Below are positions 1 to 64,000 of a DNA stretch of 64,000 nucleotides, one piece after another. The DNA is taken from the NCBI RefSeq assembly GCF_002261345.1, contig NZ_NEVT01000003.1:1-64000 (forward strand). The letters run 5' to 3'. A program made the position numbers and the translations under genes. The notes beneath the pieces are model-generated. The model was not told where the DNA came from. It did not search any database and worked only from the letters and a program-made list of their open reading frames with translations. This DNA comes from Bordetella genomosp. 2 (lineage in GTDB: Bacteria > Pseudomonadota > Gammaproteobacteria > Burkholderiales > Burkholderiaceae_B). Position 1 is the first letter of the stretch. Every line of letters begins with the position of its first letter.

Positions 1-143
1 GGCGTGCCGGTGGGGCCTGGGCGGCCAGTTGGAGCGAGGGCAGCCCCCGCAGGGGGCCGAGGGCGCCTGGTGGCGCGCCCGAGCCGAGCGACGTGGCCGG
101 CCGGGCCCCACCGGCACGCCCGGGCGTCTCAAGAACTCAGAAA
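1..143 (+). repeat. Structured dispersed repeat, copy A (three-helix element)
   Basis: Bases 1-17 are perfectly complementary to 104-120, and 23-27 pair with 94-98, making a long outer stem that may start before the window. Inside it are two hairpins: one with a GCA loop (stem GCCCCC/GGGGGC) and one with stem GGGCGC/GCGCCC at 61-80. A tail at 126-143 contains CTCAAGAACTCAGAAA. The loop and tail match copy B at 47848-47993, while the outer stem and the GCA-loop hairpin differ in sequence but still pair. It lies beyond the 3' end of the minus-strand oxidoreductase gene that stops at 205. I see no gene in 1-204. The element could be a mobile structured repeat or an RNA; its function is unknown. 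Confidence 0.75.
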
Positions 144-204
144 TCCCCTCGGGCAAGCCCCCAGACCCCTTCACCGACAGCCCCCCCGGGGCTCCCCCGG
201 CAAA

Positions 205-1542
205 TCAAGCGAAAGTCTGCTCCATCTCGCGCCGGAACTGCACCGCCGGGGCGCGTTCGTCGAAATCCACGTCGTGCCAGCGGATCGGCTGCGACTGCCG
301 CACCGGATTCTTCAGCTTGACCTTGTGCGCCAGCCCCAGCGGCAAATAGCCGTCCGCCACCGAATCGCGCGCCGGCATCAGCTTGCCGTACACCGTATAG
401 CCGCCCTCGCCGTCCAGCTCGTCGCCCGGCGCAAGGTCGCGCTTGGCGGTGGCGACCACGTCGCCGTGCCAGCCCGAGGCCGAACCGGTGGGCTCGTGCC
501 GCAGGCCCACGCTCGCCACGCTGATGCCCAGCTCAAGCCCGATCAGGTGATACGGCTTGTACATGGCCGCATAGTTGCCGCTCGGGTCCGTGATCAGGCC
601 GTATTCCTTGAAGCAGCGCCGCACGTAGTCGCTGTCCGCCGCCAGGGTCACGTACACCCCCCAGCGCAAGTCGCGGAACACCGGCCGGCCGTCGCGTTCC
701 AGCGACGAGATCACTTCCACCTGCCCGCGGTGATGCAGCATGCCGCCTTCCTCGCGCGGGCGCAGCACGCGCGCCAGGTCGTCCACCCCGCAGGGCGGGA
801 AATGCAGCCCCGACGGCGCCGGCAACAGGCCGGTGGCATTGGCCACCGCGGCCATCTCGATGGCGCTCTTGGTGCCGTCCAGGAAGCTGTTGAACATCTG
901 CGCATTGAAATCGCCCGCCGCCACCATCTCGTCGGTGAACCCGTAGTACGGCCAGACCGTGTCCGGCGTGGACGTGTGAAACTCCGGCAGGTACTTGGTG
1001 CCCTTGCCGGCGGCGATGACCTCGAAGCCGCTGGCGCGCGCCCAGTCGACCATCTCGCAGATCAGCGCGGGCTGGTCCCCGTAGGCCAGCGAATAGACAA
1101 TGCCGGCCTCGCGCGCGCGGCGCGCCAGCAGCGGGCCGGCCAGCGCGTCGGCCTCGACGTTGACCATGATGATGTGCTTGCCGTGCTGGCAGCAGGACTG
1201 CACATGGGCGATGCCGGCGGCCGCCTGCCCGGTGGCGTCGATGACGATCTCGACTTCCGGGCTGGCGATCACCGCGGCGGCGTCGTCGCTGAAATAGACC
1301 CGCCCGGAGCGCGCCGCGTCGTGCGGGCTCTCGGCGCGCAGCGCGTCGGCCGGCCATCCCACCCGGGTGAGCGCCGCGCGGGCGCGGTCCGGCCGCAAGT
1401 CGGCCACCGCCACCAGCTGGATGCCGGGCGTGCGGCGCGCCTGGCTGAGGAACATGGAACCGAACTTGCCGGCGCCGATCAGGGCCACCCGCAGTGGCTT
1501 GTGGTCGGCCTGGCGCTGCTTGAGCAGGCGGTGCAGGTTCAT
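205..1542 (-). CDS. NAD(P)-dependent oxidoreductase with C-terminal SAF domain
   Basis: The 445-aa protein starts at an ATG that overlaps the stop of the upstream dioxygenase gene by 4 bp (ATGA), so the two are translationally coupled. An N-terminal Rossmann fold is shown by GAGKFG at residues 23-28. The central part resembles the homoserine-dehydrogenase-like or DRL-type catalytic domain. The last third (about residues 350-420, with APGDELDGEGGY) looks like a SAF domain as found in antifreeze and altronate-dehydratase-type proteins. Proteins of this architecture are predicted cytoplasmic dehydrogenases acting on small sugar acids or hydroxy acids; the substrate is not evident here. The neighbouring PhyH-type dioxygenase and GntR regulator suggest a small catabolic operon. 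Confidence 0.8.
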   Translation of the reverse strand: MNLHRLLKQRQADHKPLRVALIGAGKFGSMFLSQARRTPGIQLVAVADLRPDRARAALTRVGWPADALRAESPHDAARSGRVYFSDDAAAVIASPEVEIVIDATGQAAAGIAHVQSCCQHGKHIIMVNVEADALAGPLLARRAREAGIVYSLAYGDQPALICEMVDWARASGFEVIAAGKGTKYLPEFHTSTPDTVWPYYGFTDEMVAAGDFNAQMFNSFLDGTKSAIEMAAVANATGLLPAPSGLHFPPCGVDDLARVLRPREEGGMLHHRGQVEVISSLERDGRPVFRDLRWGVYVTLAADSDYVRRCFKEYGLITDPSGNYAAMYKPYHLIGLELGISVASVGLRHEPTGSASGWHGDVVATAKRDLAPGDELDGEGGYTVYGKLMPARDSVADGYLPLGLAHKVKLKNPVRQSQPIRWHDVDFDERAPAVQFRREMEQTFA

Positions 1543-2414
1543 TGTGCGGTCTCCTCCAGGCGTTCGAGCGAGGTCCGTGCCGCCTCGGCCGGCGTGCCAT
1601 TTTTCCATGGCAGTTCCACAGCATAGTCCTTTTGCAGGCAGTCGTCGGGCAGGCACTCGATCGGCGTGAAATCCCGGTGCGCGATCCATTCCACGCGCTT
1701 GAAGCGCCGGATATGGTTCGACACCGCGCACAGGCTCAGATAGACGCTGACGCGGTTCCAGGGGCTGAGGTTGGACGACGACGCATGCACCAGGCAGGAA
1801 TGGAACAGCAGCATCGACCCGGCCGGCCCCTTGGGCGCCACGATGCCGCCGGCGCGGCCCCCGGCCTTGTCCACCATGGTGCGGATGTTGTCGTTGTTGA
1901 TGGTCCAGAGCGGATAGCTGGTAGTGGTGGTGTCGTGGCCGGCCTCGAGCACGCCCAGCCGGTGGCTGCCCGGGATGAACATCAGCGGCCCGTTGTACTC
2001 ATTGACCTCGTCCAGGAAGATGGCCACGTTCATGGCGCGCGGGGTGGGCATCAGGTCGTCGTTCAGCCAGGTGCCGTAGTCCTGGTGCCATTGCCAGACA
2101 TCGCCGTCGAAGGCGTTCTTGCCGTTGATCTTGAACTGGTGCATGTACACGGGCTCGCCGAACAACTGTTCGACCGGGCGCACCATGCGCGGATGCCGGG
2201 CCAGCCGCGCGAACGGCGCGCTGTACAGGTGCGCCGCGAAGTTGGTGCGCACCGCGCCGCCGTGCTTTTCGCGCACGTTCTCGGGGCGGTCCTGCGCGTA
2301 AAGGCGCGGCACTTCCTCGGTGAGGGTGGCGATTTCCTGCGGGGAAAACAGGGCGGGGAAGAACAGATACCCGTCCCGGTCGAATTGATCGCGTTGCGCT
2401 TGGCTGAGTTGCAT
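1539..2414 (-). CDS. Phytanoyl-CoA dioxygenase family protein, EctD-like
   Basis: A 291-aa Fe(II)/2-oxoglutarate dioxygenase. The facial triad is visible as H110-x-D112 in WHQDYGTW and H210 in LVHASSSN, with R221 as the likely 2-oxoglutarate-binding arginine. The stretch around HQDYGTW..DD and the HASSSN..SP..R pattern resemble ectoine hydroxylase EctD more than human phytanoyl-CoA hydroxylase. No ectABC genes are present, so ectoine is not a supported substrate. It is the first structural gene downstream of the GntR regulator (78 bp gap) and overlaps the SAF-domain oxidoreductase by 4 bp. The hydroxylated product may be passed to that dehydrogenase (inference). Confidence 0.88.
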   Translation of the reverse strand: MQLSQAQRDQFDRDGYLFFPALFSPQEIATLTEEVPRLYAQDRPENVREKHGGAVRTNFAAHLYSAPFARLARHPRMVRPVEQLFGEPVYMHQFKINGKNAFDGDVWQWHQDYGTWLNDDLMPTPRAMNVAIFLDEVNEYNGPLMFIPGSHRLGVLEAGHDTTTTSYPLWTINNDNIRTMVDKAGGRAGGIVAPKGPAGSMLLFHSCLVHASSSNLSPWNRVSVYLSLCAVSNHIRRFKRVEWIAHRDFTPIECLPDDCLQKDYAVELPWKNGTPAEAARTSLERLEETAQ

Positions 2415-2492
2415 CGTCGTCTCCGGGTGGGGCCGGCTGCGGCCGGCTCTGGTGCTTCCGGCGTCGCGCGCCGGTGTAGGGAAAATCGCGCC

Positions 2493-3167
2493 TCAGGCGC
2501 GCGGGGTGTCGCGCAGGCGCGGGATCAGTCCCGCCGCGGCGCGTTCGGCATGCTCGCGCGACAAGGCGGCGGCGCGCTCGTCGTCGCCGGCGTTGATCGC
2601 GGCCACGATGGCCATGTGCTCGTCCCACAGGCCGGCGCGCGCGCTGGCCGGCTCGGAAACCGCGCACATCACGCGTTCCAGGTGGCCCCATTGCGGCTGC
2701 ATCACCGAGGCCAGCAGCCGGTTGCCCGAGGCGTCGTAGATGGCGTGGTGCAGCCGCGTATCGGCGGCGATCAGGGCCTGCATGTGGCCGCGCCGCAGGG
2801 CCGCCAGGCCGCGCTCGACCAGCGCGGCGGGCAGCGGCGGCGCGGCGCCGGCCGCCACGCGCCGGGCGGCCAGCCGCGCCGCCAGGGCGTCGACTTCGGC
2901 GCGCAGCTGATAGAACTCGGCCACCAACTGCGGATCGAGCGGCGCGACCTGCAGGGTGCCGCGGCCGTCGGCGCGTATGGCCAGTCCATCGCGCTCCAGG
3001 TGGGCCAGCGCCTGCAGCACCGGTTGGCGCGAGATCCCGAAGCGCGCGGCGAGCTCTTCCTGGCCCAGCCGCAGGCCGGGCGCCAGTTGCCCGCCGATGA
3101 CGGCTTCGCGCAATTGCGTGTAGACGGTGTGGGCCAGGTCGCTGGCGGGAGGCAAGGGCTTGATCAT
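2493..3167 (-). CDS. GntR family transcriptional regulator (FadR/FCD subfamily)
   Basis: The 224-aa protein has an N-terminal winged helix (residues about 10-75; QEELAARFGISRQPV is the recognition region). An all-helical FCD ligand domain follows, in which R/D/H residues such as D-x-x-L-H-H-A-I-Y and H near the C-terminus would bind a metal and an organic acid. It is the promoter-proximal gene of a minus-strand set followed by the EctD-like dioxygenase and the oxidoreductase. A perfect 33-bp palindrome sits 11 bp upstream of its start, so autoregulation and control of the downstream genes are likely. The effector is unknown. Confidence 0.9.
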   Translation of the reverse strand: MIKPLPPASDLAHTVYTQLREAVIGGQLAPGLRLGQEELAARFGISRQPVLQALAHLERDGLAIRADGRGTLQVAPLDPQLVAEFYQLRAEVDALAARLAARRVAAGAAPPLPAALVERGLAALRRGHMQALIAADTRLHHAIYDASGNRLLASVMQPQWGHLERVMCAVSEPASARAGLWDEHMAIVAAINAGDDERAAALSREHAERAAAGLIPRLRDTPRA

Positions 3168-3177
3168 GGCGGGACCT

Positions 3178-3210
3178 GTGGATTTCTGTATTCAGAATAC
3201 AGAAATCCAC
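3178..3210. promoter_or_regulatory. Perfect 33-bp palindrome, probable GntR operator
   Basis: The half-site GTGGATTTCTGTATTC is repeated in exact inverted orientation around a single central base at 3194. The core TGTATTCAGAATACA is AT-rich within very GC-rich DNA. FadR-subfamily GntR proteins usually bind shorter dyads of the TNGTNNNACNA type, so the length of the symmetry is unusual. It is placed 11 bp upstream of the regulator's ATG, where binding would block transcription of the operon. Confidence 0.8.
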
Positions 3211-3254
3211 GGCTGTGTCACGCTGCGGCGCCGCATTGCGCCGGCGCCGGGCCG

Positions 3255-3815
3255 CTAGCGGTCCGCGCTGTAGAGTTCGCCGGCCAGCACGTTGCGCCAG
3301 TTGGCCCAGGTCAGGCGCGGCCGGTCGGTTTCCTGGCGGTTGTAGGGCGCGTCGTAGATGATGTGGCGCCAACTGGGGCGCACCGCGCCGGTGATGCGCG
3401 GCTTGTCGTCGATCAGCAGGTCGCCGCGCACCAGGGTCTTGTCGCGGGTCAGGATCAGGCGTTCGGTGGCGGCCCGGCCCAGGTGGCGCTCCACCCACAG
3501 GTACTTCTCGGCCACGCAGTTCTCGAACTGGTGCAGCGGCGACGAGCAGATGCGCACGTCCATGCCCAGCGCCGTCAGTTCGCGGTAGGCCTCGATCGCG
3601 CCGGCGACCGGCGGCAGGTCGCGGATGAACCCGGGCGCCGTATAGATGGCTTCGGCGCGGGCGCGCAGTTCGGGCGGATAGTCTTCCAGGATGCGGAACG
3701 ACTGGCGCTGCTCATAGGCGACCGGTTCGATGTCGGGGTGCCGCTGGCGCCAGGCGGCCAGGAAGGCGTGTTCGAAATCGGCCAGGACGCCGTCTTGGTC
3801 TAGCAGGATGAGCAT
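3255..3815 (-). CDS. 5'-nucleotidase, deoxy (NT5C-type 5'(3')-deoxyribonucleotidase)
   Basis: A 186-aa HAD-superfamily phosphatase of the NT5C family. The N-terminus LLDQDGVLADFE gives motif I (DxDGVLxD), with the nucleophilic Asp and the acid/base Asp two residues later. CSSP near residue 92 is motif II, a Lys in the ILTRDKTLV stretch matches motif III, and LLIDDKP is the motif IV region. Members remove phosphate from deoxynucleoside monophosphates. I chose the ATG that puts the HAD motif at the extreme N-terminus; a longer open frame upstream has no family similarity. It stands between the GntR operon and thpR, all on the minus strand. Confidence 0.85.
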   Translation of the reverse strand: MLILLDQDGVLADFEHAFLAAWRQRHPDIEPVAYEQRQSFRILEDYPPELRARAEAIYTAPGFIRDLPPVAGAIEAYRELTALGMDVRICSSPLHQFENCVAEKYLWVERHLGRAATERLILTRDKTLVRGDLLIDDKPRITGAVRPSWRHIIYDAPYNRQETDRPRLTWANWRNVLAGELYSADR

Positions 3816-3871
3816 GGTGCGCGTGCGGCGGGGGCGGGGCCCCGATTTTGCCATGCGCCGCGGGGCCGCGC

Positions 3872-4438
3872 TCAGGTTGCCGAGCTGGCCAGCATGCGGT
3901 AGCGCGCCGTGCCTTGCTGGGGGCGCGATTCCATCAGCAGGTAGCGGCCGTAGCGCCATTCCACCGGCGGTGGCGCCTGGGCCGGCCAGTCCAGGCTGGC
4001 GGCGCGGCGCAGCAGGGTGACGTGCGGGCGGAAGGGCTGCGCCGGGCGGCGCCAGCCCAGCGGCTCGAGCCAGTCCCACAGCTCGTCGTAGGTGCGCCGC
4101 AGCGTCGCGCCGACCTCGGGCGGGCCGGCCCAGACGATGCCCTGGCGCGCGAAGGCGCCGTAGCGGTCCAGGGTGATGCTGCCGGGCGTGGCGCGCTGCC
4201 GGGCCGTACCGGCGACCAGCGCGGGCACGCGCTCAGCGTCGACCGCGCCCAAAAACGCCAAGGTCAGGTGCAAGGTGTCGGGCCGCATGACGCGCCCGCC
4301 GCAGGCGGCCTGGGCTTGTGCGGCCCAATCCGCCAGCGTGGCGGCCAGTGCGGGCCCAGGCCATAGTGCGAAGAACAGCCGAACCCGGCTTGGCGGGGCC
4401 GCACTGGCAGGCGCATCGGAAGGGAAAGAGGCGGGCAT
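3872..4438 (-). CDS. thpR: RNA 2',3'-cyclic phosphodiesterase (ThpR/LigT)
   Basis: The 188-aa protein carries the two HxTx motifs of the 2H phosphoesterase superfamily: HLTL about residue 57 and HVTL about residue 140. These histidines are the catalytic pair that opens 2',3'-cyclic phosphates and can also ligate tRNA half molecules. The N-terminal RLFFALWP is typical of the family, and the length is normal (about 180 aa). It lies 56 bp upstream of the nucleotidase gene on the same strand, so they may be cotranscribed. Confidence 0.87.
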   Translation of the reverse strand: MPASFPSDAPASAAPPSRVRLFFALWPGPALAATLADWAAQAQAACGGRVMRPDTLHLTLAFLGAVDAERVPALVAGTARQRATPGSITLDRYGAFARQGIVWAGPPEVGATLRRTYDELWDWLEPLGWRRPAQPFRPHVTLLRRAASLDWPAQAPPPVEWRYGRYLLMESRPQQGTARYRMLASSAT

Positions 4439-4497
4439 GACGCCACATTATGGCCGACTCCCGGCTGGCGGGGCGAGGGCCTGCCCCGCCCCGCCGC

Positions 4498-5982
4498 CTA
4501 GCGCTGCGCCAGGGCTGGCGGCAGCGGCGTATCCCAGCCGCCGCCCAGCGCGCGGATCAGGTTGACCGCCGAGCGCGCCCGTTCGCCGTCCAGCTGCACG
4601 GCCACGCGCTGCTGCGCCAGCACCGTACGATCGGCTTCGATCACGTCCAGGTAGCTCGAGCCTTCGCGGTATTGCGTCAGCGAAATGCGCGCCGCGCGCT
4701 GCGAGGCCTGCAGCGCCGCGTCGTGCACCTCGGTCTGGGTGGACAGGATGCGCAGGTTGGCCAGGTTGTCCTCCACCTCGCGGAAGGCGGTCAGGATCGT
4801 CTGGCGGTAATTGGCGACGTCCTCCTCGTATTGTGCGCGGGCGCGGTCCAGGCCGGCCTGGCGGCGGCCGCCGTCGAAGATCGGCAGCGACAAGGCGGCC
4901 CCCACCAGCGGTCCCAGCAGGAAGGTGCGGCTGGACCATTCGAACAGGTCGCCCAGTTCCGCCGATTCGAAGCCGGCCGCGCCGGTGATGTTCAGGCTCG
5001 GGAAGAACGCCGACTTGGCCACGCCGATGCGCGCATTGGCGGCCGCCATGGCGCGTTCGGCCGCGGCGATGTCGGGGCGGCGCTCCAGCAGGGTGGACGG
5101 CAAGCCCGCCGGCACGTTGATGGAAATCCGCGTCAGGGGCTGCGACGGCAGCGAGAACTCCGACGGCGCCTTGCCCAGCAGCACGGCCAGCGCGTGTTCG
5201 GCATTGGCGCGGCGGCGTTCGAAGCCCAGCGCTTCCGAGCGCGCCGATTCCAGTTCCGAGCGGGCGCGCGCCAGGTCCAGTTCGCTGATGTCGCCGGCGT
5301 CGTAGCGGCGCTGGATCAGCTGCAGCGTGTCCTCGCGCAGCTTGACCGTCTGCCGGTACAACTGCAGGCCGGCGTCCAGCTCGCGCACCTGGAAGTAGGC
5401 CGACGCCACGTCGGCCTGCAGGGCCAGCAGCACCGAGCGGTACAAGGCCTCGCTCTGCTGCGCGTCGGCGGTGGCGGCATCCACATTGGAGGCCACCCGG
5501 CCGAACAGGTCCACCTCGTAGGACACGCCCGCCTGGGCGCGCCACAGCGTCGACGGGTCGGTCGAGGCGTCCGCCGCCAGGCCCTGCGAAGCCGGCGAGG
5601 GGCGCTGGCGCGTGGGGCCGAAGCCCGCGTCCAGGGTGGGGAACTGGTCCGAGCGCGCGGCGCCCAGCAGCGCCCGGGCCTGCTTCAGGCGGGCGGCGGC
5701 GGCCTGCAGGTTCTGGTTGGCCTGCTGAGCCTCGGCTTCCAGCGCGTCAAGGGTGGCGTCGCCGAACAGCTTCCACCATTCGCCGCGCAGGGCCTGCTCG
5801 GCGGGTTGGGCGGCTTGCCAGCTGCCGGCTTCGTGCGGGGCCAGGGCGGGTTGCGCCTGGGCTTCTTTGTAGGCGGCCGGGATGGCGACGTCGGGCCGCT
5901 GGTATTCGGGTCCCACCGCGCAGCCGGCCAGCACCAGCAGCATGGCCAGCAGGGCGGGGACACGAGTCGTTGAGTGCTTCAT
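4498..5982 (-). CDS. RND efflux outer-membrane lipoprotein (NodT/OprM family)
   Basis: The 494-aa outer-membrane channel has a signal peptide ending in the lipobox LAGC, so Cys21 would be acylated, followed by AVGPEYQRPD, the hallmark of OprM/CusC-type proteins. Two repeated coiled-coil segments (ADAQQSEALYRS.. and ARIGVAKSAFFPSLN..) fit the TolC-fold outer membrane efflux protein domain. The ATG at 5982 is preferred over an in-frame TTG at 5988 because AGAGAAAG lies at good spacing. The gene is last in the minus-strand operon after the membrane fusion protein and the RND pump, with 15 bp between pump stop and this start. Confidence 0.92.
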   Translation of the reverse strand: MKHSTTRVPALLAMLLVLAGCAVGPEYQRPDVAIPAAYKEAQAQPALAPHEAGSWQAAQPAEQALRGEWWKLFGDATLDALEAEAQQANQNLQAAAARLKQARALLGAARSDQFPTLDAGFGPTRQRPSPASQGLAADASTDPSTLWRAQAGVSYEVDLFGRVASNVDAATADAQQSEALYRSVLLALQADVASAYFQVRELDAGLQLYRQTVKLREDTLQLIQRRYDAGDISELDLARARSELESARSEALGFERRRANAEHALAVLLGKAPSEFSLPSQPLTRISINVPAGLPSTLLERRPDIAAAERAMAAANARIGVAKSAFFPSLNITGAAGFESAELGDLFEWSSRTFLLGPLVGAALSLPIFDGGRRQAGLDRARAQYEEDVANYRQTILTAFREVEDNLANLRILSTQTEVHDAALQASQRAARISLTQYREGSSYLDVIEADRTVLAQQRVAVQLDGERARSAVNLIRALGGGWDTPLPPALAQR

Positions 5983-5997
5983 GATCAATCTTTCTCT

Positions 5998-8900
5998 TCA
6001 ATGGCTGGCGTGCGGCGCGGTCACCGGCGCCTCGTGCGGGGCGGCCGAATGCAGCTTGCGCGCGCCCAGGGAGCGCAACAGCACATAGAACACCGGCGTC
6101 AGGAACAGGCCGAACAGGGTCACGCCCAGCATGCCGAAGAACACCGCCACGCCCATGGCGTGCCGCATTTCGGAGCCGGCGCCGGAGGACAGCACCAGCG
6201 GCACCACGCCCATGATGAACGCGATCGAGGTCATCAGGATGGGACGCAGGCGCAGGCGGCTGGCCTCGATGGCGGCCTGCAGCGGCGTGCTGCCCTGCAT
6301 TTCCAGCTCGCGCGCGAACTCCACGATCAGGATGGCGTTCTTGGCCGACAGCCCCACCAGCACCATCAGGCCGATCTGCGTGAAGATGTTGTTGTCGCCG
6401 CCGGTCAGCCACACGCCGGTCAGCGCCGCCAGGATGCTCATCGGCACGATCAGGATGACCGCCAGCGGCAGCGTCAGGCTTTCGTACAGCGCGGCCAGCA
6501 CCAGGAACACCAGCAGCACGCTGATGGGGAACACCCAGATGCCGGCGTTGCCCGCCAGGATCTGCTGGTAGGTCAGGTCGGTCCACTCGAACTTGATGCC
6601 GCGCGGCAGCGTTTCGGCGGCGATGCGCTCGGCCGCGTCCTGCGCCTGGTCCGACGAATACCCGGGCGCCGGGCCGCCGTTGATGTCGGCGGCGGTGAAG
6701 CCGTTGTAGCGCACCACCATTTCCGGGCCGTAGGTCTGCTTGACGTCGACCAGGGCCGACAGCGGCACCATCTGGCCGTCCAGGTTGCGCGTCTTCAACT
6801 GCAGGATGTCGTCCGGATGCGAGCGGTACGGCGCGTCGGCCTGGGCCCGCACCTGGAACACACGGCCGAAGCGGTTGAAGTCGTTCACGTACATCGAGCC
6901 CAGGTAGATCTGCAGCGTATCGAACACGTCGGTGACCGGCACGCCCAGCTGCTTGGCCTTGACCCGGTCCAGGTCGACGTCCAGCTGCGGCACGTTGATC
7001 TGGTAGTTCGAGAACGTCGGCCCCAGTTCGGGCGTCTGGCGCGCCTTGGCCAGGAAGGCCTGGGTGGCCTTGTCCAGCTCGGCGTAGCCCAGCGCGGCGC
7101 GGTCCTCGATCTGCAGCTTGAAGCCGCCCATGGTGCCCAGCCCCATCACCGGCGGGGGCGGGAATACCGCGATGAACGCGTCCTTGATGCCGGCGAACTT
7201 GGCATTCAGGCTGCCGGTGATGGCGTCGCCCGACAGCTCGGCGCCATGGCGCTCGGCGAACGGCTTGAGCGTCACGAACACGATGCCGGCGCTGGAGCTG
7301 TTGGTGAAGCCGTTGATCGACAGGCCGGGGAAGGCGATGGCGCTTTCCACGCCGGGCTCTTTCAGGGCGATGTCCGACATGCGGCGGATCACGTCCTCGG
7401 TGCGGTCCAGCGAGGCGCCGTTGGGCAGCTGCGCGAACCCGATCAGGTACTGCTTGTCCTGCGCCGGCACGAAGCCGCCGGGCACGATGTACGAGATGCC
7501 CACCGTGGCCGCCAGCAGCAGCGCGTACACGCCCATGGCGCCGGCCTTGCGGCGGATGACGCCGGTCACGCCGGTGGCGTACGCATCCGACGAGCGTCCG
7601 AAGAAATCATTGAACCAGTTGAAGAACCGGCCGAACACCCGGTTCATGGCGCGCGTCAGCCAGTCGGGCTTGTCGTGGTGGCCCTTGAGCAGCAGGGCCG
7701 ACAGCGCCGGCGACAAGGTCAGCGAATTGAACGCCGAGATCACCGTCGAGATGGCGATGGTCATGGCGAACTGCTTGTAGAACTGTCCCGACAGGCCGGT
7801 CATGAACGCCAGCGGCACGAACACCGCGCACAGCGTCAGCGCGATGGCGATGATGGGCCCGCTGACCTCGCGCATGGCGCGGTAGGTGGCCTCGCGCGGC
7901 GTCAATCCGGCGGCGATGTTGCGCTCGACGTTTTCCACCACCACGATCGCGTCGTCCACCACGATGCCGATGGCCAGCACCATGCCGAACAGCGACAGCG
8001 CGTTGATCGAATAGCCGAACAGCAGCAGCAGCGAGAAGGTGCCCACGATCGACACCGGCACCGCCAGCAGCGGGATGATGGAAGCCCGCCAGGTCTGCAG
8101 GAACACGATCACCACCAGCACCACCAGCGCGATGGCTTCCAGCAGGGTCGAGATCACCGCCTTGATGCTGGCCCGCACGAACTGCGTGGGGTCGTACTCG
8201 ATGCGGTATTCCACCGACGGCGGGAAATCGGCCGACAGTTCCTGCATCACTTCGCGCACCTGGGCCGATACGTCCAGCGCGTTGGCGCCGGGCGACTGCA
8301 TGATGCCCATGCCGATGGCCGGCTTGTTGTTCAGCAGCGAGCGCAGGCCGTATTCCTGCGCGCCCAGCTCGATGCGGGCCACGTCCGACAGGCGCGTCAC
8401 GGCGCCGTCGGGCGAGGACTTCAGGATGATGTTGCCGAACTCCCGCTCATCCTGCAGCCGGCCCTGCGCATTGACCGAGAATTGCATGGGCACGTCGCCC
8501 TGGGTGGGCGAGGCGCCGATCACGCCCGCCGCCACCTGCACGTTCTGTTCGCGGATGGCGTTGACCACGTCCATGGCGGTCAGGCCGCGCTGGGCGACCT
8601 TCTGCGGGTCGAGCCAGACCCGCATCGAGTAGCTGCCCGAGCCCCAGATCTGCACTTCGCCCACGCCGCTGATGCGCGACAGGCGGTCCTTGATGTTCAG
8701 GACCGCGTAGTTGCGCAGGTAGGTGATGTCGTAGCGGTCGTCCGGCGAGATCAGGTGCACCACCAGGGTCAGGGTGGGCGAGCTCTTGGTGGTGGTCACG
8801 CCCAGGCGCTGCACGTCCGGCGGCAGGCGCGGCAGCGCCTGCGACACGCGGTTCTGCACCAATTGCTGGGCCTTGTCCGGGTCCACGCCGAGCTTGAAGT

Positions 8901-9183
8901 ACACCGTCACCGCCAGGTTGCCGTCGCTGTTGGCCTGCGACTGCATGTACAGCATGTCTTCCACGCCGTTGATGGATTCTTCCAGCGGCGAGGCGACGGT
9001 GGCGGCGATGACTTTCGGGTTGGCGCCGGGATACTGGGCCCGCACCACCACCGAGGGCGGCACGACCTCGGGGTACTCGGAGATGGGCAGCTGGAACATG
9101 GCCAGCAGGCCCGCCAGCAGCACCACCACCGACAGCACGCCCGCGAAGATCGGCCGATCGATGAAGAATTTGGAGATATTCAT
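5998..9183 (-). CDS. RND multidrug efflux pump, inner-membrane subunit (HAE1/AcrB family)
   Basis: A 1061-aa, twelve-helix proton antiporter. The N-terminus ISKFFIDRPIFAGV is the conserved first cytoplasmic and membrane segment. GIVVDDAIVVVENVERN contains the paired membrane aspartates of the proton relay (AcrB D407/D408), and GLSAKNAILIVEFA contains the lysine equivalent to AcrB K940. Length and sequence fit the HAE1 hydrophobic and amphiphilic efflux group (AcrB, MexB, BpeB). It works with the adaptor upstream and the outer-membrane factor downstream. The start codon lies inside the adaptor's open frame (see the adaptor entry). Confidence 0.95.
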   Translation of the reverse strand: MNISKFFIDRPIFAGVLSVVVLLAGLLAMFQLPISEYPEVVPPSVVVRAQYPGANPKVIAATVASPLEESINGVEDMLYMQSQANSDGNLAVTVYFKLGVDPDKAQQLVQNRVSQALPRLPPDVQRLGVTTTKSSPTLTLVVHLISPDDRYDITYLRNYAVLNIKDRLSRISGVGEVQIWGSGSYSMRVWLDPQKVAQRGLTAMDVVNAIREQNVQVAAGVIGASPTQGDVPMQFSVNAQGRLQDEREFGNIILKSSPDGAVTRLSDVARIELGAQEYGLRSLLNNKPAIGMGIMQSPGANALDVSAQVREVMQELSADFPPSVEYRIEYDPTQFVRASIKAVISTLLEAIALVVLVVIVFLQTWRASIIPLLAVPVSIVGTFSLLLLFGYSINALSLFGMVLAIGIVVDDAIVVVENVERNIAAGLTPREATYRAMREVSGPIIAIALTLCAVFVPLAFMTGLSGQFYKQFAMTIAISTVISAFNSLTLSPALSALLLKGHHDKPDWLTRAMNRVFGRFFNWFNDFFGRSSDAYATGVTGVIRRKAGAMGVYALLLAATVGISYIVPGGFVPAQDKQYLIGFAQLPNGASLDRTEDVIRRMSDIALKEPGVESAIAFPGLSINGFTNSSSAGIVFVTLKPFAERHGAELSGDAITGSLNAKFAGIKDAFIAVFPPPPVMGLGTMGGFKLQIEDRAALGYAELDKATQAFLAKARQTPELGPTFSNYQINVPQLDVDLDRVKAKQLGVPVTDVFDTLQIYLGSMYVNDFNRFGRVFQVRAQADAPYRSHPDDILQLKTRNLDGQMVPLSALVDVKQTYGPEMVVRYNGFTAADINGGPAPGYSSDQAQDAAERIAAETLPRGIKFEWTDLTYQQILAGNAGIWVFPISVLLVFLVLAALYESLTLPLAVILIVPMSILAALTGVWLTGGDNNIFTQIGLMVLVGLSAKNAILIVEFARELEMQGSTPLQAAIEASRLRLRPILMTSIAFIMGVVPLVLSSGAGSEMRHAMGVAVFFGMLGVTLFGLFLTPVFYVLLRSLGARKLHSAAPHEAPVTAPHASH

Positions 9184-10393
9184 GCTTGTGTCCGGTGACT
9201 TGCTTCAGGCTGGCCGCGGCGGTCTGGACAGCGGCCGGGGGCGTGTCCATGGAGACCAGGTTGGGGGCCACCGTCTCGCCCGGGCGCACGCGCTGCAGCC
9301 CGTTGACGACGATGCGTTCGCCGGCCTGCAGGCCGCTGGTGATGACGCGCAGCTTGCCCTGGCTGGCCCCCAGCGAGACCTGCCGGTAGGCGGTGCGGTT
9401 GGCTTCGTCCACCACCAGCACGAAGCGCTTGTCCTGGTCGGTGCCGATGGCGCGCTCCTCGACCAGCACGGCCTCGCGCGGCTCGGTGCCGCCCAGGCGG
9501 ATGCGGGCGTACATGCCCGGCACCAGCAGGCCGTCGGCGTTGTCGAACACCGCGCGCACGCGGATGGTGCCCGAGGCGGTATCGATGCGGTTGTCCACCG
9601 AATACACCACGCCCTGGCGCGAATAGCCGGCCTCGTTGGACAGGCCCAGTTGCACCGGCACCTGCGCGGCGCCGCCGCGGGCCGGGCTGACATACTTCAG
9701 GTAGGCTTCTTCGTCGACGTCGAAGGCCGCGTACATGCGCGACACCGACACCAGCGTGGTCAGCGGCACCGAACTGGCGCCGGCCGCCACCACGTTGCCG
9801 ACGGTCACCTCGGCGCGCGATACCCGGCCGGACACGGGCGCCACGATATTGGTGTAGCCGAGGTTCAGGCGGGCGGCCTCCAGCGCGGCCTCGGCGGCCT
9901 GCAGGTTGGCGGCCGCTTCGCGCGCGTCATTGCGCTTGGATTCGAAATCGCGCCGGGCGATGGCGTTCTCGGCCAGCAGGCGCTTGCCGCGCGCCAGTTC
10001 CGAGGCGGTGAAGGCCACCCGCGCGCGGGTCGCCGCCAGCTGCGCCTCGGCGCGGGCCACTTCGGCCGCGTAGGGGCGCGGGTCGATGGTGAACAGCGGG
10101 TCGCCCTTCTTGACCAGGCTGCCGTCCTGGAAATGCACGGCGGTCAGGGTGCCCGACACCAGCGGCCGGATATCGACCCGGTCGATGGCCTCCAGGCGGC
10201 CGGAATAGTCCTGCCAGTCGATAATGGTCTTGCCCAGGGCGGGCGCCACGTCCACCGAAGGCGCCGGCGGGGCGGCCTGGGCCTGGGCCGTGCCGGTACC
10301 GGCCGGGCCGCGCAACAGGGTATAGCCGCCGCCGGCGGCGATCAGGGTCGCGAAAACCGCCAGCAATACAATGCGTTGGCGCGAAACAATCAT
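8447..10393 (-). CDS. RND efflux membrane fusion protein (adaptor), reading frame runs on into the pump gene
   Basis: Residues 1 to about 400 form a normal AcrA/MexA-type adaptor: an N-terminal membrane anchor (IVLLAVFATLIAAGG), split lipoyl motif regions around VDIRPLVSG and APVSGRVSRAEV, a coiled-coil hairpin in between, and a beta-barrel ending near RVRPGETVAPNLVSM. Family members stop here. This frame has no stop until 8447, so it overlaps the pump gene by 737 bp and gives a 648-aa product with a low-complexity, arginine-rich tail. A one-base shift just upstream would instead end the adaptor with a TGA overlapping the pump ATG (ATGA at 9183). The conserved part is about 9184-10393. It is either a frameshift or a true run-on. 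Confidence 0.8.
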   Translation of the reverse strand: MIVSRQRIVLLAVFATLIAAGGGYTLLRGPAGTGTAQAQAAPPAPSVDVAPALGKTIIDWQDYSGRLEAIDRVDIRPLVSGTLTAVHFQDGSLVKKGDPLFTIDPRPYAAEVARAEAQLAATRARVAFTASELARGKRLLAENAIARRDFESKRNDAREAAANLQAAEAALEAARLNLGYTNIVAPVSGRVSRAEVTVGNVVAAGASSVPLTTLVSVSRMYAAFDVDEEAYLKYVSPARGGAAQVPVQLGLSNEAGYSRQGVVYSVDNRIDTASGTIRVRAVFDNADGLLVPGMYARIRLGGTEPREAVLVEERAIGTDQDKRFVLVVDEANRTAYRQVSLGASQGKLRVITSGLQAGERIVVNGLQRVRPGETVAPNLVSMDTPPAAVQTAAASLKQVTGHKHEYLQILHRSADLRGRAVGGGAAGGPAGHVPAAHLRVPRGRAALGGGAGPVSRRQPESHRRHRRLAAGRIHQRRGRHAVHAVAGQQRRQPGGDGVLQARRGPGQGPAIGAEPRVAGAAAPAAGRAAPGRDHHQELAHPDPGGAPDLAGRPLRHHLPAQLRGPEHQGPPVAHQRRGRSADLGLGQLLDAGLARPAEGRPARPDRHGRGQRHPRTERAGGGGRDRRLAHPGRRAHAILGQCAGPAAG

Positions 10394-10567
10394 GGTGTTT
10401 CCTTGAGCAGAATAGGGGACGAATGACCGGGGCAGGCGGGCGGGGGAGGGGGCCCCTGCGGGCTATGGCCAGCGCGTTTGCGTTGGCCTCAGGCTATCGG
10501 TCGATCCAAGACGATTGCATTCTGAATGTTTTGTGGTGGGGGATAAACATCGCCGGGGCGTCAACAC

Positions 10568-10586
10568 TGTTCGCCATGAACGAACA
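10568..10586. promoter_or_regulatory. Inverted repeat in the divergent LysR/efflux promoter region
   Basis: TGTTCG and CGAACA are separated by seven bases, a dyad of the T-N11-A kind bound by LysR-type regulators. It sits 53 bp upstream of the LysR ATG at 10640 and 174 bp upstream of the adaptor start. The 246-bp gap 10394-10639 holds no gene. I could not assign convincing -35/-10 boxes. Confidence 0.5.
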
Positions 10587-10639
10587 ATATCGGCACAAAG
10601 CGCGGTATGCTGACGCACTTCACCATCCAGGACACGACC

Positions 10640-11653
10640 ATGGACCGCTTTCAAGCCATGCAGGTCTTCGTGCGCGTTGTCGACGCCAATAGCTTTACCC
10701 GCGCGGCCGACAGCCTGGCGTTGTCCCGCACCACTGTCACGACTGCCATTCAGAATCTGGAGCGCCGCCTCGGCGTGCGCCTGCTCAACCGCACCACGCG
10801 CCGCATCAGCCTGACGCCGGATGGCGCGGCCTACTATGAACACAGCACCCGCATCCTGGCCGAGGTCGAGGAAACCGAGGCCTGCTTCCAGGAAGCCGCC
10901 CTGCGGCCCAAGGGCAAGCTGCGCATCGACGTGCCGGCCAGCATCGGCCGCCTCATCCTGATCCCGTCGTTGTGTGAATTCCACACTCACTATCCCGACG
11001 TGGAACTGGTCATCGGCATGGGCGACCGGCGGGTCGACATGGTGCAGGAGGCCGTCGACTGCGTGATCCGCGGCGGCGAGCTCGAAGATTCCAGCCTGGT
11101 GGCGCGCCGCATCGGCACCTTCCAGAGCCTGACCTGCGCGGCGCCGTCGTATCTCGAACGCCACGGCATGCCGCACACGCTCGAAGACCTGAAGAGCCAT
11201 TACGCGGTCCATTATTTTTCGAGCCGCTCCGGGCGCAACTGCAACTGGGATTTCGTCATCGACGGCAAGACGCGCGAAGTGGACGTGCCCGGCTGCGTCT
11301 CGGTCAACGACTGGAGCGCCCACCTGGCCTGCGCCCTGCAGGGCTTCGGGCTGGTGCAGACCGCGCGCTTCATGGCCCTGCCGCACCTGCAGGCGGGCGA
11401 GCTGATCGAGGTGCTGCCGCAATGGAAGCCGCGCCCGCTGCCGATCTCGCTGCTGTATCCGCAAAGCCGCCAGCTGTCGCCCAAAGTGCGGGTGTTCTCC
11501 GACTGGGTGGCCGAGCTGTTCGCGCGCTGCCCGCTGCTCAGCGGCGGCGACGGCACCGAAGGCTGCTATGGCATCGAGAAAGCCGAGCTGACGCCGGCCG
11601 CCGAAAAAGCCACCCGGCGCGGCGTGGCGGTGGAAGCCGAATACGTCCTCTGA
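10640..11653 (+). CDS. LysR family regulator, divergent from RND efflux operon
   Basis: A 337-aa LysR-type protein with the N-terminal winged helix in residues 1-60 (MDRFQAMQVFVRVVDANSFTRAAD) and a periplasmic-binding-like effector domain from about residue 90. The subfamily resembles E. coli YafC/DmlR-type regulators (AALRPKGKLRIDVPASIGR). The C-terminus is about 35 residues longer than usual, ending in a charged tail. I chose the ATG at the conserved MDRF; the upstream extension is not conserved in kind. Head-to-head placement with the efflux operon suggests that it controls the pump. Confidence 0.88.
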   Translation: MDRFQAMQVFVRVVDANSFTRAADSLALSRTTVTTAIQNLERRLGVRLLNRTTRRISLTPDGAAYYEHSTRILAEVEETEACFQEAALRPKGKLRIDVPASIGRLILIPSLCEFHTHYPDVELVIGMGDRRVDMVQEAVDCVIRGGELEDSSLVARRIGTFQSLTCAAPSYLERHGMPHTLEDLKSHYAVHYFSSRSGRNCNWDFVIDGKTREVDVPGCVSVNDWSAHLACALQGFGLVQTARFMALPHLQAGELIEVLPQWKPRPLPISLLYPQSRQLSPKVRVFSDWVAELFARCPLLSGGDGTEGCYGIEKAELTPAAEKATRRGVAVEAEYVL

Positions 11654-11826
11654 CGCCCCCCGGGGCGCTGCGTGCTGCCCCCAGGGACGACGCTGGCGGG
11701 CCGGCGGAACCGGCCCCGCGGCCGCCCGGTCTGGCCGCGCCCGCCGGGGCGGTCCGCCCCGCCGATGGCGGGCGGACTGGTACTGTATATTTGGGCGTCG
11801 CTTCCACCCCCAGCCATCGCCCGCCC
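11654..11826. other. GC-rich intergenic region with stem-loops
   Basis: This 173-bp gap between the LysR gene and the PerM-type gene holds several dyads and no gene. GGGGCGGTCCGCCCC at 11746-11760 is a perfect odd palindrome, and GGCCGG/CCGGCC flanks a CGGAA loop near 11700-11716. None is followed by a run of T, so a classical intrinsic terminator is not supported. The region looks like one of the GC-rich intergenic spacers common in this kind of genome. Confidence 0.4.
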
Positions 11827-12930
11827 ATGCAGCAGCCCGTCCTACCCGCGTACCTGATCGCCCGCTGGCTACTTTTGCTGGTGCTGTTGGCGGGCGCCTA
11901 TTTCCTGAGCGGTTTCCTGGTCCCGGCCCTGGCGGCGCTGATCATCGGGCTGGCCACCTGGCCGCTTTACCGGCGGCTGGTCGAACGCTGCGGCGGGCGG
12001 ACCGTGCCGGCCGCCACGCTGGCCCTGATCGGCGTCATCCTGGTGCTGATCATCCCCCTGACGCTGGCGCTGTCGTACGCCGTGCAGGAAGCCAGCAACT
12101 TCTTCGCCTGGGCGCTGGCCGCCAACCGCCATGGCGTGGCGGTGCCTGGCTGGATTTCCTCCCTGCCGGTGATCGGCCCGCGGCTGTCGGTCTATTGGCA
12201 GACTTACCTGGGCGAGCCGCATGCGCTGGGGGCCCTGGTCGAGATGGTCAGCGGCGAACACCTGGGCAACATCTACCGCATGGTCCTGTCGGCCACCGGC
12301 AACGCGTTCCAGCTGCTGCTGAACGTGGTGTTCATGCTGATCACCCTGTTCTTCGTCTACAAGGACGGCGACCGCATGATCGCGCAGCTCGACGTGCTGG
12401 GCGAACGCATCCTGCCCTCGCGCTGGCTGCGCTTTTCGCGCGTGGTGCCGGCCACGGTCGGGTCCACGGTCACCGGCATGAGCCTGATCGCCGTGGGCGA
12501 GGGCGTGGTGCTGGGCCTGGCGTACTGGGTGGCCGGCGTGCCGTCGCCCGTGCTGCTGGGCGTGGTCACCGGCTTCATGGCGCTGATCCCCGGCGGCGCG
12601 CCGCTGTCGTTCACGCTGGTGTCGCTGTACCTGGTCGGGTCCGGCCACCTGGCGGCCGGCCTGGCGCTGTTCGCCTGGGGTACCATCGAATTGTTCATCG
12701 TCGACAAGACGCTGCGTCCGCGCCTGGTGGGCGGGCCGGTCAAGCTGCCGTTCCTGCCCACTTTCTTCGGCCTGATCGGCGGCGTCAAGACGATGGGCAT
12801 CGTCGGGCTGTTCGTCGGCCCGGTGCTGATGGCGCTGCTGGTGGCAGTGTGGCGCGAATGGGTGCGCAACGTCGAGCGCGAGCGCGACGCCGCCCGCCTG
12901 GAAGGCGCCGGCGAGCCGCGCGGCGACTGA
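11827..12930 (+). CDS. AI-2E family transporter (PerM-like permease)
   Basis: A 367-aa polytopic membrane protein with about eight hydrophobic segments. A pair of helices lies near the N-terminus (ARWLLLLVLLAGAYFLSGFLVP), a long soluble insertion near residues 85-160, and a C-terminal bundle with VTGFMALIPGGAPLSF and the typical family ending GLFVGPVLMALLVAVWREW. Family members (TqsA, PerM) export small molecules; some act as Na+/H+ antiporters. The substrate cannot be read here. The downstream dioxygenase begins 17 bp after the stop, so the two are probably cotranscribed. Confidence 0.87.
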   Translation: MQQPVLPAYLIARWLLLLVLLAGAYFLSGFLVPALAALIIGLATWPLYRRLVERCGGRTVPAATLALIGVILVLIIPLTLALSYAVQEASNFFAWALAANRHGVAVPGWISSLPVIGPRLSVYWQTYLGEPHALGALVEMVSGEHLGNIYRMVLSATGNAFQLLLNVVFMLITLFFVYKDGDRMIAQLDVLGERILPSRWLRFSRVVPATVGSTVTGMSLIAVGEGVVLGLAYWVAGVPSPVLLGVVTGFMALIPGGAPLSFTLVSLYLVGSGHLAAGLALFAWGTIELFIVDKTLRPRLVGGPVKLPFLPTFFGLIGGVKTMGIVGLFVGPVLMALLVAVWREWVRNVERERDAARLEGAGEPRGD

Positions 12931-12947
12931 CCTCGGAGGAAGCATTC

Positions 12948-13718
12948 GTGTCGACCATCGCCGATCAGGTGGCGATATTGCGCCAGCAGGGTTTCGTGGT
13001 GGCGCGGCAGTTCGCCGCGCCGGATGTGGTGGCCGCGTTGCGCGGCGAGGCCGAGCGCCAGCTGGCGCAGGCCGTCGGCCCGCTCGAGTACGAGGCCGAC
13101 CTGCAGTATCCCGGCGCGCCGGCCTCGCGCCAGGCGCAGGGCGGCGCCACCGTGCGCCGGCTGCTGGGCGCCTACGGGCGCGGGCCGCTGTTCCGCCAGT
13201 GGGCCACCACGCCGGCCGTCGCCGCATGGCTGCGGGCCTACTTCAATGACACGCCGGTGCTGTCCACCGTGCACCACAACTGCGTGATGACCAAGCATCC
13301 GGCCTACGGCAGCCTGACGGGCTGGCACCAGGACATCCGCTACTGGTCGTTCAGCGCGTCCGACCTGGTGTCGACCTGGCTGGCGCTGGGCAACGAAACC
13401 GCCGACAACGGCGGCCTGTTCTTCCTGCCCGGCTCGCACGCTGCCTCGTTCCCGGCCGGGCGGTTCGACGACAAGAAATTCTTCCGGCCGGAACTGGCTG
13501 AGAACCACGCCTGGATCGAGCGCGCGGTGTGCCCTGAACTGCAGCCGGGCGACGTGGTGTTCTTCCACTGCCGCACGCTGCACGCCGCGCGCCAGAACAG
13601 CAGCGACCGCGTCAAGCTGTCGCTGGTGCACACGTATCATCCCGCCAGCTGTACGCCGCTGCCCGGCACGCGCTCGGCATCGTCGCCGGGCGTGCCGCTG
13701 GACCCCGCCGGGCGCTGA
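12948..13718 (+). CDS. Phytanoyl-CoA dioxygenase (PhyH) family protein
   Basis: A 256-aa Fe(II)/2-oxoglutarate dioxygenase. Metal ligands are H127-x-D129 in GWHQDI and H212 in RTLHAARQNSS; R221 probably binds 2-oxoglutarate. The start is GTG, supported by GGAGGA seven bases upstream and by the conserved start of the family (short lead, then VAILRQQGFVVAR). It follows the PerM-like gene by 17 bp. Its last 82 bp overlap, in the opposite direction, the end of the ABC transporter gene, so its C-terminus is shaped by two coding frames. The substrate is unknown. Confidence 0.87.
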   Translation: MSTIADQVAILRQQGFVVARQFAAPDVVAALRGEAERQLAQAVGPLEYEADLQYPGAPASRQAQGGATVRRLLGAYGRGPLFRQWATTPAVAAWLRAYFNDTPVLSTVHHNCVMTKHPAYGSLTGWHQDIRYWSFSASDLVSTWLALGNETADNGGLFFLPGSHAASFPAGRFDDKKFFRPELAENHAWIERAVCPELQPGDVVFFHCRTLHAARQNSSDRVKLSLVHTYHPASCTPLPGTRSASSPGVPLDPAGR

Positions 13719-15496
13719 ATCCATCCTCCGCGGCCGTCCAGCCGCAAGACCTGGTCGTGAAACGCGTCCAGGGTATTGCGGTGCCCCACGCTGACCACCG
13801 TGCAGTCCGGCAGCGCGCCGCGCAGCAGGCTGTAGAGCGCGTGTTCCAGGTCGTCGTCGGTGGCCGACGTGGCCTCGTCCAGGAACACGATGGCCGGGCG
13901 ATTGAACAGCACGCGCGCGAATGCCAGGCGCTGCTGCTCGCCCAGCGACAGCACGCGCGTCCAGTCCGCCGCCTGGTCCAGCATGGCGCACAGGTGGCCC
14001 AGGTTGACGCGCCGCAGGATCCCGGCGATGCGCGCATCGTCCGCGGCGGTGGCCGCGGCCGGATAGGCTACCGCGGTGCGCAGGTCGCCCAGCGGCAGGT
14101 AGGGGCGCTGCGACAGGAACAGCGCGCGTGCGCCGAGGGGCCGCCACACCTGTCCGCTCGCGTATGGCCACAGGCCCGCCACGGCGCGCAGCAGCGTGGT
14201 CTTGCCGCTGCCCGAGGGGCCTTTGACCAGCAGCGCCTGGCCGGGCGCCAGCCGCAGTTGCAGCCCGGCGAGCAGCGGGCGGCCGTCCGGATAGCGCACA
14301 TCCAGCGCATCGATGCGCAAGCCATGCCGGCAGTCGCCGGTCTCGACGCGGGGCAGGGCGCGGGCCTGCCGGTTGGCGTCCTGGAAACCGTCCAGCCGCG
14401 CCAGCGTGGCGCGGTATTGCGCAAAGCTGTCATACGACATGCGGAAGAACGACAGCGCGTCCTGTACCTGGCCGAATGCCTGGGACGTCTGCATGACGTC
14501 GCCCAGCTTGATGGCGCCACTGAAAAAGCGCGGCGCCTGCAGCATGAACGGGAACACCACCGCCACCTGGCTGATGGCCAGGTTCAGGCCGCTGAACTTC
14601 AGCGTGCGGCGCACCAGCGCCCACAAGTTGGCGATATACGCCGCGAAGCGCGCGCGCAGGGTCCGGCGTTCGACCTCCGCGCCTCTGTAGAAAGCGATGT
14701 TCTCGGCATTCTCGCGCAGCCGCACCAGCGCGTAGCGGAAATTGGCGGCCAGTTGCTCGCCCAGGAAATTCAGGCGGATCAGCGGCCGGCCTATCTTGAA
14801 CGCCAGCAGCGTGGCCAGGATCACATACAGGTAGACCAGCAGCACCATGGCGCGTGGCAACTGCAGCCCGCCCAGTTGCAGCGGGCCCGACAGGTCCCAC
14901 AGGATGAGCGTGAACTCCACCAGCGACACCAGCGCGCCGACCGCGCCCAACGCCAGCGTGCGCGAGCCGCTGACAAAGGCGGCGATATCCAGCTCGATGC
15001 GCTGGTCGGGGTTGTCGACCGGCGAGTCCAGAAACTGGCCGCGGTAATAGGCGCTGCCGGCCAGCCAGTCGTGCGTCAGGGCTTCATTCAGCCAGCTGCG
15101 CCAGCCGATCTCGAACGACTGGCCGACGTAGTAGTCCAGCAGCGCGCGCAGCACGTGCACCGTCGCCAGTACGCCGAACACGGCCAGCATCGTCCAGAAC
15201 GCGCGCGCGTTCAGCGCTTGCAGCGCGTTGTAGAACCCCTTGTACCAGTACGAGAACAGCACGGTCATGCGCACCGACCACAGGGCCAGCAGCAGTTGCA
15301 GCGCCAGGCTGGCAAGCGGCCGCCAGGCGCGCCGCGGCGTCAGGTAGGGCCAGGCCAGGCGCCAGAATTGCCGGCCCCAGCGCGTGCCGCGGACCAGGGC
15401 CCAGGCCACCGCGATGGCGCCGGCGCCGGCGATGGCCCAGGCGTAAAGCAGCCAGAGCAGGCTGTCGCCCAGTTGCCGTTGCCAATTCAGGTCCAT
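13637..15496 (-). CDS. ABC transporter, fused permease/ATP-binding protein (YddA/SbmA-like)
   Basis: The 619-aa half-transporter has an N-terminal membrane domain of the ABC_membrane_2/SbmA-BacA type (about six helices; YWYKGFYNALQALNARAFW is typical). The C-terminal nucleotide-binding domain shows Walker A GPSGSGKTTLL, the signature LSLGEQQRLAFAR and Walker B IVFLDEATSATD. This architecture matches YddA and the vitamin B12, bleomycin and peptide transport group, and it would act as a homodimer. The 3' end overlaps the convergent dioxygenase gene by 82 bp. The substrate is not evident. Confidence 0.9.
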   Translation of the reverse strand: MDLNWQRQLGDSLLWLLYAWAIAGAGAIAVAWALVRGTRWGRQFWRLAWPYLTPRRAWRPLASLALQLLLALWSVRMTVLFSYWYKGFYNALQALNARAFWTMLAVFGVLATVHVLRALLDYYVGQSFEIGWRSWLNEALTHDWLAGSAYYRGQFLDSPVDNPDQRIELDIAAFVSGSRTLALGAVGALVSLVEFTLILWDLSGPLQLGGLQLPRAMVLLVYLYVILATLLAFKIGRPLIRLNFLGEQLAANFRYALVRLRENAENIAFYRGAEVERRTLRARFAAYIANLWALVRRTLKFSGLNLAISQVAVVFPFMLQAPRFFSGAIKLGDVMQTSQAFGQVQDALSFFRMSYDSFAQYRATLARLDGFQDANRQARALPRVETGDCRHGLRIDALDVRYPDGRPLLAGLQLRLAPGQALLVKGPSGSGKTTLLRAVAGLWPYASGQVWRPLGARALFLSQRPYLPLGDLRTAVAYPAAATAADDARIAGILRRVNLGHLCAMLDQAADWTRVLSLGEQQRLAFARVLFNRPAIVFLDEATSATDDDLEHALYSLLRGALPDCTVVSVGHRNTLDAFHDQVLRLDGRGGWIQRPAGSSGTPGDDAERVPGSGVQLAG

Positions 15497-15552
15497 GAAA
15501 GGTGCGTCTTGTTCTTTTGCAGGTTAGACGCGCCCTGGAAGAATAGTTCCTG

Positions 15553-16461
15553 CTAGCCGGGGTGGGCGGCCGCCGCCGCGTCCCAGAAGGCCTCGGCCGC
15601 CGGCGTCTGCGCGGCGGTGGCGCGGAACAGGCGGATCTCGGCCTGCAGCCGCCAGGCCGCGTCGCCCGCCTCGACCAGCCGCCGCTCGCGCAGTTCGGCA
15701 TCCACCATGCTGTGCGGCAGCCAGGCCACGCCGCGCCCGTCCAGCGCCATACTCTTGAGCACCGCCGCCAGGTGCGCCGTGAACACCGGCTCGACCCGGG
15801 TGCGCTGCAGGGCCGGCCCCAGCAAGGCGCTCACCAGGCGGCCCAGGCCGGACTCGGCGCTGTAGGCCAGCATGGGCACGGCCTTGCGCGCGCCGCCGCC
15901 GACGGCGTGGCGCGGCCGGCCCGCGCGGTCCGGCGCGCATACCGGCACCAGCGTCTCGGCGCCGACCCGCAGCGAACGGTAGGCGGACGTATCCAGGCGG
16001 CCCGGCGCCTGGGGATGGGTGTGGCACAGCAGGAACTGCACCCGGCCCTGCTGCATCCAGGCCTCGCACTGCTGCAGCATGTCCGAGACCAGTTGGATGG
16101 GGCCGACCGGCACGCGCGATTCCAGGCCACGCAGCCACTGTGGCAGGAAGGTCAGCGACAGCGCGTGGGTGGCGGCGAAGCGCAGCGTCGCCGCGCCGGC
16201 CTGCGCCACGGCGCGCGCCTCGTCGGGCACGCGCGCCACGCGCGCGAGGATTTCCTGCGCCGTGGCGCGGAACCATTCGCCGGTTTCGGTCAGCGTGACC
16301 GGGTGGGTAGCGCGGTCGAACAGCGTCACGTCCAGCCAGGACTCCAGCGCGCGGATGCGGCGGCTGAAGGCCGGCTGGGTCATGTGGCGCTCTTGCGCCG
16401 CGCGCGAGAAATTGCCGCTGGCGGCCAGCGCCAGGAAGTCTTCCAGCCAGGACAGGTTCAT
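15553..16461 (-). CDS. LysR family regulator, divergent from D-tartrate dehydratase
   Basis: A 302-aa LysR-type regulator: N-terminal winged helix (LSWLEDFLALAASGNFSRAAQERHMTQPAFSRRIRALE) and an effector-binding domain from about residue 90. The ATG chosen places the helix-turn-helix at the usual position; the open frame continues upstream without conserved sequence. It is head-to-head with the tarD-like gene (103-bp gap), which makes it the likely tartrate-responsive regulator, and it is also followed on the same strand by the YddA-like transporter (56 bp). Confidence 0.88.
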   Translation of the reverse strand: MNLSWLEDFLALAASGNFSRAAQERHMTQPAFSRRIRALESWLDVTLFDRATHPVTLTETGEWFRATAQEILARVARVPDEARAVAQAGAATLRFAATHALSLTFLPQWLRGLESRVPVGPIQLVSDMLQQCEAWMQQGRVQFLLCHTHPQAPGRLDTSAYRSLRVGAETLVPVCAPDRAGRPRHAVGGGARKAVPMLAYSAESGLGRLVSALLGPALQRTRVEPVFTAHLAAVLKSMALDGRGVAWLPHSMVDAELRERRLVEAGDAAWRLQAEIRLFRATAAQTPAAEAFWDAAAAAHPG

Positions 16462-16564
16462 GGGCGATGCCGGGAAAGCATGAAGGCAGAAAAAAACGGC
16501 ATTGGGCAAGCCCGCCGCACGGCTCCGATAATACGCCGCATCATCCCCTTGCCGGAGACCCGCC

Positions 16565-17731
16565 ATGCAAATCGTCGACATCCGCGAATCGACGCGCCCC
16601 ATACAGTCCAACATCCGCAACGCCTACATCGATTTTTCCAAGATGACCCTGAGCCTGGTGGCGGTGGTGACCGACGTGGTGCGCGATGGCAAGCCGGTGG
16701 TGGGCTACGGCTTCAATTCGAACGGCCGCTATGGGCAGGGCGGGCTGATCCGCGAGCGCTTCGCGCCGCGCGTGCTGGCCGCCGATCCCGCCAGCCTGCG
16801 CGACGACGCGCGCGACAACCTCGACCCGCACAAGATCTGGGCCGCCATGATGACCAATGAGAAGCCCGGCGGCCACGGCGAACGCTCCGTCGCGGTCGGC
16901 ACCATCGACATGGCGGTATGGGACGCGGTGGCCAAGATCGAGGGCAAGCCGCTGTACCAGCTGCTGGCCGAGCGCTATGGCGACGGCCAGGCCAGGCGCG
17001 AGGTGTTCGTCTATGCCGCCGGCGGCTATTACTGGCCGGGACAGGGGCTGGACGGCCTGCGCCGCGAGATGCAGAGCTACCTGGACCGCGGCTATTCCGT
17101 GGTCAAGAAGAAGATCGGCGGCGCCTCGCTGGCCGAGGATTGCGCGCGCATCGAGGCCGTGCTGAAGCTGCTGGGGCCGGGCCAGCGCCTGGCGGTCGAC
17201 GCCAACGGCCGCTTCGACCTGCCGACGGCCATTGCGTACGCCAAGGCGCTGTCGCAATACGACCTGTTCTGGTATGAGGAAGCGGGCGATCCGCTCGACT
17301 ATGCCCTGCAGGCCGAGCTGGCCGATCACTATGCCGGCCCGATGGCCACCGGCGAAAACCTGTTCTCCATGCAGGACGCGCGCAACCTGATCCGCTACGG
17401 CGGCATGCGGCCCGACCGCGACTGGCTGCAGTTCGACTGCGCGCTGAGCTACGGGCTGGTCGAGTACCTGCGCACCCTGGACATGCTCGAGCAATACGGC
17501 TGGTCCGCCAGCCGCTGCATCCCGCACGGCGGCCACCAGATGTCGCTGGCCATCGCGGCCGGGCTGGGATTGGGCGGCAACGAATCGTATCCCGACCTGT
17601 TCCAGCCCTATGGCGGCTTTCCGGACGGCGTGCAGGTGCGCGACAGCATCGTGACCCTGCCGGAACTGCCGGGCATCGGCTTCGAGGGCAAGGCCGACCT
17701 GTACGCGGAAATGCGCGCGCTGGCGGCGTAG
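16565..17731 (+). CDS. tarD: D(-)-tartrate dehydratase (enolase superfamily)
   Basis: A 388-aa mandelate racemase/muconate lactonizing family member. The sequence closely follows the characterised TarD type, for example SNIRNAYIDFSKMT, GYGFNSNGRYGQGGL and the IPHGGHQMSL block. Catalytic and metal residues are in place: the K-x-K motif at 181-183 (the third lysine matches the TarD base K184), Mg ligands D212, E238 and E264, and the acid His at 321. The reaction is dehydration of D-tartrate to oxaloacetate. A GGAG ribosome site precedes the ATG. The divergent LysR gene is its probable regulator. No tartrate transporter is adjacent. Confidence 0.9.
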   Translation: MQIVDIRESTRPIQSNIRNAYIDFSKMTLSLVAVVTDVVRDGKPVVGYGFNSNGRYGQGGLIRERFAPRVLAADPASLRDDARDNLDPHKIWAAMMTNEKPGGHGERSVAVGTIDMAVWDAVAKIEGKPLYQLLAERYGDGQARREVFVYAAGGYYWPGQGLDGLRREMQSYLDRGYSVVKKKIGGASLAEDCARIEAVLKLLGPGQRLAVDANGRFDLPTAIAYAKALSQYDLFWYEEAGDPLDYALQAELADHYAGPMATGENLFSMQDARNLIRYGGMRPDRDWLQFDCALSYGLVEYLRTLDMLEQYGWSASRCIPHGGHQMSLAIAAGLGLGGNESYPDLFQPYGGFPDGVQVRDSIVTLPELPGIGFEGKADLYAEMRALAA

Positions 17732-17752
17732 CGGCGGGCCGCGCGGCGCGCG

Positions 17753-18511
17753 TCAGGGCGCGCGCACGGCGATGCCGGCGTCGCGCAGCGCGTCGCGCAG
17801 GCCCTGCGCGAACACCAGCGCGTTGGGCTGGTCGCCGTGGATGCACAGGGTATCGGCGCGCACCGGCACCGCGCGGCCATTGACCGAGCGCACCATGCCG
17901 TCGCGCACCATGCCCAGCACCTGCGCCACCGCGGCGTCGAGGTCCTCGATCATGGCGCCGGGCTGGCTGCGCGGCGTCAGCGAGCCGTCGTCCTGGTAGG
18001 AACGGTCGGCGAACACTTCATGGGCGCCGCGCAGGCCCAGTTCCTGCGCGGCGGCCACCAACTGGCTGCCGGCCAGCCCGTACAGCACCAGGCTGCCGTC
18101 CACGTCGCGCACGGCGCGGCAGATGGCCTGCGCCAGGGCGGCGTCCTTGGCGGCCATGTTGTACAGGGCGCCGTGCGCCTTGACGTGGTGCAGGCGGGCG
18201 CCCTGCGCGGCGGCCACGGCCGCCAGCGCGCCGACCTGGTAGACCACCATGTCATAGGCTTCCTGCGGCGTGATCTGCATGGGGCGCCGCCCGAAGCCGA
18301 CCAGGTCGGGCAGGCTGGGATGCGCGCCCACCGCCACGCCGCGCGCCAGCGCCGCCGCGACGGTCTGGCGCATCGTCGACGGATCGCCGCCATGGAAGCC
18401 GCAGGCCACGTTGGCCGAGCTGACGAACTGCAGCACGGCCGCGTCGTTGCCCATCTGCCAGGCGCCATAGCTTTCGCCCATGTCGCAATTGAGATCGATG
18501 GCGGTACTCAC
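17753..18511 (-). CDS. pxpA: 5-oxoprolinase subunit PxpA (LamB/YcsF family)
   Basis: The 252-aa protein begins IDLNCDMGESYG, the conserved LamB/YcsF signature, and contains CGFHGGDP and VKAHGALYN. With PxpB and PxpC it forms the ATP-dependent 5-oxoprolinase that opens pyroglutamate to glutamate. The start is GTG, supported by GGAGGAAA eight bases upstream and a 4-bp overlap (GTGA) with the end of pxpC. It is the last gene of a tightly coupled pxpB-pxpC-pxpA operon and converges with tarD at 22 bp distance. Confidence 0.94.
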   Translation of the reverse strand: MSTAIDLNCDMGESYGAWQMGNDAAVLQFVSSANVACGFHGGDPSTMRQTVAAALARGVAVGAHPSLPDLVGFGRRPMQITPQEAYDMVVYQVGALAAVAAAQGARLHHVKAHGALYNMAAKDAALAQAICRAVRDVDGSLVLYGLAGSQLVAAAQELGLRGAHEVFADRSYQDDGSLTPRSQPGAMIEDLDAAVAQVLGMVRDGMVRSVNGRAVPVRADTLCIHGDQPNALVFAQGLRDALRDAGIAVRAP

Positions 18512-19524
18512 GGCGGGTTTCCTCCGGCAGGCAGCAGCGCGCGCAAGGGATGCAGCGCGCCCTGCAGTTGTATGAATGCTTCTTCGCGTTCGGCATCGAG
18601 CCGCTGCGCCTCGTCCAGGCCGACCGGGGCGAAGCGCACCGTCTGGCCGGGCCGGCGCTGCGCCAGCGCGGGCAGATCGACGGTGATCACCTGGGCGATC
18701 TTGGGATACCCGCCGGTGGTCTGGCGATCCGCCATCAGCACGATGGCCTCGCCGCCGGCCGGCACCTGCACCGTGCCGTAGCTGGCCGCCTCGGAGAGGA
18801 TCTGGCGCGGCGTCGTCATGGCCAGGGGCGGGCCGTCCAGGCGGTAGCCCATGCGGTCGGATTGGGCGCTGATGCGGAACTCCGCATGCAGCAGGGCATG
18901 GCGCGAAGCTGCGTCGAATTCTTCCCAGTGTACGCCCGGCAGCACCCGCAGATTGGCGCGCGCGCGGCCGGCCAGGCTGGCGGGCAGGTAGGCGCGCACC
19001 TGCCACAGTGCCTCGGCCAGGCGCGCCAGCGCGGCCGGATCGCCGGGCAGGGGCGCGCGCAGCCCGATCGAGTCGCCCCTGGCCAGCGCGCGCCCGGCGT
19101 GGCCGCCGAAGCCGCCGCGCAGATACGTGCTGGCGCTGCCCATGACGGGCGCGAGCGCGTAGCCGCCATGCACCGCCAGATATGCGCGCAAGCCGGCCTC
19201 GGGCGGGGCCGCGCCGAACGCCAGCACGTCGCCGGCGCGCGCCACCAGCGGGCGATGGCACGGCGCCGCGGCGTCGTTCAGGGTGGCGCCCAGGTCGGCC
19301 CCGGCAATGGCGAAACAGGCCGGCGCCTCGAAGCGCAGCGTCGGTCCGGCCAGGGTGATCTCGAGCGTGGCGTGGTCGGCCTGGTTGCCGGCCAGCAGGT
19401 TGGCCAGGCGGTGGGCCCGTTCGTCCATGGCGCCGCAGACAGGCACGCCCAGGTGCTGGCTGCCGATGCGGCCGCTGTCCTGGAAGGTCGACAGCAGGCC
19501 GGGCTTGAGGACGGTCAGGCTCAT
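18508..19524 (-). CDS. pxpC: 5-oxoprolinase subunit PxpC (biotin-dependent carboxyltransferase/KipA type)
   Basis: The 338-aa protein begins with KPGLLSTFQDSGRIGSQHLGVP, the family's hallmark, and contains GPRxRILPG-like sequence (LRVLPGVHWEEF) and the C-terminal ADRQTTGGYPKIAQV. It is homologous to KipA and to the carboxyltransferase-like part of urea amidolyase and forms a complex with PxpB. The ATG overlaps the pxpB stop by 4 bp and the gene's end overlaps pxpA by 4 bp, so all three subunits should be made in fixed ratio. Confidence 0.93.
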   Translation of the reverse strand: MSLTVLKPGLLSTFQDSGRIGSQHLGVPVCGAMDERAHRLANLLAGNQADHATLEITLAGPTLRFEAPACFAIAGADLGATLNDAAAPCHRPLVARAGDVLAFGAAPPEAGLRAYLAVHGGYALAPVMGSASTYLRGGFGGHAGRALARGDSIGLRAPLPGDPAALARLAEALWQVRAYLPASLAGRARANLRVLPGVHWEEFDAASRHALLHAEFRISAQSDRMGYRLDGPPLAMTTPRQILSEAASYGTVQVPAGGEAIVLMADRQTTGGYPKIAQVITVDLPALAQRRPGQTVRFAPVGLDEAQRLDAEREEAFIQLQGALHPLRALLPAGGNPP

Positions 19525-20243
19525 CGCGCGGCCTCGCGCTGCCGGCGGAACTCGTCGGCGTCGATCGGCACGAAGCGCACCCGGTCGCCCGGCTGCAGCA
19601 GGGCGGCCGGCTGGCGCGCCGGGTCGAACATCACCAGCGGCGTGGCGCCGATGATGTTCCAGCCGCCCGGCGACTGGCTGGGATAGATCATGCTCTGGCG
19701 GTTGGCGACCGCCACCGAGCCGGCCGGCACGGCGGTGCGCGGCGAAGCGCGGCGCGGAATGTTCAGGCGTTCGTCGTGCACGCCCAGGTAGGCGGCGCCG
19801 GGCGCGAAGCCCAGCATGAACACCAGGTTGCCGGGCTGCCCATGCAGGGCCACGACTTCCTGGGTCGAAACGCCGGCATGGCGTGCCACGTCTTCCAGGT
19901 CGGGACCGTGGTCGCCGCCATAGCACACCGGGATCTCGACTTCGCGCCCGGCCAGGGCGTCAGGCGCGACGCCGCGCGCCAGGATCTGCTCGATCTGCTC
20001 GACCCGCTGCGCATAGCGCGGGCCATCCCGGCCATCGGGCCGGTAGTGCACCGCCACCGCCACGAACGAGGGCACCACGTCGGTCACGCCGGGCAGCCGC
20101 GCCTCGCGCAGCAGGCGCGCCGCGGCCAGGCACAGGCGGCCGGTGTGGATGTCGATGCCGTCGCCGAAGTAGACGAGCAGGCAGCGGTCGCCTTGCGGCT
20201 GGATGCGCCAGGCGACCGTGGCGCGGGTGGCGGTATCGTTCAA
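19521..20243 (-). CDS. pxpB: 5-oxoprolinase subunit PxpB (KipI type)
   Basis: The 240-aa protein shows QPQGDRCLLVYFGD near the N-terminus and FAPGAAYLGVHDERLNIPRR, PAGSVAVANRQSMIYP and SPGGWNIIGATP further on, the standard PxpB/KipI blocks. KipI homologues inhibit the sporulation kinase in Bacillus, but in an operon with pxpA and pxpC the oxoprolinase role is the right one. The best start is a TTG at 20243 with GGAGG ten bases upstream; there is no closer ATG or GTG. It heads the pxpBCA operon. Confidence 0.92.
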   Translation of the reverse strand: MNDTATRATVAWRIQPQGDRCLLVYFGDGIDIHTGRLCLAAARLLREARLPGVTDVVPSFVAVAVHYRPDGRDGPRYAQRVEQIEQILARGVAPDALAGREVEIPVCYGGDHGPDLEDVARHAGVSTQEVVALHGQPGNLVFMLGFAPGAAYLGVHDERLNIPRRASPRTAVPAGSVAVANRQSMIYPSQSPGGWNIIGATPLVMFDPARQPAALLQPGDRVRFVPIDADEFRRQREAAR

Positions 20244-20264
20244 CGGCGCGGCAGCCTCCGTGGC

Positions 20265-20696
20265 TTACTTGGCGAACAGGGAATCCAGGTTCTTGAACGA
20301 CTTGAATTCCAGCGCGTTGCCCGACGGATCCAGGAAGAACATGGTGGCCTGCTCGCCGACTTCGCCCTTGAAGCGGACGTACGGCTCGATGACGAACTTG
20401 GTGCCCGCCTCGGTCAGCTTGCTGGCCAGCGCTTCCCAGTCCTGCATGGGCAGGACGGCGCCGAAGTGGCGCACCGGCACGTCGTGGGAGTCGACCGAAC
20501 TGGTGGACTTGTGGCCGCACTCATCGGGCGACAGGTGGGCGACGATCTGGTGGCCGTAGAAATTGAAATCGACCCATTCATCGGAGCTGCGGCCCTCGGG
20601 ACAGCCCAGCAGTTCGCCGTAGAACTTGCGGGCCTCGGCCAGGTCGCGGACGGGGAAGGCCAGGTGGAAAGGGGGCAGGGTGGCTTGTGCGGTCAT
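20265..20696 (-). CDS. VOC family (glyoxalase/bleomycin resistance) protein
   Basis: A 143-aa protein with the paired beta-alpha-beta-beta-beta modules of the vicinal oxygen chelate superfamily: [23 protein letters not shown] at the N-terminus and [15 protein letters not shown] at the C-terminus, where the Glu is a likely metal ligand and the first His (PFHLAF) its partner. The ATG at 20696 has GGAG at proper spacing; a longer start at 20717 lacks one. The reaction is not assignable. It lies 21 bp upstream of pxpB on the same strand and is divergent from a LysR gene. Confidence 0.8.
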
Positions 20697-20789
20697 GGAA
20701 TGCTCCGGATTCGGCAAGAGTAAAACAAAACGTCCGGCTCCGCCGGGGGCGGGGCCTGCTTGCTTATCATTCTAGTGATTGTTTTTTTG

Positions 20790-20834
20790 ATCGAAAAACG
20801 ATATTTTTTTGCCCTGAGCATCGAAAAAATCGAT
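20790..20834. promoter_or_regulatory. Pair of ATCG(A)nCGAT dyads, probable LysR operator
   Basis: Two AT-rich palindromes stand out in a GC-rich setting: ATCGAAAAACGAT at 20790-20802 and ATCGAAAAAATCGAT at 20820-20834, their starts 30 bp apart (about three helical turns). The second ends one base before the GTG start of the LysR gene, so binding there would cover its start, and no ribosome site is visible between. This fits an autoregulatory LysR site shared with the divergent VOC gene. Confidence 0.6.
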
Positions 20835-20835
20835 T

Positions 20836-21723
20836 GTGATACGCGAATTCAAGACCTTCATCGCGGTCGCGCGCGACGGCACCTTCACCGGCGCGGGCCG
20901 CCAGCTGGGGCTGACCCAGTCGGCCGTCAGCGCACAGATGCGCCGGCTGGAAGACTACCTGGGCGTCGAACTGTTCGAGCGCACCGGCAAGTCGGCGGCG
21001 CTGAACGCGGCCGGCCGCGAAATGCTGCCGCAGGCCGAAGAACTGGTTGGCATGGCCGAGCGCATGGTCAGCACCGCCGGGGCCGGCCACGTCAGCGGGC
21101 TGTTGCGGGTCGGCGCGATCGCCTCGGTGCAGCAGGACGCGCTGGTGGGCGCGCTGGCGGATTTCCGCGAGATCTTTCCCGATGTGCGGGTACGCGTCGT
21201 GCCGGGCGTGTCGCTGTCGCTGCTGGGCCAGGTCGATGCCGGCGAGATCGACTTGGCCGTGCTGATCCGCCCGCCGTTCGCGCTGCCGCCGGAACTGGCA
21301 TGGCGCCCCTTGCTGCGCGAGCCGGTGGTGCTGGCCGCGCCGGCCGGCCTGCCGCGGCAGCCCTGGCGCGAGCTGCTGGCCAGCCAGCCGTTCATCCGCT
21401 ACGACCGTTCCTCGTTCGGCGGGCGCCTGGTGGACCTGTTCCTGAAGAAGCAGCGCATCGCGGTGCGCGAGGCCGTCGAGCTGGACGAAATGGACGCCAT
21501 CGCCAACCTGGTGCGGCGCGGGCTCGGCGTGGCGCTGCTGCCGCGCACGCGGCAGCTCGATCCCCGCGGCCTGCGCCTGTACGACCTGGGCGAGGCCGGC
21601 TTCGACCGGGAGATCGGCCTGGTGGCCCGCCTGCCGCACGACCCGGCCACGCCGGCCGGGCGTCTCGCCGACTGCCTGGCGCGCGCCGCCGCGGCGCCTA
21701 CAGCAGGTCGCAGCGCACCGTGA
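20836..21723 (+). CDS. LysR family regulator
   Basis: The 295-aa protein starts at a GTG giving the typical LysR opening IREFKTFIAVARDGTFTGAGRQLGLTQSAVS. An effector-binding domain follows from about residue 88. There is no ribosome binding site; the GTG directly follows an AT-rich dyad, so translation may be weak or leaderless. The 3' end overlaps the convergent serA-like gene by 26 bp. The divergent VOC gene is the natural target. Confidence 0.87.
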   Translation: MIREFKTFIAVARDGTFTGAGRQLGLTQSAVSAQMRRLEDYLGVELFERTGKSAALNAAGREMLPQAEELVGMAERMVSTAGAGHVSGLLRVGAIASVQQDALVGALADFREIFPDVRVRVVPGVSLSLLGQVDAGEIDLAVLIRPPFALPPELAWRPLLREPVVLAAPAGLPRQPWRELLASQPFIRYDRSSFGGRLVDLFLKKQRIAVREAVELDEMDAIANLVRRGLGVALLPRTRQLDPRGLRLYDLGEAGFDREIGLVARLPHDPATPAGRLADCLARAAAAPTAGRSAP

Positions 21724-22897
21724 CCGGGTGGCCGCGCAGCGCCGCCATCACGGAGTCGCTCACTTCGCCGTCCACGTCGGTGACCACGTAGCCGATCTGG
21801 CCGCGCGTCTGCAGGCTCTGGCTGACGATGTTGAGGCCCTGCTCGGCCAGCAGGTTGTCGAGCGCGCCCAGCGCGCCGGGGGCGTTGCGGTGCACGTGCA
21901 GGATGCGGGCCGCGCCGGCGCGTTCCAGGTAGGGCAGTTCGGGGAAGTTGACCGCGCTCTTGGTGGTGCCCGCCTGCAGGAAGCGCACCAGTTTCTCAGC
22001 CACTTCGCGGCCGATGTTCTCTTGCGATTCCTGCGTGCTGCCGCCGATGTGCGGCGTGAGCAGCACATTGGGCAGGCCGATCAGCGGGCTGGCCAGCGGT
22101 TCGTCGACGCCCTTGGGCTCGGTGGGGAAGACATCCAGCGCGGCGCCGGCCAGGTGGCCGGACGTCAGCGCCGCGTGCAGCGCCGCGATGTCGACCACCG
22201 TGCCGCGCGAGGCATTGATGAGGATGGCGCCGCGCTTCATCTGCTTGAGGGCGGCGGCATCGATGAGGTTCTCGGTGCCCTTGCCGCCGGGCACGTGCAG
22301 CGTGACCACGTCGGCCTGGCCGAGCAGTTCAGCCAGCGAGCCGGCCGCGCGGGCGTTGCCCAGCGGCAGCTTGGCCTCGACGTCGTGGAAGATCACGCGC
22401 ATGCCGATGCTCTCGGCCAGGGTGCTGATCTGCGAGCCGATGTTGCCGTAGCCGACGATGCCGAGCGTCTTGCCGCGCGTTTCGAAGGCGCCGGCGGCCG
22501 ACTTGTCCCAGTGGCCCAGGTGCACGCGCGCGTTTTTCTCGGGGATGCGCCGCAGCAGCAGGATGGTTTCGCCCAGCACCAGCTCGGCCACCGAGCGGGT
22601 GTTCGAGAACGGCGCGTTGAACACCGGAATGCCGCGCTGCATGGCGTTGTTGAGGTCGACCTGGTTGGTGCCGATGCAGAAGCAGCCCACCACGCGCAGG
22701 TCGGGCGCGGCGCCCAGCAGCTCGGCATCCAGGTGGGTGCGCGAGCGGATCCCCGCCACCTGCGCGCCGCGCAGGGCCTCGCGCAGCTCGGCCGGCGGCA
22801 GCGCGGACGCATGCGTGGCGATGTCGGTGTAGCCGGCCGCCGCGAAGACTTCGCGCGCGCTGGGATGGATATTCTCGAACAGGACGATTTGGGCCAT
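21698..22897 (-). CDS. serA: D-3-phosphoglycerate dehydrogenase
   Basis: A 399-aa D-isomer-specific 2-hydroxyacid dehydrogenase. The NAD-binding motif is GIVGYGNIGSQ (about residues 145-155). Catalytic Arg lies in LINASRGTVVD, Glu in the following helix and His in TPHIGGSTQESQ. The last 75 residues form an ACT domain (HRNAPGALGALDNLLAEQGLNI) as in E. coli SerA, which allows serine feedback inhibition. It catalyses the first committed step of serine synthesis. The end overlaps the convergent LysR gene by 26 bp; it is followed upstream by phoR on the same strand after a 96-bp gap. Confidence 0.92.
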   Translation of the reverse strand: MAQIVLFENIHPSAREVFAAAGYTDIATHASALPPAELREALRGAQVAGIRSRTHLDAELLGAAPDLRVVGCFCIGTNQVDLNNAMQRGIPVFNAPFSNTRSVAELVLGETILLLRRIPEKNARVHLGHWDKSAAGAFETRGKTLGIVGYGNIGSQISTLAESIGMRVIFHDVEAKLPLGNARAAGSLAELLGQADVVTLHVPGGKGTENLIDAAALKQMKRGAILINASRGTVVDIAALHAALTSGHLAGAALDVFPTEPKGVDEPLASPLIGLPNVLLTPHIGGSTQESQENIGREVAEKLVRFLQAGTTKSAVNFPELPYLERAGAARILHVHRNAPGALGALDNLLAEQGLNIVSQSLQTRGQIGYVVTDVDGEVSDSVMAALRGHPVTVRCDLL

Positions 22898-22993
22898 GAC
22901 TGCTGCAACGGGGAAGGGTGGAAGAAAAGCCTGCCCCTATTGTGGCGCAGTTTGGCGCGCCGACCGCCAGAGGCCATTCGGCCGGTGTGGCGA

Positions 22994-24292
22994 TCAGGCG
23001 GACACGATGCGTTCGGCCGGGAACTGCAGCGAAAAGGTGCTGCCCTTGCCCACTTCGCTGGCGATCAGCAATTCGGCGTCGTGGCGGATGGCGATGTGCT
23101 TGGTGATGGCCAGGCCCAGGCCGGTGCCGCCGGCGGCGCGCGAACGGCCCCGGTCGACGCGGTAGAAGCGCTCGGTCAGGCGCGGGATGTGCAGGGCGGC
23201 GATGCCGATGCCGGTGTCCTGCACGCTGAAGCAGGCCCCGCCGTCGGCCGCGCTGCGCCAGCGCACGGTGATCGAGCCGCCGTCCGGGGTATAGCGCACG
23301 GCGTTGGTCAGCAGGTTCGACACGGCCGATGCCAGCTCGGTCTCGGCGCCCAGCACGTCGAGCGATTCGTCGATGTGCCAGGTGAAGCCGTGGCGCCCGG
23401 CCGACAGCGCCTCGATCTGCTGGCGGGCGGTCTGCAGCAGGGCCGGCAAGTTGACCGCGCGCGGGTCCGAGCCGGGCGACGATTCCAGCGTCGACAGCGT
23501 CAGCAGGTCTTCGACAATGGCCTGCATGCGCTGCGCCTGCTCATGCATCATGGTCAGGTATTGCTCGCGCTGTTCATCGCTGAGCGCCTCGGCCGGCATG
23601 TCGCGCAGGGTCTCCAGAAAGCCGGCCAGCACGGTCAGCGGCGTGCGCAGCTCGTGCGAGACGTTGGCCACGAAATCCCGGCGCGTGGTCTCGAGCTTTT
23701 CGATCTGCGTGACATCGCGCGAGATCAGCAGCCGGCGATTGCTGGCGTAGGCCGCCAGGTGCATCATCATGACGCGCTCCTGGCCGCCGTGCGCCAGGCG
23801 CACCAGGATGGGCTCGGGCCAGTCGTCGCGATGCGCATAGGCGACGAATTCCGGGGCGCGCAGCAGGTTCAGCAGGTTGTGGCCGCGGTCGGCCGGCAGG
23901 CTCAGCCCCAGGTGATGGCGCGCCATGCGGTTGCACCACTCGATCTGGAAATCCTCGTTGAGCGTCACCACGCCGTCGGGCAGCGCCTGCGCGGCGGCCA
24001 GCATGCCCTGCATGGTGCCGCGCGTTTCGGCCAGCTCGCGCGCGCGGGCCCGCGTGTAGCGGTACAAGGGCGCCAGGATGTCGTCCCAGGGGCCCACCGA
24101 GGCGGGCGGCGAGGTCTCGGGGTGATGGGCCCAGTGCGACACCGCGCGCAGCCGCCAGCTGCGCCAGAACAGCATCACCAGCAGGGCCGCGCAGAACACC
24201 ACCCAGCCGGCCGGATCGCCGACCAGCCATTGGGCAAGCAGGGCCATGATCGCCCACAGGGCGACCAGGAAGAAAGTGCGCAGCCAGATCAT
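22994..24292 (-). CDS. phoR: Phosphate regulon sensor histidine kinase PhoR
   Basis: A 432-aa sensor kinase. Two N-terminal membrane segments (residues 1-45) with almost no periplasmic loop are followed by a PAS domain (about 95-200) and a HisKA domain with H213 in FVANVSHELRTPL. The HATPase domain has N-box SNLLTNAVRYTPDGG, G1 DTGIGI and G2 GGTGLGLAITKH. The absence of a periplasmic sensor and the PAS linker match PhoR, which reads phosphate flux through Pst and PhoU. It lies 12 bp downstream of phoB in the same transcription unit. Confidence 0.92.
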   Translation of the reverse strand: MIWLRTFFLVALWAIMALLAQWLVGDPAGWVVFCAALLVMLFWRSWRLRAVSHWAHHPETSPPASVGPWDDILAPLYRYTRARARELAETRGTMQGMLAAAQALPDGVVTLNEDFQIEWCNRMARHHLGLSLPADRGHNLLNLLRAPEFVAYAHRDDWPEPILVRLAHGGQERVMMMHLAAYASNRRLLISRDVTQIEKLETTRRDFVANVSHELRTPLTVLAGFLETLRDMPAEALSDEQREQYLTMMHEQAQRMQAIVEDLLTLSTLESSPGSDPRAVNLPALLQTARQQIEALSAGRHGFTWHIDESLDVLGAETELASAVSNLLTNAVRYTPDGGSITVRWRSAADGGACFSVQDTGIGIAALHIPRLTERFYRVDRGRSRAAGGTGLGLAITKHIAIRHDAELLIASEVGKGSTFSLQFPAERIVSA

Positions 24293-24304
24293 CGTGGCGA
24301 TGTT

Positions 24305-25003
24305 TTACCGTGTCGGCAGCTGTGCGGTAAACCGGTAGCCGCTGCCCCGCACGGTTTCCACGTGGGCATCGTGGCCGGTGGGTTCCAGGGCCTTGCGCAG
24401 GCGGCGGATGTGCACGTCGACGGTGCGTTCCTCGACGAATACGTGATCGCCCCAGACCTGGTCGAGCAATTGCGAGCGCGAGAACACACGCTCCGGATGG
24501 GTCATGAAGAAATGCAGCAGGCGGAACTCGGTCGGGCCGATCGACAGCGCCTGGTCGTTGCCGGACAGGCGGTGGGTGACCGGGTCGAGCTTCAGGCCGC
24601 TGACATCGATGATGTCGTCGGTCAGTTGGGGCGCGCGGCGGCGCAGCACCGCCTTGATGCGCGCCATCAGCTCCTTGGGCGAGAACGGCTTGGTGATGTA
24701 GTCGTCGGCGCCGGCTTCCAGGCCGTCGACCTTGTCCTGTTCGGCGCCCTTGGCGGTCAGCATGATGACCGGCACGGCGCGCGTGCGCTCGTCGTCGCGC
24801 AGCTTGCGGGCCAGCGTCAGGCCGGAGGTGCCGGGCAGCATCCAGTCGAGCAGGATCAGGTCGGGCAGCTCGGCGCGGATGAGCGTCTGCGCCTGCTCGG
24901 CGTCGAAGGCACGCAAGACTTTATGGCCGGCGAACGACAGATTGACGGCGATCAGTTCCTGGATGGCGGGTTCGTCTTCGACGACGAGAATGGTGCTGGA
25001 CAT
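24305..25003 (-). CDS. phoB: Phosphate regulon response regulator PhoB
   Basis: A 232-aa OmpR/PhoB-type regulator. The receiver domain has the acidic pair E9/D10, the phosphoacceptor D53 in LILLDWMLPG and a conserved lysine in MLTAKG. The C-terminal winged helix includes GPTEFRLLHFFMTHPERVFSRSQLLDQVWG and EERTVDVHIRRLRKAL. The ATG is fixed by the conserved TILVVEDEPAIQELI opening. PhoB binds Pho boxes (7-bp direct repeats every 11 bp); a strong one is seen at 29614 in this window. Confidence 0.94.
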   Translation of the reverse strand: MSSTILVVEDEPAIQELIAVNLSFAGHKVLRAFDAEQAQTLIRAELPDLILLDWMLPGTSGLTLARKLRDDERTRAVPVIMLTAKGAEQDKVDGLEAGADDYITKPFSPKELMARIKAVLRRRAPQLTDDIIDVSGLKLDPVTHRLSGNDQALSIGPTEFRLLHFFMTHPERVFSRSQLLDQVWGDHVFVEERTVDVHIRRLRKALEPTGHDAHVETVRGSGYRFTAQLPTR

Positions 25004-25096
25004 GGCGGCGTGGAATCGGGGCGGTGAGCGCCGTGCGGCGCGAACATTGCGATAGTATGGCCAGAATATTTCAGGTATGTGACCGAGGGCGGATGG

Positions 25097-25110
25097 TTCC
25101 GGGTTCTTGA
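25097..25110 (-). repeat. Remnant of the tail of the structured repeat
   Basis: On the minus strand TCAAGAACCCGGAA matches the conserved tail of the structured repeat (TCAAGAACCCAGAA in copy B) at 13 of 14 positions. No outer stem or inner hairpins accompany it, so it would be a truncated copy. It lies 38 bp from a pair of GGTGTCWGACACC palindromes, echoing the arrangement at 47.8 kb. A chance match of this length in 64 kb is improbable but not excluded. Confidence 0.45.
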
Positions 25111-25147
25111 CGCGTCGGCGGGCGGCGGCCTTGCGCTTCCTCGCGCA

Positions 25148-25212
25148 GGTGTCAGACACCCCTTGCGCACCGTCCTGCCTGGCGGGATGACGCACAAGGG
25201 GTGTCTGACACC
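25148..25212. repeat. GGTGTCWGACACC palindrome pair forming a 65-bp hairpin
   Basis: Perfect 13-mers at 25148-25160 and 25200-25212 start 52 bp apart. The flanking bases also pair: the first 21 bases are complementary to the last 21 with one mismatch (CCCCTTGCGC against GCACAAGGGG), so the whole 65 bp can fold into one stem-loop. It lies in the 284-bp gap between phoB (minus) and ubiE (plus), where a bidirectional transcription block would be useful to neither gene's start, so repeat insertion is the simpler reading. The rest of the gap shows nothing else clear. Confidence 0.8.
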
Positions 25213-25287
25213 TATTTCCCCAGGCGCCGCCCGTACGTCCGCGCTGCCTCGATCGGCTACCATTGAGCCATATATTGGGATCCGACC

Positions 25288-26049
25288 ATGCAAAACCCCG
25301 CTTCTTCTTCCGATTCGTCCACCACCCATTTCGGCTTTCAATCTGTCCCTGAAAGCGAGAAGGCCCGCAAGGTGGCGGAGGTCTTTCATTCGGTGGCCTC
25401 GCGCTACGACGTCATGAACGACCTGATGTCGGGCGGCCTGCATCGCGCCTGGAAGGCCTTCACCATCGGCCGGGCGGCCATCCGGCCGGGCATGAAGGTG
25501 CTGGACATCGCCGGCGGCACGGGCGACCTGGCGCGCGCGTTCGCGCGCCGCGCCGGGCCGACGGGCGAGGTCTGGCTCACCGACATCAACGATTCCATGC
25601 TGCGGGTCGGCCGCGACCGGCTGACCGATGCCGGGCTGCTGCTGCCCACGGCGGTCTGCGACGCCGAGCGCCTGCCTTTTCCGAGCGGGCATTTCGACCG
25701 GGTCAGCGTGGCCTTCGGGCTACGCAACATGACCCACAAGGACCGCGCGCTGGCCGAAATGACCCGGGTGCTCAAGCCCGGCGGCAAGCTGCTGGTGCTG
25801 GAATTCTCCCGGGTGGCCAAGCCCCTGGCGCCCGCCTACGACTGGTATTCCTTCAATGTGCTGCCCTGGCTGGGCAAGAAAGTGGCCGGCGACGAAGCCA
25901 GCTACCGCTACCTGGCCGAGTCCATCCGCATGCACCCCGACCAGGACACCCTGGCGGACATGATGCGCACCGCCGGCCTGGAGCGCGTGCAGTACTTCAA
26001 CCTGACCGCCGGCGTGGTCGCCCTGCACGAGGGCGTGCGGCTGGCCTGA
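25288..26049 (+). CDS. ubiE: Ubiquinone/menaquinone C-methyltransferase UbiE
   Basis: A 253-aa class I SAM-dependent methyltransferase. The first family signature [17 protein letters not shown] occurs at residues 40-56, the SAM motif [13 protein letters not shown] at 71-82 and the second signature [15 protein letters not shown] near 165-180. It methylates the demethoxy-octaprenyl-benzoquinol ring in ubiquinone synthesis. It opens a plus-strand set that continues with the Tim44-like gene, ubiJ and ubiB, and is separated from phoB by a repeat-containing gap. Confidence 0.95.
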
Positions 26050-26183
26050 GCGCCGCCGCGGGGGCGCCGCGACACCCGGCGGGGAACTTGTCGCCCGTCG
26101 GCTTGTCCGTTATTCTTCAAGTGTTCAGTTTTTTGTAAGAAAACCCCGACCAGAAAAAATGCCGGCGCCTCGCGGGGGCCGGC

Positions 26184-26207
26184 GGCGCCGGCCAGCCGGC
26201 CGGCGCC
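26184..26207. other. Hairpin in the leader of the Tim44-domain gene
   Basis: GGCGCCGGCC and GGCCGGCGCC pair perfectly around an AGCC loop, 23 bp before the ATG at 26231 and just ahead of the AGGAG ribosome site. There is no U-run after it, so termination is unlikely; mRNA stabilisation or a simple GC dyad are alternatives. The rest of the 181-bp gap after ubiE has an AT-rich stretch near 26110-26160 that could hold a promoter. Confidence 0.4.
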
Positions 26208-26230
26208 ATGCGCTCTAGGAGTCACACAAC

Positions 26231-27223
26231 ATGTCCCGATCCGGATTCACCCGGCTGTTTGCCGCCGCCTTGATCGCCGTTGCCGGCACCGCCATGCTGG
26301 CGGTGTCCTTCGACGCCGAGGCGCGTCGCATGGGCGGGGGCAGCAGCGTTGGCCGCCAGTCCACCAACATCACCCAGCAGCGCCAGGCCGTGACGCCGCC
26401 GGCCGCCACCACCACCAACCGCAGCGCGGCGCCGGCCGCCGGCGCCGCTGGCACCGCCGCGGCGGGCACGGCCGCCAAGAGCGGCATGTCGCGCTGGCTG
26501 GGCCCCATTGCCGGCATCGCCGCCGGCCTGGGCATCGCCGCCTTGCTGTCGCACCTGGGCCTGTCCGGCGCGTTCGCCGAATTCCTGTCCAGCATGCTGC
26601 TGATCGCCCTGGTGGTGTTCGCCGTGCTGTTCATCGTGCGCCGCCTGCGCGGCGCCGGCCCGCGCCACGCCACGCAGGGCGCCTATGGCGCCGGCGCGGC
26701 CCGCGAGGCCAGCCAGCAGCAATCCCAGCCGGCCTGGCGCGAGGCGCTGCAGCCGTCCGCCGCGCCGGCACCCGCCGCCGCCCCGGCAGCGGCAGCGGCC
26801 GCCCCGCTGCCGGCCGCGGGCGCCGAGGACAACTGGTACATCCCCGGCGACTTCAACAGCACCGAGTTCCTCAAGCACGCCAAGGACCAGTTCGTGCGCA
26901 TCCAGGCCATCTGGGACAGCGGCGACACCGACCGCCTGCGCGAGTTCCTGACCGACGACCTGATCGCCGAGCTCAAGCAGCAACTGGCCGAGCGCGGCGC
27001 CACGCCGAACAAGACCGAAGTGGTGCTGCTCAACGCCGAACTGCTGGGCATCGAGACCGTCTCCGACGGCCACCTGGCCAGCGTCCGGTTCTCCGGCATG
27101 CTGCGCGAGGCGCCGGGCACCGAGGCCTTCCGCTTCGAGGAAGTCTGGAACCTGTTCAAGCCCGAGCAAGGCGGCTGGCTGCTGGCCGGCATCCAGCAGA
27201 TCCCGGTCGAATACGCCAGCTGA
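26231..27223 (+). CDS. Tim44-like domain protein, membrane-anchored
   Basis: A 330-aa protein with an N-terminal signal or membrane segment (RLFAAALIAVAGTAML), then an Ala/Thr/Pro-rich linker, two close hydrophobic segments about residues 90-135 (IAGIAAGLGIAALLSHLG; MLLIALVVFAVLFIVRR), a second Ala-rich linker, and a C-terminal Tim44-like fold (about 205-330: FVRIQAIWDSGDTDRLREFLTDDL). Mitochondrial Tim44 tethers Hsp70 to the import channel; the bacterial role is not established. It sits between ubiE and ubiJ on the same strand, with its own leader and a terminator behind it, so it may be an independent unit. Confidence 0.88.
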   Translation: MSRSGFTRLFAAALIAVAGTAMLAVSFDAEARRMGGGSSVGRQSTNITQQRQAVTPPAATTTNRSAAPAAGAAGTAAAGTAAKSGMSRWLGPIAGIAAGLGIAALLSHLGLSGAFAEFLSSMLLIALVVFAVLFIVRRLRGAGPRHATQGAYGAGAAREASQQQSQPAWREALQPSAAPAPAAAPAAAAAAPLPAAGAEDNWYIPGDFNSTEFLKHAKDQFVRIQAIWDSGDTDRLREFLTDDLIAELKQQLAERGATPNKTEVVLLNAELLGIETVSDGHLASVRFSGMLREAPGTEAFRFEEVWNLFKPEQGGWLLAGIQQIPVEYAS

Positions 27224-27317
27224 CGGGCCGCCGGGCGCCCTGCGCGTCCGGCCAGCCCGGGCGCGCGGCCCGCTGCGCGGGCGGCGCGCCGCTGCGCTTT
27301 CAGGGTGAAAGCGCCTC

Positions 27318-27348
27318 AACCCGGTAAACTCCGGGTTTGTCCTTTTTT
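27318..27348 (+). terminator. Rho-independent terminator after the Tim44-domain gene
   Basis: AACCCGG pairs with CCGGGTT around the loop TAAACT, followed by TGTCCTTTTTT. This is the clearest intrinsic terminator in the window. It ends the Tim44 transcript and stands 39 bp before the ubiJ ATG. A perfect second hairpin (GCGCTTTCA/TGAAAGCGC) lies just upstream at 27294-27314. Confidence 0.75.
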
Positions 27349-27386
27349 CCGGCCGGGCTTGCCACGCGCCAGTCCGGCAAGCGTCG

Positions 27387-28025
27387 ATGCTGCCCTTCTC
27401 CATTTTGCCCACTCCGCCGCGGCTGGCCGTGCGCGCGCTGAACACGCTGCTGGCGCGTGAAGCCTGGGCGCGCGAGCGCCTGGCGCGCCATGCCGGCAAG
27501 ACGGTGCGCTTCGCCGCGGGCGGCTTCACCGCAGGGCTGGCGATCGACAGCGAAGGGTATGCCGACCTGGCCGACGCCGCCGTGGCGCCCGACGTGACCC
27601 TGACGGTCGACCTGGCCAAGCTCAACCCGCTGCGCCTGCTGCCCGGCCAGGACAAGCCCGACATGGCCGAGGCCACCCATATCGAGGGCGACGCTGCCCT
27701 GGCGCGGGTGGTGGCCGACCTGGCCGCCGACCTGCGCTGGGATGCCGAGGACGATCTGGCGCGCCTGGTGGGCGACATCCCCGCCGCGCGGCTGGTGGCC
27801 GGCCTGCGCGCCGCCGGCGAAGGCGCGCGCGGCGCGGCCGGGCGGCTCGGCCGGAATCTGTCCGAGTACCTCTCTGAAGAACGGCCCGTGCTGGCCGGCG
27901 CGCCGCTGCTGGGGCAGTGGCGCCAGGACCTGGCCGAACTGAGCGCGCGCACCGACGGGCTGGCGCGCGCCGCCGAGGCCCTGGATGCGCGCCTGGCGAG
28001 CCTGGCCGCGCGACGGGGCGCCTGA
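27387..28025 (+). CDS. ubiJ: Ubiquinone biosynthesis accessory factor UbiJ
   Basis: A 212-aa protein whose N-terminal half is an SCP2-type lipid-binding domain ([26 protein letters not shown], then [15 protein letters not shown]) and whose C-terminal half is helical ([15 protein letters not shown]). UbiJ binds prenylated intermediates and scaffolds the Ubi complex. It is directly followed by ubiB (4 bp), as expected for the ubiE-ubiJ-ubiB locus, although here a Tim44-domain gene is interposed after ubiE. Confidence 0.88.
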
Positions 28026-28029
28026 CGTC

Positions 28030-29583
28030 ATGCCGAGCCTGCTGCGCGTACTCCGCATTCTGTATGTATCGTTCCGGTTCGGCCTGGACGACCTGGTGCT
28101 GTCCAGCCTGAATCACCCGCTGGCCTCGGCCCTGCGCTGGCTGATCCGGCTCGGCATGCGGCCGCGCGCGCCGCGCGGCCTGCGGCTGCGCCGTGCGCTG
28201 GAATCGCTCGGGCCCATCTTCGTGAAGTTCGGCCAGGTGCTGTCGACCCGCCGCGACCTCATCCCCGCCGATATCGCCGACGAACTGGCATTGCTGCAGG
28301 ACCGCGTGCCGCCGTTTCCGTCCGCCCAGGCGGCCGCCTGCATCGAGGCGGCGCTGGGCGCGCCTCCCGCGCAGCTGTTCGCGCAGTTCGAGGTCGATCC
28401 GGTCGCGTCGGCCTCGATCGCCCAGGTGCATTTCGCCGTGCTGCACGACGGCCGCGAGGTGGCCGTCAAGGTGCTGCGCCCCGGCATGCGGCAGGCCATC
28501 GAGCGCGATCTGGCCTTGTTGCGCATCGTGGCGGGCATCGTCGAGCGGGCCGGCGCCGATGGCCGCCGCCTGAAGCCGCGCGAAGTGGTGGCCGAGTTCG
28601 ACAACTACCTGCACGACGAGCTCGACCTGGTGCGCGAGGCCTCCAACTGCAGCCAGCTGCGGCGCAATTTCGACGCGGCCTCGGGGCGCGGCGACATGCT
28701 GATCGTGCCCGAAGTCATCTGGGAATACACGACCTCCACGGTGTTCACCATGGAGCGCATGTACGGCATCCCGGTAGGGCAGGTCGACCGCCTGCGCGCC
28801 GCCGGCATCGACATTCCCAAGCTGGCGCGCAGCGGCGTGGACATCTTCTTCACCCAGGTGTTTTCCGACGGCTTCTTCCATGCCGACATGCACCCGGGCA
28901 ACATCTATGTATCCGACCGCCCCGAGACGCTGGGGCGCTATATCGCCCTGGACTTCGGCATCGTCGGCTCGCTGTCCGAATTCGACAAGAACTACCTGGC
29001 GCAGAACTTCCTGGCGTTCTTCCACCGCGACTACCGGCGCGTCGCGCAACTGCATATCGAGTCGGGCTGGGTGCCGCCTGATACGCGCGAAGAAGAGCTC
29101 GAAGGCGCCGTGCGCGCCGTCTGCGAACCCTATTTCGATCGCCCGCTGGCCGAGATCTCGCTCGGGCAGGTCCTGCTGCGGCTGTTCCAGACCTCGCGCC
29201 GCTTCAATGTCGAGATCCAGCCGCAACTGGTGCTGCTGCAGAAGACCCTGCTGAACGTCGAGGGCCTGGGCCGCCAGCTCGATCCCAACCTCGATCTCTG
29301 GAAGACCGCCAAGCCTTATCTGGAAAACTGGATGCGGCAGCGCATGGGCCTGGACGGCCTGCGCAAGGCCCTGGCCAAGGAAGCCACGCAGTGGTCGCAG
29401 ACACTGCCGGCGCTGCCGAGGCTGCTGCACGAGCGGCTGAGCCGGCCCGACCCGGCGCCGGCGCTGCTGCTCGAAATGACCCGCCTGCGCAGAGCGCAGG
29501 AACAGGGCAACCGCCTGCTGGCCGCGCTGACGGCCGTGCTGGCGGTGGCCGTGGGCGTGGCTCTGTGGGCGCTGACCCGCTGA
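28030..29583 (+). CDS. ubiB: Ubiquinone biosynthesis protein UbiB (ABC1/ADCK-type atypical kinase)
   Basis: The 517-aa protein has the ABC1 family KxGQ motif ([16 protein letters not shown], about residues 64-79), the alanine-rich loop region [14 protein letters not shown], the lysine in [11 protein letters not shown] and the catalytic/metal motif [12 protein letters not shown] plus [10 protein letters not shown]. Two hydrophobic helices at the C-terminus ([18 protein letters not shown]) anchor it to the membrane. Members are ATPases that support quinone biosynthesis. The ATG at 28030 follows the ubiJ stop by 4 bp. Confidence 0.94.
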
Positions 29584-29613
29584 TGAAGCCGCGTTCCTGT
29601 CGTCGCGCCACGC

Positions 29614-29653
29614 TTGTCATGAATTCGTCACCGAATTGTCATGACAGTTTCGT
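29614..29653 (+). promoter_or_regulatory. Tandem Pho box and -10 of a PhoB-activated promoter
   Basis: Three 7-mers recur every 11 bp: TTGTCAT (29614), TCGTCAC (29625), TTGTCAT (29636), with a weaker GTTTCGT at 29647. This is the spacing and sequence type of PhoB sites (CTGTCAT, 4-bp linker). A TAAATA -10-like box at about 29666 lies 12 bp beyond the last repeat, where a PhoB-dependent promoter lacking a -35 would have it. The gene served is the diiron protein at 29761, and PhoB itself is encoded at 24305. Confidence 0.7.
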
Positions 29654-29760
29654 ACGGGGCGGCGATAAATAACCCTGCGCAAACCACGCGCGCGGTCCGG
29701 GCCGTGCATGCACGGCACTTCTCTTTACAAAGCCCCATGCGGGACCAACAAGGGCACACC

Positions 29761-30645
29761 ATGCTTTATCCTGAACTCTTCAAGACCATGGAAGCCGTGC
29801 GCTGGAACATGGCGAGCGACATTCCGTGGGACGACTTCGACCGCAGCAAGCTCTCGGACGAGCAGGCGTACACCATCAAGATGAATGCCATCACTGAATG
29901 GGCGGCATTGCCGGCGACCGAGATGTTCCTGCGCGACAACCGCGAAGACAGCGACTTCTGCGCATTCATGTCGGTGTGGTTCTTCGAAGAGCAGAAGCAC
30001 GCGCTGGTGCTGATCGAGTACCTGCGCCGCTTCCGCCCCGACCTGGTGCCGACCGAGGAAGAGCTGCACAAGGTGCGCTTCGAGTTCGATCCCGCGCCCG
30101 AGCTCGAGACGCTGATGCTGCACTTCTGCGGCGAGATCCGGCTCAACCACTGGTACCGGCGCGCCGCCGAGTGGCACACCGAGCCGGTCATCAAGGCCAT
30201 CTACCAGACCATCTCGCGCGACGAGGCGCGGCACGCCGGCGCCTACCTGCAGTACATGCGCCGCGCGCTGCACGATCGCGGCCAGCGCATCAGCGAGCAG
30301 GCGCGCCTGGCGTTCTCGAAGATCGGCGTGCTGATGGCCTCGGCCAGCCGCACCGCGCAGGCCATGCATCCCACCAACCTGCACGTCAACAAGGCGCTGT
30401 TCCCGAACGACACGGTGCAGTCGCGCCTGCCCGAGCCGGGCTGGCTGGAGCACTGGCTGGACACGCAGATCCGCTTCGACGGCGTATGGGAGCAGAAGGT
30501 GGCCAGCCGCATCCTGCACATCCTGTCCAAGCTGATGGACCGCAGCTTCGAGAGCGTCAAGGATCTCAACCGCTACCGCAAGGAAATGGCCAGCCTGGTG
30601 ATGCCCGCGGGGCAGCCGGAACTGATCGTGCCCGCCGGGGCGTGA
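29761..30645 (+). CDS. Ferritin-like diiron protein of unknown function, probably PhoB-regulated
   Basis: The 294-aa, all-helical protein carries diiron motifs: E in the ITEWAALPATEM helix, EEQKH near residue 78-82, E in CGEIRLNHW and DEARH near residue 155-159. The E-(x)-xH pairs are those of ferritin-like oxygenases, desaturases and AurF-type N-oxygenases. There is no signal peptide. The ATG at 29761 starts MLYPELF; an upstream in-frame ATG at 29737 would add 8 residues. It follows ubiB by 177 bp, but a tandem Pho box in that gap suggests its own phosphate-starvation promoter. Lipid modification is one possibility; the true substrate is unknown. Confidence 0.82.
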   Translation: MLYPELFKTMEAVRWNMASDIPWDDFDRSKLSDEQAYTIKMNAITEWAALPATEMFLRDNREDSDFCAFMSVWFFEEQKHALVLIEYLRRFRPDLVPTEEELHKVRFEFDPAPELETLMLHFCGEIRLNHWYRRAAEWHTEPVIKAIYQTISRDEARHAGAYLQYMRRALHDRGQRISEQARLAFSKIGVLMASASRTAQAMHPTNLHVNKALFPNDTVQSRLPEPGWLEHWLDTQIRFDGVWEQKVASRILHILSKLMDRSFESVKDLNRYRKEMASLVMPAGQPELIVPAGA

Positions 30646-30658
30646 GCCCGCGCCGGCT

Positions 30659-31072
30659 TCAGCCTGGTTCGGCCAGCAGCACCGTCGCCCGCGGCCCCAG
30701 CGCCCCCAGGTAGGGGCACTGGCGCCGCGCCTGGTCCGCCAGCGCCCGGGCGTCGCCCGGCGTGCGTCCGGGCAGGCTCACGCGCAGCACCACGCCCAGC
30801 TCGAAACGCCGCCCGGCGGTGGCATATAGCGCGGCCTCGGCCCGCACTGCCGACTCGCCGCCGGCGATGCGGCCCAGCGTCGCATGGAACCCCGCCGCGC
30901 AGGCCGCCGCGAAGACCTGCAGCGGCGCGATCCGGGTGTCCTCGGCCGTGACGGCCTGGCCGGCCGCCAGCAGGTCCAGGTCCAGCAGGCCGTCCGCGCC
31001 TTGCACGTGGGCATGGCGCGCGTCGCGGGTCGAGACCGCGTCGGCCGAGTCCAGGCGGAAGCGGGCTCGCAT
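30659..31072 (-). CDS. OsmC/Ohr-like protein
   Basis: The 137-aa protein resembles the Ohr branch of the OsmC family: a cysteine in AACAAGFHATL (canonical Ohr has AACF) near residue 56, and a second cysteine in RRQCPYLGAL near residue 122 (canonical CPYSNA). The catalytic pair thus appears present, which would reduce organic hydroperoxides. The N-terminal region is less typical, so the assignment is to family only. It follows the 3-hydroxyisobutyrate-dehydrogenase-like gene by 32 bp on the same strand and converges with the diiron protein gene. Confidence 0.75.
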   Translation of the reverse strand: MRARFRLDSADAVSTRDARHAHVQGADGLLDLDLLAAGQAVTAEDTRIAPLQVFAAACAAGFHATLGRIAGGESAVRAEAALYATAGRRFELGVVLRVSLPGRTPGDARALADQARRQCPYLGALGPRATVLLAEPG

Positions 31073-31104
31073 GGCGCATTCCTCGTGTCGCATGCCGGCG
31101 CGGC

Positions 31105-31962
31105 TCAGGCCAGGTGCGAGGCCGCCATGTCCTTGTCGGCATGGCCGGCCGCGAGCGCCCGCTGGAACCGTTGCAGGCCGGCGGCGGCGCCGTCCAGCGT
31201 GATGCCGGCCTGTGCCGCCGCCTGGACGATCAGCCGCGAGTCCTTCAGCGCGTTGGCGACCGAGAAGCTGGGAGTGTAGTCGCCGCTCAGCATGGCGGCC
31301 GACTTGCCCTGGAAGTAGCCGTTGTCCAGCGGGCCGCCGCTCACGGCCTCGATTACCAGCGCCGGGTCGACGCCCAGGCCCTTGGCCAGCGCCAGGCTTT
31401 CGGCCACGCCGTGCGTCAGCGCGAAGACCCAGTGATTCAGCGCCAGCTTCAGCCGGCTGCTGGCGCCGCTCTGCTCGGACACCCAGATGGTGCGCTTGCC
31501 GATCGCGTCGAACGCCGGCTGGACGGCTGCGCGCGCGTCCGCCGGCCCGGCCGCCAGGATGATCAACTGGCCTTGCTCGGCGGGCTGGCGGGTGCCCAGG
31601 ACCGGCGCGTCGTAGAACACCAGGCCCAGGTCGCGGGCCTGCGCGGCCAACTGGTCGATCTCGGCGATGCCGACCGTGCTGAGCTGCAGCCACACGGCGC
31701 CGGGCGCCAGGCCCGGCGCGGCGGCCTGCATGGCCTGGCGCACCGCCGCGCCGTCGTTGAGCGCGGTCAGCACCAGGGCGGCGTCGCGCACCGCCTCCGC
31801 CGGCGTGTCGCAGGGCTGCACGCCATCCGCGGCCAGGGCCTGCGCCTTGGCCGCGGTGCGGTTCCAGGCGCGCACCGTGAAACCGTGCTTGCGCAGGTTG
31901 CGCGCCACCGGCGCGCCGATGATGCCCGTGCCCAGCACGGCGATGGTCCGCTCGTTCGACAT
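31105..31962 (-). CDS. NAD(P)-dependent 3-hydroxyacid dehydrogenase (HIBADH family)
   Basis: The 285-aa protein has the Rossmann motif VLGTGIIGAPVARNL at residues 9-23 and the family active-site lysine in the KLALNHWVFAL helix (about residue 170, normally K-x-x-N-N). The C-terminal all-helical domain contains KDSRLIVQAAAQAGI. Such enzymes act on 3-hydroxyisobutyrate, tartronate semialdehyde or glyoxylate. A TetR-type dyad lies about 53 bp upstream, and the regulator gene is directly upstream on the same strand, so TetR control is likely. Confidence 0.85.
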   Translation of the reverse strand: MSNERTIAVLGTGIIGAPVARNLRKHGFTVRAWNRTAAKAQALAADGVQPCDTPAEAVRDAALVLTALNDGAAVRQAMQAAAPGLAPGAVWLQLSTVGIAEIDQLAAQARDLGLVFYDAPVLGTRQPAEQGQLIILAAGPADARAAVQPAFDAIGKRTIWVSEQSGASSRLKLALNHWVFALTHGVAESLALAKGLGVDPALVIEAVSGGPLDNGYFQGKSAAMLSGDYTPSFSVANALKDSRLIVQAAAQAGITLDGAAAGLQRFQRALAAGHADKDMAASHLA

Positions 31963-32014
31963 AAGAATGCTCCTGTGATGTAACGCGCCGCGCCGCCACG
32001 GCGCCGCACGGTTT

Positions 32015-32030
32015 TGAACTGATCAGTCCA
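32015..32030. promoter_or_regulatory. TetR-type operator upstream of the dehydrogenase
   Basis: TGAACTGATCAGTCCA is a near-perfect 16-bp dyad (one mismatch pair) centred on ACTGATCAGT. It lies between the TetR stop and the dehydrogenase start, where a repressor would act on the downstream two-gene unit (dehydrogenase and OsmC-like protein). Confidence 0.6.
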
Positions 32031-32075
32031 GAATTGACAAAAAGAAACGCGCCCCACGGCGCGGCGGGCCGGCCA

Positions 32076-32657
32076 TTACAGATTGCTCATGGCGACCTCG
32101 ACGATGTCGTGCAGGCGCTGGCGCCGGTGCCGGCGCGCGCTGCCCTTGCCCAGCACCCGCAGGCCCTGGATGGTGCACAGCAGGAAGCTGGCGAGCGCGC
32201 GGGGCGGCTGGCGGGCGGCGATCTCGCCGCTCTGCTGGCCTTCGCGCAGCGCCGCTTCCAGCGCGTTCTCCGGGCGCAGGAAATTCTGCCCGGTGAGTTC
32301 CGCCACCGCCTCGTCGTGGCCCGCCAGTTCGACCGCCGCATTGACCGCCATGCAGCCGCGCCGCAGCGGGTTGCCGAGTTCGTCCTCGACGATGCGCGCC
32401 AGCAGTTGGCGGATGCGGTCCTTGACGGGGCCAGGCCCGGCCAGCAGGGCGACATTGGCCGCCGTGAACGCCTGGTAGCGCTGCAGGGCGCGCTGGTACA
32501 GGCCGTGCTTGCTGTCGAAGGCGTTGTACAGGCTGCTGCGCGCCAGGCCGGTGCCCTCGACCAGGTCTTGCACCGACGTCGCCGCATAGCCCCGCTGCCA
32601 GAATACCTGCAGGGCGGCGTCGGCCACGTCGTCGGGTTCGAAATCCTTGGGGCGCAT
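32076..32657 (-). CDS. TetR family transcriptional regulator
   Basis: A 193-aa TetR protein. The helix-turn-helix is in residues 10-55 (VADAALQVFWQRGYAATSVQDLVEGTGLARSSLYNAF) and an AcrR-like C-terminal ligand domain follows. The ATG at 32657 gives the usual short lead before the DNA-binding domain. Two GATC-centred dyads, one in front of this gene and one in front of the next gene, suggest autoregulation and control of the dehydrogenase and OsmC-like genes. Confidence 0.88.
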   Translation of the reverse strand: MRPKDFEPDDVADAALQVFWQRGYAATSVQDLVEGTGLARSSLYNAFDSKHGLYQRALQRYQAFTAANVALLAGPGPVKDRIRQLLARIVEDELGNPLRRGCMAVNAAVELAGHDEAVAELTGQNFLRPENALEAALREGQQSGEIAARQPPRALASFLLCTIQGLRVLGKGSARRHRRQRLHDIVEVAMSNL

Positions 32658-32672
32658 GGCGAAAGCTATTTT

Positions 32673-32686
32673 GGAATGATCGTTCC
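32673..32686. promoter_or_regulatory. TetR autoregulatory operator
   Basis: GGAATGATCGTTCC is a 14-bp dyad with one mismatch, 16 bp upstream of the TetR ATG. It has the GATC centre in common with the dyad at 32015 but different arms. Binding would overlap the promoter or leader of the regulator gene. Confidence 0.5.
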
Positions 32687-32754
32687 CAAACTGTAGCCGC
32701 CGCGCCGCGCGTGTGTCAAGCCGCGCGCCGCGCGGGGGACGTACAATCCGGCAC

Positions 32755-33240
32755 ATGCCCGCCGCCCGCTTCGAATCCAAGATCCTGTCCCGCGACGCCG
32801 TCGCCGCCGCCATTGCCCAGGGCAAGCTGCCCCGGCCGCTGGTGTTCACCAATGGCGTCTTCGACATCCTGCACCGCGGTCACGCCACCTACCTGGACCA
32901 GGCCGCGCAATTGGGCGCCACGCTGGTGGTGGCCATCAATACCGACGCTTCCGTGCGCCGCCTGGGCAAGGGCGCCGACCGCCCGCTCAACGGCCAGGAC
33001 GACCGCGCCGCGCTGCTGGCGGCGCTGGGCTGCGTCAGCGCGGTGACCATGTTCCATGAAGACACGCCGGTGGAAATCATCGGCGAACTGCGCCCCGACC
33101 TGATCGTCAAGGGCGGCGACTACGACATGGAAACCCTGCCGGAAACCGCCCTGGTCAAGAGCTGGGGCGGCCGCGCCGTGGCCATCCCGTTCGAATTCCA
33201 GCGCTCCACGACGACCCTGGTGAAGAAGATCCGCGGTTAA
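32755..33240 (+). CDS. rfaE2: D-glycero-beta-D-manno-heptose 1-phosphate adenylyltransferase
   Basis: A 161-aa nucleotidyltransferase corresponding to the C-terminal domain of bifunctional HldE. The motif FTNGVFDILHRGHATYL contains the HxGH catalytic signature, and EIIGELRPDLIVKGGDY is also typical. It activates heptose-1-phosphate with ATP to make ADP-heptose for lipopolysaccharide inner core. The kinase half is not adjacent, consistent with split HldA/HldC-type organisation. Its last 4 bases overlap the convergent tolC stop. Confidence 0.92.
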   Translation: MPAARFESKILSRDAVAAAIAQGKLPRPLVFTNGVFDILHRGHATYLDQAAQLGATLVVAINTDASVRRLGKGADRPLNGQDDRAALLAALGCVSAVTMFHEDTPVEIIGELRPDLIVKGGDYDMETLPETALVKSWGGRAVAIPFEFQRSTTTLVKKIRG

Positions 33241-34568
33241 TCCGGCAGCCGCAGCAGCCGGTTGATGGCTTCCAGGTCGGCTTCGGCCAGGATGCCGCCG
33301 GCCGCCTTGAGCCGCAGCCCGTCGAGCAGGGTGCGATAGCGCGCCTGCGCCAGGTCGCGCTGGGTGGCGTACAGCTGCTGCTGCGCATTGAGCACGTCCA
33401 GGTTGATCCGCACTCCGATCTCGTAGCCGGTCTGGTTGGCCTGGACCGCCGCGCGGCTGGATTTCTCGCCCGCTTCGAGCGCGCGGATGCGCGCCAGCCC
33501 GGCCACCACGCCGGTGTAGTACTGGCGCGCCGACTGCACCGCCTGCCGGCGCGCCGCTTCGTAGTCCTTGCGCGCTTTTTGTTCGAGCTGGACTTTTTCC
33601 GTTACCTGGGAGGAGACGCCGCCGCCGGAATAAATCGGCACGGACAGCACCAGCCCGATGCTGCTGTCGACCGCCCGGCCGCCCGCGCTGTTGCGGTTGT
33701 TGCCGTCGGCGTTGCCGCTGGTGGCTCGCAGGCTCAGGGTGGGGTAGTGGCCGCTGCGGGCGACCTGGATGTCGCGCGAGGCGATGCGGGTCTGCAATTG
33801 CGCGCGCGCCACTTCCAGGCTGGCGGCCTCGGCCTGGGTGGCCCAGTCGCTCAGGCGGGCCGGCTGGGGCGGCGGCAGCGCCAGGCCGGGCGGCAGCTCG
33901 GCCAGGGCGCCGGGCGGCTCGCCGATGATCTTGGCGAGCTGGTCGCGCAGCACGGCCAGGGTGTTTTCCTGCAGCAGCGCCTGGGCGACCACCAGGTCGT
34001 AGCGCGACTGCGCTTCGTAAGTGTCGGCGATGGTGGCGTTGCCCAGCTCGAAGTTGCGCTTGGCGGACTCGAGCTGCGCGGCCACGGCGGCCTTTTCGCC
34101 CTCGGTGGCGGTCAGGGTGTCCTGGGCGGCCAGCACATTGAAATAGGCGTCGGCGACGCGCAGGATCAGGTCCTGGTAGGCCTGCTGCAGCTGCAGTTCG
34201 GCGTCGGCCACTCCCAGCTTGGCCTGCTCGTACTGCTGCCAGCGCGACCAGTCGTACAGGGGCTGGGTCAGGACCAGGTCCCAGGTGCCGCGGGTGCCGT
34301 CGCGGCTGCGCGCTGAGAAGCTGCGCGTGGCGCGGGTTTCTTCGTAGCGGCCGCCGAGTTCGGCGCTGACGGCCGGCAGCAGGCCCGCGCGGGCCTGGGG
34401 CAGTTGTTCGATGGAGGCGCGATAGGACGCGCGCGCGGCGGCGTAGGTGGGGTCGTTGGCGAGCGCGTCGCGCCAGATCTGCAGCAGGTCCTGGGCCTGG
34501 ACCGCGGCCGCCGCGCACCAGGCTCCCAGCGCCAGGACCAGCGTAGCCGCAAGTGGTCTGGCGCGCAT
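33237..34568 (-). CDS. tolC: TolC family outer-membrane protein
   Basis: The 443-aa protein has a signal peptide (cleavage near VQAQD, residue 26) and no lipobox, then two outer membrane efflux protein repeats. The first contains LLQIWRDALANDPTYAAARASY and the second contains YEIGVRINLDVLNAQQQLY, the standard TolC helical segments. It forms a trimeric channel-tunnel used by type I secretion and efflux systems. The upstream pcm gene is 10 bp away on the same strand, an arrangement seen in many beta-proteobacteria. Confidence 0.92.
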   Translation of the reverse strand: MRARPLAATLVLALGAWCAAAAVQAQDLLQIWRDALANDPTYAAARASYRASIEQLPQARAGLLPAVSAELGGRYEETRATRSFSARSRDGTRGTWDLVLTQPLYDWSRWQQYEQAKLGVADAELQLQQAYQDLILRVADAYFNVLAAQDTLTATEGEKAAVAAQLESAKRNFELGNATIADTYEAQSRYDLVVAQALLQENTLAVLRDQLAKIIGEPPGALAELPPGLALPPPQPARLSDWATQAEAASLEVARAQLQTRIASRDIQVARSGHYPTLSLRATSGNADGNNRNSAGGRAVDSSIGLVLSVPIYSGGGVSSQVTEKVQLEQKARKDYEAARRQAVQSARQYYTGVVAGLARIRALEAGEKSSRAAVQANQTGYEIGVRINLDVLNAQQQLYATQRDLAQARYRTLLDGLRLKAAGGILAEADLEAINRLLRLPD

Positions 34569-34578
34569 GCCAGTGGCG

Positions 34579-35259
34579 TCAGAACTTGAACTGCGACACC
34601 GTGGCGCCGCGCAGCGGTTTGACGACCGTTTCGAACAGATTGACGGTTTCGAAGCTGGCGGCGGTGGTGCGGGTGATGCGACAGGCGGTCATGATGGGGG
34701 CCTGGCCCACGATGACGACCAGGCGGCCGCCGACGCGCAACTGGTACTTGAGGGCGTCGGGCACGACGGGCACCGAGCCGGTGACCAGGATGGCGTCGTA
34801 TTCGGTGGTGCCCCAGCCGTTGCGGCCGTCGCCGGTCTCGATCTTGACGTTGGTGACGTTGTTCATCTGCAGGTTCTGCTGCGCGAACGCCACCAGGCGG
34901 TTGTCGATCTCGACCGAAGTGACCTGCTGGGCCAGGTGCGCCAGCAGGGCGGCCTGGTAGCCCGAGCCGGTGCCGATCTCGAGCACGCAATCGGTGGGGG
35001 TGAGCTGCAGTTCCTGGGCCAGGCGGGCCTCGACCTTGGGCGCCAGCATGTTCTGGCGGGTGTCGACGGCGTTGATTTCCAGGGGGATTTCCAGGTCGGA
35101 GAACGCCAGCGCGCGCATCGCCGGCGGCACGAATTGTTCGCGGCGCACCGCGAACAGGGCGTCGAGCACCTTTTGGTCGAGCACCTCCCAGGGGCGGATT
35201 TGCTGCTCCACCATGTTGAAACGGGCTTTTTCTACATCGGGCAGGGTCGAAGCGTTCAT
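34579..35259 (-). CDS. pcm: Protein-L-isoaspartate O-methyltransferase family protein
   Basis: The 226-aa SAM-dependent methyltransferase shows NMVEQQIRPWEVLDQKVLDAL near the N-terminus, the SAM motif VLEIGTGSGYQAALLA and the YDAILVTGSVPVVPDAL block. It would methylate isoaspartyl residues for repair, but the usual catalytic-loop Ser/Thr is not obvious at the N-terminus, so a related function is possible. The ATG at 35259 is used; a frame extension to 35289 has no support. It is 10 bp upstream of tolC and likely cotranscribed. Confidence 0.82.
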   Translation of the reverse strand: MNASTLPDVEKARFNMVEQQIRPWEVLDQKVLDALFAVRREQFVPPAMRALAFSDLEIPLEINAVDTRQNMLAPKVEARLAQELQLTPTDCVLEIGTGSGYQAALLAHLAQQVTSVEIDNRLVAFAQQNLQMNNVTNVKIETGDGRNGWGTTEYDAILVTGSVPVVPDALKYQLRVGGRLVVIVGQAPIMTACRITRTTAASFETVNLFETVVKPLRGATVSQFKF

Positions 35260-35349
35260 GACGGCAAAGAGGAAATCAGGAAGAACCAACCGGACATTGT
35301 ACTGATTCGTAGCATTTCTGCCCGGTGGCGTCCCCGGATAGGACCAGGC

Positions 35350-36192
35350 TTACCACCAGGCGTGGAAATGATGGGCCGGGCCGTGGCCCGAGCCCACGTC
35401 CAGACGGTCGGCGTGGCGCAGCGCCTCGGCCAGGTAGGCCTTGGCGCGGCGCGCCGCTTCCGGCACGTCGGCGGCCTGCGGCAGCAGGGCGGCCAGCGCG
35501 GCCGACAGCGTGCAGCCGGTGCCGTGGGTATTGCGGGTCTCGACGCGCTGGCCCGGCAGTTCGATCATGCGGTCGCCGTCGTGCAGCAGGTCGATGGTGT
35601 CGTTGCCCGGCAGGTGGCCGCCCTTGAGCATGACCCAGCGGTGCCCGGCGTGGGTCATCTGGTTGCGCAGGCGTTCGGCCACCCGGCGCATTTCCTTGAG
35701 GGTCTCGACCGGGCGCTCGCCCAGCAGGACGCCCGCCTCGGGCAGGTTGGGGGTCAGCAGGGTGGCCTGCGGCACCAGCGCCTCGCGCAGCGCCCCCACG
35801 GCGTCGCGCTCGAGCAGCAGGTCGCCGCTCTTGGCCACCATGACCGGGTCCAGCACTACGTGCGGCGGCTGCCAGCGGGCCAGCTTCTCGGCCACCACGA
35901 CCGTGACCGGCTGCTGGCCCAGCATGCCGATCTTGACCGCGTCGATGCGCACGTCGGCGAACAGTGTGTCGATCTGCTGGCCCACGAAGGCCGGCGGGAC
36001 CGGCGCGATGCCGGTGACGCCCTGGGTGTTCTGGGCGGTCAGCGCGGCGATGACTGCGCAGCCGTAGGCGCCCAGCGCGCTCATGGCCTTGACGTCGGCC
36101 AGCACGCCGGCGCCGCCGGAGGGATCGACGCCGGCGATGCTCAGCGCATTGGGAATGGGCCGCTCGCTGGCGGCCCGGCGCGGGGCGTTCAT
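35350..36192 (-). CDS. thiD: Hydroxymethylpyrimidine (phospho)kinase ThiD
   Basis: A 280-aa ribokinase-fold enzyme with [24 protein letters not shown] at the N-terminus (HMP binding), [13 protein letters not shown] in the middle and the C-terminal [17 protein letters not shown] anion hole with the catalytic Asp position. It phosphorylates HMP and HMP-phosphate for thiamine synthesis. The ATG overlaps the end of thiG by 4 bp, so thiG-thiD form a coupled pair. Confidence 0.94.
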
Positions 36193-36998
36193 CGGGCGGC
36201 GGCCGGAGCGGCGGTGATCAGGCCTTCGGTGGGCGAGCTGGGCGCGCCGCTGTACAGCTTGCGCGGCATGCGGCCGGCACGGTAGGCCTCGCGGCCGGCC
36301 TCGACCGCCTTTTTCATGGCGCTGGCCATCAGGATCGGGTCCTGCGCGCCGGCGATCGCGGTGTTCATCAGCACCCCGTCGCAGCCCAGTTCCATGGCAA
36401 TGGCGGCATCGGAGGCGGTGCCGACCCCGGCATCGACCAGCACCGGCACGCGCGCCTGGTCGATGATCAGGCGCAGGTTCCACGGGTTGAGGATGCCCAT
36501 GCCCGAGCCGATCAGCGAAGCCAGCGGCATGACGGCCACCACGCCCAGGTCTTCCAGCATGCGGCACTGGATCGGGTCGTCGGTGCAATAGACCATCACC
36601 TTGAAGCCGTCATCGACCAGCGTCTTGGCGGCCCGCAGGGTTTCCGGCATGTTGGGGAACAGCGTGTGCGAGTCGCCCAGGACCTCGAGCTTGACCAGGT
36701 CGTGGCCGTCGAGCAGTTCGCGCGCCAGGCGCAGCGTGCGCACGGCGTCGTCGGCCGTATAGCAGCCCGCCGTGTTGGGCAGCAGGGTGAATTGCGCGGG
36801 CGGGACGTAGTCGAGCAGGCTCGGCTCGCCGGGATTCTGGCCGATATTGGTGCGGCGGATGGCGACCGTGACGATCTGCGTGCCGCTGGCGTCCAGCGCG
36901 GCGCGGGTCTGCTCGAAATCTTTGTACTTGCCGGTGCCCACCAGCAGGCGCGACTGGTATTCGCGGCCAGCGATGGTCAGGGTGTCTGGAGAGGTCAT
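36189..36998 (-). CDS. thiG: Thiazole synthase ThiG
   Basis: The 269-aa TIM-barrel protein contains [44 protein letters not shown], the Schiff-base lysine region LVKLEVLGD and [29 protein letters not shown]. It makes the thiazole phosphate of thiamine from deoxyxylulose-5-phosphate, ThiS-thiocarboxylate and dehydroglycine. No thiS is next to it here, unlike many relatives. It is preceded by a 199-bp gap with a strong hairpin and is coupled to thiD by a 4-bp overlap. Confidence 0.94.
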
Positions 36999-37023
36999 GG
37001 CGGTGCTTGCAAATAAGAGGAGG

Positions 37024-37050
37024 CGCCGGCCGCGCGCGGCGCGGCCGGCG
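37024..37050 (-). other. Hairpin in the thiG leader
   Basis: A perfect 12-bp stem (CGCCGGCCGCGC with its complement, 3-nt loop) lies 26 bp upstream of thiG on the minus strand, followed there by CCTCCTCTTATTTG, a moderately U-rich run. The hairpin is inside a 21-codon open frame (ATG at 37060) whose TGA overlaps the thiG ATG. This could be a terminator of the btuF transcript or an attenuator. No TPP riboswitch motif was seen. Confidence 0.4.
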
Positions 37051-37197
37051 ATATCTTCATGATAAAGCACGCGGCGGCGGCCGACGGCACGGGCGCATGG
37101 GCACGGCGCAGTATGCCAGATCGCCGCGCCCGGCGCGGGGCGCGCCGTTCCGGATTTGGCGTTTCGCGTCGCGCGCGGGGGAAGCCCGCGGCCGGCG

Positions 37198-38208
37198 TCA
37201 GCGCCGCGCCTGGTCCAGCGCCGCGCAGAGCTGTTCGGCGGCATCCACCAGGCGTGGGCCGGGCCGGTACAGCATGTCGGCATCGAGGCTGATCACCTGT
37301 CCGGGCGCCGCCGCCGGCAGGCCGTGCTCGCGCCACGCGCGCCGGCTGGCCTCGGCATCGGCGGGCCCGAGCACGCCGGCCACCACGGCCTGCGGCCGCG
37401 CCGCCAGCACGCTTTCCAGCGACACTTGCGGGGCCAGCACGGGCGCGTCGGCGAACACGTTGATGCCGCCGCACAGGCGCACCGCATCGCTGACGATGCT
37501 GGCGCCGTTGAGGGTATAGAGCGGTTGCAGGCCGGCCTGGATGAACACCCGCACCGGCTGGCGTCCCGCATAGCGCGCCTGCAGCGCCGCCAGGCGGGCG
37601 CGCAGGGCGGCCGCGGCGGGCCCGGCCTGGGCCTCGGTGCCGAACAGCCGGCCGAGTGTTTCCACCGAGTCGGCTATGGCCGCCAGTGTGCGCGGATCGC
37701 TGTAGTACACCGGCACGCCCAGCCGCCGCATCAGGTCGGGCAGCGGCTCCGGCACGGCGGGCTGCCAGGCGATCAGCAGGTCGGGCCGCAGCGCCACGGC
37801 GCGCTCCAGGCCGGGCCGCAGGCTGTCGCCGATGGACGGCAGGGCGCGGGCTTCTGGCGGATAGTCGCTGCCGAGCACGGTGCCCGCCAGGTAGCCGCCG
37901 GCGCCGGCCGCGTAGGCCAGCTCGGTGGCGTGCGGCGCGGTGCTGATGGCGCGCCGCGCCGGGGCCTGCAGTGTCACGTGGCGGCCCTGGTCGTCGCGCA
38001 CGGTGATGGGGCCATCCGCCGCCGGCGCGGCAGCCGCGGCGCAGGCCAGCGCCGCCGCCAGCCAGCGCCGCCGTCCCGCCACGCGGCCAGCGATCGAGGC
38101 AGCGGCTGCGGACTTCGGTGTCTGACACCCTTGGGGTGTCAGACACCTGGCGGCCGAGCCGGTGATCGAGGCAGCCGCTGCGGACTGCGGTGCGGGGGTG
38201 GGGCGCAT
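37198..38208 (-). CDS. btuF: Cobalamin-binding periplasmic protein BtuF-like
   Basis: The protein (336 aa from this ATG) is a cobalamin/siderophore-type periplasmic receptor: [37 protein letters not shown] and [14 protein letters not shown] are class III binding-protein blocks. A signal peptide ([16 protein letters not shown]) starts only about 45 residues in. The preceding stretch is derived from a 72-bp duplication carrying two GGTGTCWGACACC palindromes (encoding [10 protein letters not shown]), so the original start may be the GTG at 38082 (294 aa). The ATG at 38208 is five bases past the btuB stop, which suggests operon coupling with btuB. No btuCD is adjacent. Confidence 0.82.
38092..38186. 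repeat. 72-bp tandem duplication flanking the palindrome pair
   Basis: GATCGAGGCAGCGGCTGCGG (38092) recurs at 38164 with a single difference, continuing for 23 bases in all. The copies are exactly 72 bp apart, so the reading frame of btuF is preserved (SAAAASITG and SAAAASIAG). The palindrome pair lies between them. It looks like a duplication created with or around the insertion of the palindromic repeat. Confidence 0.75.
38117..38147. repeat. GGTGTCWGACACC palindrome pair inside the 5' part of btuF
   Basis: Perfect 13-mers at 38117-38129 (centre T) and 38135-38147 (centre A) are in inverted relation with a TTG between the 14-bp arms, giving a tight hairpin as well as each palindrome's own dyad. 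It is the only copy of this repeat family in the window that lies in an open reading frame, and its spacing (18 bp between starts) is much shorter than at the other loci. Confidence 0.8.
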
Positions 38209-38213
38209 GCGTA

Positions 38214-40229
38214 TCAATAGCGGATGGTCAGCGCGGCCTGCACGTTGCGGCCGGGCGCCGGGTACAGGTTGTACGCGCCGGTCGGCCCCGTGCTGCCGGA
38301 GCGGATGCCATAGGTGGCGTACTCGCGATCGAACAGGTTGTTGACCGCCAGGGTGCCGGACACATGCTCGGTGAAGGCATAGCCGATCTTGCCGTTGACC
38401 AGCACGTAGTCGTCGAGGCGGGTGTCGAATTCATTGGCCTGGTCGTTGTCCATGCGGGCCTTGCCGACGTACTGTGCCGCCACGCTGACGAACAGCCGGT
38501 CGTCGGGCCGCCAGGTGGCGCCCAGGTTGGCCATCCACTTGGGCACCAGCGGCACCGTCTTGCCGGCCAGGTCCACGCCGCCGTAGGTGCCGGCGCGGAA
38601 TTCGGCCTGCAGCCAGGTCACATTGGCGTCCAGCGTCAGCGAGCGCGTCAGGGCGTGGCGGCCTTCCAGCTCGACGCCCTGGCGCCGGGTCGGCTCCAGG
38701 TTGGTGTTGGAGAACGTCACCGGGTTGTACTGGATCTCGTTGCTCAGATCGTAGCGGAACCACGCCAGCCGCGCGCTGGAGGCGTCCGATTGCCACAGGA
38801 TGCCCAGCTCCTTGTCGGTGGAGGTCTGCGGCTTGAGCGGGGTGGCCACGTACAGCAGCTCGTCGGAGTTGGCCAGGCGGAAACTGCGGCCGACCTTGCC
38901 GTAGGCGCTGAAGCCGCCGCCCACTTCCTGGCGCAGCGCCAGCTGCCAGGCGCCCAGGTGGCGCGTCTCGTCGGAATTGCCGCTGAAGCCCGACAGGGTC
39001 TCGAGCTGGTCGCGCGCGTATTGCCGCCGGCCGCCCAGCGTCACGCGGGTGCTGTCGGTGGCCTGGATCTGTGCCTCGGCGAAGACGCCATGCTGGCGCT
39101 GCCGCGCTTTCCAGCGGTCGCCCACGGGCGAGAACGAGTATTGATTGGTGGCGTCCAGGTCGCTGTCGCGCATGTCCACGCCCACCACCAGGGCGTGCCG
39201 CTGCGCCACGGGCAGGTGGTAGCGCAGGCTGCCCGTGGTCTCGTCCAGGTCCTGGGTGCGCGTGGTGTCGCCGAAGGCGCTGCCGCTGAAGCCGGTCAGC
39301 GATTTGTCGCGCTGGCCCAGGTCGGCGTACAGCGTGCCGGCGCCCAGCCGCTGCTCGACCTGCACGCCGAAGGCGTCGGTCTGGGTCCTGATGAAGTCGT
39401 CGGGGGTGGAAGTGCCGCGCGGGTCGTCCTCGTATTCGTCCAGGCCGGTGGCCGGGTCGACCCGGCGCGGGCCGGGCAGCCCCAGCTTCTGGCGCGTGGT
39501 GCGCGCATACAGGCGCACCGAGCCGCTGTCGTGGTGCAGGCCGATGCCCACGCCGCCGCTGTCGCGGCTTTCCCGGTTGTTGTCGCGATAGTTGTCGGTG
39601 CGCAGCGTCTGGCCGTAGACATCCACGGTGACATGCTGGTTCTGCAGGCCGATGGCCGCGTCGAGCTGGTGCAGGCCGTAGCTGCCCACGGTGCCGGTCA
39701 CGCTGGCCGAGACGGGCTTGCCGGAAGCATTGCCGCGCTTGGTGATGATGTTGATGACGCCGCCGGTGGCGCCGCCGCCGTATTGCACGGAGCCGCTGCC
39801 GCGCACGATCTCGATGCGCTCGATGCGCTCCAGCGGCACGGTGCCCAGCGAGGGCGCCGACAGGTCATTGTTGTTCTGCGGCACGCCGTCGATCAGCACC
39901 AGCGTGTTGCTCGGGCCCGTCAGGCCGAAGCCGCGGATGTCGACCGACGCCTGCTCGGCCGCGCCGGTGCTGTTGATGACGTGGATGCCGGCCTGGCCGG
40001 AGAGCAGTTCCTGCACCGTGACGGCGCTGCTGGTGCGGATCTGCTCCGCGGTCAGCACCGATACCTGGACTGGCTGGTCGCGCGCCTCGGTGGGCACTCG
40101 CGAGGCGGTGACGGTGACGGTGTCGAGCTGCGGGACGGCGGCAGCGGCCGGATCTTGCTGGGCGGCGGCCAGGGCGGGCACGGCGCAAGCCAGCACGCCG
40201 GCCGTGCGCCGGAGGAGGGGGGATTTCAT
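38214..40229 (-). CDS. btuB: TonB-dependent cobalamin receptor BtuB-like
   Basis: The 671-aa outer-membrane receptor has a signal peptide (cleavage near LAAAQ), a TonB box-like DTVTVTASR, a plug domain ([38 protein letters not shown]) and a beta-barrel ending in the aromatic TIRY typical of outer-membrane proteins. A cobalamin riboswitch in its leader supports vitamin B12 as the ligand. The gene is divergent from metH and followed by btuF, so uptake genes and a B12-dependent enzyme lie side by side. Confidence 0.9.
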
Positions 40230-40304
40230 CGGCGAACCTCGGTGTGACGCGCGACCCCGCACGTCGTTCTCGGTATGGGGGCGCGCCAGGCGCGTCCCCG
40301 GTGG

Positions 40305-40445
40305 GCGAACCGGCCGGTATCGGGCTGCCATGCGGTGCGGGGCGCGGCATGGGGACCGTTGCGGGGGCAGCACAGGCTGGGCGCGCGGCGCCTTCCTGTT
40401 TCCCGTTTACCTTCCGCGCGCGGGCTGCGCCGGAAGCACCAGTTC
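40305..40445 (-). promoter_or_regulatory. Cobalamin riboswitch (B12 element) upstream of btuB
   Basis: Reading the minus strand, the leader has GGTGCTTCC at its start, AAACGGGAAACAGG (complement of 40395-40408), CTGCCCCCGCAACGGT around 40358-40370 and the B12 box AGCCCGATACCGGCC at 40326-40311. These are the conserved cores of the AdoCbl riboswitch family, in the right order and spacing. About 82 bases with a GC hairpin (GGGGACGCGCC/GGCGCGCCCC) separate it from the btuB ATG and would be the expression platform. The remaining leader of metH (40446-40551) shows no clear motif. Confidence 0.88.
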
Positions 40446-40551
40446 GGGGCGGAACTGTATCATCCGCCGGCGGGTGGCGATCCATTTTGTTACCATCAAG
40501 CGTTGGTTTTCGGGCGTTTTTTGCCTTTTCGCCACATTTCCGAGACTCGCC

Positions 40552-43500
40552 GTGCCGTATCCCCGCCTGCCCTATCCGCCATCGTCGTACACCCGTGGTG
40601 GCGACTTCGCCCGCCTGCTCGGCGAACGCATCCTCGTCCTTGACGGCGCCATGGGCACGATGATCCAGCGCTACAAGCTGGGCGAGGCCGATTTCCGCGG
40701 CGAGCGCTTCGCCGGCCACGGCAAGGACCTGAAGGGCGACAACGAATTGCTGTCGCTGGTGCGGCCCGACATCATCGACGAGATCCATCGCCAATACCTC
40801 GAGGCCGGCGCCGACGTCATCGAGACCAACACCTTCGGCGCCACCTCGGTGGCGCAGGCCGACTACGACCTGCCGGAGCTGGCCTACGAGCTGAACCTGG
40901 CCTCGGCGCGGCTGGCGCGCGCCGCCTGCGACGCCTACAGCACGCCCGACCGGCCGCGCTTCGTGGCCGGCGCGCTGGGGCCGCAGCCCAAGACGGCGTC
41001 CATTTCGCCCGACGTCAACGACCCGGGGGCGCGCAACATTACTTTCGATGAATTGCGCGACGCCTATATCGAGCAGCTCAACGGCCTGCTCGATGGCGGC
41101 ATCGACATCGTGCTGATCGAGACCATCTTCGATACGCTGAACGCCAAGGCCGCCATCTTCGCGGTCGAATCGGTGTTCGAGGAACGCGGCGTGCGCCTGC
41201 CGGTCATGATCTCCGGCACCGTCACCGACGCCTCGGGCCGCATCCTGTCGGGCCAGACGGTCGAGGCATTCTGGAATTCGGTGCGCCACGCGCGGCCCAT
41301 CACGATCGGCCTGAACTGCGCGCTGGGCGCGGCCCTGATGCGCCCCTATGTGGCCGAGCTGGCCAAGATCTGCGACACCTACGTCTGCGTGTATCCGAAT
41401 GCCGGCCTGCCCAATCCCATGGCCGAGACCGGTTTCGACGAAACCCCGGCCGATACCTCCGGCCTGCTGGAAGAGTTCGCGCGCGCCGGCCTGGTGAACA
41501 TGTCGGGCGGCTGCTGCGGCACCACGCCCGATCACATCCGCGCCATTGCCGCCAAGGTTGCCGGGCTGGCGCCGCGCGTGGTGTCCGAGGTCCCGGTCAA
41601 GACGCGCCTGTCGGGCCTGGAGCCGCTCAACATCGACGAGGAATCGCTGTTCGTCAACGTCGGCGAGCGTACCAACGTCACCGGCAGTAAGATGTTCGCG
41701 CGCCTGATCCGCGAGGAAAAATACGACGAGGCCCTGGCCGTGGCCCGCCAGCAGGTGGAGAACGGCGCGCAGATCATCGACATCAACATGGACGAGGCCA
41801 TGCTGGATTCGGTGGCCTGCATGCGCCGCTTCCTCAACCTGATCGCCTCCGAGCCCGACATCGCGCGCGTGCCGATCATGATCGACAGCTCCAAGTGGGA
41901 AGTGATCGAGGCCGGCCTGAAGTGCGTGCAAGGCAAGCCGGTGGTGAACTCGATTTCCATGAAGGAAGGCGAGCAGGCCTTCCGCGAGCAGGCGCGCCTG
42001 TGCCGCCGCTATGGCGCGGCGGTGGTGGTGATGGCCTTCGACGAGCAGGGCCAGGCGGACACGCTGGCGCGCCGCCAGGAAATCTGCGGGCGCGCCTACA
42101 AGATACTGGTCGAGCAAGAACAGTTCCCGCCCGAGGACATCATCTTCGACCCCAACGTGTTCGCGGTCGCGACCGGTATCGACGAGCACAACCATTATGC
42201 GATGGACTTCATCGAGGGCACTCGCTGGATCCGCCAGAACCTGCCGCACGCGCGCATCTCGGGCGGCATCTCGAACGTCAGCTTCTCGTTCCGCGGCAAC
42301 GAGCCCATGCGCGAGGCCATCCATACGGTGTTCCTGTATTACGCCATCCGCGAAGGCCTGACGATGGGCATCGTCAATGCCGGGCAGCTGGGCGTGTACG
42401 CCGACCTGGCGCCGCAACTGCGCGACCTGGTCGAGGACGTCATCCTGGACCGGGCCGAGCCGGTCGGCCGGCAGGACGCCGCCGACGATCGCAGCCCCAC
42501 CGAGCGCCTGGTGCAGTTCGCCGACAGCGTCAAGGGCGCCGGCGCCAAGAAGGAAGAAGACCTGGCCTGGCGCGCCGGCCCGGTCGAGGACCGCCTGTCG
42601 CACGCGCTGGTGCATGGCATCACCACCTTCATCGTCGAAGACACCGAGGAGGTGCGCCAGAAGATCGCCGCGCGCGGCGGCCGTCCCATCGAAGTGATCG
42701 AGGGCCCGCTGATGGACGGCATGAACATCGTGGGCGACCTGTTCGGCGCCGGCAAGATGTTCCTGCCGCAGGTGGTGAAGTCGGCGCGCGTCATGAAGCA
42801 GGCGGTGGCCCACCTGATTCCCTTCATCGAGGAAGAAAAGCGCCAGATCGCCGCCGCCGGCGGCGATGTGCGCGCCAAGGGCAAGATGGTCATCGCCACC
42901 GTCAAGGGCGACGTGCACGATATCGGCAAGAACATCGTCTCGGTGGTCCTGCAGTGCAACAACTTCGAGGTGGTGAACATGGGCGTGATGGTGCCCTGTG
43001 CGCAGATCCTCGAAAAAGCCAAGGAAGAGCAGGCCGATATCGTCGGCCTGTCGGGCCTGATCACGCCCAGCCTCGAGGAAATGGCCTACGTGGCTTCGGA
43101 AATGCAGCGCGACCCGTATTTCCGCGAGCGCAAGATCCCGCTGATGATCGGCGGCGCCACCACCAGCCGCGTGCACACGGCGGTCAAGATCGCGCCGAAC
43201 TATGACGGGCCGGTCATCTATACGCCGGATGCCAGCCGCGCGGTCGGGGTGGCCGCCAACCTGGTGTCGGACCAGGCGCAGGCCTATATCGACGAAGTGG
43301 CGCAGGAATACGAGGAAGTACGCCGGCGCCACGCCAACCGCAAGGCCACGCCGCTGATCCCGCTGGCCGAGGCGCGCGCGGCGCGCCCGCAGATCGACTG
43401 GTCGGCCTATGCGCCGCCGCGCCCCAAGTTCATCGGCCGGCGCGCCTTCAAGAGCTACGACCTGGCCGAGATCGCCAAGTACCTGGACTGGACGCCGTTC

Positions 43501-44325
43501 TTCCAGACCTGGAGTCTGTTCGGGCAGTTCCCCGCCATCCTGGAGGACAAGGTGGTGGGCGAGCAGGCGCAAAAGGTCTATGCCGATGGCCAGGCCATGC
43601 TCAAGCGCATCATCGACGGCCGCTGGCTGACCGCCAACGGCGCGGTGGCGTTCTATCCCGCCAACACCGTCAATGACGAGGACATCGAGGTCTACGCCGA
43701 CGAGTCGCGCAGCGAGGTGCTGTTCACCTATCGCAACCTGCGCCAGCAGGGCGCCAAGCGCGAGGGCGTCAGCAACAAGTGCCTGGCCGATTTCATCGCG
43801 CCCAAGTCGAGCGGCGTGCCGGACTATATCGGCATGTTCGCGGTGACGGCCGGGCTCGGCATCGAGAAAAAAGAGGCCGAGTTCCAGGCCGCGCTGGACG
43901 ACTATTCCAGCATCATGCTCAAGGCCATGGCGGACCGCCTGGCCGAGGCGTTCGCCGAATGCCTGCACGCGCGGGTGCGCCAGGACCTGTGGGGCTATGC
44001 GCCGGACGAGGCATTGTCCAACGACGACATGATCGCCGAGAAATACACCGGCATCCGTCCCGCGCCGGGTTATCCGGCCTGCCCGGAGCACGTGGTCAAG
44101 CGCGACTTGTTCCGCGTGCTGGATGGCGACGACATCGGCATGACCCTGACCGACAGCTACGCGATGTACCCCGCATCCAGCGTATCGGGCTTCTACTTCA
44201 GCCACCCGCAATCGCAGTACTTCAACGTGGGCACCATCGGCGCCGACCAGCTGGCCGACTATGTCGCGCGCAGCGGCCGCAGCGAGGAAGACGTGCGCCG
44301 CACGCTGGCCTCCAGCCTGGGATGA
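40552..44325 (+). CDS. metH: Cobalamin-dependent methionine synthase MetH
   Basis: The 1257-aa, four-module enzyme starts at a GTG. Residues about 1-340 form the homocysteine domain with zinc cysteines in [11 protein letters not shown] and [10 protein letters not shown]. Then come a pterin domain ([23 protein letters not shown]-like block), the B12 domain with [11 protein letters not shown] (axial histidine), and the C-terminal activation domain with [12 protein letters not shown]. It transfers methyl from methyltetrahydrofolate to homocysteine through cobalamin. Length is normal (E. coli 1227). It is divergent from the riboswitch-controlled btuB. Confidence 0.96.
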
Positions 44326-44329
44326 CCGG

Positions 44330-44353
44330 CGACGGCCGGCGCGCCGGCCGTCG
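44330..44353. terminator. Palindromic hairpin between convergent metH and methyltransferase
   Basis: A perfect 24-bp palindrome with half-site CGACGGCCGGCG lies 4 bp after the metH stop and 11 bp before the end of the opposing methyltransferase gene. It lacks a T-run on either side, so it would be at best a bidirectional pausing or processing hairpin. Confidence 0.5.
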
Positions 44354-44364
44354 GGTAGTGCGGA

Positions 44365-45135
44365 TCAGGCGCGTTGCGCCACCAGGGTGGCCGTGTCGCT
44401 GCTGAACGAGCCGTCCGCGGCCACGGCATAGTGGCGGTGCACCGGCTCCGGCGCATGGGCCAGCATGTGGCGCAGCGCCGCCACCAGCGGGGCGGGCGTG
44501 CGCATGCGTTCGACCCACGCGGCGAAATCCAGGGTGATGCGGCGCGGGGTGCAGCCGCGCAGCACGAAGCCGGACTCGGCCAGCAGGCGCAGCCATTCGG
44601 CCACCGAGTAGTTGCGCACGTGCGAGCTGTCGCGCAGCACTTCCAGGGCCTGCAGCCAGGTATCGAGCAGCGGCTCGCCCGGCGACACCACGTCGGCGAA
44701 CGCGGCGACGCCGCCCGGCTTGAGCACGCGCCGCGCTTCGCGCAGCGCCAGGCCCGGGTCCTGCCAGTGATGGGTGGAGTAACGGCACAGCACCAGGTCG
44801 AATTCGCCGTCGGCGAACGGCAGGCGCTCGGCCTTGCCGCGGCACGTGGCCAGGTTGTCGAGCCCGCGCCGCGCGGCTTCGGCCGCCACTACGTCCAGCA
44901 TCGCCTGCGACAGGTCGTAGGCCGTCACGTGCGCCGCGTGCGGCGCCACCTGGAAGCTCACGTGTCCGCCGCCACAGCCCAGGTCGAGCACGCGCGCGCC
45001 GGCATGCTCGCGCGCCAGCGCGGCGAACTGTTCCAGGTCCGCGCCTTGCGCATGGACCGCGCTGCTCAGGTAGGCGGCGGCGCGCGGGCCGAACTGGCGG
45101 TCCACTACCTGGTCGTGGGAAACGGGTGAATTCAT
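44365..45135 (-). CDS. SAM-dependent methyltransferase (UbiE/Methyltransf_11 type)
   Basis: A 256-aa class I methyltransferase: motif I VLDLGCGGGHVSFQV at about residues 49-63, then YDLSQAML, FDLVLCRYSTHHWQD and EARRVLKPGGVAAFADV, the motifs of small-molecule methyltransferases. The substrate is not indicated. The ATG follows no strong ribosome site, but the N-terminus fits the family. It is divergent from an XRE regulator gene (110-bp gap), which may control it. Confidence 0.85.
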   Translation of the reverse strand: MNSPVSHDQVVDRQFGPRAAAYLSSAVHAQGADLEQFAALAREHAGARVLDLGCGGGHVSFQVAPHAAHVTAYDLSQAMLDVVAAEAARRGLDNLATCRGKAERLPFADGEFDLVLCRYSTHHWQDPGLALREARRVLKPGGVAAFADVVSPGEPLLDTWLQALEVLRDSSHVRNYSVAEWLRLLAESGFVLRGCTPRRITLDFAAWVERMRTPAPLVAALRHMLAHAPEPVHRHYAVAADGSFSSDTATLVAQRA

Positions 45136-45245
45136 GGTTGGTCCTGTCAGTGAAGGGAAACGGCCGGTGCCGGCCGCGGCACGGCGTGCCGGGGAGTAAG
45201 ATAGGCACCTCGCCATACGCGTACAAGACCATTGCTTATCCTGGT

Positions 45246-46082
45246 ATGAATGCTGCCCCCCAAGCCGGCCCGGCGGCCGTCCACGAGAGTTCCGCGCGGC
45301 GCCGCCAGGCGCTCGGCGAGTTCGTGCGCGCGGCCCGCGCGCGCATCACGCCGCAGATGGCCGGCCTGCCCGAAGGCATGCGGCGCCGCACCCCGGGGCT
45401 GCGCCGCGAAGAAGTCGCCCAGCTGTGCGGCATCAGCGTCACCTGGTATACGCGGATCGAGCAGGGCCGCGAAGTGTCGGTGTCGCCCGCCGTATGGGCG
45501 CGCATTGCCGGCGTCCTGCAGCTGGCGCGCGCGGAGCGGGCTTATCTGTTCGAGCTGGCCGAGTGCGCCGACCCCCGGCATCCGCGCGACGACGCGAGCG
45601 AGGCCCCCGGCCTGCTGCGCGAGTGCGTGGATGTCATAGCGACCCCGGCCTATGTGCTGGACCGGGCCTGGAACGTGCTGGTGTACAACGCGCCCATGCG
45701 CGACCTGTTCGACGACTGGCCGGCGCGCGACCCGCGTCCCAACCTGTTGCGTTATATCTTCCTGGACCCGGCCGCGCGGCAGTTGGTGGTGGACTGGGAT
45801 CAGCGTGCGCGCCGGGTGGTGGCGGAATTCCGCGCCGACGCGGGCGCGCACCTGGACGAGCCGGATGTGCTGGCGCTGCTCGACGAGCTGAACCGCGACA
45901 GCGAGGTGTTCGCCCATTGGTGGACGCGCCATGCCGTGGTGGAGCGCGAAGGCGGCCTGCGGGAATTCCAGCACCCGCGCCGCGGCCGGCTGGCCTACCA
46001 GCAGACGACCTTCCGCCTGGCCACGCACCCGGACCTGAAGCTGGTGATGCTGCTGGAAGGCGCCGCGGCCGGCGATGCCTGA
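45246..46082 (+). CDS. XRE family regulator with MmyB-like ligand domain
   Basis: The 278-aa protein has an N-terminal helix-turn-helix (residues about 20-85: RRRQALGEFVRAARARI, REEVAQLCGISVTWYTRIEQGREVSVS) and a C-terminal MmyB-type PAS-like domain (about 105-275) with TPAYVLDRAWNVLVYNAPM and LRYIFLDPAARQLVVDWDQRA. MmyB-like regulators bind fatty acyl or antibiotic-type ligands. It is divergent from the methyltransferase gene at 44365-45135. Confidence 0.88.
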   Translation: MNAAPQAGPAAVHESSARRRQALGEFVRAARARITPQMAGLPEGMRRRTPGLRREEVAQLCGISVTWYTRIEQGREVSVSPAVWARIAGVLQLARAERAYLFELAECADPRHPRDDASEAPGLLRECVDVIATPAYVLDRAWNVLVYNAPMRDLFDDWPARDPRPNLLRYIFLDPAARQLVVDWDQRARRVVAEFRADAGAHLDEPDVLALLDELNRDSEVFAHWWTRHAVVEREGGLREFQHPRRGRLAYQQTTFRLATHPDLKLVMLLEGAAAGDA

Positions 46083-46091
46083 GGCGCGCGC

Positions 46092-46322
46092 CTACCCGCC
46101 CACGCGGGTGATGACATAGACGGCGCTGGTCAACAGGGTGCAGATGCCCGTGGTCCAGGCGATGACCTTGCAGGTGAGCTTGCCGATTTCGTGGTGCAGG
46201 TCGGCCTTGGTGGTGTAGTTCGACAGCACGACCGCCAGGTCCTGGCGGATGAGCGCGACGTTGTGTTCCAGCGTGTTGACGCGGTTTGGCACGGGACAGG
46301 CTTTCTTGCGCGGAAGTTCCAT
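46092..46322 (-). CDS. Small hypothetical membrane protein
   Basis: A 76-aa product with an N-terminal charged coil (VNTLEHNVALIRQDLAVVL and TKADLHHEIGKLTCKV) and one C-terminal hydrophobic helix (WTTGICTLLTSAVYVI). The coil-plus-tail-anchor form recalls XhlA-type or DUF1640-like small proteins often linked to phages, but no phage genes surround it. It converges with the XRE gene (9 bp) and lies 81 bp downstream of mutY on the same strand. I do not recognise the function. Confidence 0.6.
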   Translation of the reverse strand: MELPRKKACPVPNRVNTLEHNVALIRQDLAVVLSNYTTKADLHHEIGKLTCKVIAWTTGICTLLTSAVYVITRVGG

Positions 46323-46402
46323 GAGCGCAGGATAGGCTTGGCCGCGCCGCCGGTCTAGGCGTAGTTGCCGAAGTCAGACTGTCGGCATGATTCCACGCAA
46401 GC

Positions 46403-47461
46403 TCATTCCGGCAGGCCCGCCGCCAGCAGGCCGTCCAGCAGTTTGCGGATGGGCGCCGGCAGCGCCAGGCCGGGCAGTTCGGCGGCGCCGGCCCAGCGCT
46501 GCGGCAGGCCCGGTTCGGCCAGCGCGGCGGCCGGTTGCACCGGCAGGTACCAGGGCTTGATGTGCAGGCGGTAGTGCGTGAACGTATGCGCGAAGGCGGC
46601 CAGTTCGTAGCGTTGCAGCGGTTCCAGGCCGAGCCGGCGCGACGCCTGCGTCGGGTCGCCGCCGGCGTCGAATTCGGGCAGGCTCCAGAGCCCGCCCCAG
46701 ATGCCGGGAGCGGGCCGCTGTTGCAACAGGATGGCGCCGTCGCGCTGCAGTACCAGCATGCCGGTCTGGCGCTCGGGGATGGTCTTGCGTGCCTTGGGGC
46801 TGGGCAGTTCCGCCTGGCGGCCGTCGCGCCGCGCGATACAGGTGTCGGCCACCGGGCAGCGCGCGCAATCGGGCTTGCCGCGCGTGCACAGGGTGGCGCC
46901 CAGGTCCATCAGGCCCTGGGTGTAGGCGGCCATGTCCAGGCCGGGCGCGGCGGCGACTTGCGCCTCGGCCAGGGCCCACAGCCGCTGCTCGACTTCGCGG
47001 CGCGCCGGGTCGCCGTCGATGCCGAAATGCCGGGTGAACACCCGCTTGACGTTGCCGTCCAGGATGGGCGAGCGCTCGCCGTAGGCGAAGGCCGCGATGG
47101 CGGCGGCGGTAGAGCGGCCGATGCCGGGCAGGGTGGCGATCTGTCCGGCCGTGGGAGGAAAGCGCCCGCCCCAGTCGCGCACCACCGCCTGTGCGCAGCG
47201 ATGCAAGTTGCGCGCGCGCGCGTAGTAGCCCAGCCCGGCCCAATAAGGCATGACGTCTTCCTGGCTGGCGGCCGCCAGGGTGGCCACGTCGGGAAAGCGT
47301 TCGAGGAAGCGCTGGTAGTACGGGATGACGGTGGCTACCTGGGTCTGCTGCAGCATGATTTCCGACAGCCAGATCCGGTAGGGGTCTTGCGTGCGCTGCC
47401 AGGGCAGGCCGTGACGGCCGTGGCTGGCCTGCCAGGCGACGATGCGGGGGGCGAAATCCAT
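46403..47461 (-). CDS. mutY: A/G-specific adenine glycosylase MutY
   Basis: A 352-aa DNA glycosylase. The catalytic Glu is in LSEIMLQQTQV, the helix-hairpin-helix is LPGIGRSTAAAIAAFAYG with the catalytic Asp in ILDGNVKRV, and the [4Fe-4S] cysteines follow CTRGKPDCARCPVADTC (C-x6-C-x2-C-x5-C). The C-terminal NUDIX-like domain (GILLQQRPAPGIWGGLWSLPEF) recognises 8-oxoguanine. It removes adenine mispaired with 8-oxoG. The gene starts next to the repeat-rich gap at 47462-48204. Confidence 0.95.
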   Translation of the reverse strand: MDFAPRIVAWQASHGRHGLPWQRTQDPYRIWLSEIMLQQTQVATVIPYYQRFLERFPDVATLAAASQEDVMPYWAGLGYYARARNLHRCAQAVVRDWGGRFPPTAGQIATLPGIGRSTAAAIAAFAYGERSPILDGNVKRVFTRHFGIDGDPARREVEQRLWALAEAQVAAAPGLDMAAYTQGLMDLGATLCTRGKPDCARCPVADTCIARRDGRQAELPSPKARKTIPERQTGMLVLQRDGAILLQQRPAPGIWGGLWSLPEFDAGGDPTQASRRLGLEPLQRYELAAFAHTFTHYRLHIKPWYLPVQPAAALAEPGLPQRWAGAAELPGLALPAPIRKLLDGLLAAGLPE

Positions 47462-47596
47462 GATGGGGGATTATCGCATTGCCATGCCGTCATGGTTGCC
47501 GGGCTTGAGTCTGGGCGTGGACGGGATGTGTTCTTGTCCCCGTTCCGCGGCGTCCGGGCGGGGTCGGCGACTGGCAGACACATGCCGCGCCGATGA

Positions 47597-47830
47597 GATG
47601 TCAGAGACCCGGATGAGGCAGGCGCATGCCCACGAGGTGTCAGACACCCGGCGAGCAAGCGCGGCAGATTCCGGACTGTCTCCCCAGGGTGTCAGACACC
47701 TGGATGAAGCAGGCGCATGCTCATGAGGTGTCAGACACCCGGCGAGAAAGCGTGGCAGATTCCTGACTGTCTCCCCAGGGTGTCTGACACCTGGATGAAG
47801 CAGACGCATGCTCATGAGGTGTCAGTCACC
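47597..47830. repeat. Array of six GGTGTCWGACACC palindromes in three 91-bp units
   Basis: Palindromes start at 47597 (degenerate), 47636, 47688, 47727, 47779 and 47818 (one mismatch). Start-to-start steps are 39, 52, 39, 52, 39, so the repeating unit is 91 bp and contains two palindromes. The intervening sequence is also repeated, for example TGGATGAAGCAGGCGCATGC and GGCAGATTCC..GACTGTCTCCCCAG. The array fills much of the 743-bp gap between mutY (minus) and the indolepyruvate oxidoreductase gene (plus). It is immediately followed by copy B of the structured repeat. The remainder of the gap, 47994-48204, shows no gene or motif I can name. Confidence 0.88.
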
Positions 47831-47847
47831 TGGATGAGATGTTGCCA

Positions 47848-47993
47848 GCCTCGTCGCTGCGGGCTTGGGGCGGGCGAGTTGGACGGCGGGGGAGCCTGCG
47901 CAGCAGGCCGAGGGCGCCTGGTGTTGCGCCCGAGCCCGACGGACGTCGCCCGCCCCAAGCCCGCAGCGGCGAGGCGACTCAAGAACCCAGAAA
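47848..47993 (+). repeat. Structured dispersed repeat, copy B (three-helix element)
   Basis: A 30-bp outer stem joins 47848-47877 and 47946-47975 with a single G-T wobble. The 68-base interior holds a hairpin with GCA loop (stem GCCTGC/GCAGGC) and a second with stem GGGCGC/GCGCCC and loop CTGGTGTT. The tail GACTCAAGAACCCAGAAA (47976-47993) follows. Compared with copy A the interior and tail are conserved, whereas outer stem and GCA-loop stem have changed on both strands together. It starts 17 bp after the palindrome array and lies 211 bp upstream of the oxidoreductase ATG. Confidence 0.85.
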
Positions 47994-48204
47994 GCACCGC
48001 AGCCAAGACACCGCCCGCAAAGCACCCCACGCACAGCGCCGCCGCCCCTCTATCGCTACGCCCTATTGCGCCAACCTGGCGCCCCGGGTACAACCTGGAT
48101 CAGAACAAAGCACAAAGGCACCCAGCCCGGACCGGCCCGCCCCCCGCTTCACGAGAGCCGGCGCGCGCGGCCTGCCCGGGCATTCCTGGATCCTCGGAGT
48201 AGAC

Positions 48205-51200
48205 ATGAATGCCCCTCTCACGCCCGCGCAGCGCGCGGCGCTCGAATCCGTCCAGCTGGACGACAAATACACCCTGGAAACCGGCCGCGCCTGGATGAGC
48301 GGCATCCATGCGCTGGTGCGTCTGCCCATGATGCAGCGCGTGCGCGACCAGCGCGCCGGGCTCAACACCGCCGGCTTCATCTCGGGCTACCGCGGCTCGC
48401 CGCTGGGCGGCGTCGACCTGAACATGTGGAAGGCCGCCAAATATCTCAAGGCGCACCACGTCGAGTTCCAGCCGGGCATCAACGAAGACCTGGCCGCCAC
48501 CGCGGTGTGGGGCTCGCAGCAGGTCAACCTGTTTCCCGGCGCGCGCTATGACGGCGTGTTCGGCATGTGGTACGGCAAGGGCCCGGGCGTGGACCGCTGC
48601 GGCGACGTCTTCAAGCACGCCAACGCCGCCGGCACCTCGCCGCACGGCGGCGTGCTGGTGGTGGCGGGCGACGACCATCCCGCCAAGTCGTCCACCCTGC
48701 CGCACCAGAGCGACCACATCCTGAAAGCCTGCATGATCCCGGTGCTGTTCCCGGCCAGCGTGCAGGAAGTGCTGGACTACGGCCTGCACGGCTGGGCCAT
48801 GAGCCGCTACGCCGGCGTCTGGGCCGGCATGAAGTGCATCACCGATATCGTCGAGGTGTCCGCCTCGGTCGAGGTCGATCCCGAGCGCGTGCAGATCGTG
48901 CTGCCGGACGACTTCCAGCTGCCGCCCGACGGGCTCAACATCCGCCTGCCCGACACGCCCTTGCAGCAGGAAGCCCGCCTGCTCGACTACAAACTGTACG
49001 CCGCGCTCGCCTATGCGCGCGCCAACCGGCTCAACCGCGAGCTGTGGCATGTGCCCAATGGCGAGGCGCGCTTCGGCATCATGACGTCCGGCAAGGCCTA
49101 CCTGGATACGCGCCAGGCCCTGGTCGACCTGGGCCTGAGCGAGCCGGTATGCCGTCGCATCGGCCTGCGCCTGTTCAAGGTGGGCATGGTATGGCCGCTG
49201 GAAGCGACCGGCATGCAGCAGTTCGCCGAAGGACTGGACGAGATCCTGGTGGTCGAGGAAAAGCGCCAGGTGCTCGAATACCAGCTGAAGGAGGAGCTGT
49301 TCAGCTGGATCGGCACCGGCAAGAAGATCCCGCGCGTGGTGGGCAAGTTCGACGACAAGGATGGCGGCGAATGGTCGGTGCCGCAGGGCAACTGGCTGCT
49401 GCCGGCGCACTACGAGTTTTCGCCCGCCATGGTGGCCAAGGCGGTGGGGGCGCGCCTGCTGCGCTTCGCGCTGCCCGACGACGTGCGCGCCGGCATCGAG
49501 GCGCGCCTGGCGTTCATCGAGGCGCGCGAGCGGGCGCTGGCCAGGCCGCGCGTCACCGCCGAGCGCAAGCCGTGGTTCTGTTCGGGCTGTCCGCACAATA
49601 CCTCGACGCGCGTGCCGGAAGGTTCGCGCGGCATGGCCGGCATCGGCTGCCACTACATGGTGACCTGGATGGGCCGCAACACCCAGGCCTATACCCAGAT
49701 GGGCGGCGAGGGCGTACCCTGGCTCGGGCAGGCGCCGTTCACCGACGAAAAGCACGTGTTCGCCAACCTGGGCGACGGCACCTACTATCACTCCGGCCTG
49801 CTGGCGATTCGCGCCGCGGTGGCGGCCAAGGCGCCCATCACCTACAAGATCCTGTTCAACGACGCGGTGGCCATGACCGGCGGCCAGCCGGTGGACGGGC
49901 CGATCGACGTGCCGATGATCACGCGCCAGGTGGCGGCCGAGGGTGTCGAGAAAATCGTCATCGTCACCGACGAGCCGGATAAGTACCGGAGCGTCGCCAA
50001 CCTGGCGCCCGGCGTGCCGGTGCGCCATCGCGACGAGCTGGACGCGGTCATGCGCGAACTGCGCGACCATCCCGGTGTGTCGGCCCTGATCTACGACCAG
50101 ACCTGCGCCACCGAAAAGCGGCGCCGCCGCAAGCGCAATGCCTACCCCGACCCGGCGCGCCGGGTGGTCATCAACGAGCGGGTCTGCGAGGGGTGCGGCG
50201 ACTGTTCCGAGCAATCGCATTGCCTGTCGGTCGAGCCGCTCGAGACCGAGTTCGGCCGCAAGCGCACCATTAACCAGTCCAGCTGCAACAAGGACTATTC
50301 CTGCCTGAAGGGCTTCTGCCCCAGCCTGGTCACCGTCGAAGGCGGCGCCTTGCGCAAACCGAAGGCGCTGGCGCAGGAAGGCGATATCGATGGCGGCCTG
50401 CCGCAGCCGCCGCTGCCGGGCCTGGCGCAGCCTTATGGCGTGTTCATCGCCGGCGTGGGCGGCACGGGGGTGGTCACCATCGGGCAATTGCTCGGCATGG
50501 CCGCCCACCTGGAAGGCAAGGGCTGTTCCGTGCTGGACATGGCGGGGCTGGCGCAGAAGGGCGGCGCGGTGTTCTCGCACGTGATGCTGACGCAGGCGCC
50601 CGATGGGCTGCTCAACACGCGGGTGGCCATGGGCGAGGCCGACCTGGTGCTGGCCGGCGACCTGGTGGTGGCCGCCAGCCAGGAATCGGTGGCGCGCATG
50701 CGCGCCGGCCGCACGCGGCTGCTGCTCAACAGCGACGTGGCGCCCACCGCCGCGTTCGTCCAGGACCCGGACTGGCGCCTGCCCGGCGCCGACCTGCAGG
50801 CGGACCTGCGCGCCGCCTGCGGCGAGGGCGGGGTGGACGCGGTCGATGCCGCTGCGCTGGCGCTGGGCCTGCTGGGCGACGCCATCTATGCCAACCCGCT
50901 GATGCTGGGCTATGCCTACCAGAAGGGCTGGCTGCCGCTGGGCGAAGCGGCGTTGCGGCGCGCCATCGAACTCAACGGGCAGCAGGTGGCCAGCAACCTG
51001 GCCGCCTTCGCCTGGGGCCGGCGCGCCGCCCACGACCTGGCCGAGGTGCAGCGCCTGGCCGGCCGCGCCGCCGCGCCGCAGGACGACGGCTTCGTCGAGG
51101 TGCGGCGCGGGCAGGCCGGCGCGGCCGTGCTCGACATGCGGCGTCCGGCCGGCGAGGTCGACGCGCTGGTGGCGGTGCGCAGCGAGTTCCTCACCGCATA

Positions 51201-51810
51201 CCAGAACGCCGCCTATGCGGCGCGCTACCGTGAACTGGTCGAGCAGGTGGCGCGGGCCGAGCAGGCCGCGACCGGCACCACGCGGCTGGCCGCGGCGGTG
51301 GCGCGCTACTACTTCAAGCTGATGGCCTACAAGGACGAGTACGAAGTGGCGCGCCTGTACACCGACGGAGAATTCCTGCGGCAGGTCGACGCCCAGTTCG
51401 AGGGCGACTGGAAGCTGCGCCTGCACCTGGCGCCGCCCCTGCTGGCCCGCCGCGATGCCCAGGGCCGGCTGATCAAGCGCGCCTACGGGCCAGGCGTCCT
51501 CAAGCTGTTCCGCGTGCTGGCGCGCCTGCGCTTCCTGCGCGGCACGCCGCTGGACGTCTTCGGCCATACCGCGGAGCGGCGGGCCGAGCGCGCGCTGATC
51601 GACACCTACCGCAGCGACCTGCTGGCGATCCTGCCCAAGCTGACGCGCGCCAACCTGGACCGCGCGGTGGCGCTGGCCAGCCTGCCGGACACGATCCGCG
51701 GCTATGGCCACGTCAAGGAAGCCGCCATGCAGCGGGCCGCCGTCCGCCGGGCGGAATTGCTGGACGGGTTCAGCGCGACGGTGGTGCCGATCGGGACCCG
51801 CGCGGCCTAG
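48205..51810 (+). CDS. Indolepyruvate ferredoxin oxidoreductase, fused alpha and beta subunits
   Basis: The 1201-aa protein joins the IorA-like part and the IorB-like gamma domain. The first 640 residues include thiamine diphosphate-binding sequence (GDGTYYHSGLLAIRAA, LFNDAVAMTGGQPVDG). A cysteine-rich segment near residue 655-705 (CEGCGDCSEQSHC, SCNKDYSC, GFCPS) binds Fe-S clusters, and the beta part begins FIAGVGGTGVVTIGQLLG. The last 200 residues form the DUF6537-type extension. It decarboxylates indolepyruvate and other aryl-pyruvates to acyl-CoA in aromatic amino acid degradation. It stands alone, behind a repeat-rich gap. Confidence 0.9.
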   Translation: MNAPLTPAQRAALESVQLDDKYTLETGRAWMSGIHALVRLPMMQRVRDQRAGLNTAGFISGYRGSPLGGVDLNMWKAAKYLKAHHVEFQPGINEDLAATAVWGSQQVNLFPGARYDGVFGMWYGKGPGVDRCGDVFKHANAAGTSPHGGVLVVAGDDHPAKSSTLPHQSDHILKACMIPVLFPASVQEVLDYGLHGWAMSRYAGVWAGMKCITDIVEVSASVEVDPERVQIVLPDDFQLPPDGLNIRLPDTPLQQEARLLDYKLYAALAYARANRLNRELWHVPNGEARFGIMTSGKAYLDTRQALVDLGLSEPVCRRIGLRLFKVGMVWPLEATGMQQFAEGLDEILVVEEKRQVLEYQLKEELFSWIGTGKKIPRVVGKFDDKDGGEWSVPQGNWLLPAHYEFSPAMVAKAVGARLLRFALPDDVRAGIEARLAFIEARERALARPRVTAERKPWFCSGCPHNTSTRVPEGSRGMAGIGCHYMVTWMGRNTQAYTQMGGEGVPWLGQAPFTDEKHVFANLGDGTYYHSGLLAIRAAVAAKAPITYKILFNDAVAMTGGQPVDGPIDVPMITRQVAAEGVEKIVIVTDEPDKYRSVANLAPGVPVRHRDELDAVMRELRDHPGVSALIYDQTCATEKRRRRKRNAYPDPARRVVINERVCEGCGDCSEQSHCLSVEPLETEFGRKRTINQSSCNKDYSCLKGFCPSLVTVEGGALRKPKALAQEGDIDGGLPQPPLPGLAQPYGVFIAGVGGTGVVTIGQLLGMAAHLEGKGCSVLDMAGLAQKGGAVFSHVMLTQAPDGLLNTRVAMGEADLVLAGDLVVAASQESVARMRAGRTRLLLNSDVAPTAAFVQDPDWRLPGADLQADLRAACGEGGVDAVDAAALALGLLGDAIYANPLMLGYAYQKGWLPLGEAALRRAIELNGQQVASNLAAFAWGRRAAHDLAEVQRLAGRAAAPQDDGFVEVRRGQAGAAVLDMRRPAGEVDALVAVRSEFLTAYQNAAYAARYRELVEQVARAEQAATGTTRLAAAVARYYFKLMAYKDEYEVARLYTDGEFLRQVDAQFEGDWKLRLHLAPPLLARRDAQGRLIKRAYGPGVLKLFRVLARLRFLRGTPLDVFGHTAERRAERALIDTYRSDLLAILPKLTRANLDRAVALASLPDTIRGYGHVKEAAMQRAAVRRAELLDGFSATVVPIGTRAA

Positions 51811-51830
51811 AACGCACCGGCCGGGGCGCG

Positions 51831-51849
51831 CGGCGGGCTCAGCCCGCCG
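51831..51849. terminator. Shared hairpin between convergent oxidoreductase and cheD genes
   Basis: CGGCGGGCT and AGCCCGCCG form a perfect 9-bp stem around a single C, 20 bp after the oxidoreductase stop and overlapping the last codons of cheD. It has no T-run. It could slow transcription from both sides. Confidence 0.4.
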
Positions 51850-52498
51850 TGGCGCCGGGGCGGCTGAAGCGCTCGAAGCGGGGCGCGCCGAACCGTTCGA
51901 CGCGGGTCGGCTTGTGCGCCGCCGCCTGCGCCGTCTGGGCCGCCGCCTGCTCGCGCTGCGCGATCAGCGCCTCAGCCTTGTGGTGATGCGGCGCCAGCCG
52001 GCGCACCATGACCCGTCCGTCGCGCGGGAAATAGCCGATGCGTCGCGCGTGTACGTCGCCCAGGTCCTGGGCCAGCACCGGGATGCCTTCCGTCTGCAGA
52101 TAGTTCAGCACGAAGCGGGCATTGCGCTCGCCGATATTCAGCTGCTGCATGGCGCTCAGCACCGCGCCGCCGCCGAACACCTTGGCCTCCAGGCGTTCGC
52201 GCGCCGCGCCCGCCTTGAGCAATTCGTTGACTAGCACTTCCATCGCGAATGCGCCGTAGCGCATGGTGGCCGAGGCGGGCGATTCGGTGTCGCCCTCGGG
52301 CAGCATGAAGTGGTTCATGCCGCCCACGCCGGCGCGCGGGTCGCGGATACAGGCCGCCACGCATGACCCCAGCACCGTCGAGATCATGATGTCGTCGCGG
52401 GTGACGTAGTATTCATTGGGCAGCACCTTGACCGCAGCGCAATGGAACGCGCTATCAAAATAGTGACGCGTTGCGCGGGCATCGGGGCGAGAGGACAT
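51839..52498 (-). CDS. cheD: Chemoreceptor glutamine deamidase CheD
   Basis: A 219-aa CheD protein. The catalytic Cys46 lies in [14 protein letters not shown] and His63 in [12 protein letters not shown]; the [19 protein letters not shown] block is typical. CheD deamidates glutamines in chemoreceptors and can bind CheC. The C-terminus is extended by 30-40 basic, Ala-rich residues. No other chemotaxis gene is in the window, so this is an orphan cheD between a metabolic enzyme and ftsEX. The ATG at 52498 gives a 20-residue lead before [11 protein letters not shown]. Confidence 0.92.
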
Positions 52499-52680
52499 AG
52501 GAACACGCGAAGAGGGCGCGGGCAACGAAGCGGGGATGACCTCATTGCCCGGCCGGAGGGATCGGGGCAAACATCTTGTGTAACTAAATTTGTCGACTTT
52601 GGCAATGCCATCCAGGCCGTCGGCGGCCCGGCGGGCGTGCTGTAAGCGCACGCGCCCAAAATGCGTCCCCAATTTTTATC

Positions 52681-52731
52681 GGGCTGGCGCCGTGCGATGC
52701 CCACTGTAACGGGCGCCAGCCCTTTCCTTTT
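52681..52731 (+). terminator. Stem-loop with T-run upstream of cheD, downstream of ftsX
   Basis: GGGCTGGCGCC (52681-52691) pairs with GGCGCCAGCCC (52712-52722), followed on the plus strand by TTTCCTTTT. The U-tract is on the plus side, yet both neighbours (ftsX ending at 52747 and cheD starting at 52498) run on the minus strand. On the minus strand the stem is followed by GATAAAAATT, which is poor. It may still separate ftsX from cheD, or end an antisense transcript. The remaining leader of cheD (52499-52680) shows nothing else clear. Confidence 0.55.
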
Positions 52732-52746
52732 GGAGTATTAACGGCC

Positions 52747-53655
52747 TTAAAAGCGGGTATTGCGCGTGACTGACCAGCGCGCCGCCAGGGCGCCCAGGAT
52801 GCTGGTGCCCAGCACCGCCGCGGCCAGCACTGGCAGCGCCGGCAGGCGCAGGGCGAATTCCGCCCCGTAGCTGCGCGCCAGCCCCAGCAGGGCGTCGTTC
52901 AGCGGCGCCAGCGCCAGCGCCGCCGCGCCGATGGCCAGCAGGGCCGCCAGCGCGCCCGACAGGGCGCCCAGGTACAGGAACGGCCGCCGGACGAACGATT
53001 CGGTGGCCCCCACCAGGCGCGCCACGGCGATTTCCTCGCGTTGCAGCATGGCCTGCATGCGCACCGTATTGAAGACGGCGGCCAGCACCACGGCGGCCAC
53101 GCAAGCGGCCAGGAACAGCAGGCCGACGCGCGCGAAGCGCAGGATGGCTTCCAGCCGCTGCACCCAGGCGCTGTCGAGCTGCACCTGGTCGACGTGCTCC
53201 CATTGGCGCCAGGCCTGGGCCAGCACGTCGGCGCGGCCCGCCAGGTTGTCGCCTTCGGTGAGCGTGGCGACCACCGCGTCGGGCAGCGGGTTGCCCGGCA
53301 GCACGGCGAGCGCCTGTTCCCAGGCCGGGTCCTGGCGCAGGGCGGCCAGCGCCTCGTCGCGCGGCACCACGCGCACGGCCTGCACCTGGCCGGCGTACTC
53401 GGCGCCGATGCGGCGCGAGATGTCCGCCGCCGCCCCCGCGGGCGCGCCGGGCTGCAGGAACAGGGTCAGTTCGGGCGTGACCGACACTTGCCGCGCCACC
53501 GGCTGGGCCGATACGAGGATGGCGCCGCCCAGCAGCGGCAAGGCCAGGGCCAGGGCCATGACCAGCAGGTTGGCCAGCGACGAGAAGGGCTGCTTGGCCA
53601 GGCGCCGCAGGGTGACGGTCAGGGCGTAGCGGTGCTGTCGTAGCCAGGATTTCAT
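52747..53655 (-). CDS. ftsX: Cell division protein FtsX
   Basis: The 302-aa membrane protein has the FtsX topology: one N-terminal helix (SLANLLVMALALALPLLGGAILV), a periplasmic domain about residues 45-165 (LTLFLQPGAPAGAAADISRRIG) and three C-terminal helices, with the MQAMLQREEIAVARLVGATESFVRRPFLYLG loop conserved. With FtsE it activates cell-wall hydrolases at the septum. Its ATG overlaps the ftsE stop by 4 bp. Confidence 0.93.
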   Translation of the reverse strand: MKSWLRQHRYALTVTLRRLAKQPFSSLANLLVMALALALPLLGGAILVSAQPVARQVSVTPELTLFLQPGAPAGAAADISRRIGAEYAGQVQAVRVVPRDEALAALRQDPAWEQALAVLPGNPLPDAVVATLTEGDNLAGRADVLAQAWRQWEHVDQVQLDSAWVQRLEAILRFARVGLLFLAACVAAVVLAAVFNTVRMQAMLQREEIAVARLVGATESFVRRPFLYLGALSGALAALLAIGAAALALAPLNDALLGLARSYGAEFALRLPALPVLAAAVLGTSILGALAARWSVTRNTRF

Positions 53656-54320
53656 GCTTGGGCTCCCGAGTCGTGGAACTTGCCCGGCTCCAGGCGCAGG
53701 GTGCGCGTGGCGTATTGCGCCAGCAGTTGCTCGTCGTGCGAGGCAATCAGGGTGGTGACCCCGACGCGGTTGAAGTCGCGGAACACGTTCAGGATGCGCC
53801 GGGCGGTGTCGTGGTCCAGGTTGGCGGTGGGCTCGTCGGCGATCAGGATGGCGGGCCGGTTCACGATGGCGCGCGCGATCGCCAGCCGCTGCTGTTCGCC
53901 GCCGGACAGCTCGATGGGATTCATGTCTTCCTTGCCTGCCAGGCCGACCTTGTCGAGCGCGGCGCGCGCGCGGGCGCCGGCCGAATCGGGCGACTGGCCG
54001 GTCACCGCCAGCGGCAGCATGACGTTCTGCAGGGCGCTGCGGTCGTACAGCAGGTGGGTGTCCTGCAGGATGACGCCGACGGCGCGGCGCAGGTAGGGGC
54101 GCGCGCGCGCCGGCAGTTTGTCGAGCCGCTGGCCGTTGACCTGGATGGAACCGCGGCTGGCGGGCTCCAGCCCGCCGATCAGTTTGAGCAATGTGGATTT
54201 GCCGGCGCCGGAGGCGCCTGACACGAAGATGAATTCGCCGGCGCTGACGCGGAAGTTGATATCGGCCAGGATGTTGCGGCCGCGCCCGTACGATTTGAAG
54301 ACGTGCTGGAATTCGATCAT
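53652..54320 (-). CDS. ftsE: Cell division ATP-binding protein FtsE
   Basis: A 222-aa ABC ATPase with Walker A GASGAGKSTLLK, signature ELSGGEQQRLAIARA and Walker B ILIADEPTANLD. The start IEFQHVFKSYGRG is the typical FtsE opening; an upstream in-frame codon at 54347 is ignored. It drives FtsX to regulate septal peptidoglycan hydrolysis. It is the first gene of ftsEX and diverges from the aapJ region; the 193-bp gap holds no further gene. Confidence 0.95.
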   Translation of the reverse strand: MIEFQHVFKSYGRGRNILADINFRVSAGEFIFVSGASGAGKSTLLKLIGGLEPASRGSIQVNGQRLDKLPARARPYLRRAVGVILQDTHLLYDRSALQNVMLPLAVTGQSPDSAGARARAALDKVGLAGKEDMNPIELSGGEQQRLAIARAIVNRPAILIADEPTANLDHDTARRILNVFRDFNRVGVTTLIASHDEQLLAQYATRTLRLEPGKFHDSGAQA

Positions 54321-54513
54321 GGCGGCAGGGTCGAGATGAAGCAGCAATAGTACCGCGCGGCGATCGGCCGCACGTTTGCATATATTTCCGTCCCTTTTTT
54401 TCTATGGATTCGTCAAGGGATTTCCCCCATGTCCCCGAATAACCCCAGCCGCTACCATGCCGGCGATGCTTTATGCACCCACCTCTGCATGAAAAGCTTC
54501 CTACAGGAGATCA

Positions 54514-55533
54514 ATGATGAAAGCACTGAAATTAGCCGCCGTGGCGGCCGCACTGTGCGCGGCGTCCACGGCGGCCAACGCTGGCGCGACCTTCGATAGC
54601 GTCAAGAAAAAAGGCTTCGTCCAGTGCGGTGTGTCCACCGGCATCCCGGGCTTCTCCATGGCGGACAGCAAGGGCCAGTGGCAGGGCATCGACGTCGACA
54701 TGTGCCGCGCCATCGCCGCCACCATGTTCAATGACGCGAGCAAGTTCAAGGTCACGCCGCTCAACACGCAGCAGCGCTTCACCGCGCTGCAGTCGGGCGA
54801 AGTCGACGTGCTGACCCGCAACACCACCCAGACCCTGACGCGCGACACCACGCTCGGCCTGATCGGCGCCGGCGTCAACTACTACGACAGCCAGGGCGTG
54901 ATGGTGTCCAAGGAACTGGGCGTCAAGAGCGCCAAGGAACTGAACGGCGCCACCATCTGCGTGCAGCCGGGCACCACCACCGAACTCAACCTGGCGGACT
55001 GGTTCCGCGGCCAGAAGATCGAGTTCAAGCCGGTGGTGATCGACAAGTACGACGAGATCATCCGCGCCTTCTCGGCCGGGCGCTGCGACGCCTTCACGAC
55101 CGACAAGTCGCAGCTGGCCTCGACCCGCACCACGCTGGAGAACCCCGACAACTACGTCATCCTGCCGGAAGACTTCTCCAAGGAGCCGCTGGGCCCCATG
55201 GTGCGCCAGGGCGACGAGCAGTGGTTCAACGTGGTGCGCTGGTCGCTCAACGCCATGCTGGAAGCCGAGGAGTACGGCATCACGTCCAAGAACGTCGACG
55301 AGATGACCAAGAGCTCCAACCCAAACATCCAGCGCATCCTGGGCGTGACGCCCGGCATGGGCAAGAACCTGGGCGTGGATGACAAGTGGGCCTACAACAT
55401 CATCAAGCAAGTGGGCAACTACGGCGAGAGCTTTGAGCGCACGCTGGGCATGAGCAGCGCCATGAAGCTCGAGCGCGGCCTGAACGCGTCGTACAAGAAC
55501 GGCGGTCTGATGTACGGCTGGCCGGTGCGCTGA
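54514..55533 (+). CDS. aapJ: General L-amino acid ABC transporter, substrate-binding protein
   Basis: The 339-aa periplasmic protein has a signal peptide (KLAAVAAALCAASTAANAG) and family-3 solute-binding blocks: GFVQCGVSTGIPGFSMAD, GIDVDMCRAIAATMF, LTRNTTQTLTRDT and RCDAFTTDKSQLAS. These match AapJ/BztA, which deliver a broad range of amino acids. GGAG is well placed before the tandem ATGs. It opens the aapJQMP operon and is separated from aapQ by hairpins that could lower expression of the permease genes relative to the receptor. Confidence 0.93.
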   Translation: MMKALKLAAVAAALCAASTAANAGATFDSVKKKGFVQCGVSTGIPGFSMADSKGQWQGIDVDMCRAIAATMFNDASKFKVTPLNTQQRFTALQSGEVDVLTRNTTQTLTRDTTLGLIGAGVNYYDSQGVMVSKELGVKSAKELNGATICVQPGTTTELNLADWFRGQKIEFKPVVIDKYDEIIRAFSAGRCDAFTTDKSQLASTRTTLENPDNYVILPEDFSKEPLGPMVRQGDEQWFNVVRWSLNAMLEAEEYGITSKNVDEMTKSSNPNIQRILGVTPGMGKNLGVDDKWAYNIIKQVGNYGESFERTLGMSSAMKLERGLNASYKNGGLMYGWPVR

Positions 55534-55548
55534 GCACGGCAGCTGCCG

Positions 55549-55594
55549 GGCAGGGCGGGGTTCCCCCGCCTTGCCGAGCCCGCCTGCGGCGGGC
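55549..55594 (+). terminator. Double hairpin between aapJ and aapQ
   Basis: GGCAGGGCGGGG pairs with CCCCGCCTTGCC (one G-U) around TTC at 55549-55575, and GCCCGCC/GGCGGGC around TGC at 55578-55594. No strong U-run follows. Such structures after a binding-protein gene usually partly stop transcription or protect the upstream mRNA, giving more receptor than permease. Confidence 0.55.
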
Positions 55595-55659
55595 GGCAGG
55601 AGCAAGGTGGCATGAGGATTTTCCCGGCCATTCCTGTTCGACTTCTGTAGATTCATCCC

Positions 55660-56850
55660 ATGACGACAAACAATCAGCAAGTCCCGGTGAGTGCGCCCAA
55701 GCGCAGTCTCAGCTGGAACGATCCCGGCGTGCGCGCCGTGGTCTATCAGGTCGTCGCGCTGGCTTTGGTCGCCCTGGCCGTGTGGTTCCTGGTGTCCAAC
55801 ACGCTGAACAACCTGGCAGTACGCAATATCTCCACCGGCTTCGATTTCATCGGGCGCGAGGCCGGCTTCGCCATCGGCGAGACGCCCATCGCCTATTCCC
55901 CCGCCGACACCTACGGCCGCGCCATCTGGGTCGGCCTGCTCAACACGCTGCGCGCGGCCGTGCTGGGCATCGTGCTGGCCACCATCCTGGGCACCCTGAT
56001 CGGGGTGGGCCGGCTGTCGAAGAACTGGCTCATGGCCAAGGTGTGCTCGATCTATGTCGAGATCATGCGCAACGTGCCCCTGCTGCTGCAGCTGTTCTTC
56101 TGGTATGCGCTGATCACCGAGAACATGCCAGGCCCGCGGCAGGCGCTCAACCCGCTGCCCGGCGTGTTCATTTCCAATCGCGGCCTGAAGGTGCCGGGGC
56201 TGGAAGGCGGTTCGCTGGACTGGATACTGGCCGGGCTGGCGCTGGCCATCGTCGGCACCATCGTCGCGGCGCACTGGGGCAAGAAGCGCCAGGAGGCCAC
56301 CGGCCGGGTATTCCCGCTGGGCCGCGCGGCGCTGGGCCTGTTCATCGTCCTGCCCGTCCTGGGCTGGCTGGTGGGCGGCGCCTCCCTGACGCTGGACATG
56401 CCGGAGCTCAAGGGCTTCAACTTCGCCGGCGGCCTGACGCTTTCGCCGGAGTTCGCCGCGCTGCTGGCCGGCCTGGTGATCTACACCTCGGCCTTCATCG
56501 CCGAAGTGGTGCGCTCGGGCATCCAGGCCGTCAACCAGGGCCAATGGGAAGCGGCCGGCTCGCTGGGCCTGCGCCGTTCGCGCATCCTGCGCCTGGTGGT
56601 GCTGCCGCAGGCGCTGCGCGTGATCATCCCGCCGATGACCAGCCAGTACCTGAACCTGACCAAGAACAGCTCGCTGGCGGTGGCGATCGGCTATCCGGAC
56701 ATTGTCTCGGTGGTCAACACCACCATGAACCAGACCGGGCAGGCCATCGAGGGCATTCTCATCATCATGGCGGCCTACCTGACGGTCAGCCTGTCCATAT
56801 CGGTCTTCATGAACTGGTACAACAAGCGCATCGCGCTGGTGGAGCGTTGA
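55660..56850 (+). CDS. aapQ: General L-amino acid ABC transporter, permease AapQ
   Basis: The 396-aa inner-membrane permease has an HisM/GlnP-type binding-protein-dependent transport domain; the EAA-type loop is QWEAAGSLGLRRSRILRLVVLPQALRVIIPP near residues 295-325. The long insert in the first half and overall length match AapQ/BztB rather than ordinary polar amino acid permeases. It pairs with AapM, whose ATG lies 1 bp after this stop. Confidence 0.92.
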   Translation: MTTNNQQVPVSAPKRSLSWNDPGVRAVVYQVVALALVALAVWFLVSNTLNNLAVRNISTGFDFIGREAGFAIGETPIAYSPADTYGRAIWVGLLNTLRAAVLGIVLATILGTLIGVGRLSKNWLMAKVCSIYVEIMRNVPLLLQLFFWYALITENMPGPRQALNPLPGVFISNRGLKVPGLEGGSLDWILAGLALAIVGTIVAAHWGKKRQEATGRVFPLGRAALGLFIVLPVLGWLVGGASLTLDMPELKGFNFAGGLTLSPEFAALLAGLVIYTSAFIAEVVRSGIQAVNQGQWEAAGSLGLRRSRILRLVVLPQALRVIIPPMTSQYLNLTKNSSLAVAIGYPDIVSVVNTTMNQTGQAIEGILIIMAAYLTVSLSISVFMNWYNKRIALVER

Positions 56851-56851
56851 C

Positions 56852-57952
56852 ATGAGCACGACTACGCATATCCCCAGCGAAGGCCTGCCGCCGCCCAGCA
56901 ACCAGGTGGGCGTGTGGCCCTGGCTCAAAGAGCGGCTGTTCTCCTCGCCCCTGAGCATCCTGGCCACGGTGCTGGTGGCCTGGCTGCTGCTGATGGCGGT
57001 GCCGGCGCTGGTCGAATGGGCCTTCCTGCAGGCCGACTTCACTTCGGCGACCTCGCAGGAATGCCGCAAGGCGGCCGGCGCGTGCTGGGCGTTCATCGTC
57101 GAGAAGCACCGCCTGATCCTGTTCGGCACCTATCCGTACGATGAGCAGTGGCGGCCCCTGCTAGCCACCATCATCCTCATCGCGGTGATCGTCTGCAGCG
57201 GCCTGCGGCGTTTCTGGAACTTGCGCCTGGCGCTGATCTGGGTGGTCGGCCTGACCGCCGTGGCGGTGCTGATGTGGGGCGGCGTGCTGGGCCTGACCTA
57301 TGTCGAGAACTCGCGCTGGGGCGGCCTGCCGCTGACCCTGATCCTGTCGACCTTCGGCATCGCCTTCGCCTTCCCGCTGGGCGTGCTGCTGGCGCTGGGC
57401 CGCAAGTCGAAGATGCCGGCCATCAAGGCGCTGTGCGTCGTGTACATCGAGCTGATCCGCGGCGTGCCGCTGATCAGCCTGCTGTTCATGTCGTCGGTGA
57501 TGCTGCCGCTGTTCCTGCCGGTGGGCTTTTCCATCGACAAGCTGCTGCGCGCCCAGATCGCCATCATCATGTTCGCGGCGGCCTACATCGCCGAGACCGT
57601 GCGTGGCGGCCTGCAGGCCATCCCGAAGGGGCAGTACGAGGGCGCCGATTCGCTGGGCCTGAGCTACTGGCAGCAGATGCGCAAGATCATCCTGCCGCAG
57701 GCGCTGCGCATCGTCATCCCGCCGCTGGTCAGCATTTTCATCGCCCTGTTCAAGGACACGTCGCTGGTGGTGATCATCGGCATCTTCGACCTCACGCTGG
57801 CGGCCAAGGCGGCCCTGTCGGACGCGGCCTGGCGCGGGTTCGGGGTGGAAGCCTATGTCTTCATCTCGCTGATCTACTTCGTGTTCTGCTTTTCAATGTC
57901 GAAATACAGCCAACGCCTGGAAAAACGCCTGGCGACCGGACACAAACGATAG
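56852..57952 (+). CDS. aapM: General L-amino acid ABC transporter, permease AapM
   Basis: A 366-aa permease with four to five extra N-terminal membrane segments, then the conserved core VYIELIRGVPLISLLFMSSVMLPLF and EAA loop GADSLGLSYWQQMRKIILPQALRIVIPP. This is the AapM/BztC form. It starts 1 bp after aapQ and precedes the ATPase gene by 60 bp, a gap that holds a small hairpin. Confidence 0.92.
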   Translation: MSTTTHIPSEGLPPPSNQVGVWPWLKERLFSSPLSILATVLVAWLLLMAVPALVEWAFLQADFTSATSQECRKAAGACWAFIVEKHRLILFGTYPYDEQWRPLLATIILIAVIVCSGLRRFWNLRLALIWVVGLTAVAVLMWGGVLGLTYVENSRWGGLPLTLILSTFGIAFAFPLGVLLALGRKSKMPAIKALCVVYIELIRGVPLISLLFMSSVMLPLFLPVGFSIDKLLRAQIAIIMFAAAYIAETVRGGLQAIPKGQYEGADSLGLSYWQQMRKIILPQALRIVIPPLVSIFIALFKDTSLVVIIGIFDLTLAAKAALSDAAWRGFGVEAYVFISLIYFVFCFSMSKYSQRLEKRLATGHKR

Positions 57953-57965
57953 CCGCCGGGCCCGC

Positions 57966-57982
57966 GCCCGCCGACGGCGGGC
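57966..57982 (+). other. Hairpin between aapM and aapP
   Basis: GCCCGCC and GGCGGGC pair around GA-C, 14 bp after the aapM stop. No T-run follows, so it is a candidate mRNA-processing or stability hairpin rather than a terminator. The aapP ribosome site GGGAG follows. Confidence 0.35.
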
Positions 57983-58012
57983 CGGGCCGGCGCACCTTAT
58001 GGGAGTACAGGC

Positions 58013-58753
<741 letters not shown>

Positions 58754-58754
58754 C

Positions 58755-59894
58755 CTAATGGTGTCCGGGGCCCGCCGGCCGGGCGGCCACCGCGCGGTAC
58801 ACGCGGGCGGTGTCGTCCAGGAAGGGCCGCAAGTCGAATGCCGCGAGGCTTTTCAGGCGCGCGGCCCGGCCCATTTCCGGCAGGTCGTGGGCGCCGCCGG
58901 CAACGCCGCGCAGGACCTCGGCCAGCGCCGCCGGCCGGGCCGGCGGGACGATCCAGCCGTCGCGGCCGGCGTCGACGTTTTCGGGCAGGCCGGCGTAGTC
59001 GGTCACGATGACGGGCCTGGCCATGGCCATCATTTCCCGGCAGGCGAACGAAATCGTCTCCACGCGCGTGGACAGCACGAAACCGACGTCGATGGCGGCA
59101 ATGAACGGCCGCACATCCCGCAGCGCGCCCGCGTGGGTGATGTGATCCTGCATGCCCAGGGCCGCCAGTTCGGCGCGCTGCGACGCGCTGAACGGCTCGC
59201 CGGCCAGCGCGATGTGGAAGCGGTCGGCGAGTTCGGCGGGCAGCAGCGCGACGGCGCGCACGATGTCGAGCCAGGCCTTGTAAGAGGCCGTGCCCGCGTT
59301 GCTGCCAAGCACGATGCGGCCCTCGGCGCGCGCGCCCAGCAGCGTGCGCCGGTGCATGGCCGCGGCCGCTTCGTCGAGCGGCCTGAAGTGCGCGGTGTCC
59401 ACGCCGTTGAAAATAACGCTCACCGCGCCGGCGCCGTAGGGGCTGGCGCGGAAGCGCTGTTCGACGTGCCGGCATACGGCGATCACGTGGTGCGTGCCGA
59501 AGCGGGCGCGCAGCGCCGCGCTGGCGCGGGCGATGGGAATGGTGTTGTGCTTGGTGAAGACGATGCGCGGCGGGTCTTTCATGAGCCGCGTCGCCAGGAT
59601 CGCCAGCCGATGGTCGGCCGAGCCGTTGACGTGGACGACGTCGAACCGTTCCGCCCGCAGCAGGGCGCGCAGTGTGCGCAAGGCAGCGGGAAGCTTGTAG
59701 AAGCGCGAAGGATAGTCCTGCGCATGCGCCGTGATGCCGGGCATCTGCGTGGCGAGCGCGTACAAGGCGCTGGAGGCCGGCGCCGCCACGGCGATGCGGA
59801 ACTGCCCCGACAGGCCCGCGGCCAGCCGGGAGACATAGACCGTGTGTCCGCCAATGTCCGGGCCGGAGTGGAAATTCGTGTAGAGGATCTTCAT
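58755..59894 (-). CDS. Glycosyltransferase family 4 protein
   Basis: A 379-aa GT-B fold enzyme. The N-terminal acceptor domain begins ILYTNFHSGPDIGGHTVYVSRLAAGL with the GGH-type acceptor loop. The C-terminal donor domain has FNGVDTAHFRP, RIVLGSNAGTASYK and E-x7-E-like sequence (RVETISFACREMMAMARPVIVTD). It probably transfers a sugar in envelope polysaccharide or lipopolysaccharide synthesis; donor and acceptor are unknown. No other glycan genes adjoin it, so it is an isolated transferase. Confidence 0.87.
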   Translation of the reverse strand: MKILYTNFHSGPDIGGHTVYVSRLAAGLSGQFRIAVAAPASSALYALATQMPGITAHAQDYPSRFYKLPAALRTLRALLRAERFDVVHVNGSADHRLAILATRLMKDPPRIVFTKHNTIPIARASAALRARFGTHHVIAVCRHVEQRFRASPYGAGAVSVIFNGVDTAHFRPLDEAAAAMHRRTLLGARAEGRIVLGSNAGTASYKAWLDIVRAVALLPAELADRFHIALAGEPFSASQRAELAALGMQDHITHAGALRDVRPFIAAIDVGFVLSTRVETISFACREMMAMARPVIVTDYAGLPENVDAGRDGWIVPPARPAALAEVLRGVAGGAHDLPEMGRAARLKSLAAFDLRPFLDDTARVYRAVAARPAGPGHH

Positions 59895-60072
59895 GGGTGT
59901 GGGCGCCGGGGTGGACCTTCCCCCACCATACGCGCTGCCGCATGTCGATCCGCTGTCCGTCCGCTGACAAATCCGTCAGCACGCGCGGCGCGCCGGCCGG
60001 CCTTGCCGGGCGGCCAGGGCCGCTGGAGTATGCTACGTGCCGCACAGAAGCACATCCTGGAGACCAGAACAA

Positions 60073-61098
60073 ATGCGCAATCCGCATGCTTTCCCCGTTT
60101 CGTCCGTCCGCCGCGCCCTGGTGGGCGGCGCCGTGGCCCTGGCCGCGACCCTGTCCTGCCTGGCGCCGGCCGCCGCGCAGGACACCGACTCCCCCACCAA
60201 GCCGCTGCGCTTCGTGGTGCCGTACCCGCCCGGCGGCCCGCTCGATTCGACCGCCCGCCTGCTGGCCGAGAAAGTGCGCGCCTCGCTGGGCCAGCCCATC
60301 ATCGTCGAGAACCGCTCCGGGGCGGGCGGCAACATCGGCGCCGACCTGGTGGCCAAGGCCGCCCCTGACGGCTACACGCTGGTGATGGGAGCGGTGGCCA
60401 CGCATGCCATCAATCCGTGGCTGTTCGCGAACCTGCCGTACGATCCCATCAAGGATTTCGCGCCGGTCACCATCGTGGCGGCGGTGCCCAACGTGCTGGT
60501 GATGAACGTCGACTTCGCCAAGAAGAACGGCATCGAGTCGCTGGCCGACCTGATCGCCTACGCCAAGAAGAATCCGGACCGGCTGAATTACGGCTCGGGC
60601 GGCAACGGCAGCGCCGGCCACCTGGCGGGCGAACTGCTGAAGGCGCGCGCCGGCATCAAGGCGGTGCACATCCCGTACCAGGGCGCGTCGCCGGCGCAGC
60701 TGGCGCTGCTGGGCGGCCAGTCCGACTTCATGTTCGACAACCTGGCCTCCGCGGCGCCGCTGATCAAGGACGGCAAGGTCAAGGCGCTGGCCGTGACCAC
60801 GCTGCAGCGCTCCTCGCTGCTGGCCGACGTGCCCACCATGGACGAGGCCGGCGTCAAGGGCTTCGACCTGGGCACCTGGTTCGGCGTGTTCACCACCGGC
60901 GGTACGCCGGCCGCCGTGGTCGCCAAGCTGAACCAGGCCTATGCCGAAGCGCTGCGCCAGCCCGACGTGCGCCAGCGCCTGCTGGCCATGGGGTCGGAAG
61001 CGCAACCCATGACGGCCGAGGCGTTCGCCGCGTTCGTCAAGAAAGAGAAAGACAAGTACCAGGAAATCGTCAAGCTCTCGGGCGCCAGCCTGAACTGA
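60073..61098 (+). CDS. Tripartite tricarboxylate transporter receptor (Bug family)
   Basis: The 341-aa periplasmic protein has a signal peptide (cleavage near PAAAQD) followed by the Bug signature KPLRFVVPYPPGGPLDSTARLLAEKV, then IIVENRSGAGGNIGADLVAKAAPDGYTL. The NYGSGGNGSAGHLAGELLK and HIPYQGASPAQLALLGGQ blocks line the ligand cleft. Bug receptors, greatly expanded in Bordetella, capture carboxylated compounds. The membrane TctAB partners are not adjacent. The following FAD monooxygenase gene converges, with a repeat array between them. Confidence 0.92.
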   Translation: MRNPHAFPVSSVRRALVGGAVALAATLSCLAPAAAQDTDSPTKPLRFVVPYPPGGPLDSTARLLAEKVRASLGQPIIVENRSGAGGNIGADLVAKAAPDGYTLVMGAVATHAINPWLFANLPYDPIKDFAPVTIVAAVPNVLVMNVDFAKKNGIESLADLIAYAKKNPDRLNYGSGGNGSAGHLAGELLKARAGIKAVHIPYQGASPAQLALLGGQSDFMFDNLASAAPLIKDGKVKALAVTTLQRSSLLADVPTMDEAGVKGFDLGTWFGVFTTGGTPAAVVAKLNQAYAEALRQPDVRQRLLAMGSEAQPMTAEAFAAFVKKEKDKYQEIVKLSGASLN

Positions 61099-61128
61099 GC
61101 CGCCCGGCATGCCGCGCCAATGAGGCGC

Positions 61129-61351
61129 GGTGTCTGACACCCCATGCGACGTCCGCGGCCGGCCCACGGTGGGGTGGGGGGTGTCAGACACCTATCCAGC
61201 TGAGTCGCCTGGCAGCCGCGCCGCTGAGGCGCGGTGTCTGACACCTGTTCCGTTCGAGCACCTGCCGTGGCGCGCTGGTGGGGGGCGGTGTCTGACACCC
61301 CGTGCGATGTCCGTGGCCGGCCTCGGGGTGGGGCATGGGGTGTCAGACACC
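61129..61351. repeat. Array of five GGTGTCWGACACC palindromes about 52 bp apart
   Basis: Perfect 13-mers start at 61129, 61180, 61233, 61287 and 61339 (steps 51, 53, 54, 52). The central base is T, A, T, T, A. Intervening segments are partly duplicated: 61142-61179 resembles 61300-61338 (TGCGAYGTCCGYGGCCGGCC), and the flank TGAGGCGCGGTGTCTG occurs twice. The array fills the 271-bp gap between the convergent Bug receptor and FAD monooxygenase genes, where hairpins could serve as a transcription barrier. Confidence 0.88.
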
Positions 61352-61369
61352 TTGCATCCACCCCGGCGG

Positions 61370-62578
61370 CTATTCCTGGGCGCCGGCCAGGCAGTTTTCC
61401 ACCTTCCACCCGTACAGCCATTGCAGCGCGTCGTAGAACTGCGCCTGGGTGCGGCCGGTCCACAGGCTGTTGCGCACCTGGCGCTCGACGCCCTGGGCGT
61501 GGTAGATGCGGCCCATCTCGCGGGTCGACCACACCACGCGCGCGCTGCGCGGGATGCGCACCGACTCGTACAGCCGGAAGGCCGCCTGCAGGTCGCCGTC
61601 GCGGGCCTTGACCGCCTCGCCCAGCGTGGCCGCGTCCTCCAGCGCCATGCAGGCGCCCTGGGCCATGTACTGGGTCATCGGGTGGGCCGCGTCGCCCAGC
61701 AGCGTGATGCGGCCCTGGCCCCAATGCTCGACCGGCTCGCGGTCGGCCGTGGCCCAGCGCCGCCATGACGTCGGGCGGTCCAGCATCTGGTGCGGGCGCG
61801 GGTGGATGCCCTGGAAATAGCTCAGCACCTCTTCCTTGCTGCCTTCGCGCACGCCCCATTCCTCCTGCTCGCGGCTGTGGAAGGTGACCACCAGGTTGTA
61901 CTGCTGGCCGCCGCGCAGCGGGTAGTGCACCAGGTGGCAGCGCGGGCCCGCCCACAGCACCGGCGCATTGATGCGCAATTCCTCCGGCATGTTGTCGCGC
62001 TCGACCACCGCGCGGTAGACCACGTGGCCGGTCACGCGGGCGGGATCGCCCACCATGCGCTCGCGCACCACCGACTTGACCCCGTCGCAGCCGACCAGCG
62101 CGTCGCCGCGGTAGCGCCGGCCCTGGGCATCCGTCACCTCGACCTGCGCGCCGTCCTGGCGCACTTCGACGATCTGCGTCGAGGTATGGAAACTGATCAG
62201 CGGATCGCGCTGCACGGCCTCCAGGATCGACAGGTGGATGTCGGCGCGATGGATGACCGCGTAGGGGCCGCCGAAGCGCGCGCGGAAGTCGGCGCCGGTG
62301 TCGATGCGCACCACTTCACGGGCATCGACCGCGTCCATCATGATGATGTGGTCGGTGTACACGGCGCGGCCGCGCGCCGTCGCCCCCACGCCCAGCGCGT
62401 CCAGCGCCGCGAAGGCATTGGGCCCGAGCTGGATGCCGGCGCCGATCTCGCCGATGTGGCTGGCCTGTTCCAGCAATTGCACGGCGATGCCCTGGCGGGT
62501 CAGCGCCAGCGCCGCGGCCAGGCCGCCGATGCCGCCGCCCACCACGATGGCGGTTTGAGTCGTCGTTGTGCTGCTCAT
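61370..62578 (-). CDS. FAD-dependent monooxygenase, 3-hydroxybenzoate 6-hydroxylase-like
   Basis: A 402-aa group A flavoprotein hydroxylase. The N-terminal dinucleotide motif GGGIGGLAAALAL is at residues 14-26, the DG motif in LVGCDGVKSVVRE is near residue 160, and the GD motif LLGDAAHPMTQYMAQGACMALEDA is near residue 293. The sequence around WGVREGSKEEVLSYF and the GQGRITLLGDAAHP block resemble 3-hydroxybenzoate 6-monooxygenase, which makes gentisate. No gentisate dioxygenase gene is in the window, so the substrate remains an inference. The FAD oxidoreductase upstream (64-bp gap) may share its operon. Confidence 0.83.
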   Translation of the reverse strand: MSSTTTTQTAIVVGGGIGGLAAALALTRQGIAVQLLEQASHIGEIGAGIQLGPNAFAALDALGVGATARGRAVYTDHIIMMDAVDAREVVRIDTGADFRARFGGPYAVIHRADIHLSILEAVQRDPLISFHTSTQIVEVRQDGAQVEVTDAQGRRYRGDALVGCDGVKSVVRERMVGDPARVTGHVVYRAVVERDNMPEELRINAPVLWAGPRCHLVHYPLRGGQQYNLVVTFHSREQEEWGVREGSKEEVLSYFQGIHPRPHQMLDRPTSWRRWATADREPVEHWGQGRITLLGDAAHPMTQYMAQGACMALEDAATLGEAVKARDGDLQAAFRLYESVRIPRSARVVWSTREMGRIYHAQGVERQVRNSLWTGRTQAQFYDALQWLYGWKVENCLAGAQE

Positions 62579-62642
62579 ATGCGTTGCTCCTGCTGACTGG
62601 CTGGGCCGGCCCGCCGGGCCGGCGGCCGGGGATGGCGCGGCC

Positions 62643-63995
62643 TCATGCCGGCTCGCCCAGGAAGGCGCCCTGGCGGCGCAACTGTTCCTGCACCGTCGAG
62701 GCCGGCAGCCGGCCGGGCGCCACGCCGGCTTGCAGCGCCAGCGCCGCGGCCGTGCCGGCGGCCTCGCCCATGACGAAGCAGCTGCCGCTGACGCGGGCGG
62801 CCGACTGGCCTTCGTGCGTCATGCCGGCGCAACGGCCCGCCACCAGGACGTTGGATGGCGCGCCCGCCTGCTGGCGCGGCACGATCATGCGCAGCGGCAG
62901 CTGGTTGTAGCCGCGCGACTCGGGAATGGGCGGCCAGACCCATTGCACGTCGCCCGCCACATGGATCTCCAGCGGCCAGCCGTTGACGCCGATGCTGTCC
63001 GCGAAGTCGGCGCAGCCCAGCACGTCGTCGCGGCTGAGCATGTATTCGGCCACTACCCGGCGCGTCTCGCGGATGCCCAGCTGCGGCGCGATGTCCAGCA
63101 CATAAGCCTGTTCGAAGCCGGGCACCCGGGCGCGCAGGAACGCCAGGTAGTCGACGATCTGGCGGCGGCCTTCCAGCTCGCCGGCCGACAGCGACAGCGC
63201 ATCGGTGCCGTCGGCGGCCGACCCGTCGGGGTTGCTGAGTTGGGTCACGTTGACGCGCCATTCGTAGTCGTGCTTCTGCGGCCGTACGATGGCGCCGCGC
63301 CGCGGGAAATGGAAGTCGCCGCTGGCCTCGGCCTCGTCCATCAGCTGGGGGATGATCTTCCACGCTTCGCGCGCGCGTTCGCCATCGACGTTGCCGACCT
63401 TGAACATCAGCGTCGGGTACATCATGTGGCCTTGTCCGTCGCCTTTCTCGAAGGGCAGGCCGGCCCAGTGCGCGAGGTCGGCGTCGCCCGAACAGTCGAT
63501 GAAGACGCGGCCGCGCACCGCCCGGCGGCCCGACTTGGTTTCCAGCAGCAGGGCGTCGACCGCGCCGTCCGCGCCGCGCACGATGCCGCCTGCCAGGGCG
63601 TGGAACAGCACCTGCGCGCCGCTGTCGCGCAGCAGGCCGTCGGCGGCGCACTTGAATGCGGATATGTCGTACGCCTGGGCGTGGATCTTGCCCAGGATCA
63701 GGTGCGGGTCGTTCAGGCCGTCGAGCGCGCGCATGCGGTCCAGCAGCTCGTCGGCCATGCCGTGCACCACCTGGCGGATGTCGCCGTGCACATTGGCGTG
63801 CAGCCCGCAGAAATTGGAAACGCCCGCCGCCGTGCCCATGCCGCCCAGAAAGCCGTAGCGTTCGAGCAGCAGCACGCTGGCGCCGTTGCGGGCCGCGCTG
63901 GCGGCGGCCAGCAGGCCGGCCGGGCCGCCGCCCAGCACGACCACGTCGTATTCGCCGTGCAGCGGGACCTGGCGGGATGGTTCGGTAACGTACAT
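62643..63995 (-). CDS. FAD-dependent oxidoreductase (GidA/FAD_oxidored type)
   Basis: The 450-aa protein begins with a dinucleotide motif YDVVVLGGGPAGLLAAASAARNG (residues 17-39), then YGFLGGMGTAAGVSNFCG, a fumarate-reductase-like or GidA-like flavin region, VFIDCSGDADLAHWAGLP, and a C-terminal ALVAGRCAGMTHEGQSAARVSG-like block that closes the FAD site. Members of this Pfam group (FAD_oxidored) are of largely unknown function. Cys in SNFCGLH may be catalytic. The gene is complete, its start lying just inside the window end; its promoter is outside. Confidence 0.83.
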   Translation of the reverse strand: MYVTEPSRQVPLHGEYDVVVLGGGPAGLLAAASAARNGASVLLLERYGFLGGMGTAAGVSNFCGLHANVHGDIRQVVHGMADELLDRMRALDGLNDPHLILGKIHAQAYDISAFKCAADGLLRDSGAQVLFHALAGGIVRGADGAVDALLLETKSGRRAVRGRVFIDCSGDADLAHWAGLPFEKGDGQGHMMYPTLMFKVGNVDGERAREAWKIIPQLMDEAEASGDFHFPRRGAIVRPQKHDYEWRVNVTQLSNPDGSAADGTDALSLSAGELEGRRQIVDYLAFLRARVPGFEQAYVLDIAPQLGIRETRRVVAEYMLSRDDVLGCADFADSIGVNGWPLEIHVAGDVQWVWPPIPESRGYNQLPLRMIVPRQQAGAPSNVLVAGRCAGMTHEGQSAARVSGSCFVMGEAAGTAAALALQAGVAPGRLPASTVQEQLRRQGAFLGEPA

Positions 63996-64000
63996 CGGTT

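Follow-up and report, generated by a model that had tools for sequence, protein, structure and literature searches.

A 64,000-nucleotide window of the Bordetella genomosp. 2 genome (contig NZ_NEVT01000003.1, positions 1 to 64,000, forward strand) contains two stretches, designated copy A and copy B, that were described in an earlier note as copies of a structured dispersed repeat, and their presence raises the question of what maintains so large a fold: a function as RNA, a function as folded single-stranded DNA, or no function at all. The description as a real structured repeat holds, and the fold of each copy beats all 200 of 200 dinucleotide shuffles (copy B: RNA z -8.26, DNA z -8.68; copy A: RNA z -5.73, DNA z -5.27), but the second hairpin, the gene context and the copy number needed correction. 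The account preferred below, which we hold tentatively and short of calling it probable, is that of a non-autonomous, BIME-like element that functions as folded single-stranded DNA.

Anatomy of the two copies and of the repeated unit

The two copies, and the sequence to the left of copy B, comprise the following features:

47838..47996, plus strand: copy B, whole element with tail (covariance-model match 47839-47994)
47848..47877, plus strand: copy B, outer-stem 5' arm, 97% complementary to 47946-47975
47946..47975, plus strand: copy B, outer-stem 3' arm, partner of 47848-47877
47894..47908, plus strand: copy B, inner hairpin P2, GCCTGC-GCA-GCAGGC, with a GNA-type loop and C-G closure
47912..47931, plus strand: copy B, inner hairpin P3, GGGCGC, 8-nt loop CTGGTGTT, GCGCCC
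47978..47989, plus strand: copy B, 3' tail CTCAAGAACCCA
47599..47837, no strand assigned: tandem GGTGTCWGACACC palindromes with a 91-nt direct repeat (D2), in the expected place of a spacer and a lost left hairpin; genome G004 retains a left copy here
1..139, plus strand: copy A, its 5' side cut by the contig edge
1..20, plus strand: copy A, outer-stem 5' arm, pairs with 101-120
101..120, plus strand: copy A, outer-stem 3' arm, partner of 1-20
43..57, plus strand: copy A, inner hairpin P2, GCCCCC-GCA-GGGGGC
128..139, plus strand: copy A, 3' tail CTCAAGAACTCA

The 30-bp outer stem reported for copy B is indeed formed by two 30-nt arms, and the hairpin with the GCA loop is built as claimed, with different but complementary arms in the two copies; the outer stem of copy A comprises 20 bp and more. 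The second inner hairpin, in contrast, cannot be called conserved between the two, as the P3 sequence of copy B has its counterpart in a region where copy A folds in a different register. Conservation of the tail is likewise true in part: CTCAAGAACYCAGAAA occurs in both copies, and AAGAAC and adjoining bases are kept in further copies, but the conservation does not extend to the final GAAA. By our own reading of the frames, copy B occupies an apparently divergent intergenic region, between a minus-strand frame at 46403-47461 and a plus-strand frame with a likely start near 48205. Because copy A starts at base 1 of its contig (G000:C8), its partner and the gene upstream are out of view. Contigs of two other genomes also start inside or at element copies (G005:C6 and G003:C4, each at base 2), indicating that the repeat breaks assemblies and that draft genomes may understate its copy number.

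Each hairpin of the repeat is approximately 150 nt in length and consists of a long outer stem (34.5 pairs on average in 138 copies), a junction bearing the two inner hairpins P2 and P3, and a 3' tail. While a single copy had been taken as the unit, what is repeated is often two hairpins separated by a spacer: in the window's own genome many copies are paired, a class-1 and a class-2 hairpin lying on opposite strands with their tails facing outward. Specifically, among 88 loci with callable gene context, 59 hold a single copy and 29 hold two, and the tails-outward order is found in 28 of the latter (gap 58-392 bp), with one head-to-tail arrangement and no tails-inward arrangement. Altogether 60 tails-outward pairs were listed, some of them orthologous to one another and one with a gap near 640 bp; two more head-to-tail doublets occur in genome G519 (L233, L257, L250). 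Whole units, spacers included, align between loci of the window's own genome at about 70-88% identity, with many alignments starting at the tail. The spacers in this genome usually contain GGTGTCWGACACC palindromes, which were considered as a source of the structure and rejected because they form a separate set (354 genomic sites carry their 13-base core) and because the spacer of locus L016 contains none.

The tail is conserved well beyond the two copies in the window. Of 224 distinct copies, 134 carry AAGAAC, versus seven of 223 control stretches taken further out, these counts coming from related, and hence not independent, copies. Within the window's own genome the motif is distributed by class, being found in the tail of two of 14 class-2 copies and 15 of 17 others.

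Distribution and comparison with known repeats

The element is far more abundant than the two copies originally noticed would suggest, and further copies occur both within and beyond this genome. A covariance model (R1, 158 positions), built from 30 copies (the 30 rows of alignment A1), detects 31 copies in the window's own genome (32 matches, one of which is the opposite strand of another) as well as matches in relatives; a DNA search of the same genome returns 42 matches. Counted as model matches, among which there may be weak ones and cases of one copy matched on both strands, the element is found in all nine genomes of the window's genus (7 to 42 matches in each of the eight others), in eight of 121 genomes and four of 43 genera of a family-wide sample, and in six of 15 genomes of genus g36 (42, 24, 23, 5, 3 and 2 matches), the other nine having none. 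An order-wide search, in which seven candidates per genome were scored, provides a weak lower bound of at least two of 399 genomes, both in the window's genus. The spread of the element across genera is patchy. An exact 35-base core pattern, searched for in a collection of named genomes, occurs in two records, Bordetella genomosp. 13 and Bordetella ansorpii. Copies in the genera that hold few of them (L091, L092, L094, L097; G018, G014) mostly have the tail GGGTTAGC or GGGTTAGT in place of CAAGAAC, and one pair among them is situated between frames resembling leuD and leuB.

Among the closest described systems are REPs and BIMEs, with which the element shares an intergenic location, many copies, palindromic form, inverse pairs with a variable linker and, presumably, recognition of one strand. 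BIMEs, as outlined in PMC8266576, are inverse pairs of strand-specific palindromes between genes, an arrangement matched by the tails-outward pairs described above. Identity with REPs proper is rejected: REPs measure 20-50 nt and have a conserved tetranucleotide, most often GTAG, at the 5' foot, whereas the element is branched and some 150 nt long and has GAG or CAG, never GTAG, at its foot before the stem in the 30 rows of A1; in the window's own genome no RAYT (TnpAREP) gene, of the kind that accompanies some REPs, adjoins a copy; and, unlike REPs, the element has long perfect stems that drift in place. The ends of IS200/IS605 elements fold in a strand-specific manner, and their Y1 transposase cuts beside the hairpin; the strand asymmetry of the element is compatible with DNA or RNA. 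Integron attC sites, marked by R/C boxes and a neighbouring integron integrase, also fold as one DNA strand. ERIC, NEMIS and similar short repeats are, like the element, dispersed and foldable and roughly 100-150 bp in length; they are single units with other sequences, and we know of none with a branched head or tails-outward pairing.

Structured intergenic repeats have also been reported from Bordetella itself. BRE is described as a 75-91 bp repeat of Bordetella and relatives that often occurs in tandem (Hot et al., 2011; PMC3110155). In genome G097 (L296, 1310-1470) an 83-bp unit is present twice in tandem beside lexA, with hairpins bearing ATA and GTA loops, and by position and size this repeat is likely BRE locus 3 as given in the description of that family (PMC3110155). 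Comparison of this candidate BRE with the element yields a best BLAST E value of 0.014 over 23-27 bases and model scores of 10.8 and 9.5 bits (E 0.18 and 0.34), both units weakly touching the same core part of the model; G097 has no element match at 1e-5, and at lexA in the window's genus no BRE could be established. Lacking significant likeness to the candidate, the element is not identified with BRE, although remote kinship is possible. Three further families of intergenic stem-loop repeats are Bor-1 (117 bp in B. bronchiseptica), Bor-2 (167 bp) and Bor (26-30 bp) (Petrillo, 2006, 2008; PMC1590033, PMC2267715). Bor, as described, is far shorter than the element, while Bor-1 and Bor-2 are similar in kind and, judged from their descriptions only, possibly identical with it. 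Rfam has no family at gathering score in the window, and in the loci of four relatives only miRNA precursor models far below that score; in a set of open-access papers searched for the palindrome and tail strings and for Bordetella repeats, no description of this unit came up among the matches listed. With the reserve that it may equal Bor-1 or Bor-2, the unit appears new as far as compared.

Compensatory change and the folded strand

The covariation noted between copies A and B in separate helices is upheld by the wider set of copies. In a plain MAFFT alignment, made without structure, both partners vary at 20 of 49 pairs, and 98.1% of cells are paired. The observed paired percentage, double-change counts and covariation score are reached by none of 500 shuffles; the tally of further pair types does not exceed that of shuffles, 214 of the 500 attaining it, and in slid controls the paired share drops to 49% or less. 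The P2 helix alone, where its loop has three bases, occurs with 14 different five-base arm pairs. Moreover, covariation arises in place, between orthologous copies. In 34 ortholog comparisons (genomes G074, G511 and G519), hand-picked from 87 proposed pairs by dropping those that looked non-syntenic and with several copies entering two comparisons, there are 91 double changes from one Watson-Crick pair to another and five other double changes, together with 55 single-sided stem changes (26 to G.T, 5 to A.C and 24 other). The 91 comprise 47 transitions and 44 transversions, and the latter compensations, being transversions, could not have gone via a G-U pair. Exchange of arms between paralogous copies was rejected as a general source of this pattern because in most of the 34 comparisons no paralog is closer than the ortholog; in about six, one is.

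Covariation is usually regarded as proving that an RNA is functional. In this family, orthologous loci show compensatory change alongside signs that the folded strand may be DNA, and the original interpretation, selection on structure or a mobile element, is retained with a qualification: the structure does covary, but selection on RNA is not the sole reading. The mismatches reveal an asymmetry between the strands. In the outer stems of 138 copies, alongside 4571 Watson-Crick pairs, G.T outnumbers A.C by 75 to 16 (p 3e-10), and does so by 63 to 16 after collapse by genome and position and by 44 to 14 in the outer part alone; the same holds between orthologs (26 to 5, p 0.0002), and G.A exceeds T.C by 54 to 17. 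The excess of G.T over A.C singles out the tail-ending strand as the folding one, an asymmetry compatible with RNA and single-stranded DNA alike. A feature that points towards DNA is the loop of P2, which has three bases in 185 of 224 copies (21 have another loop length, some of these probably being P3 taken for P2, and 18 were missed). All but four of the 185 loops are GNA closed by C-G (GCA 108, GTA 41, GAA 31, GGA 1), leaving the middle base free, while control hairpins with three-base loops, drawn from a megabase of related genomes, have GNA in 72 of 1800 cases and in 27 of 752 closed by C-G; any test value from this comparison is overstated because the copies share ancestry. In DNA, extraordinary stability is ascribed to GNA loops on G-C stems (PMC4686876, PMC6479982). 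Together, the strand asymmetry and the loop suit folded single-stranded DNA no less than RNA.

These features can be accommodated by the BIME-like element proposed at the outset. Its full unit consists of two large branched hairpins on opposite strands, with CAAGAACYCA-like tails outward and a short spacer between. The folded single strand that terminates in the tail would be the working form; this strand, most likely of DNA that becomes single-stranded during replication or repair, may be recognised by a trans-acting enzyme, as the ends of REP/BIME and IS200/IS605 are; such an enzyme would have spread the units in the past, and the units at the compared loci would now be undergoing loss by deletion. 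A bolder extension, which we regard as possible but doubtful, is that the element represents a new class of mobile or architectural element whose ends are large branched single-stranded DNA hairpins, with a DNA-type GNA loop and covarying helices that drift at about the rate of the flanks and yet stay folded, acted upon by a predicted single-strand enzyme. If an enzyme that cuts or moves these units exists, BIME-like biology extends to branched ends of 150 nt.

Alternatively, the hairpin may be part of a transcript, either at the end of an mRNA or as a small RNA in its own right, and the fold may protect, end or process transcripts, with the pair serving both flanking genes, a reading that we place next in likelihood but still consider unlikely. 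A double strand of this length would be a fitting substrate for RNase III, the excess of G.T over A.C fits RNA as well, and the position of the element relative to genes deserves attention. Of the 88 loci with gene context called by a codon-position heuristic (13 of 101 loci were dropped for having no callable gene on one side), 35 are convergent, eight divergent and 45 tandem, counts that are not independent since loci of different genomes can be orthologous. The element is thus scarce between divergent genes, and its distance to gene 3' ends (median 106 nt, 115 values) is shorter than that to 5' ends (167 nt, 61 values). In tandem contexts, solo copies slightly favour the strand of the gene (21 of 30, p 0.04), which, like the nearness to 3' ends, points to RNA. 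The convergent excess, however, is also expected of neutral insertions that spare promoters, those in promoters being weeded out. Moreover, G.U pairs are rare (75 of 4763 stem pairs), a G.U intermediate is impossible for half of the compensations, no T run follows the hairpin in the tail profile, and the GNA loop closed by C-G is a DNA stability motif, its RNA counterpart being weaker. A riboswitch or other gene-specific leader, already thought unlikely, was rejected as such on account of the varying orientation of genes around the copies. Should the RNA reading nonetheless be true, Bordetella-type bacteria would harbour a large RNA family that has no name and is located close to the ends of genes.

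It is also conceivable, if improbable, that the element has no function, and that long palindromes perfect themselves by template switching in replication such that their arms change together without selection. Stems are changed at about 10% of sites and crudely aligned flanks at 11.6%, so that the stems change at nearly the rate of the flanks yet stay paired, the arms drifting, but together; double changes outnumber single ones, and half are transversions, all as palindrome correction would have it. Correction within double-stranded DNA nevertheless gives no reason for the excess of G.T over A.C, either among all copies or among orthologs, leaves the conserved GNA loop, the branched head and the tail unexplained, and sits poorly with double changes that are mostly isolated (73 run starts, 18 adjoining another). 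With its hundreds of natural replicates, the family offers a means of separating selection on RNA, selection on single-stranded DNA and palindrome correction. The left copy at L241/L249 has lost its branched head in G511 while keeping the long stem, the arms of which differ from those of G074 on both sides, a state that suits palindrome correction or selection on the stem alone.

Locus history and the search for a mover

The remaining explanation, an ordinary MITE with long inverted terminal repeats that is moved by a double-strand (DDE) transposase and whose hairpins are by-products, is suggested by the many intergenic, non-coding units with similar inverted ends, but it is very unlikely, given that no target duplication was seen by eye in the 60 listed pairs (their borders being set without empty-site support), that most loci hold solo hairpins, and that the branched head, the loop and the strand asymmetry are left unexplained.

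The suggestion that a mobile element was copied together with structured ends agrees with an architecture that is bipartite and tails-outward, but no insertion sequence or transposase could be tied to the element, and none was noticed among the frames read around ten loci. The window's own genome has one Y1_Tnp match (C8:92268-92594), which scores 77.7 bits to the NCBIfam REP-associated tyrosine transposase (cut-off 80). This RAYT-like gene was rejected as the obvious mover, as it adjoins other palindromes and not a copy: it is surrounded by seven AGGTGTCAGACACCC...GGGTGTCTGACACCT palindromes, and its 3.3-kb locus contains no significant copy of the large hairpin. The GGTGTCWGACACC palindromes, seven of which in double form surround this gene, likely constitute a separate REP/RAYT system.

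Comparison of loci between genomes provides a view of the fate of individual units. At the mutY locus, where copy B resides, the window's own genome has lost the left copy; in G004 a left copy lies towards mutY and a separate contig bears the right part; G003 retains the right part together with an apparent piece of the left tail, the two lying at different contig ends; and G001 has what appear to be the two outer halves, fused. No copy is present at this locus in G008, other sequence lies beside mutY in G005, G006 and G007, and the locus is split over contigs in G002. To judge from these alignments, the pair at mutY predates the species. Similarly, the copies missing within genus g36 at L241/L249, L246/L279 and L239/G511 are deletions that leave pieces of hairpin or tail. 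A clean empty site was found neither at mutY nor at L238/L260, L241/L249, L246/L279 or L239/G511, which, with the want of a target duplication and of an enzyme, counts against the single-stranded DNA reading. The compared loci display decay and drift, and we infer past dispersal of the element from its many non-allelic copies of whole units.

The GGTGTCWGACACC palindromes are found at four places in the window (25147-25213, 38128-38159, 47599-47837 and 61103-61363) and, outside it, at L031 (1179-2326).
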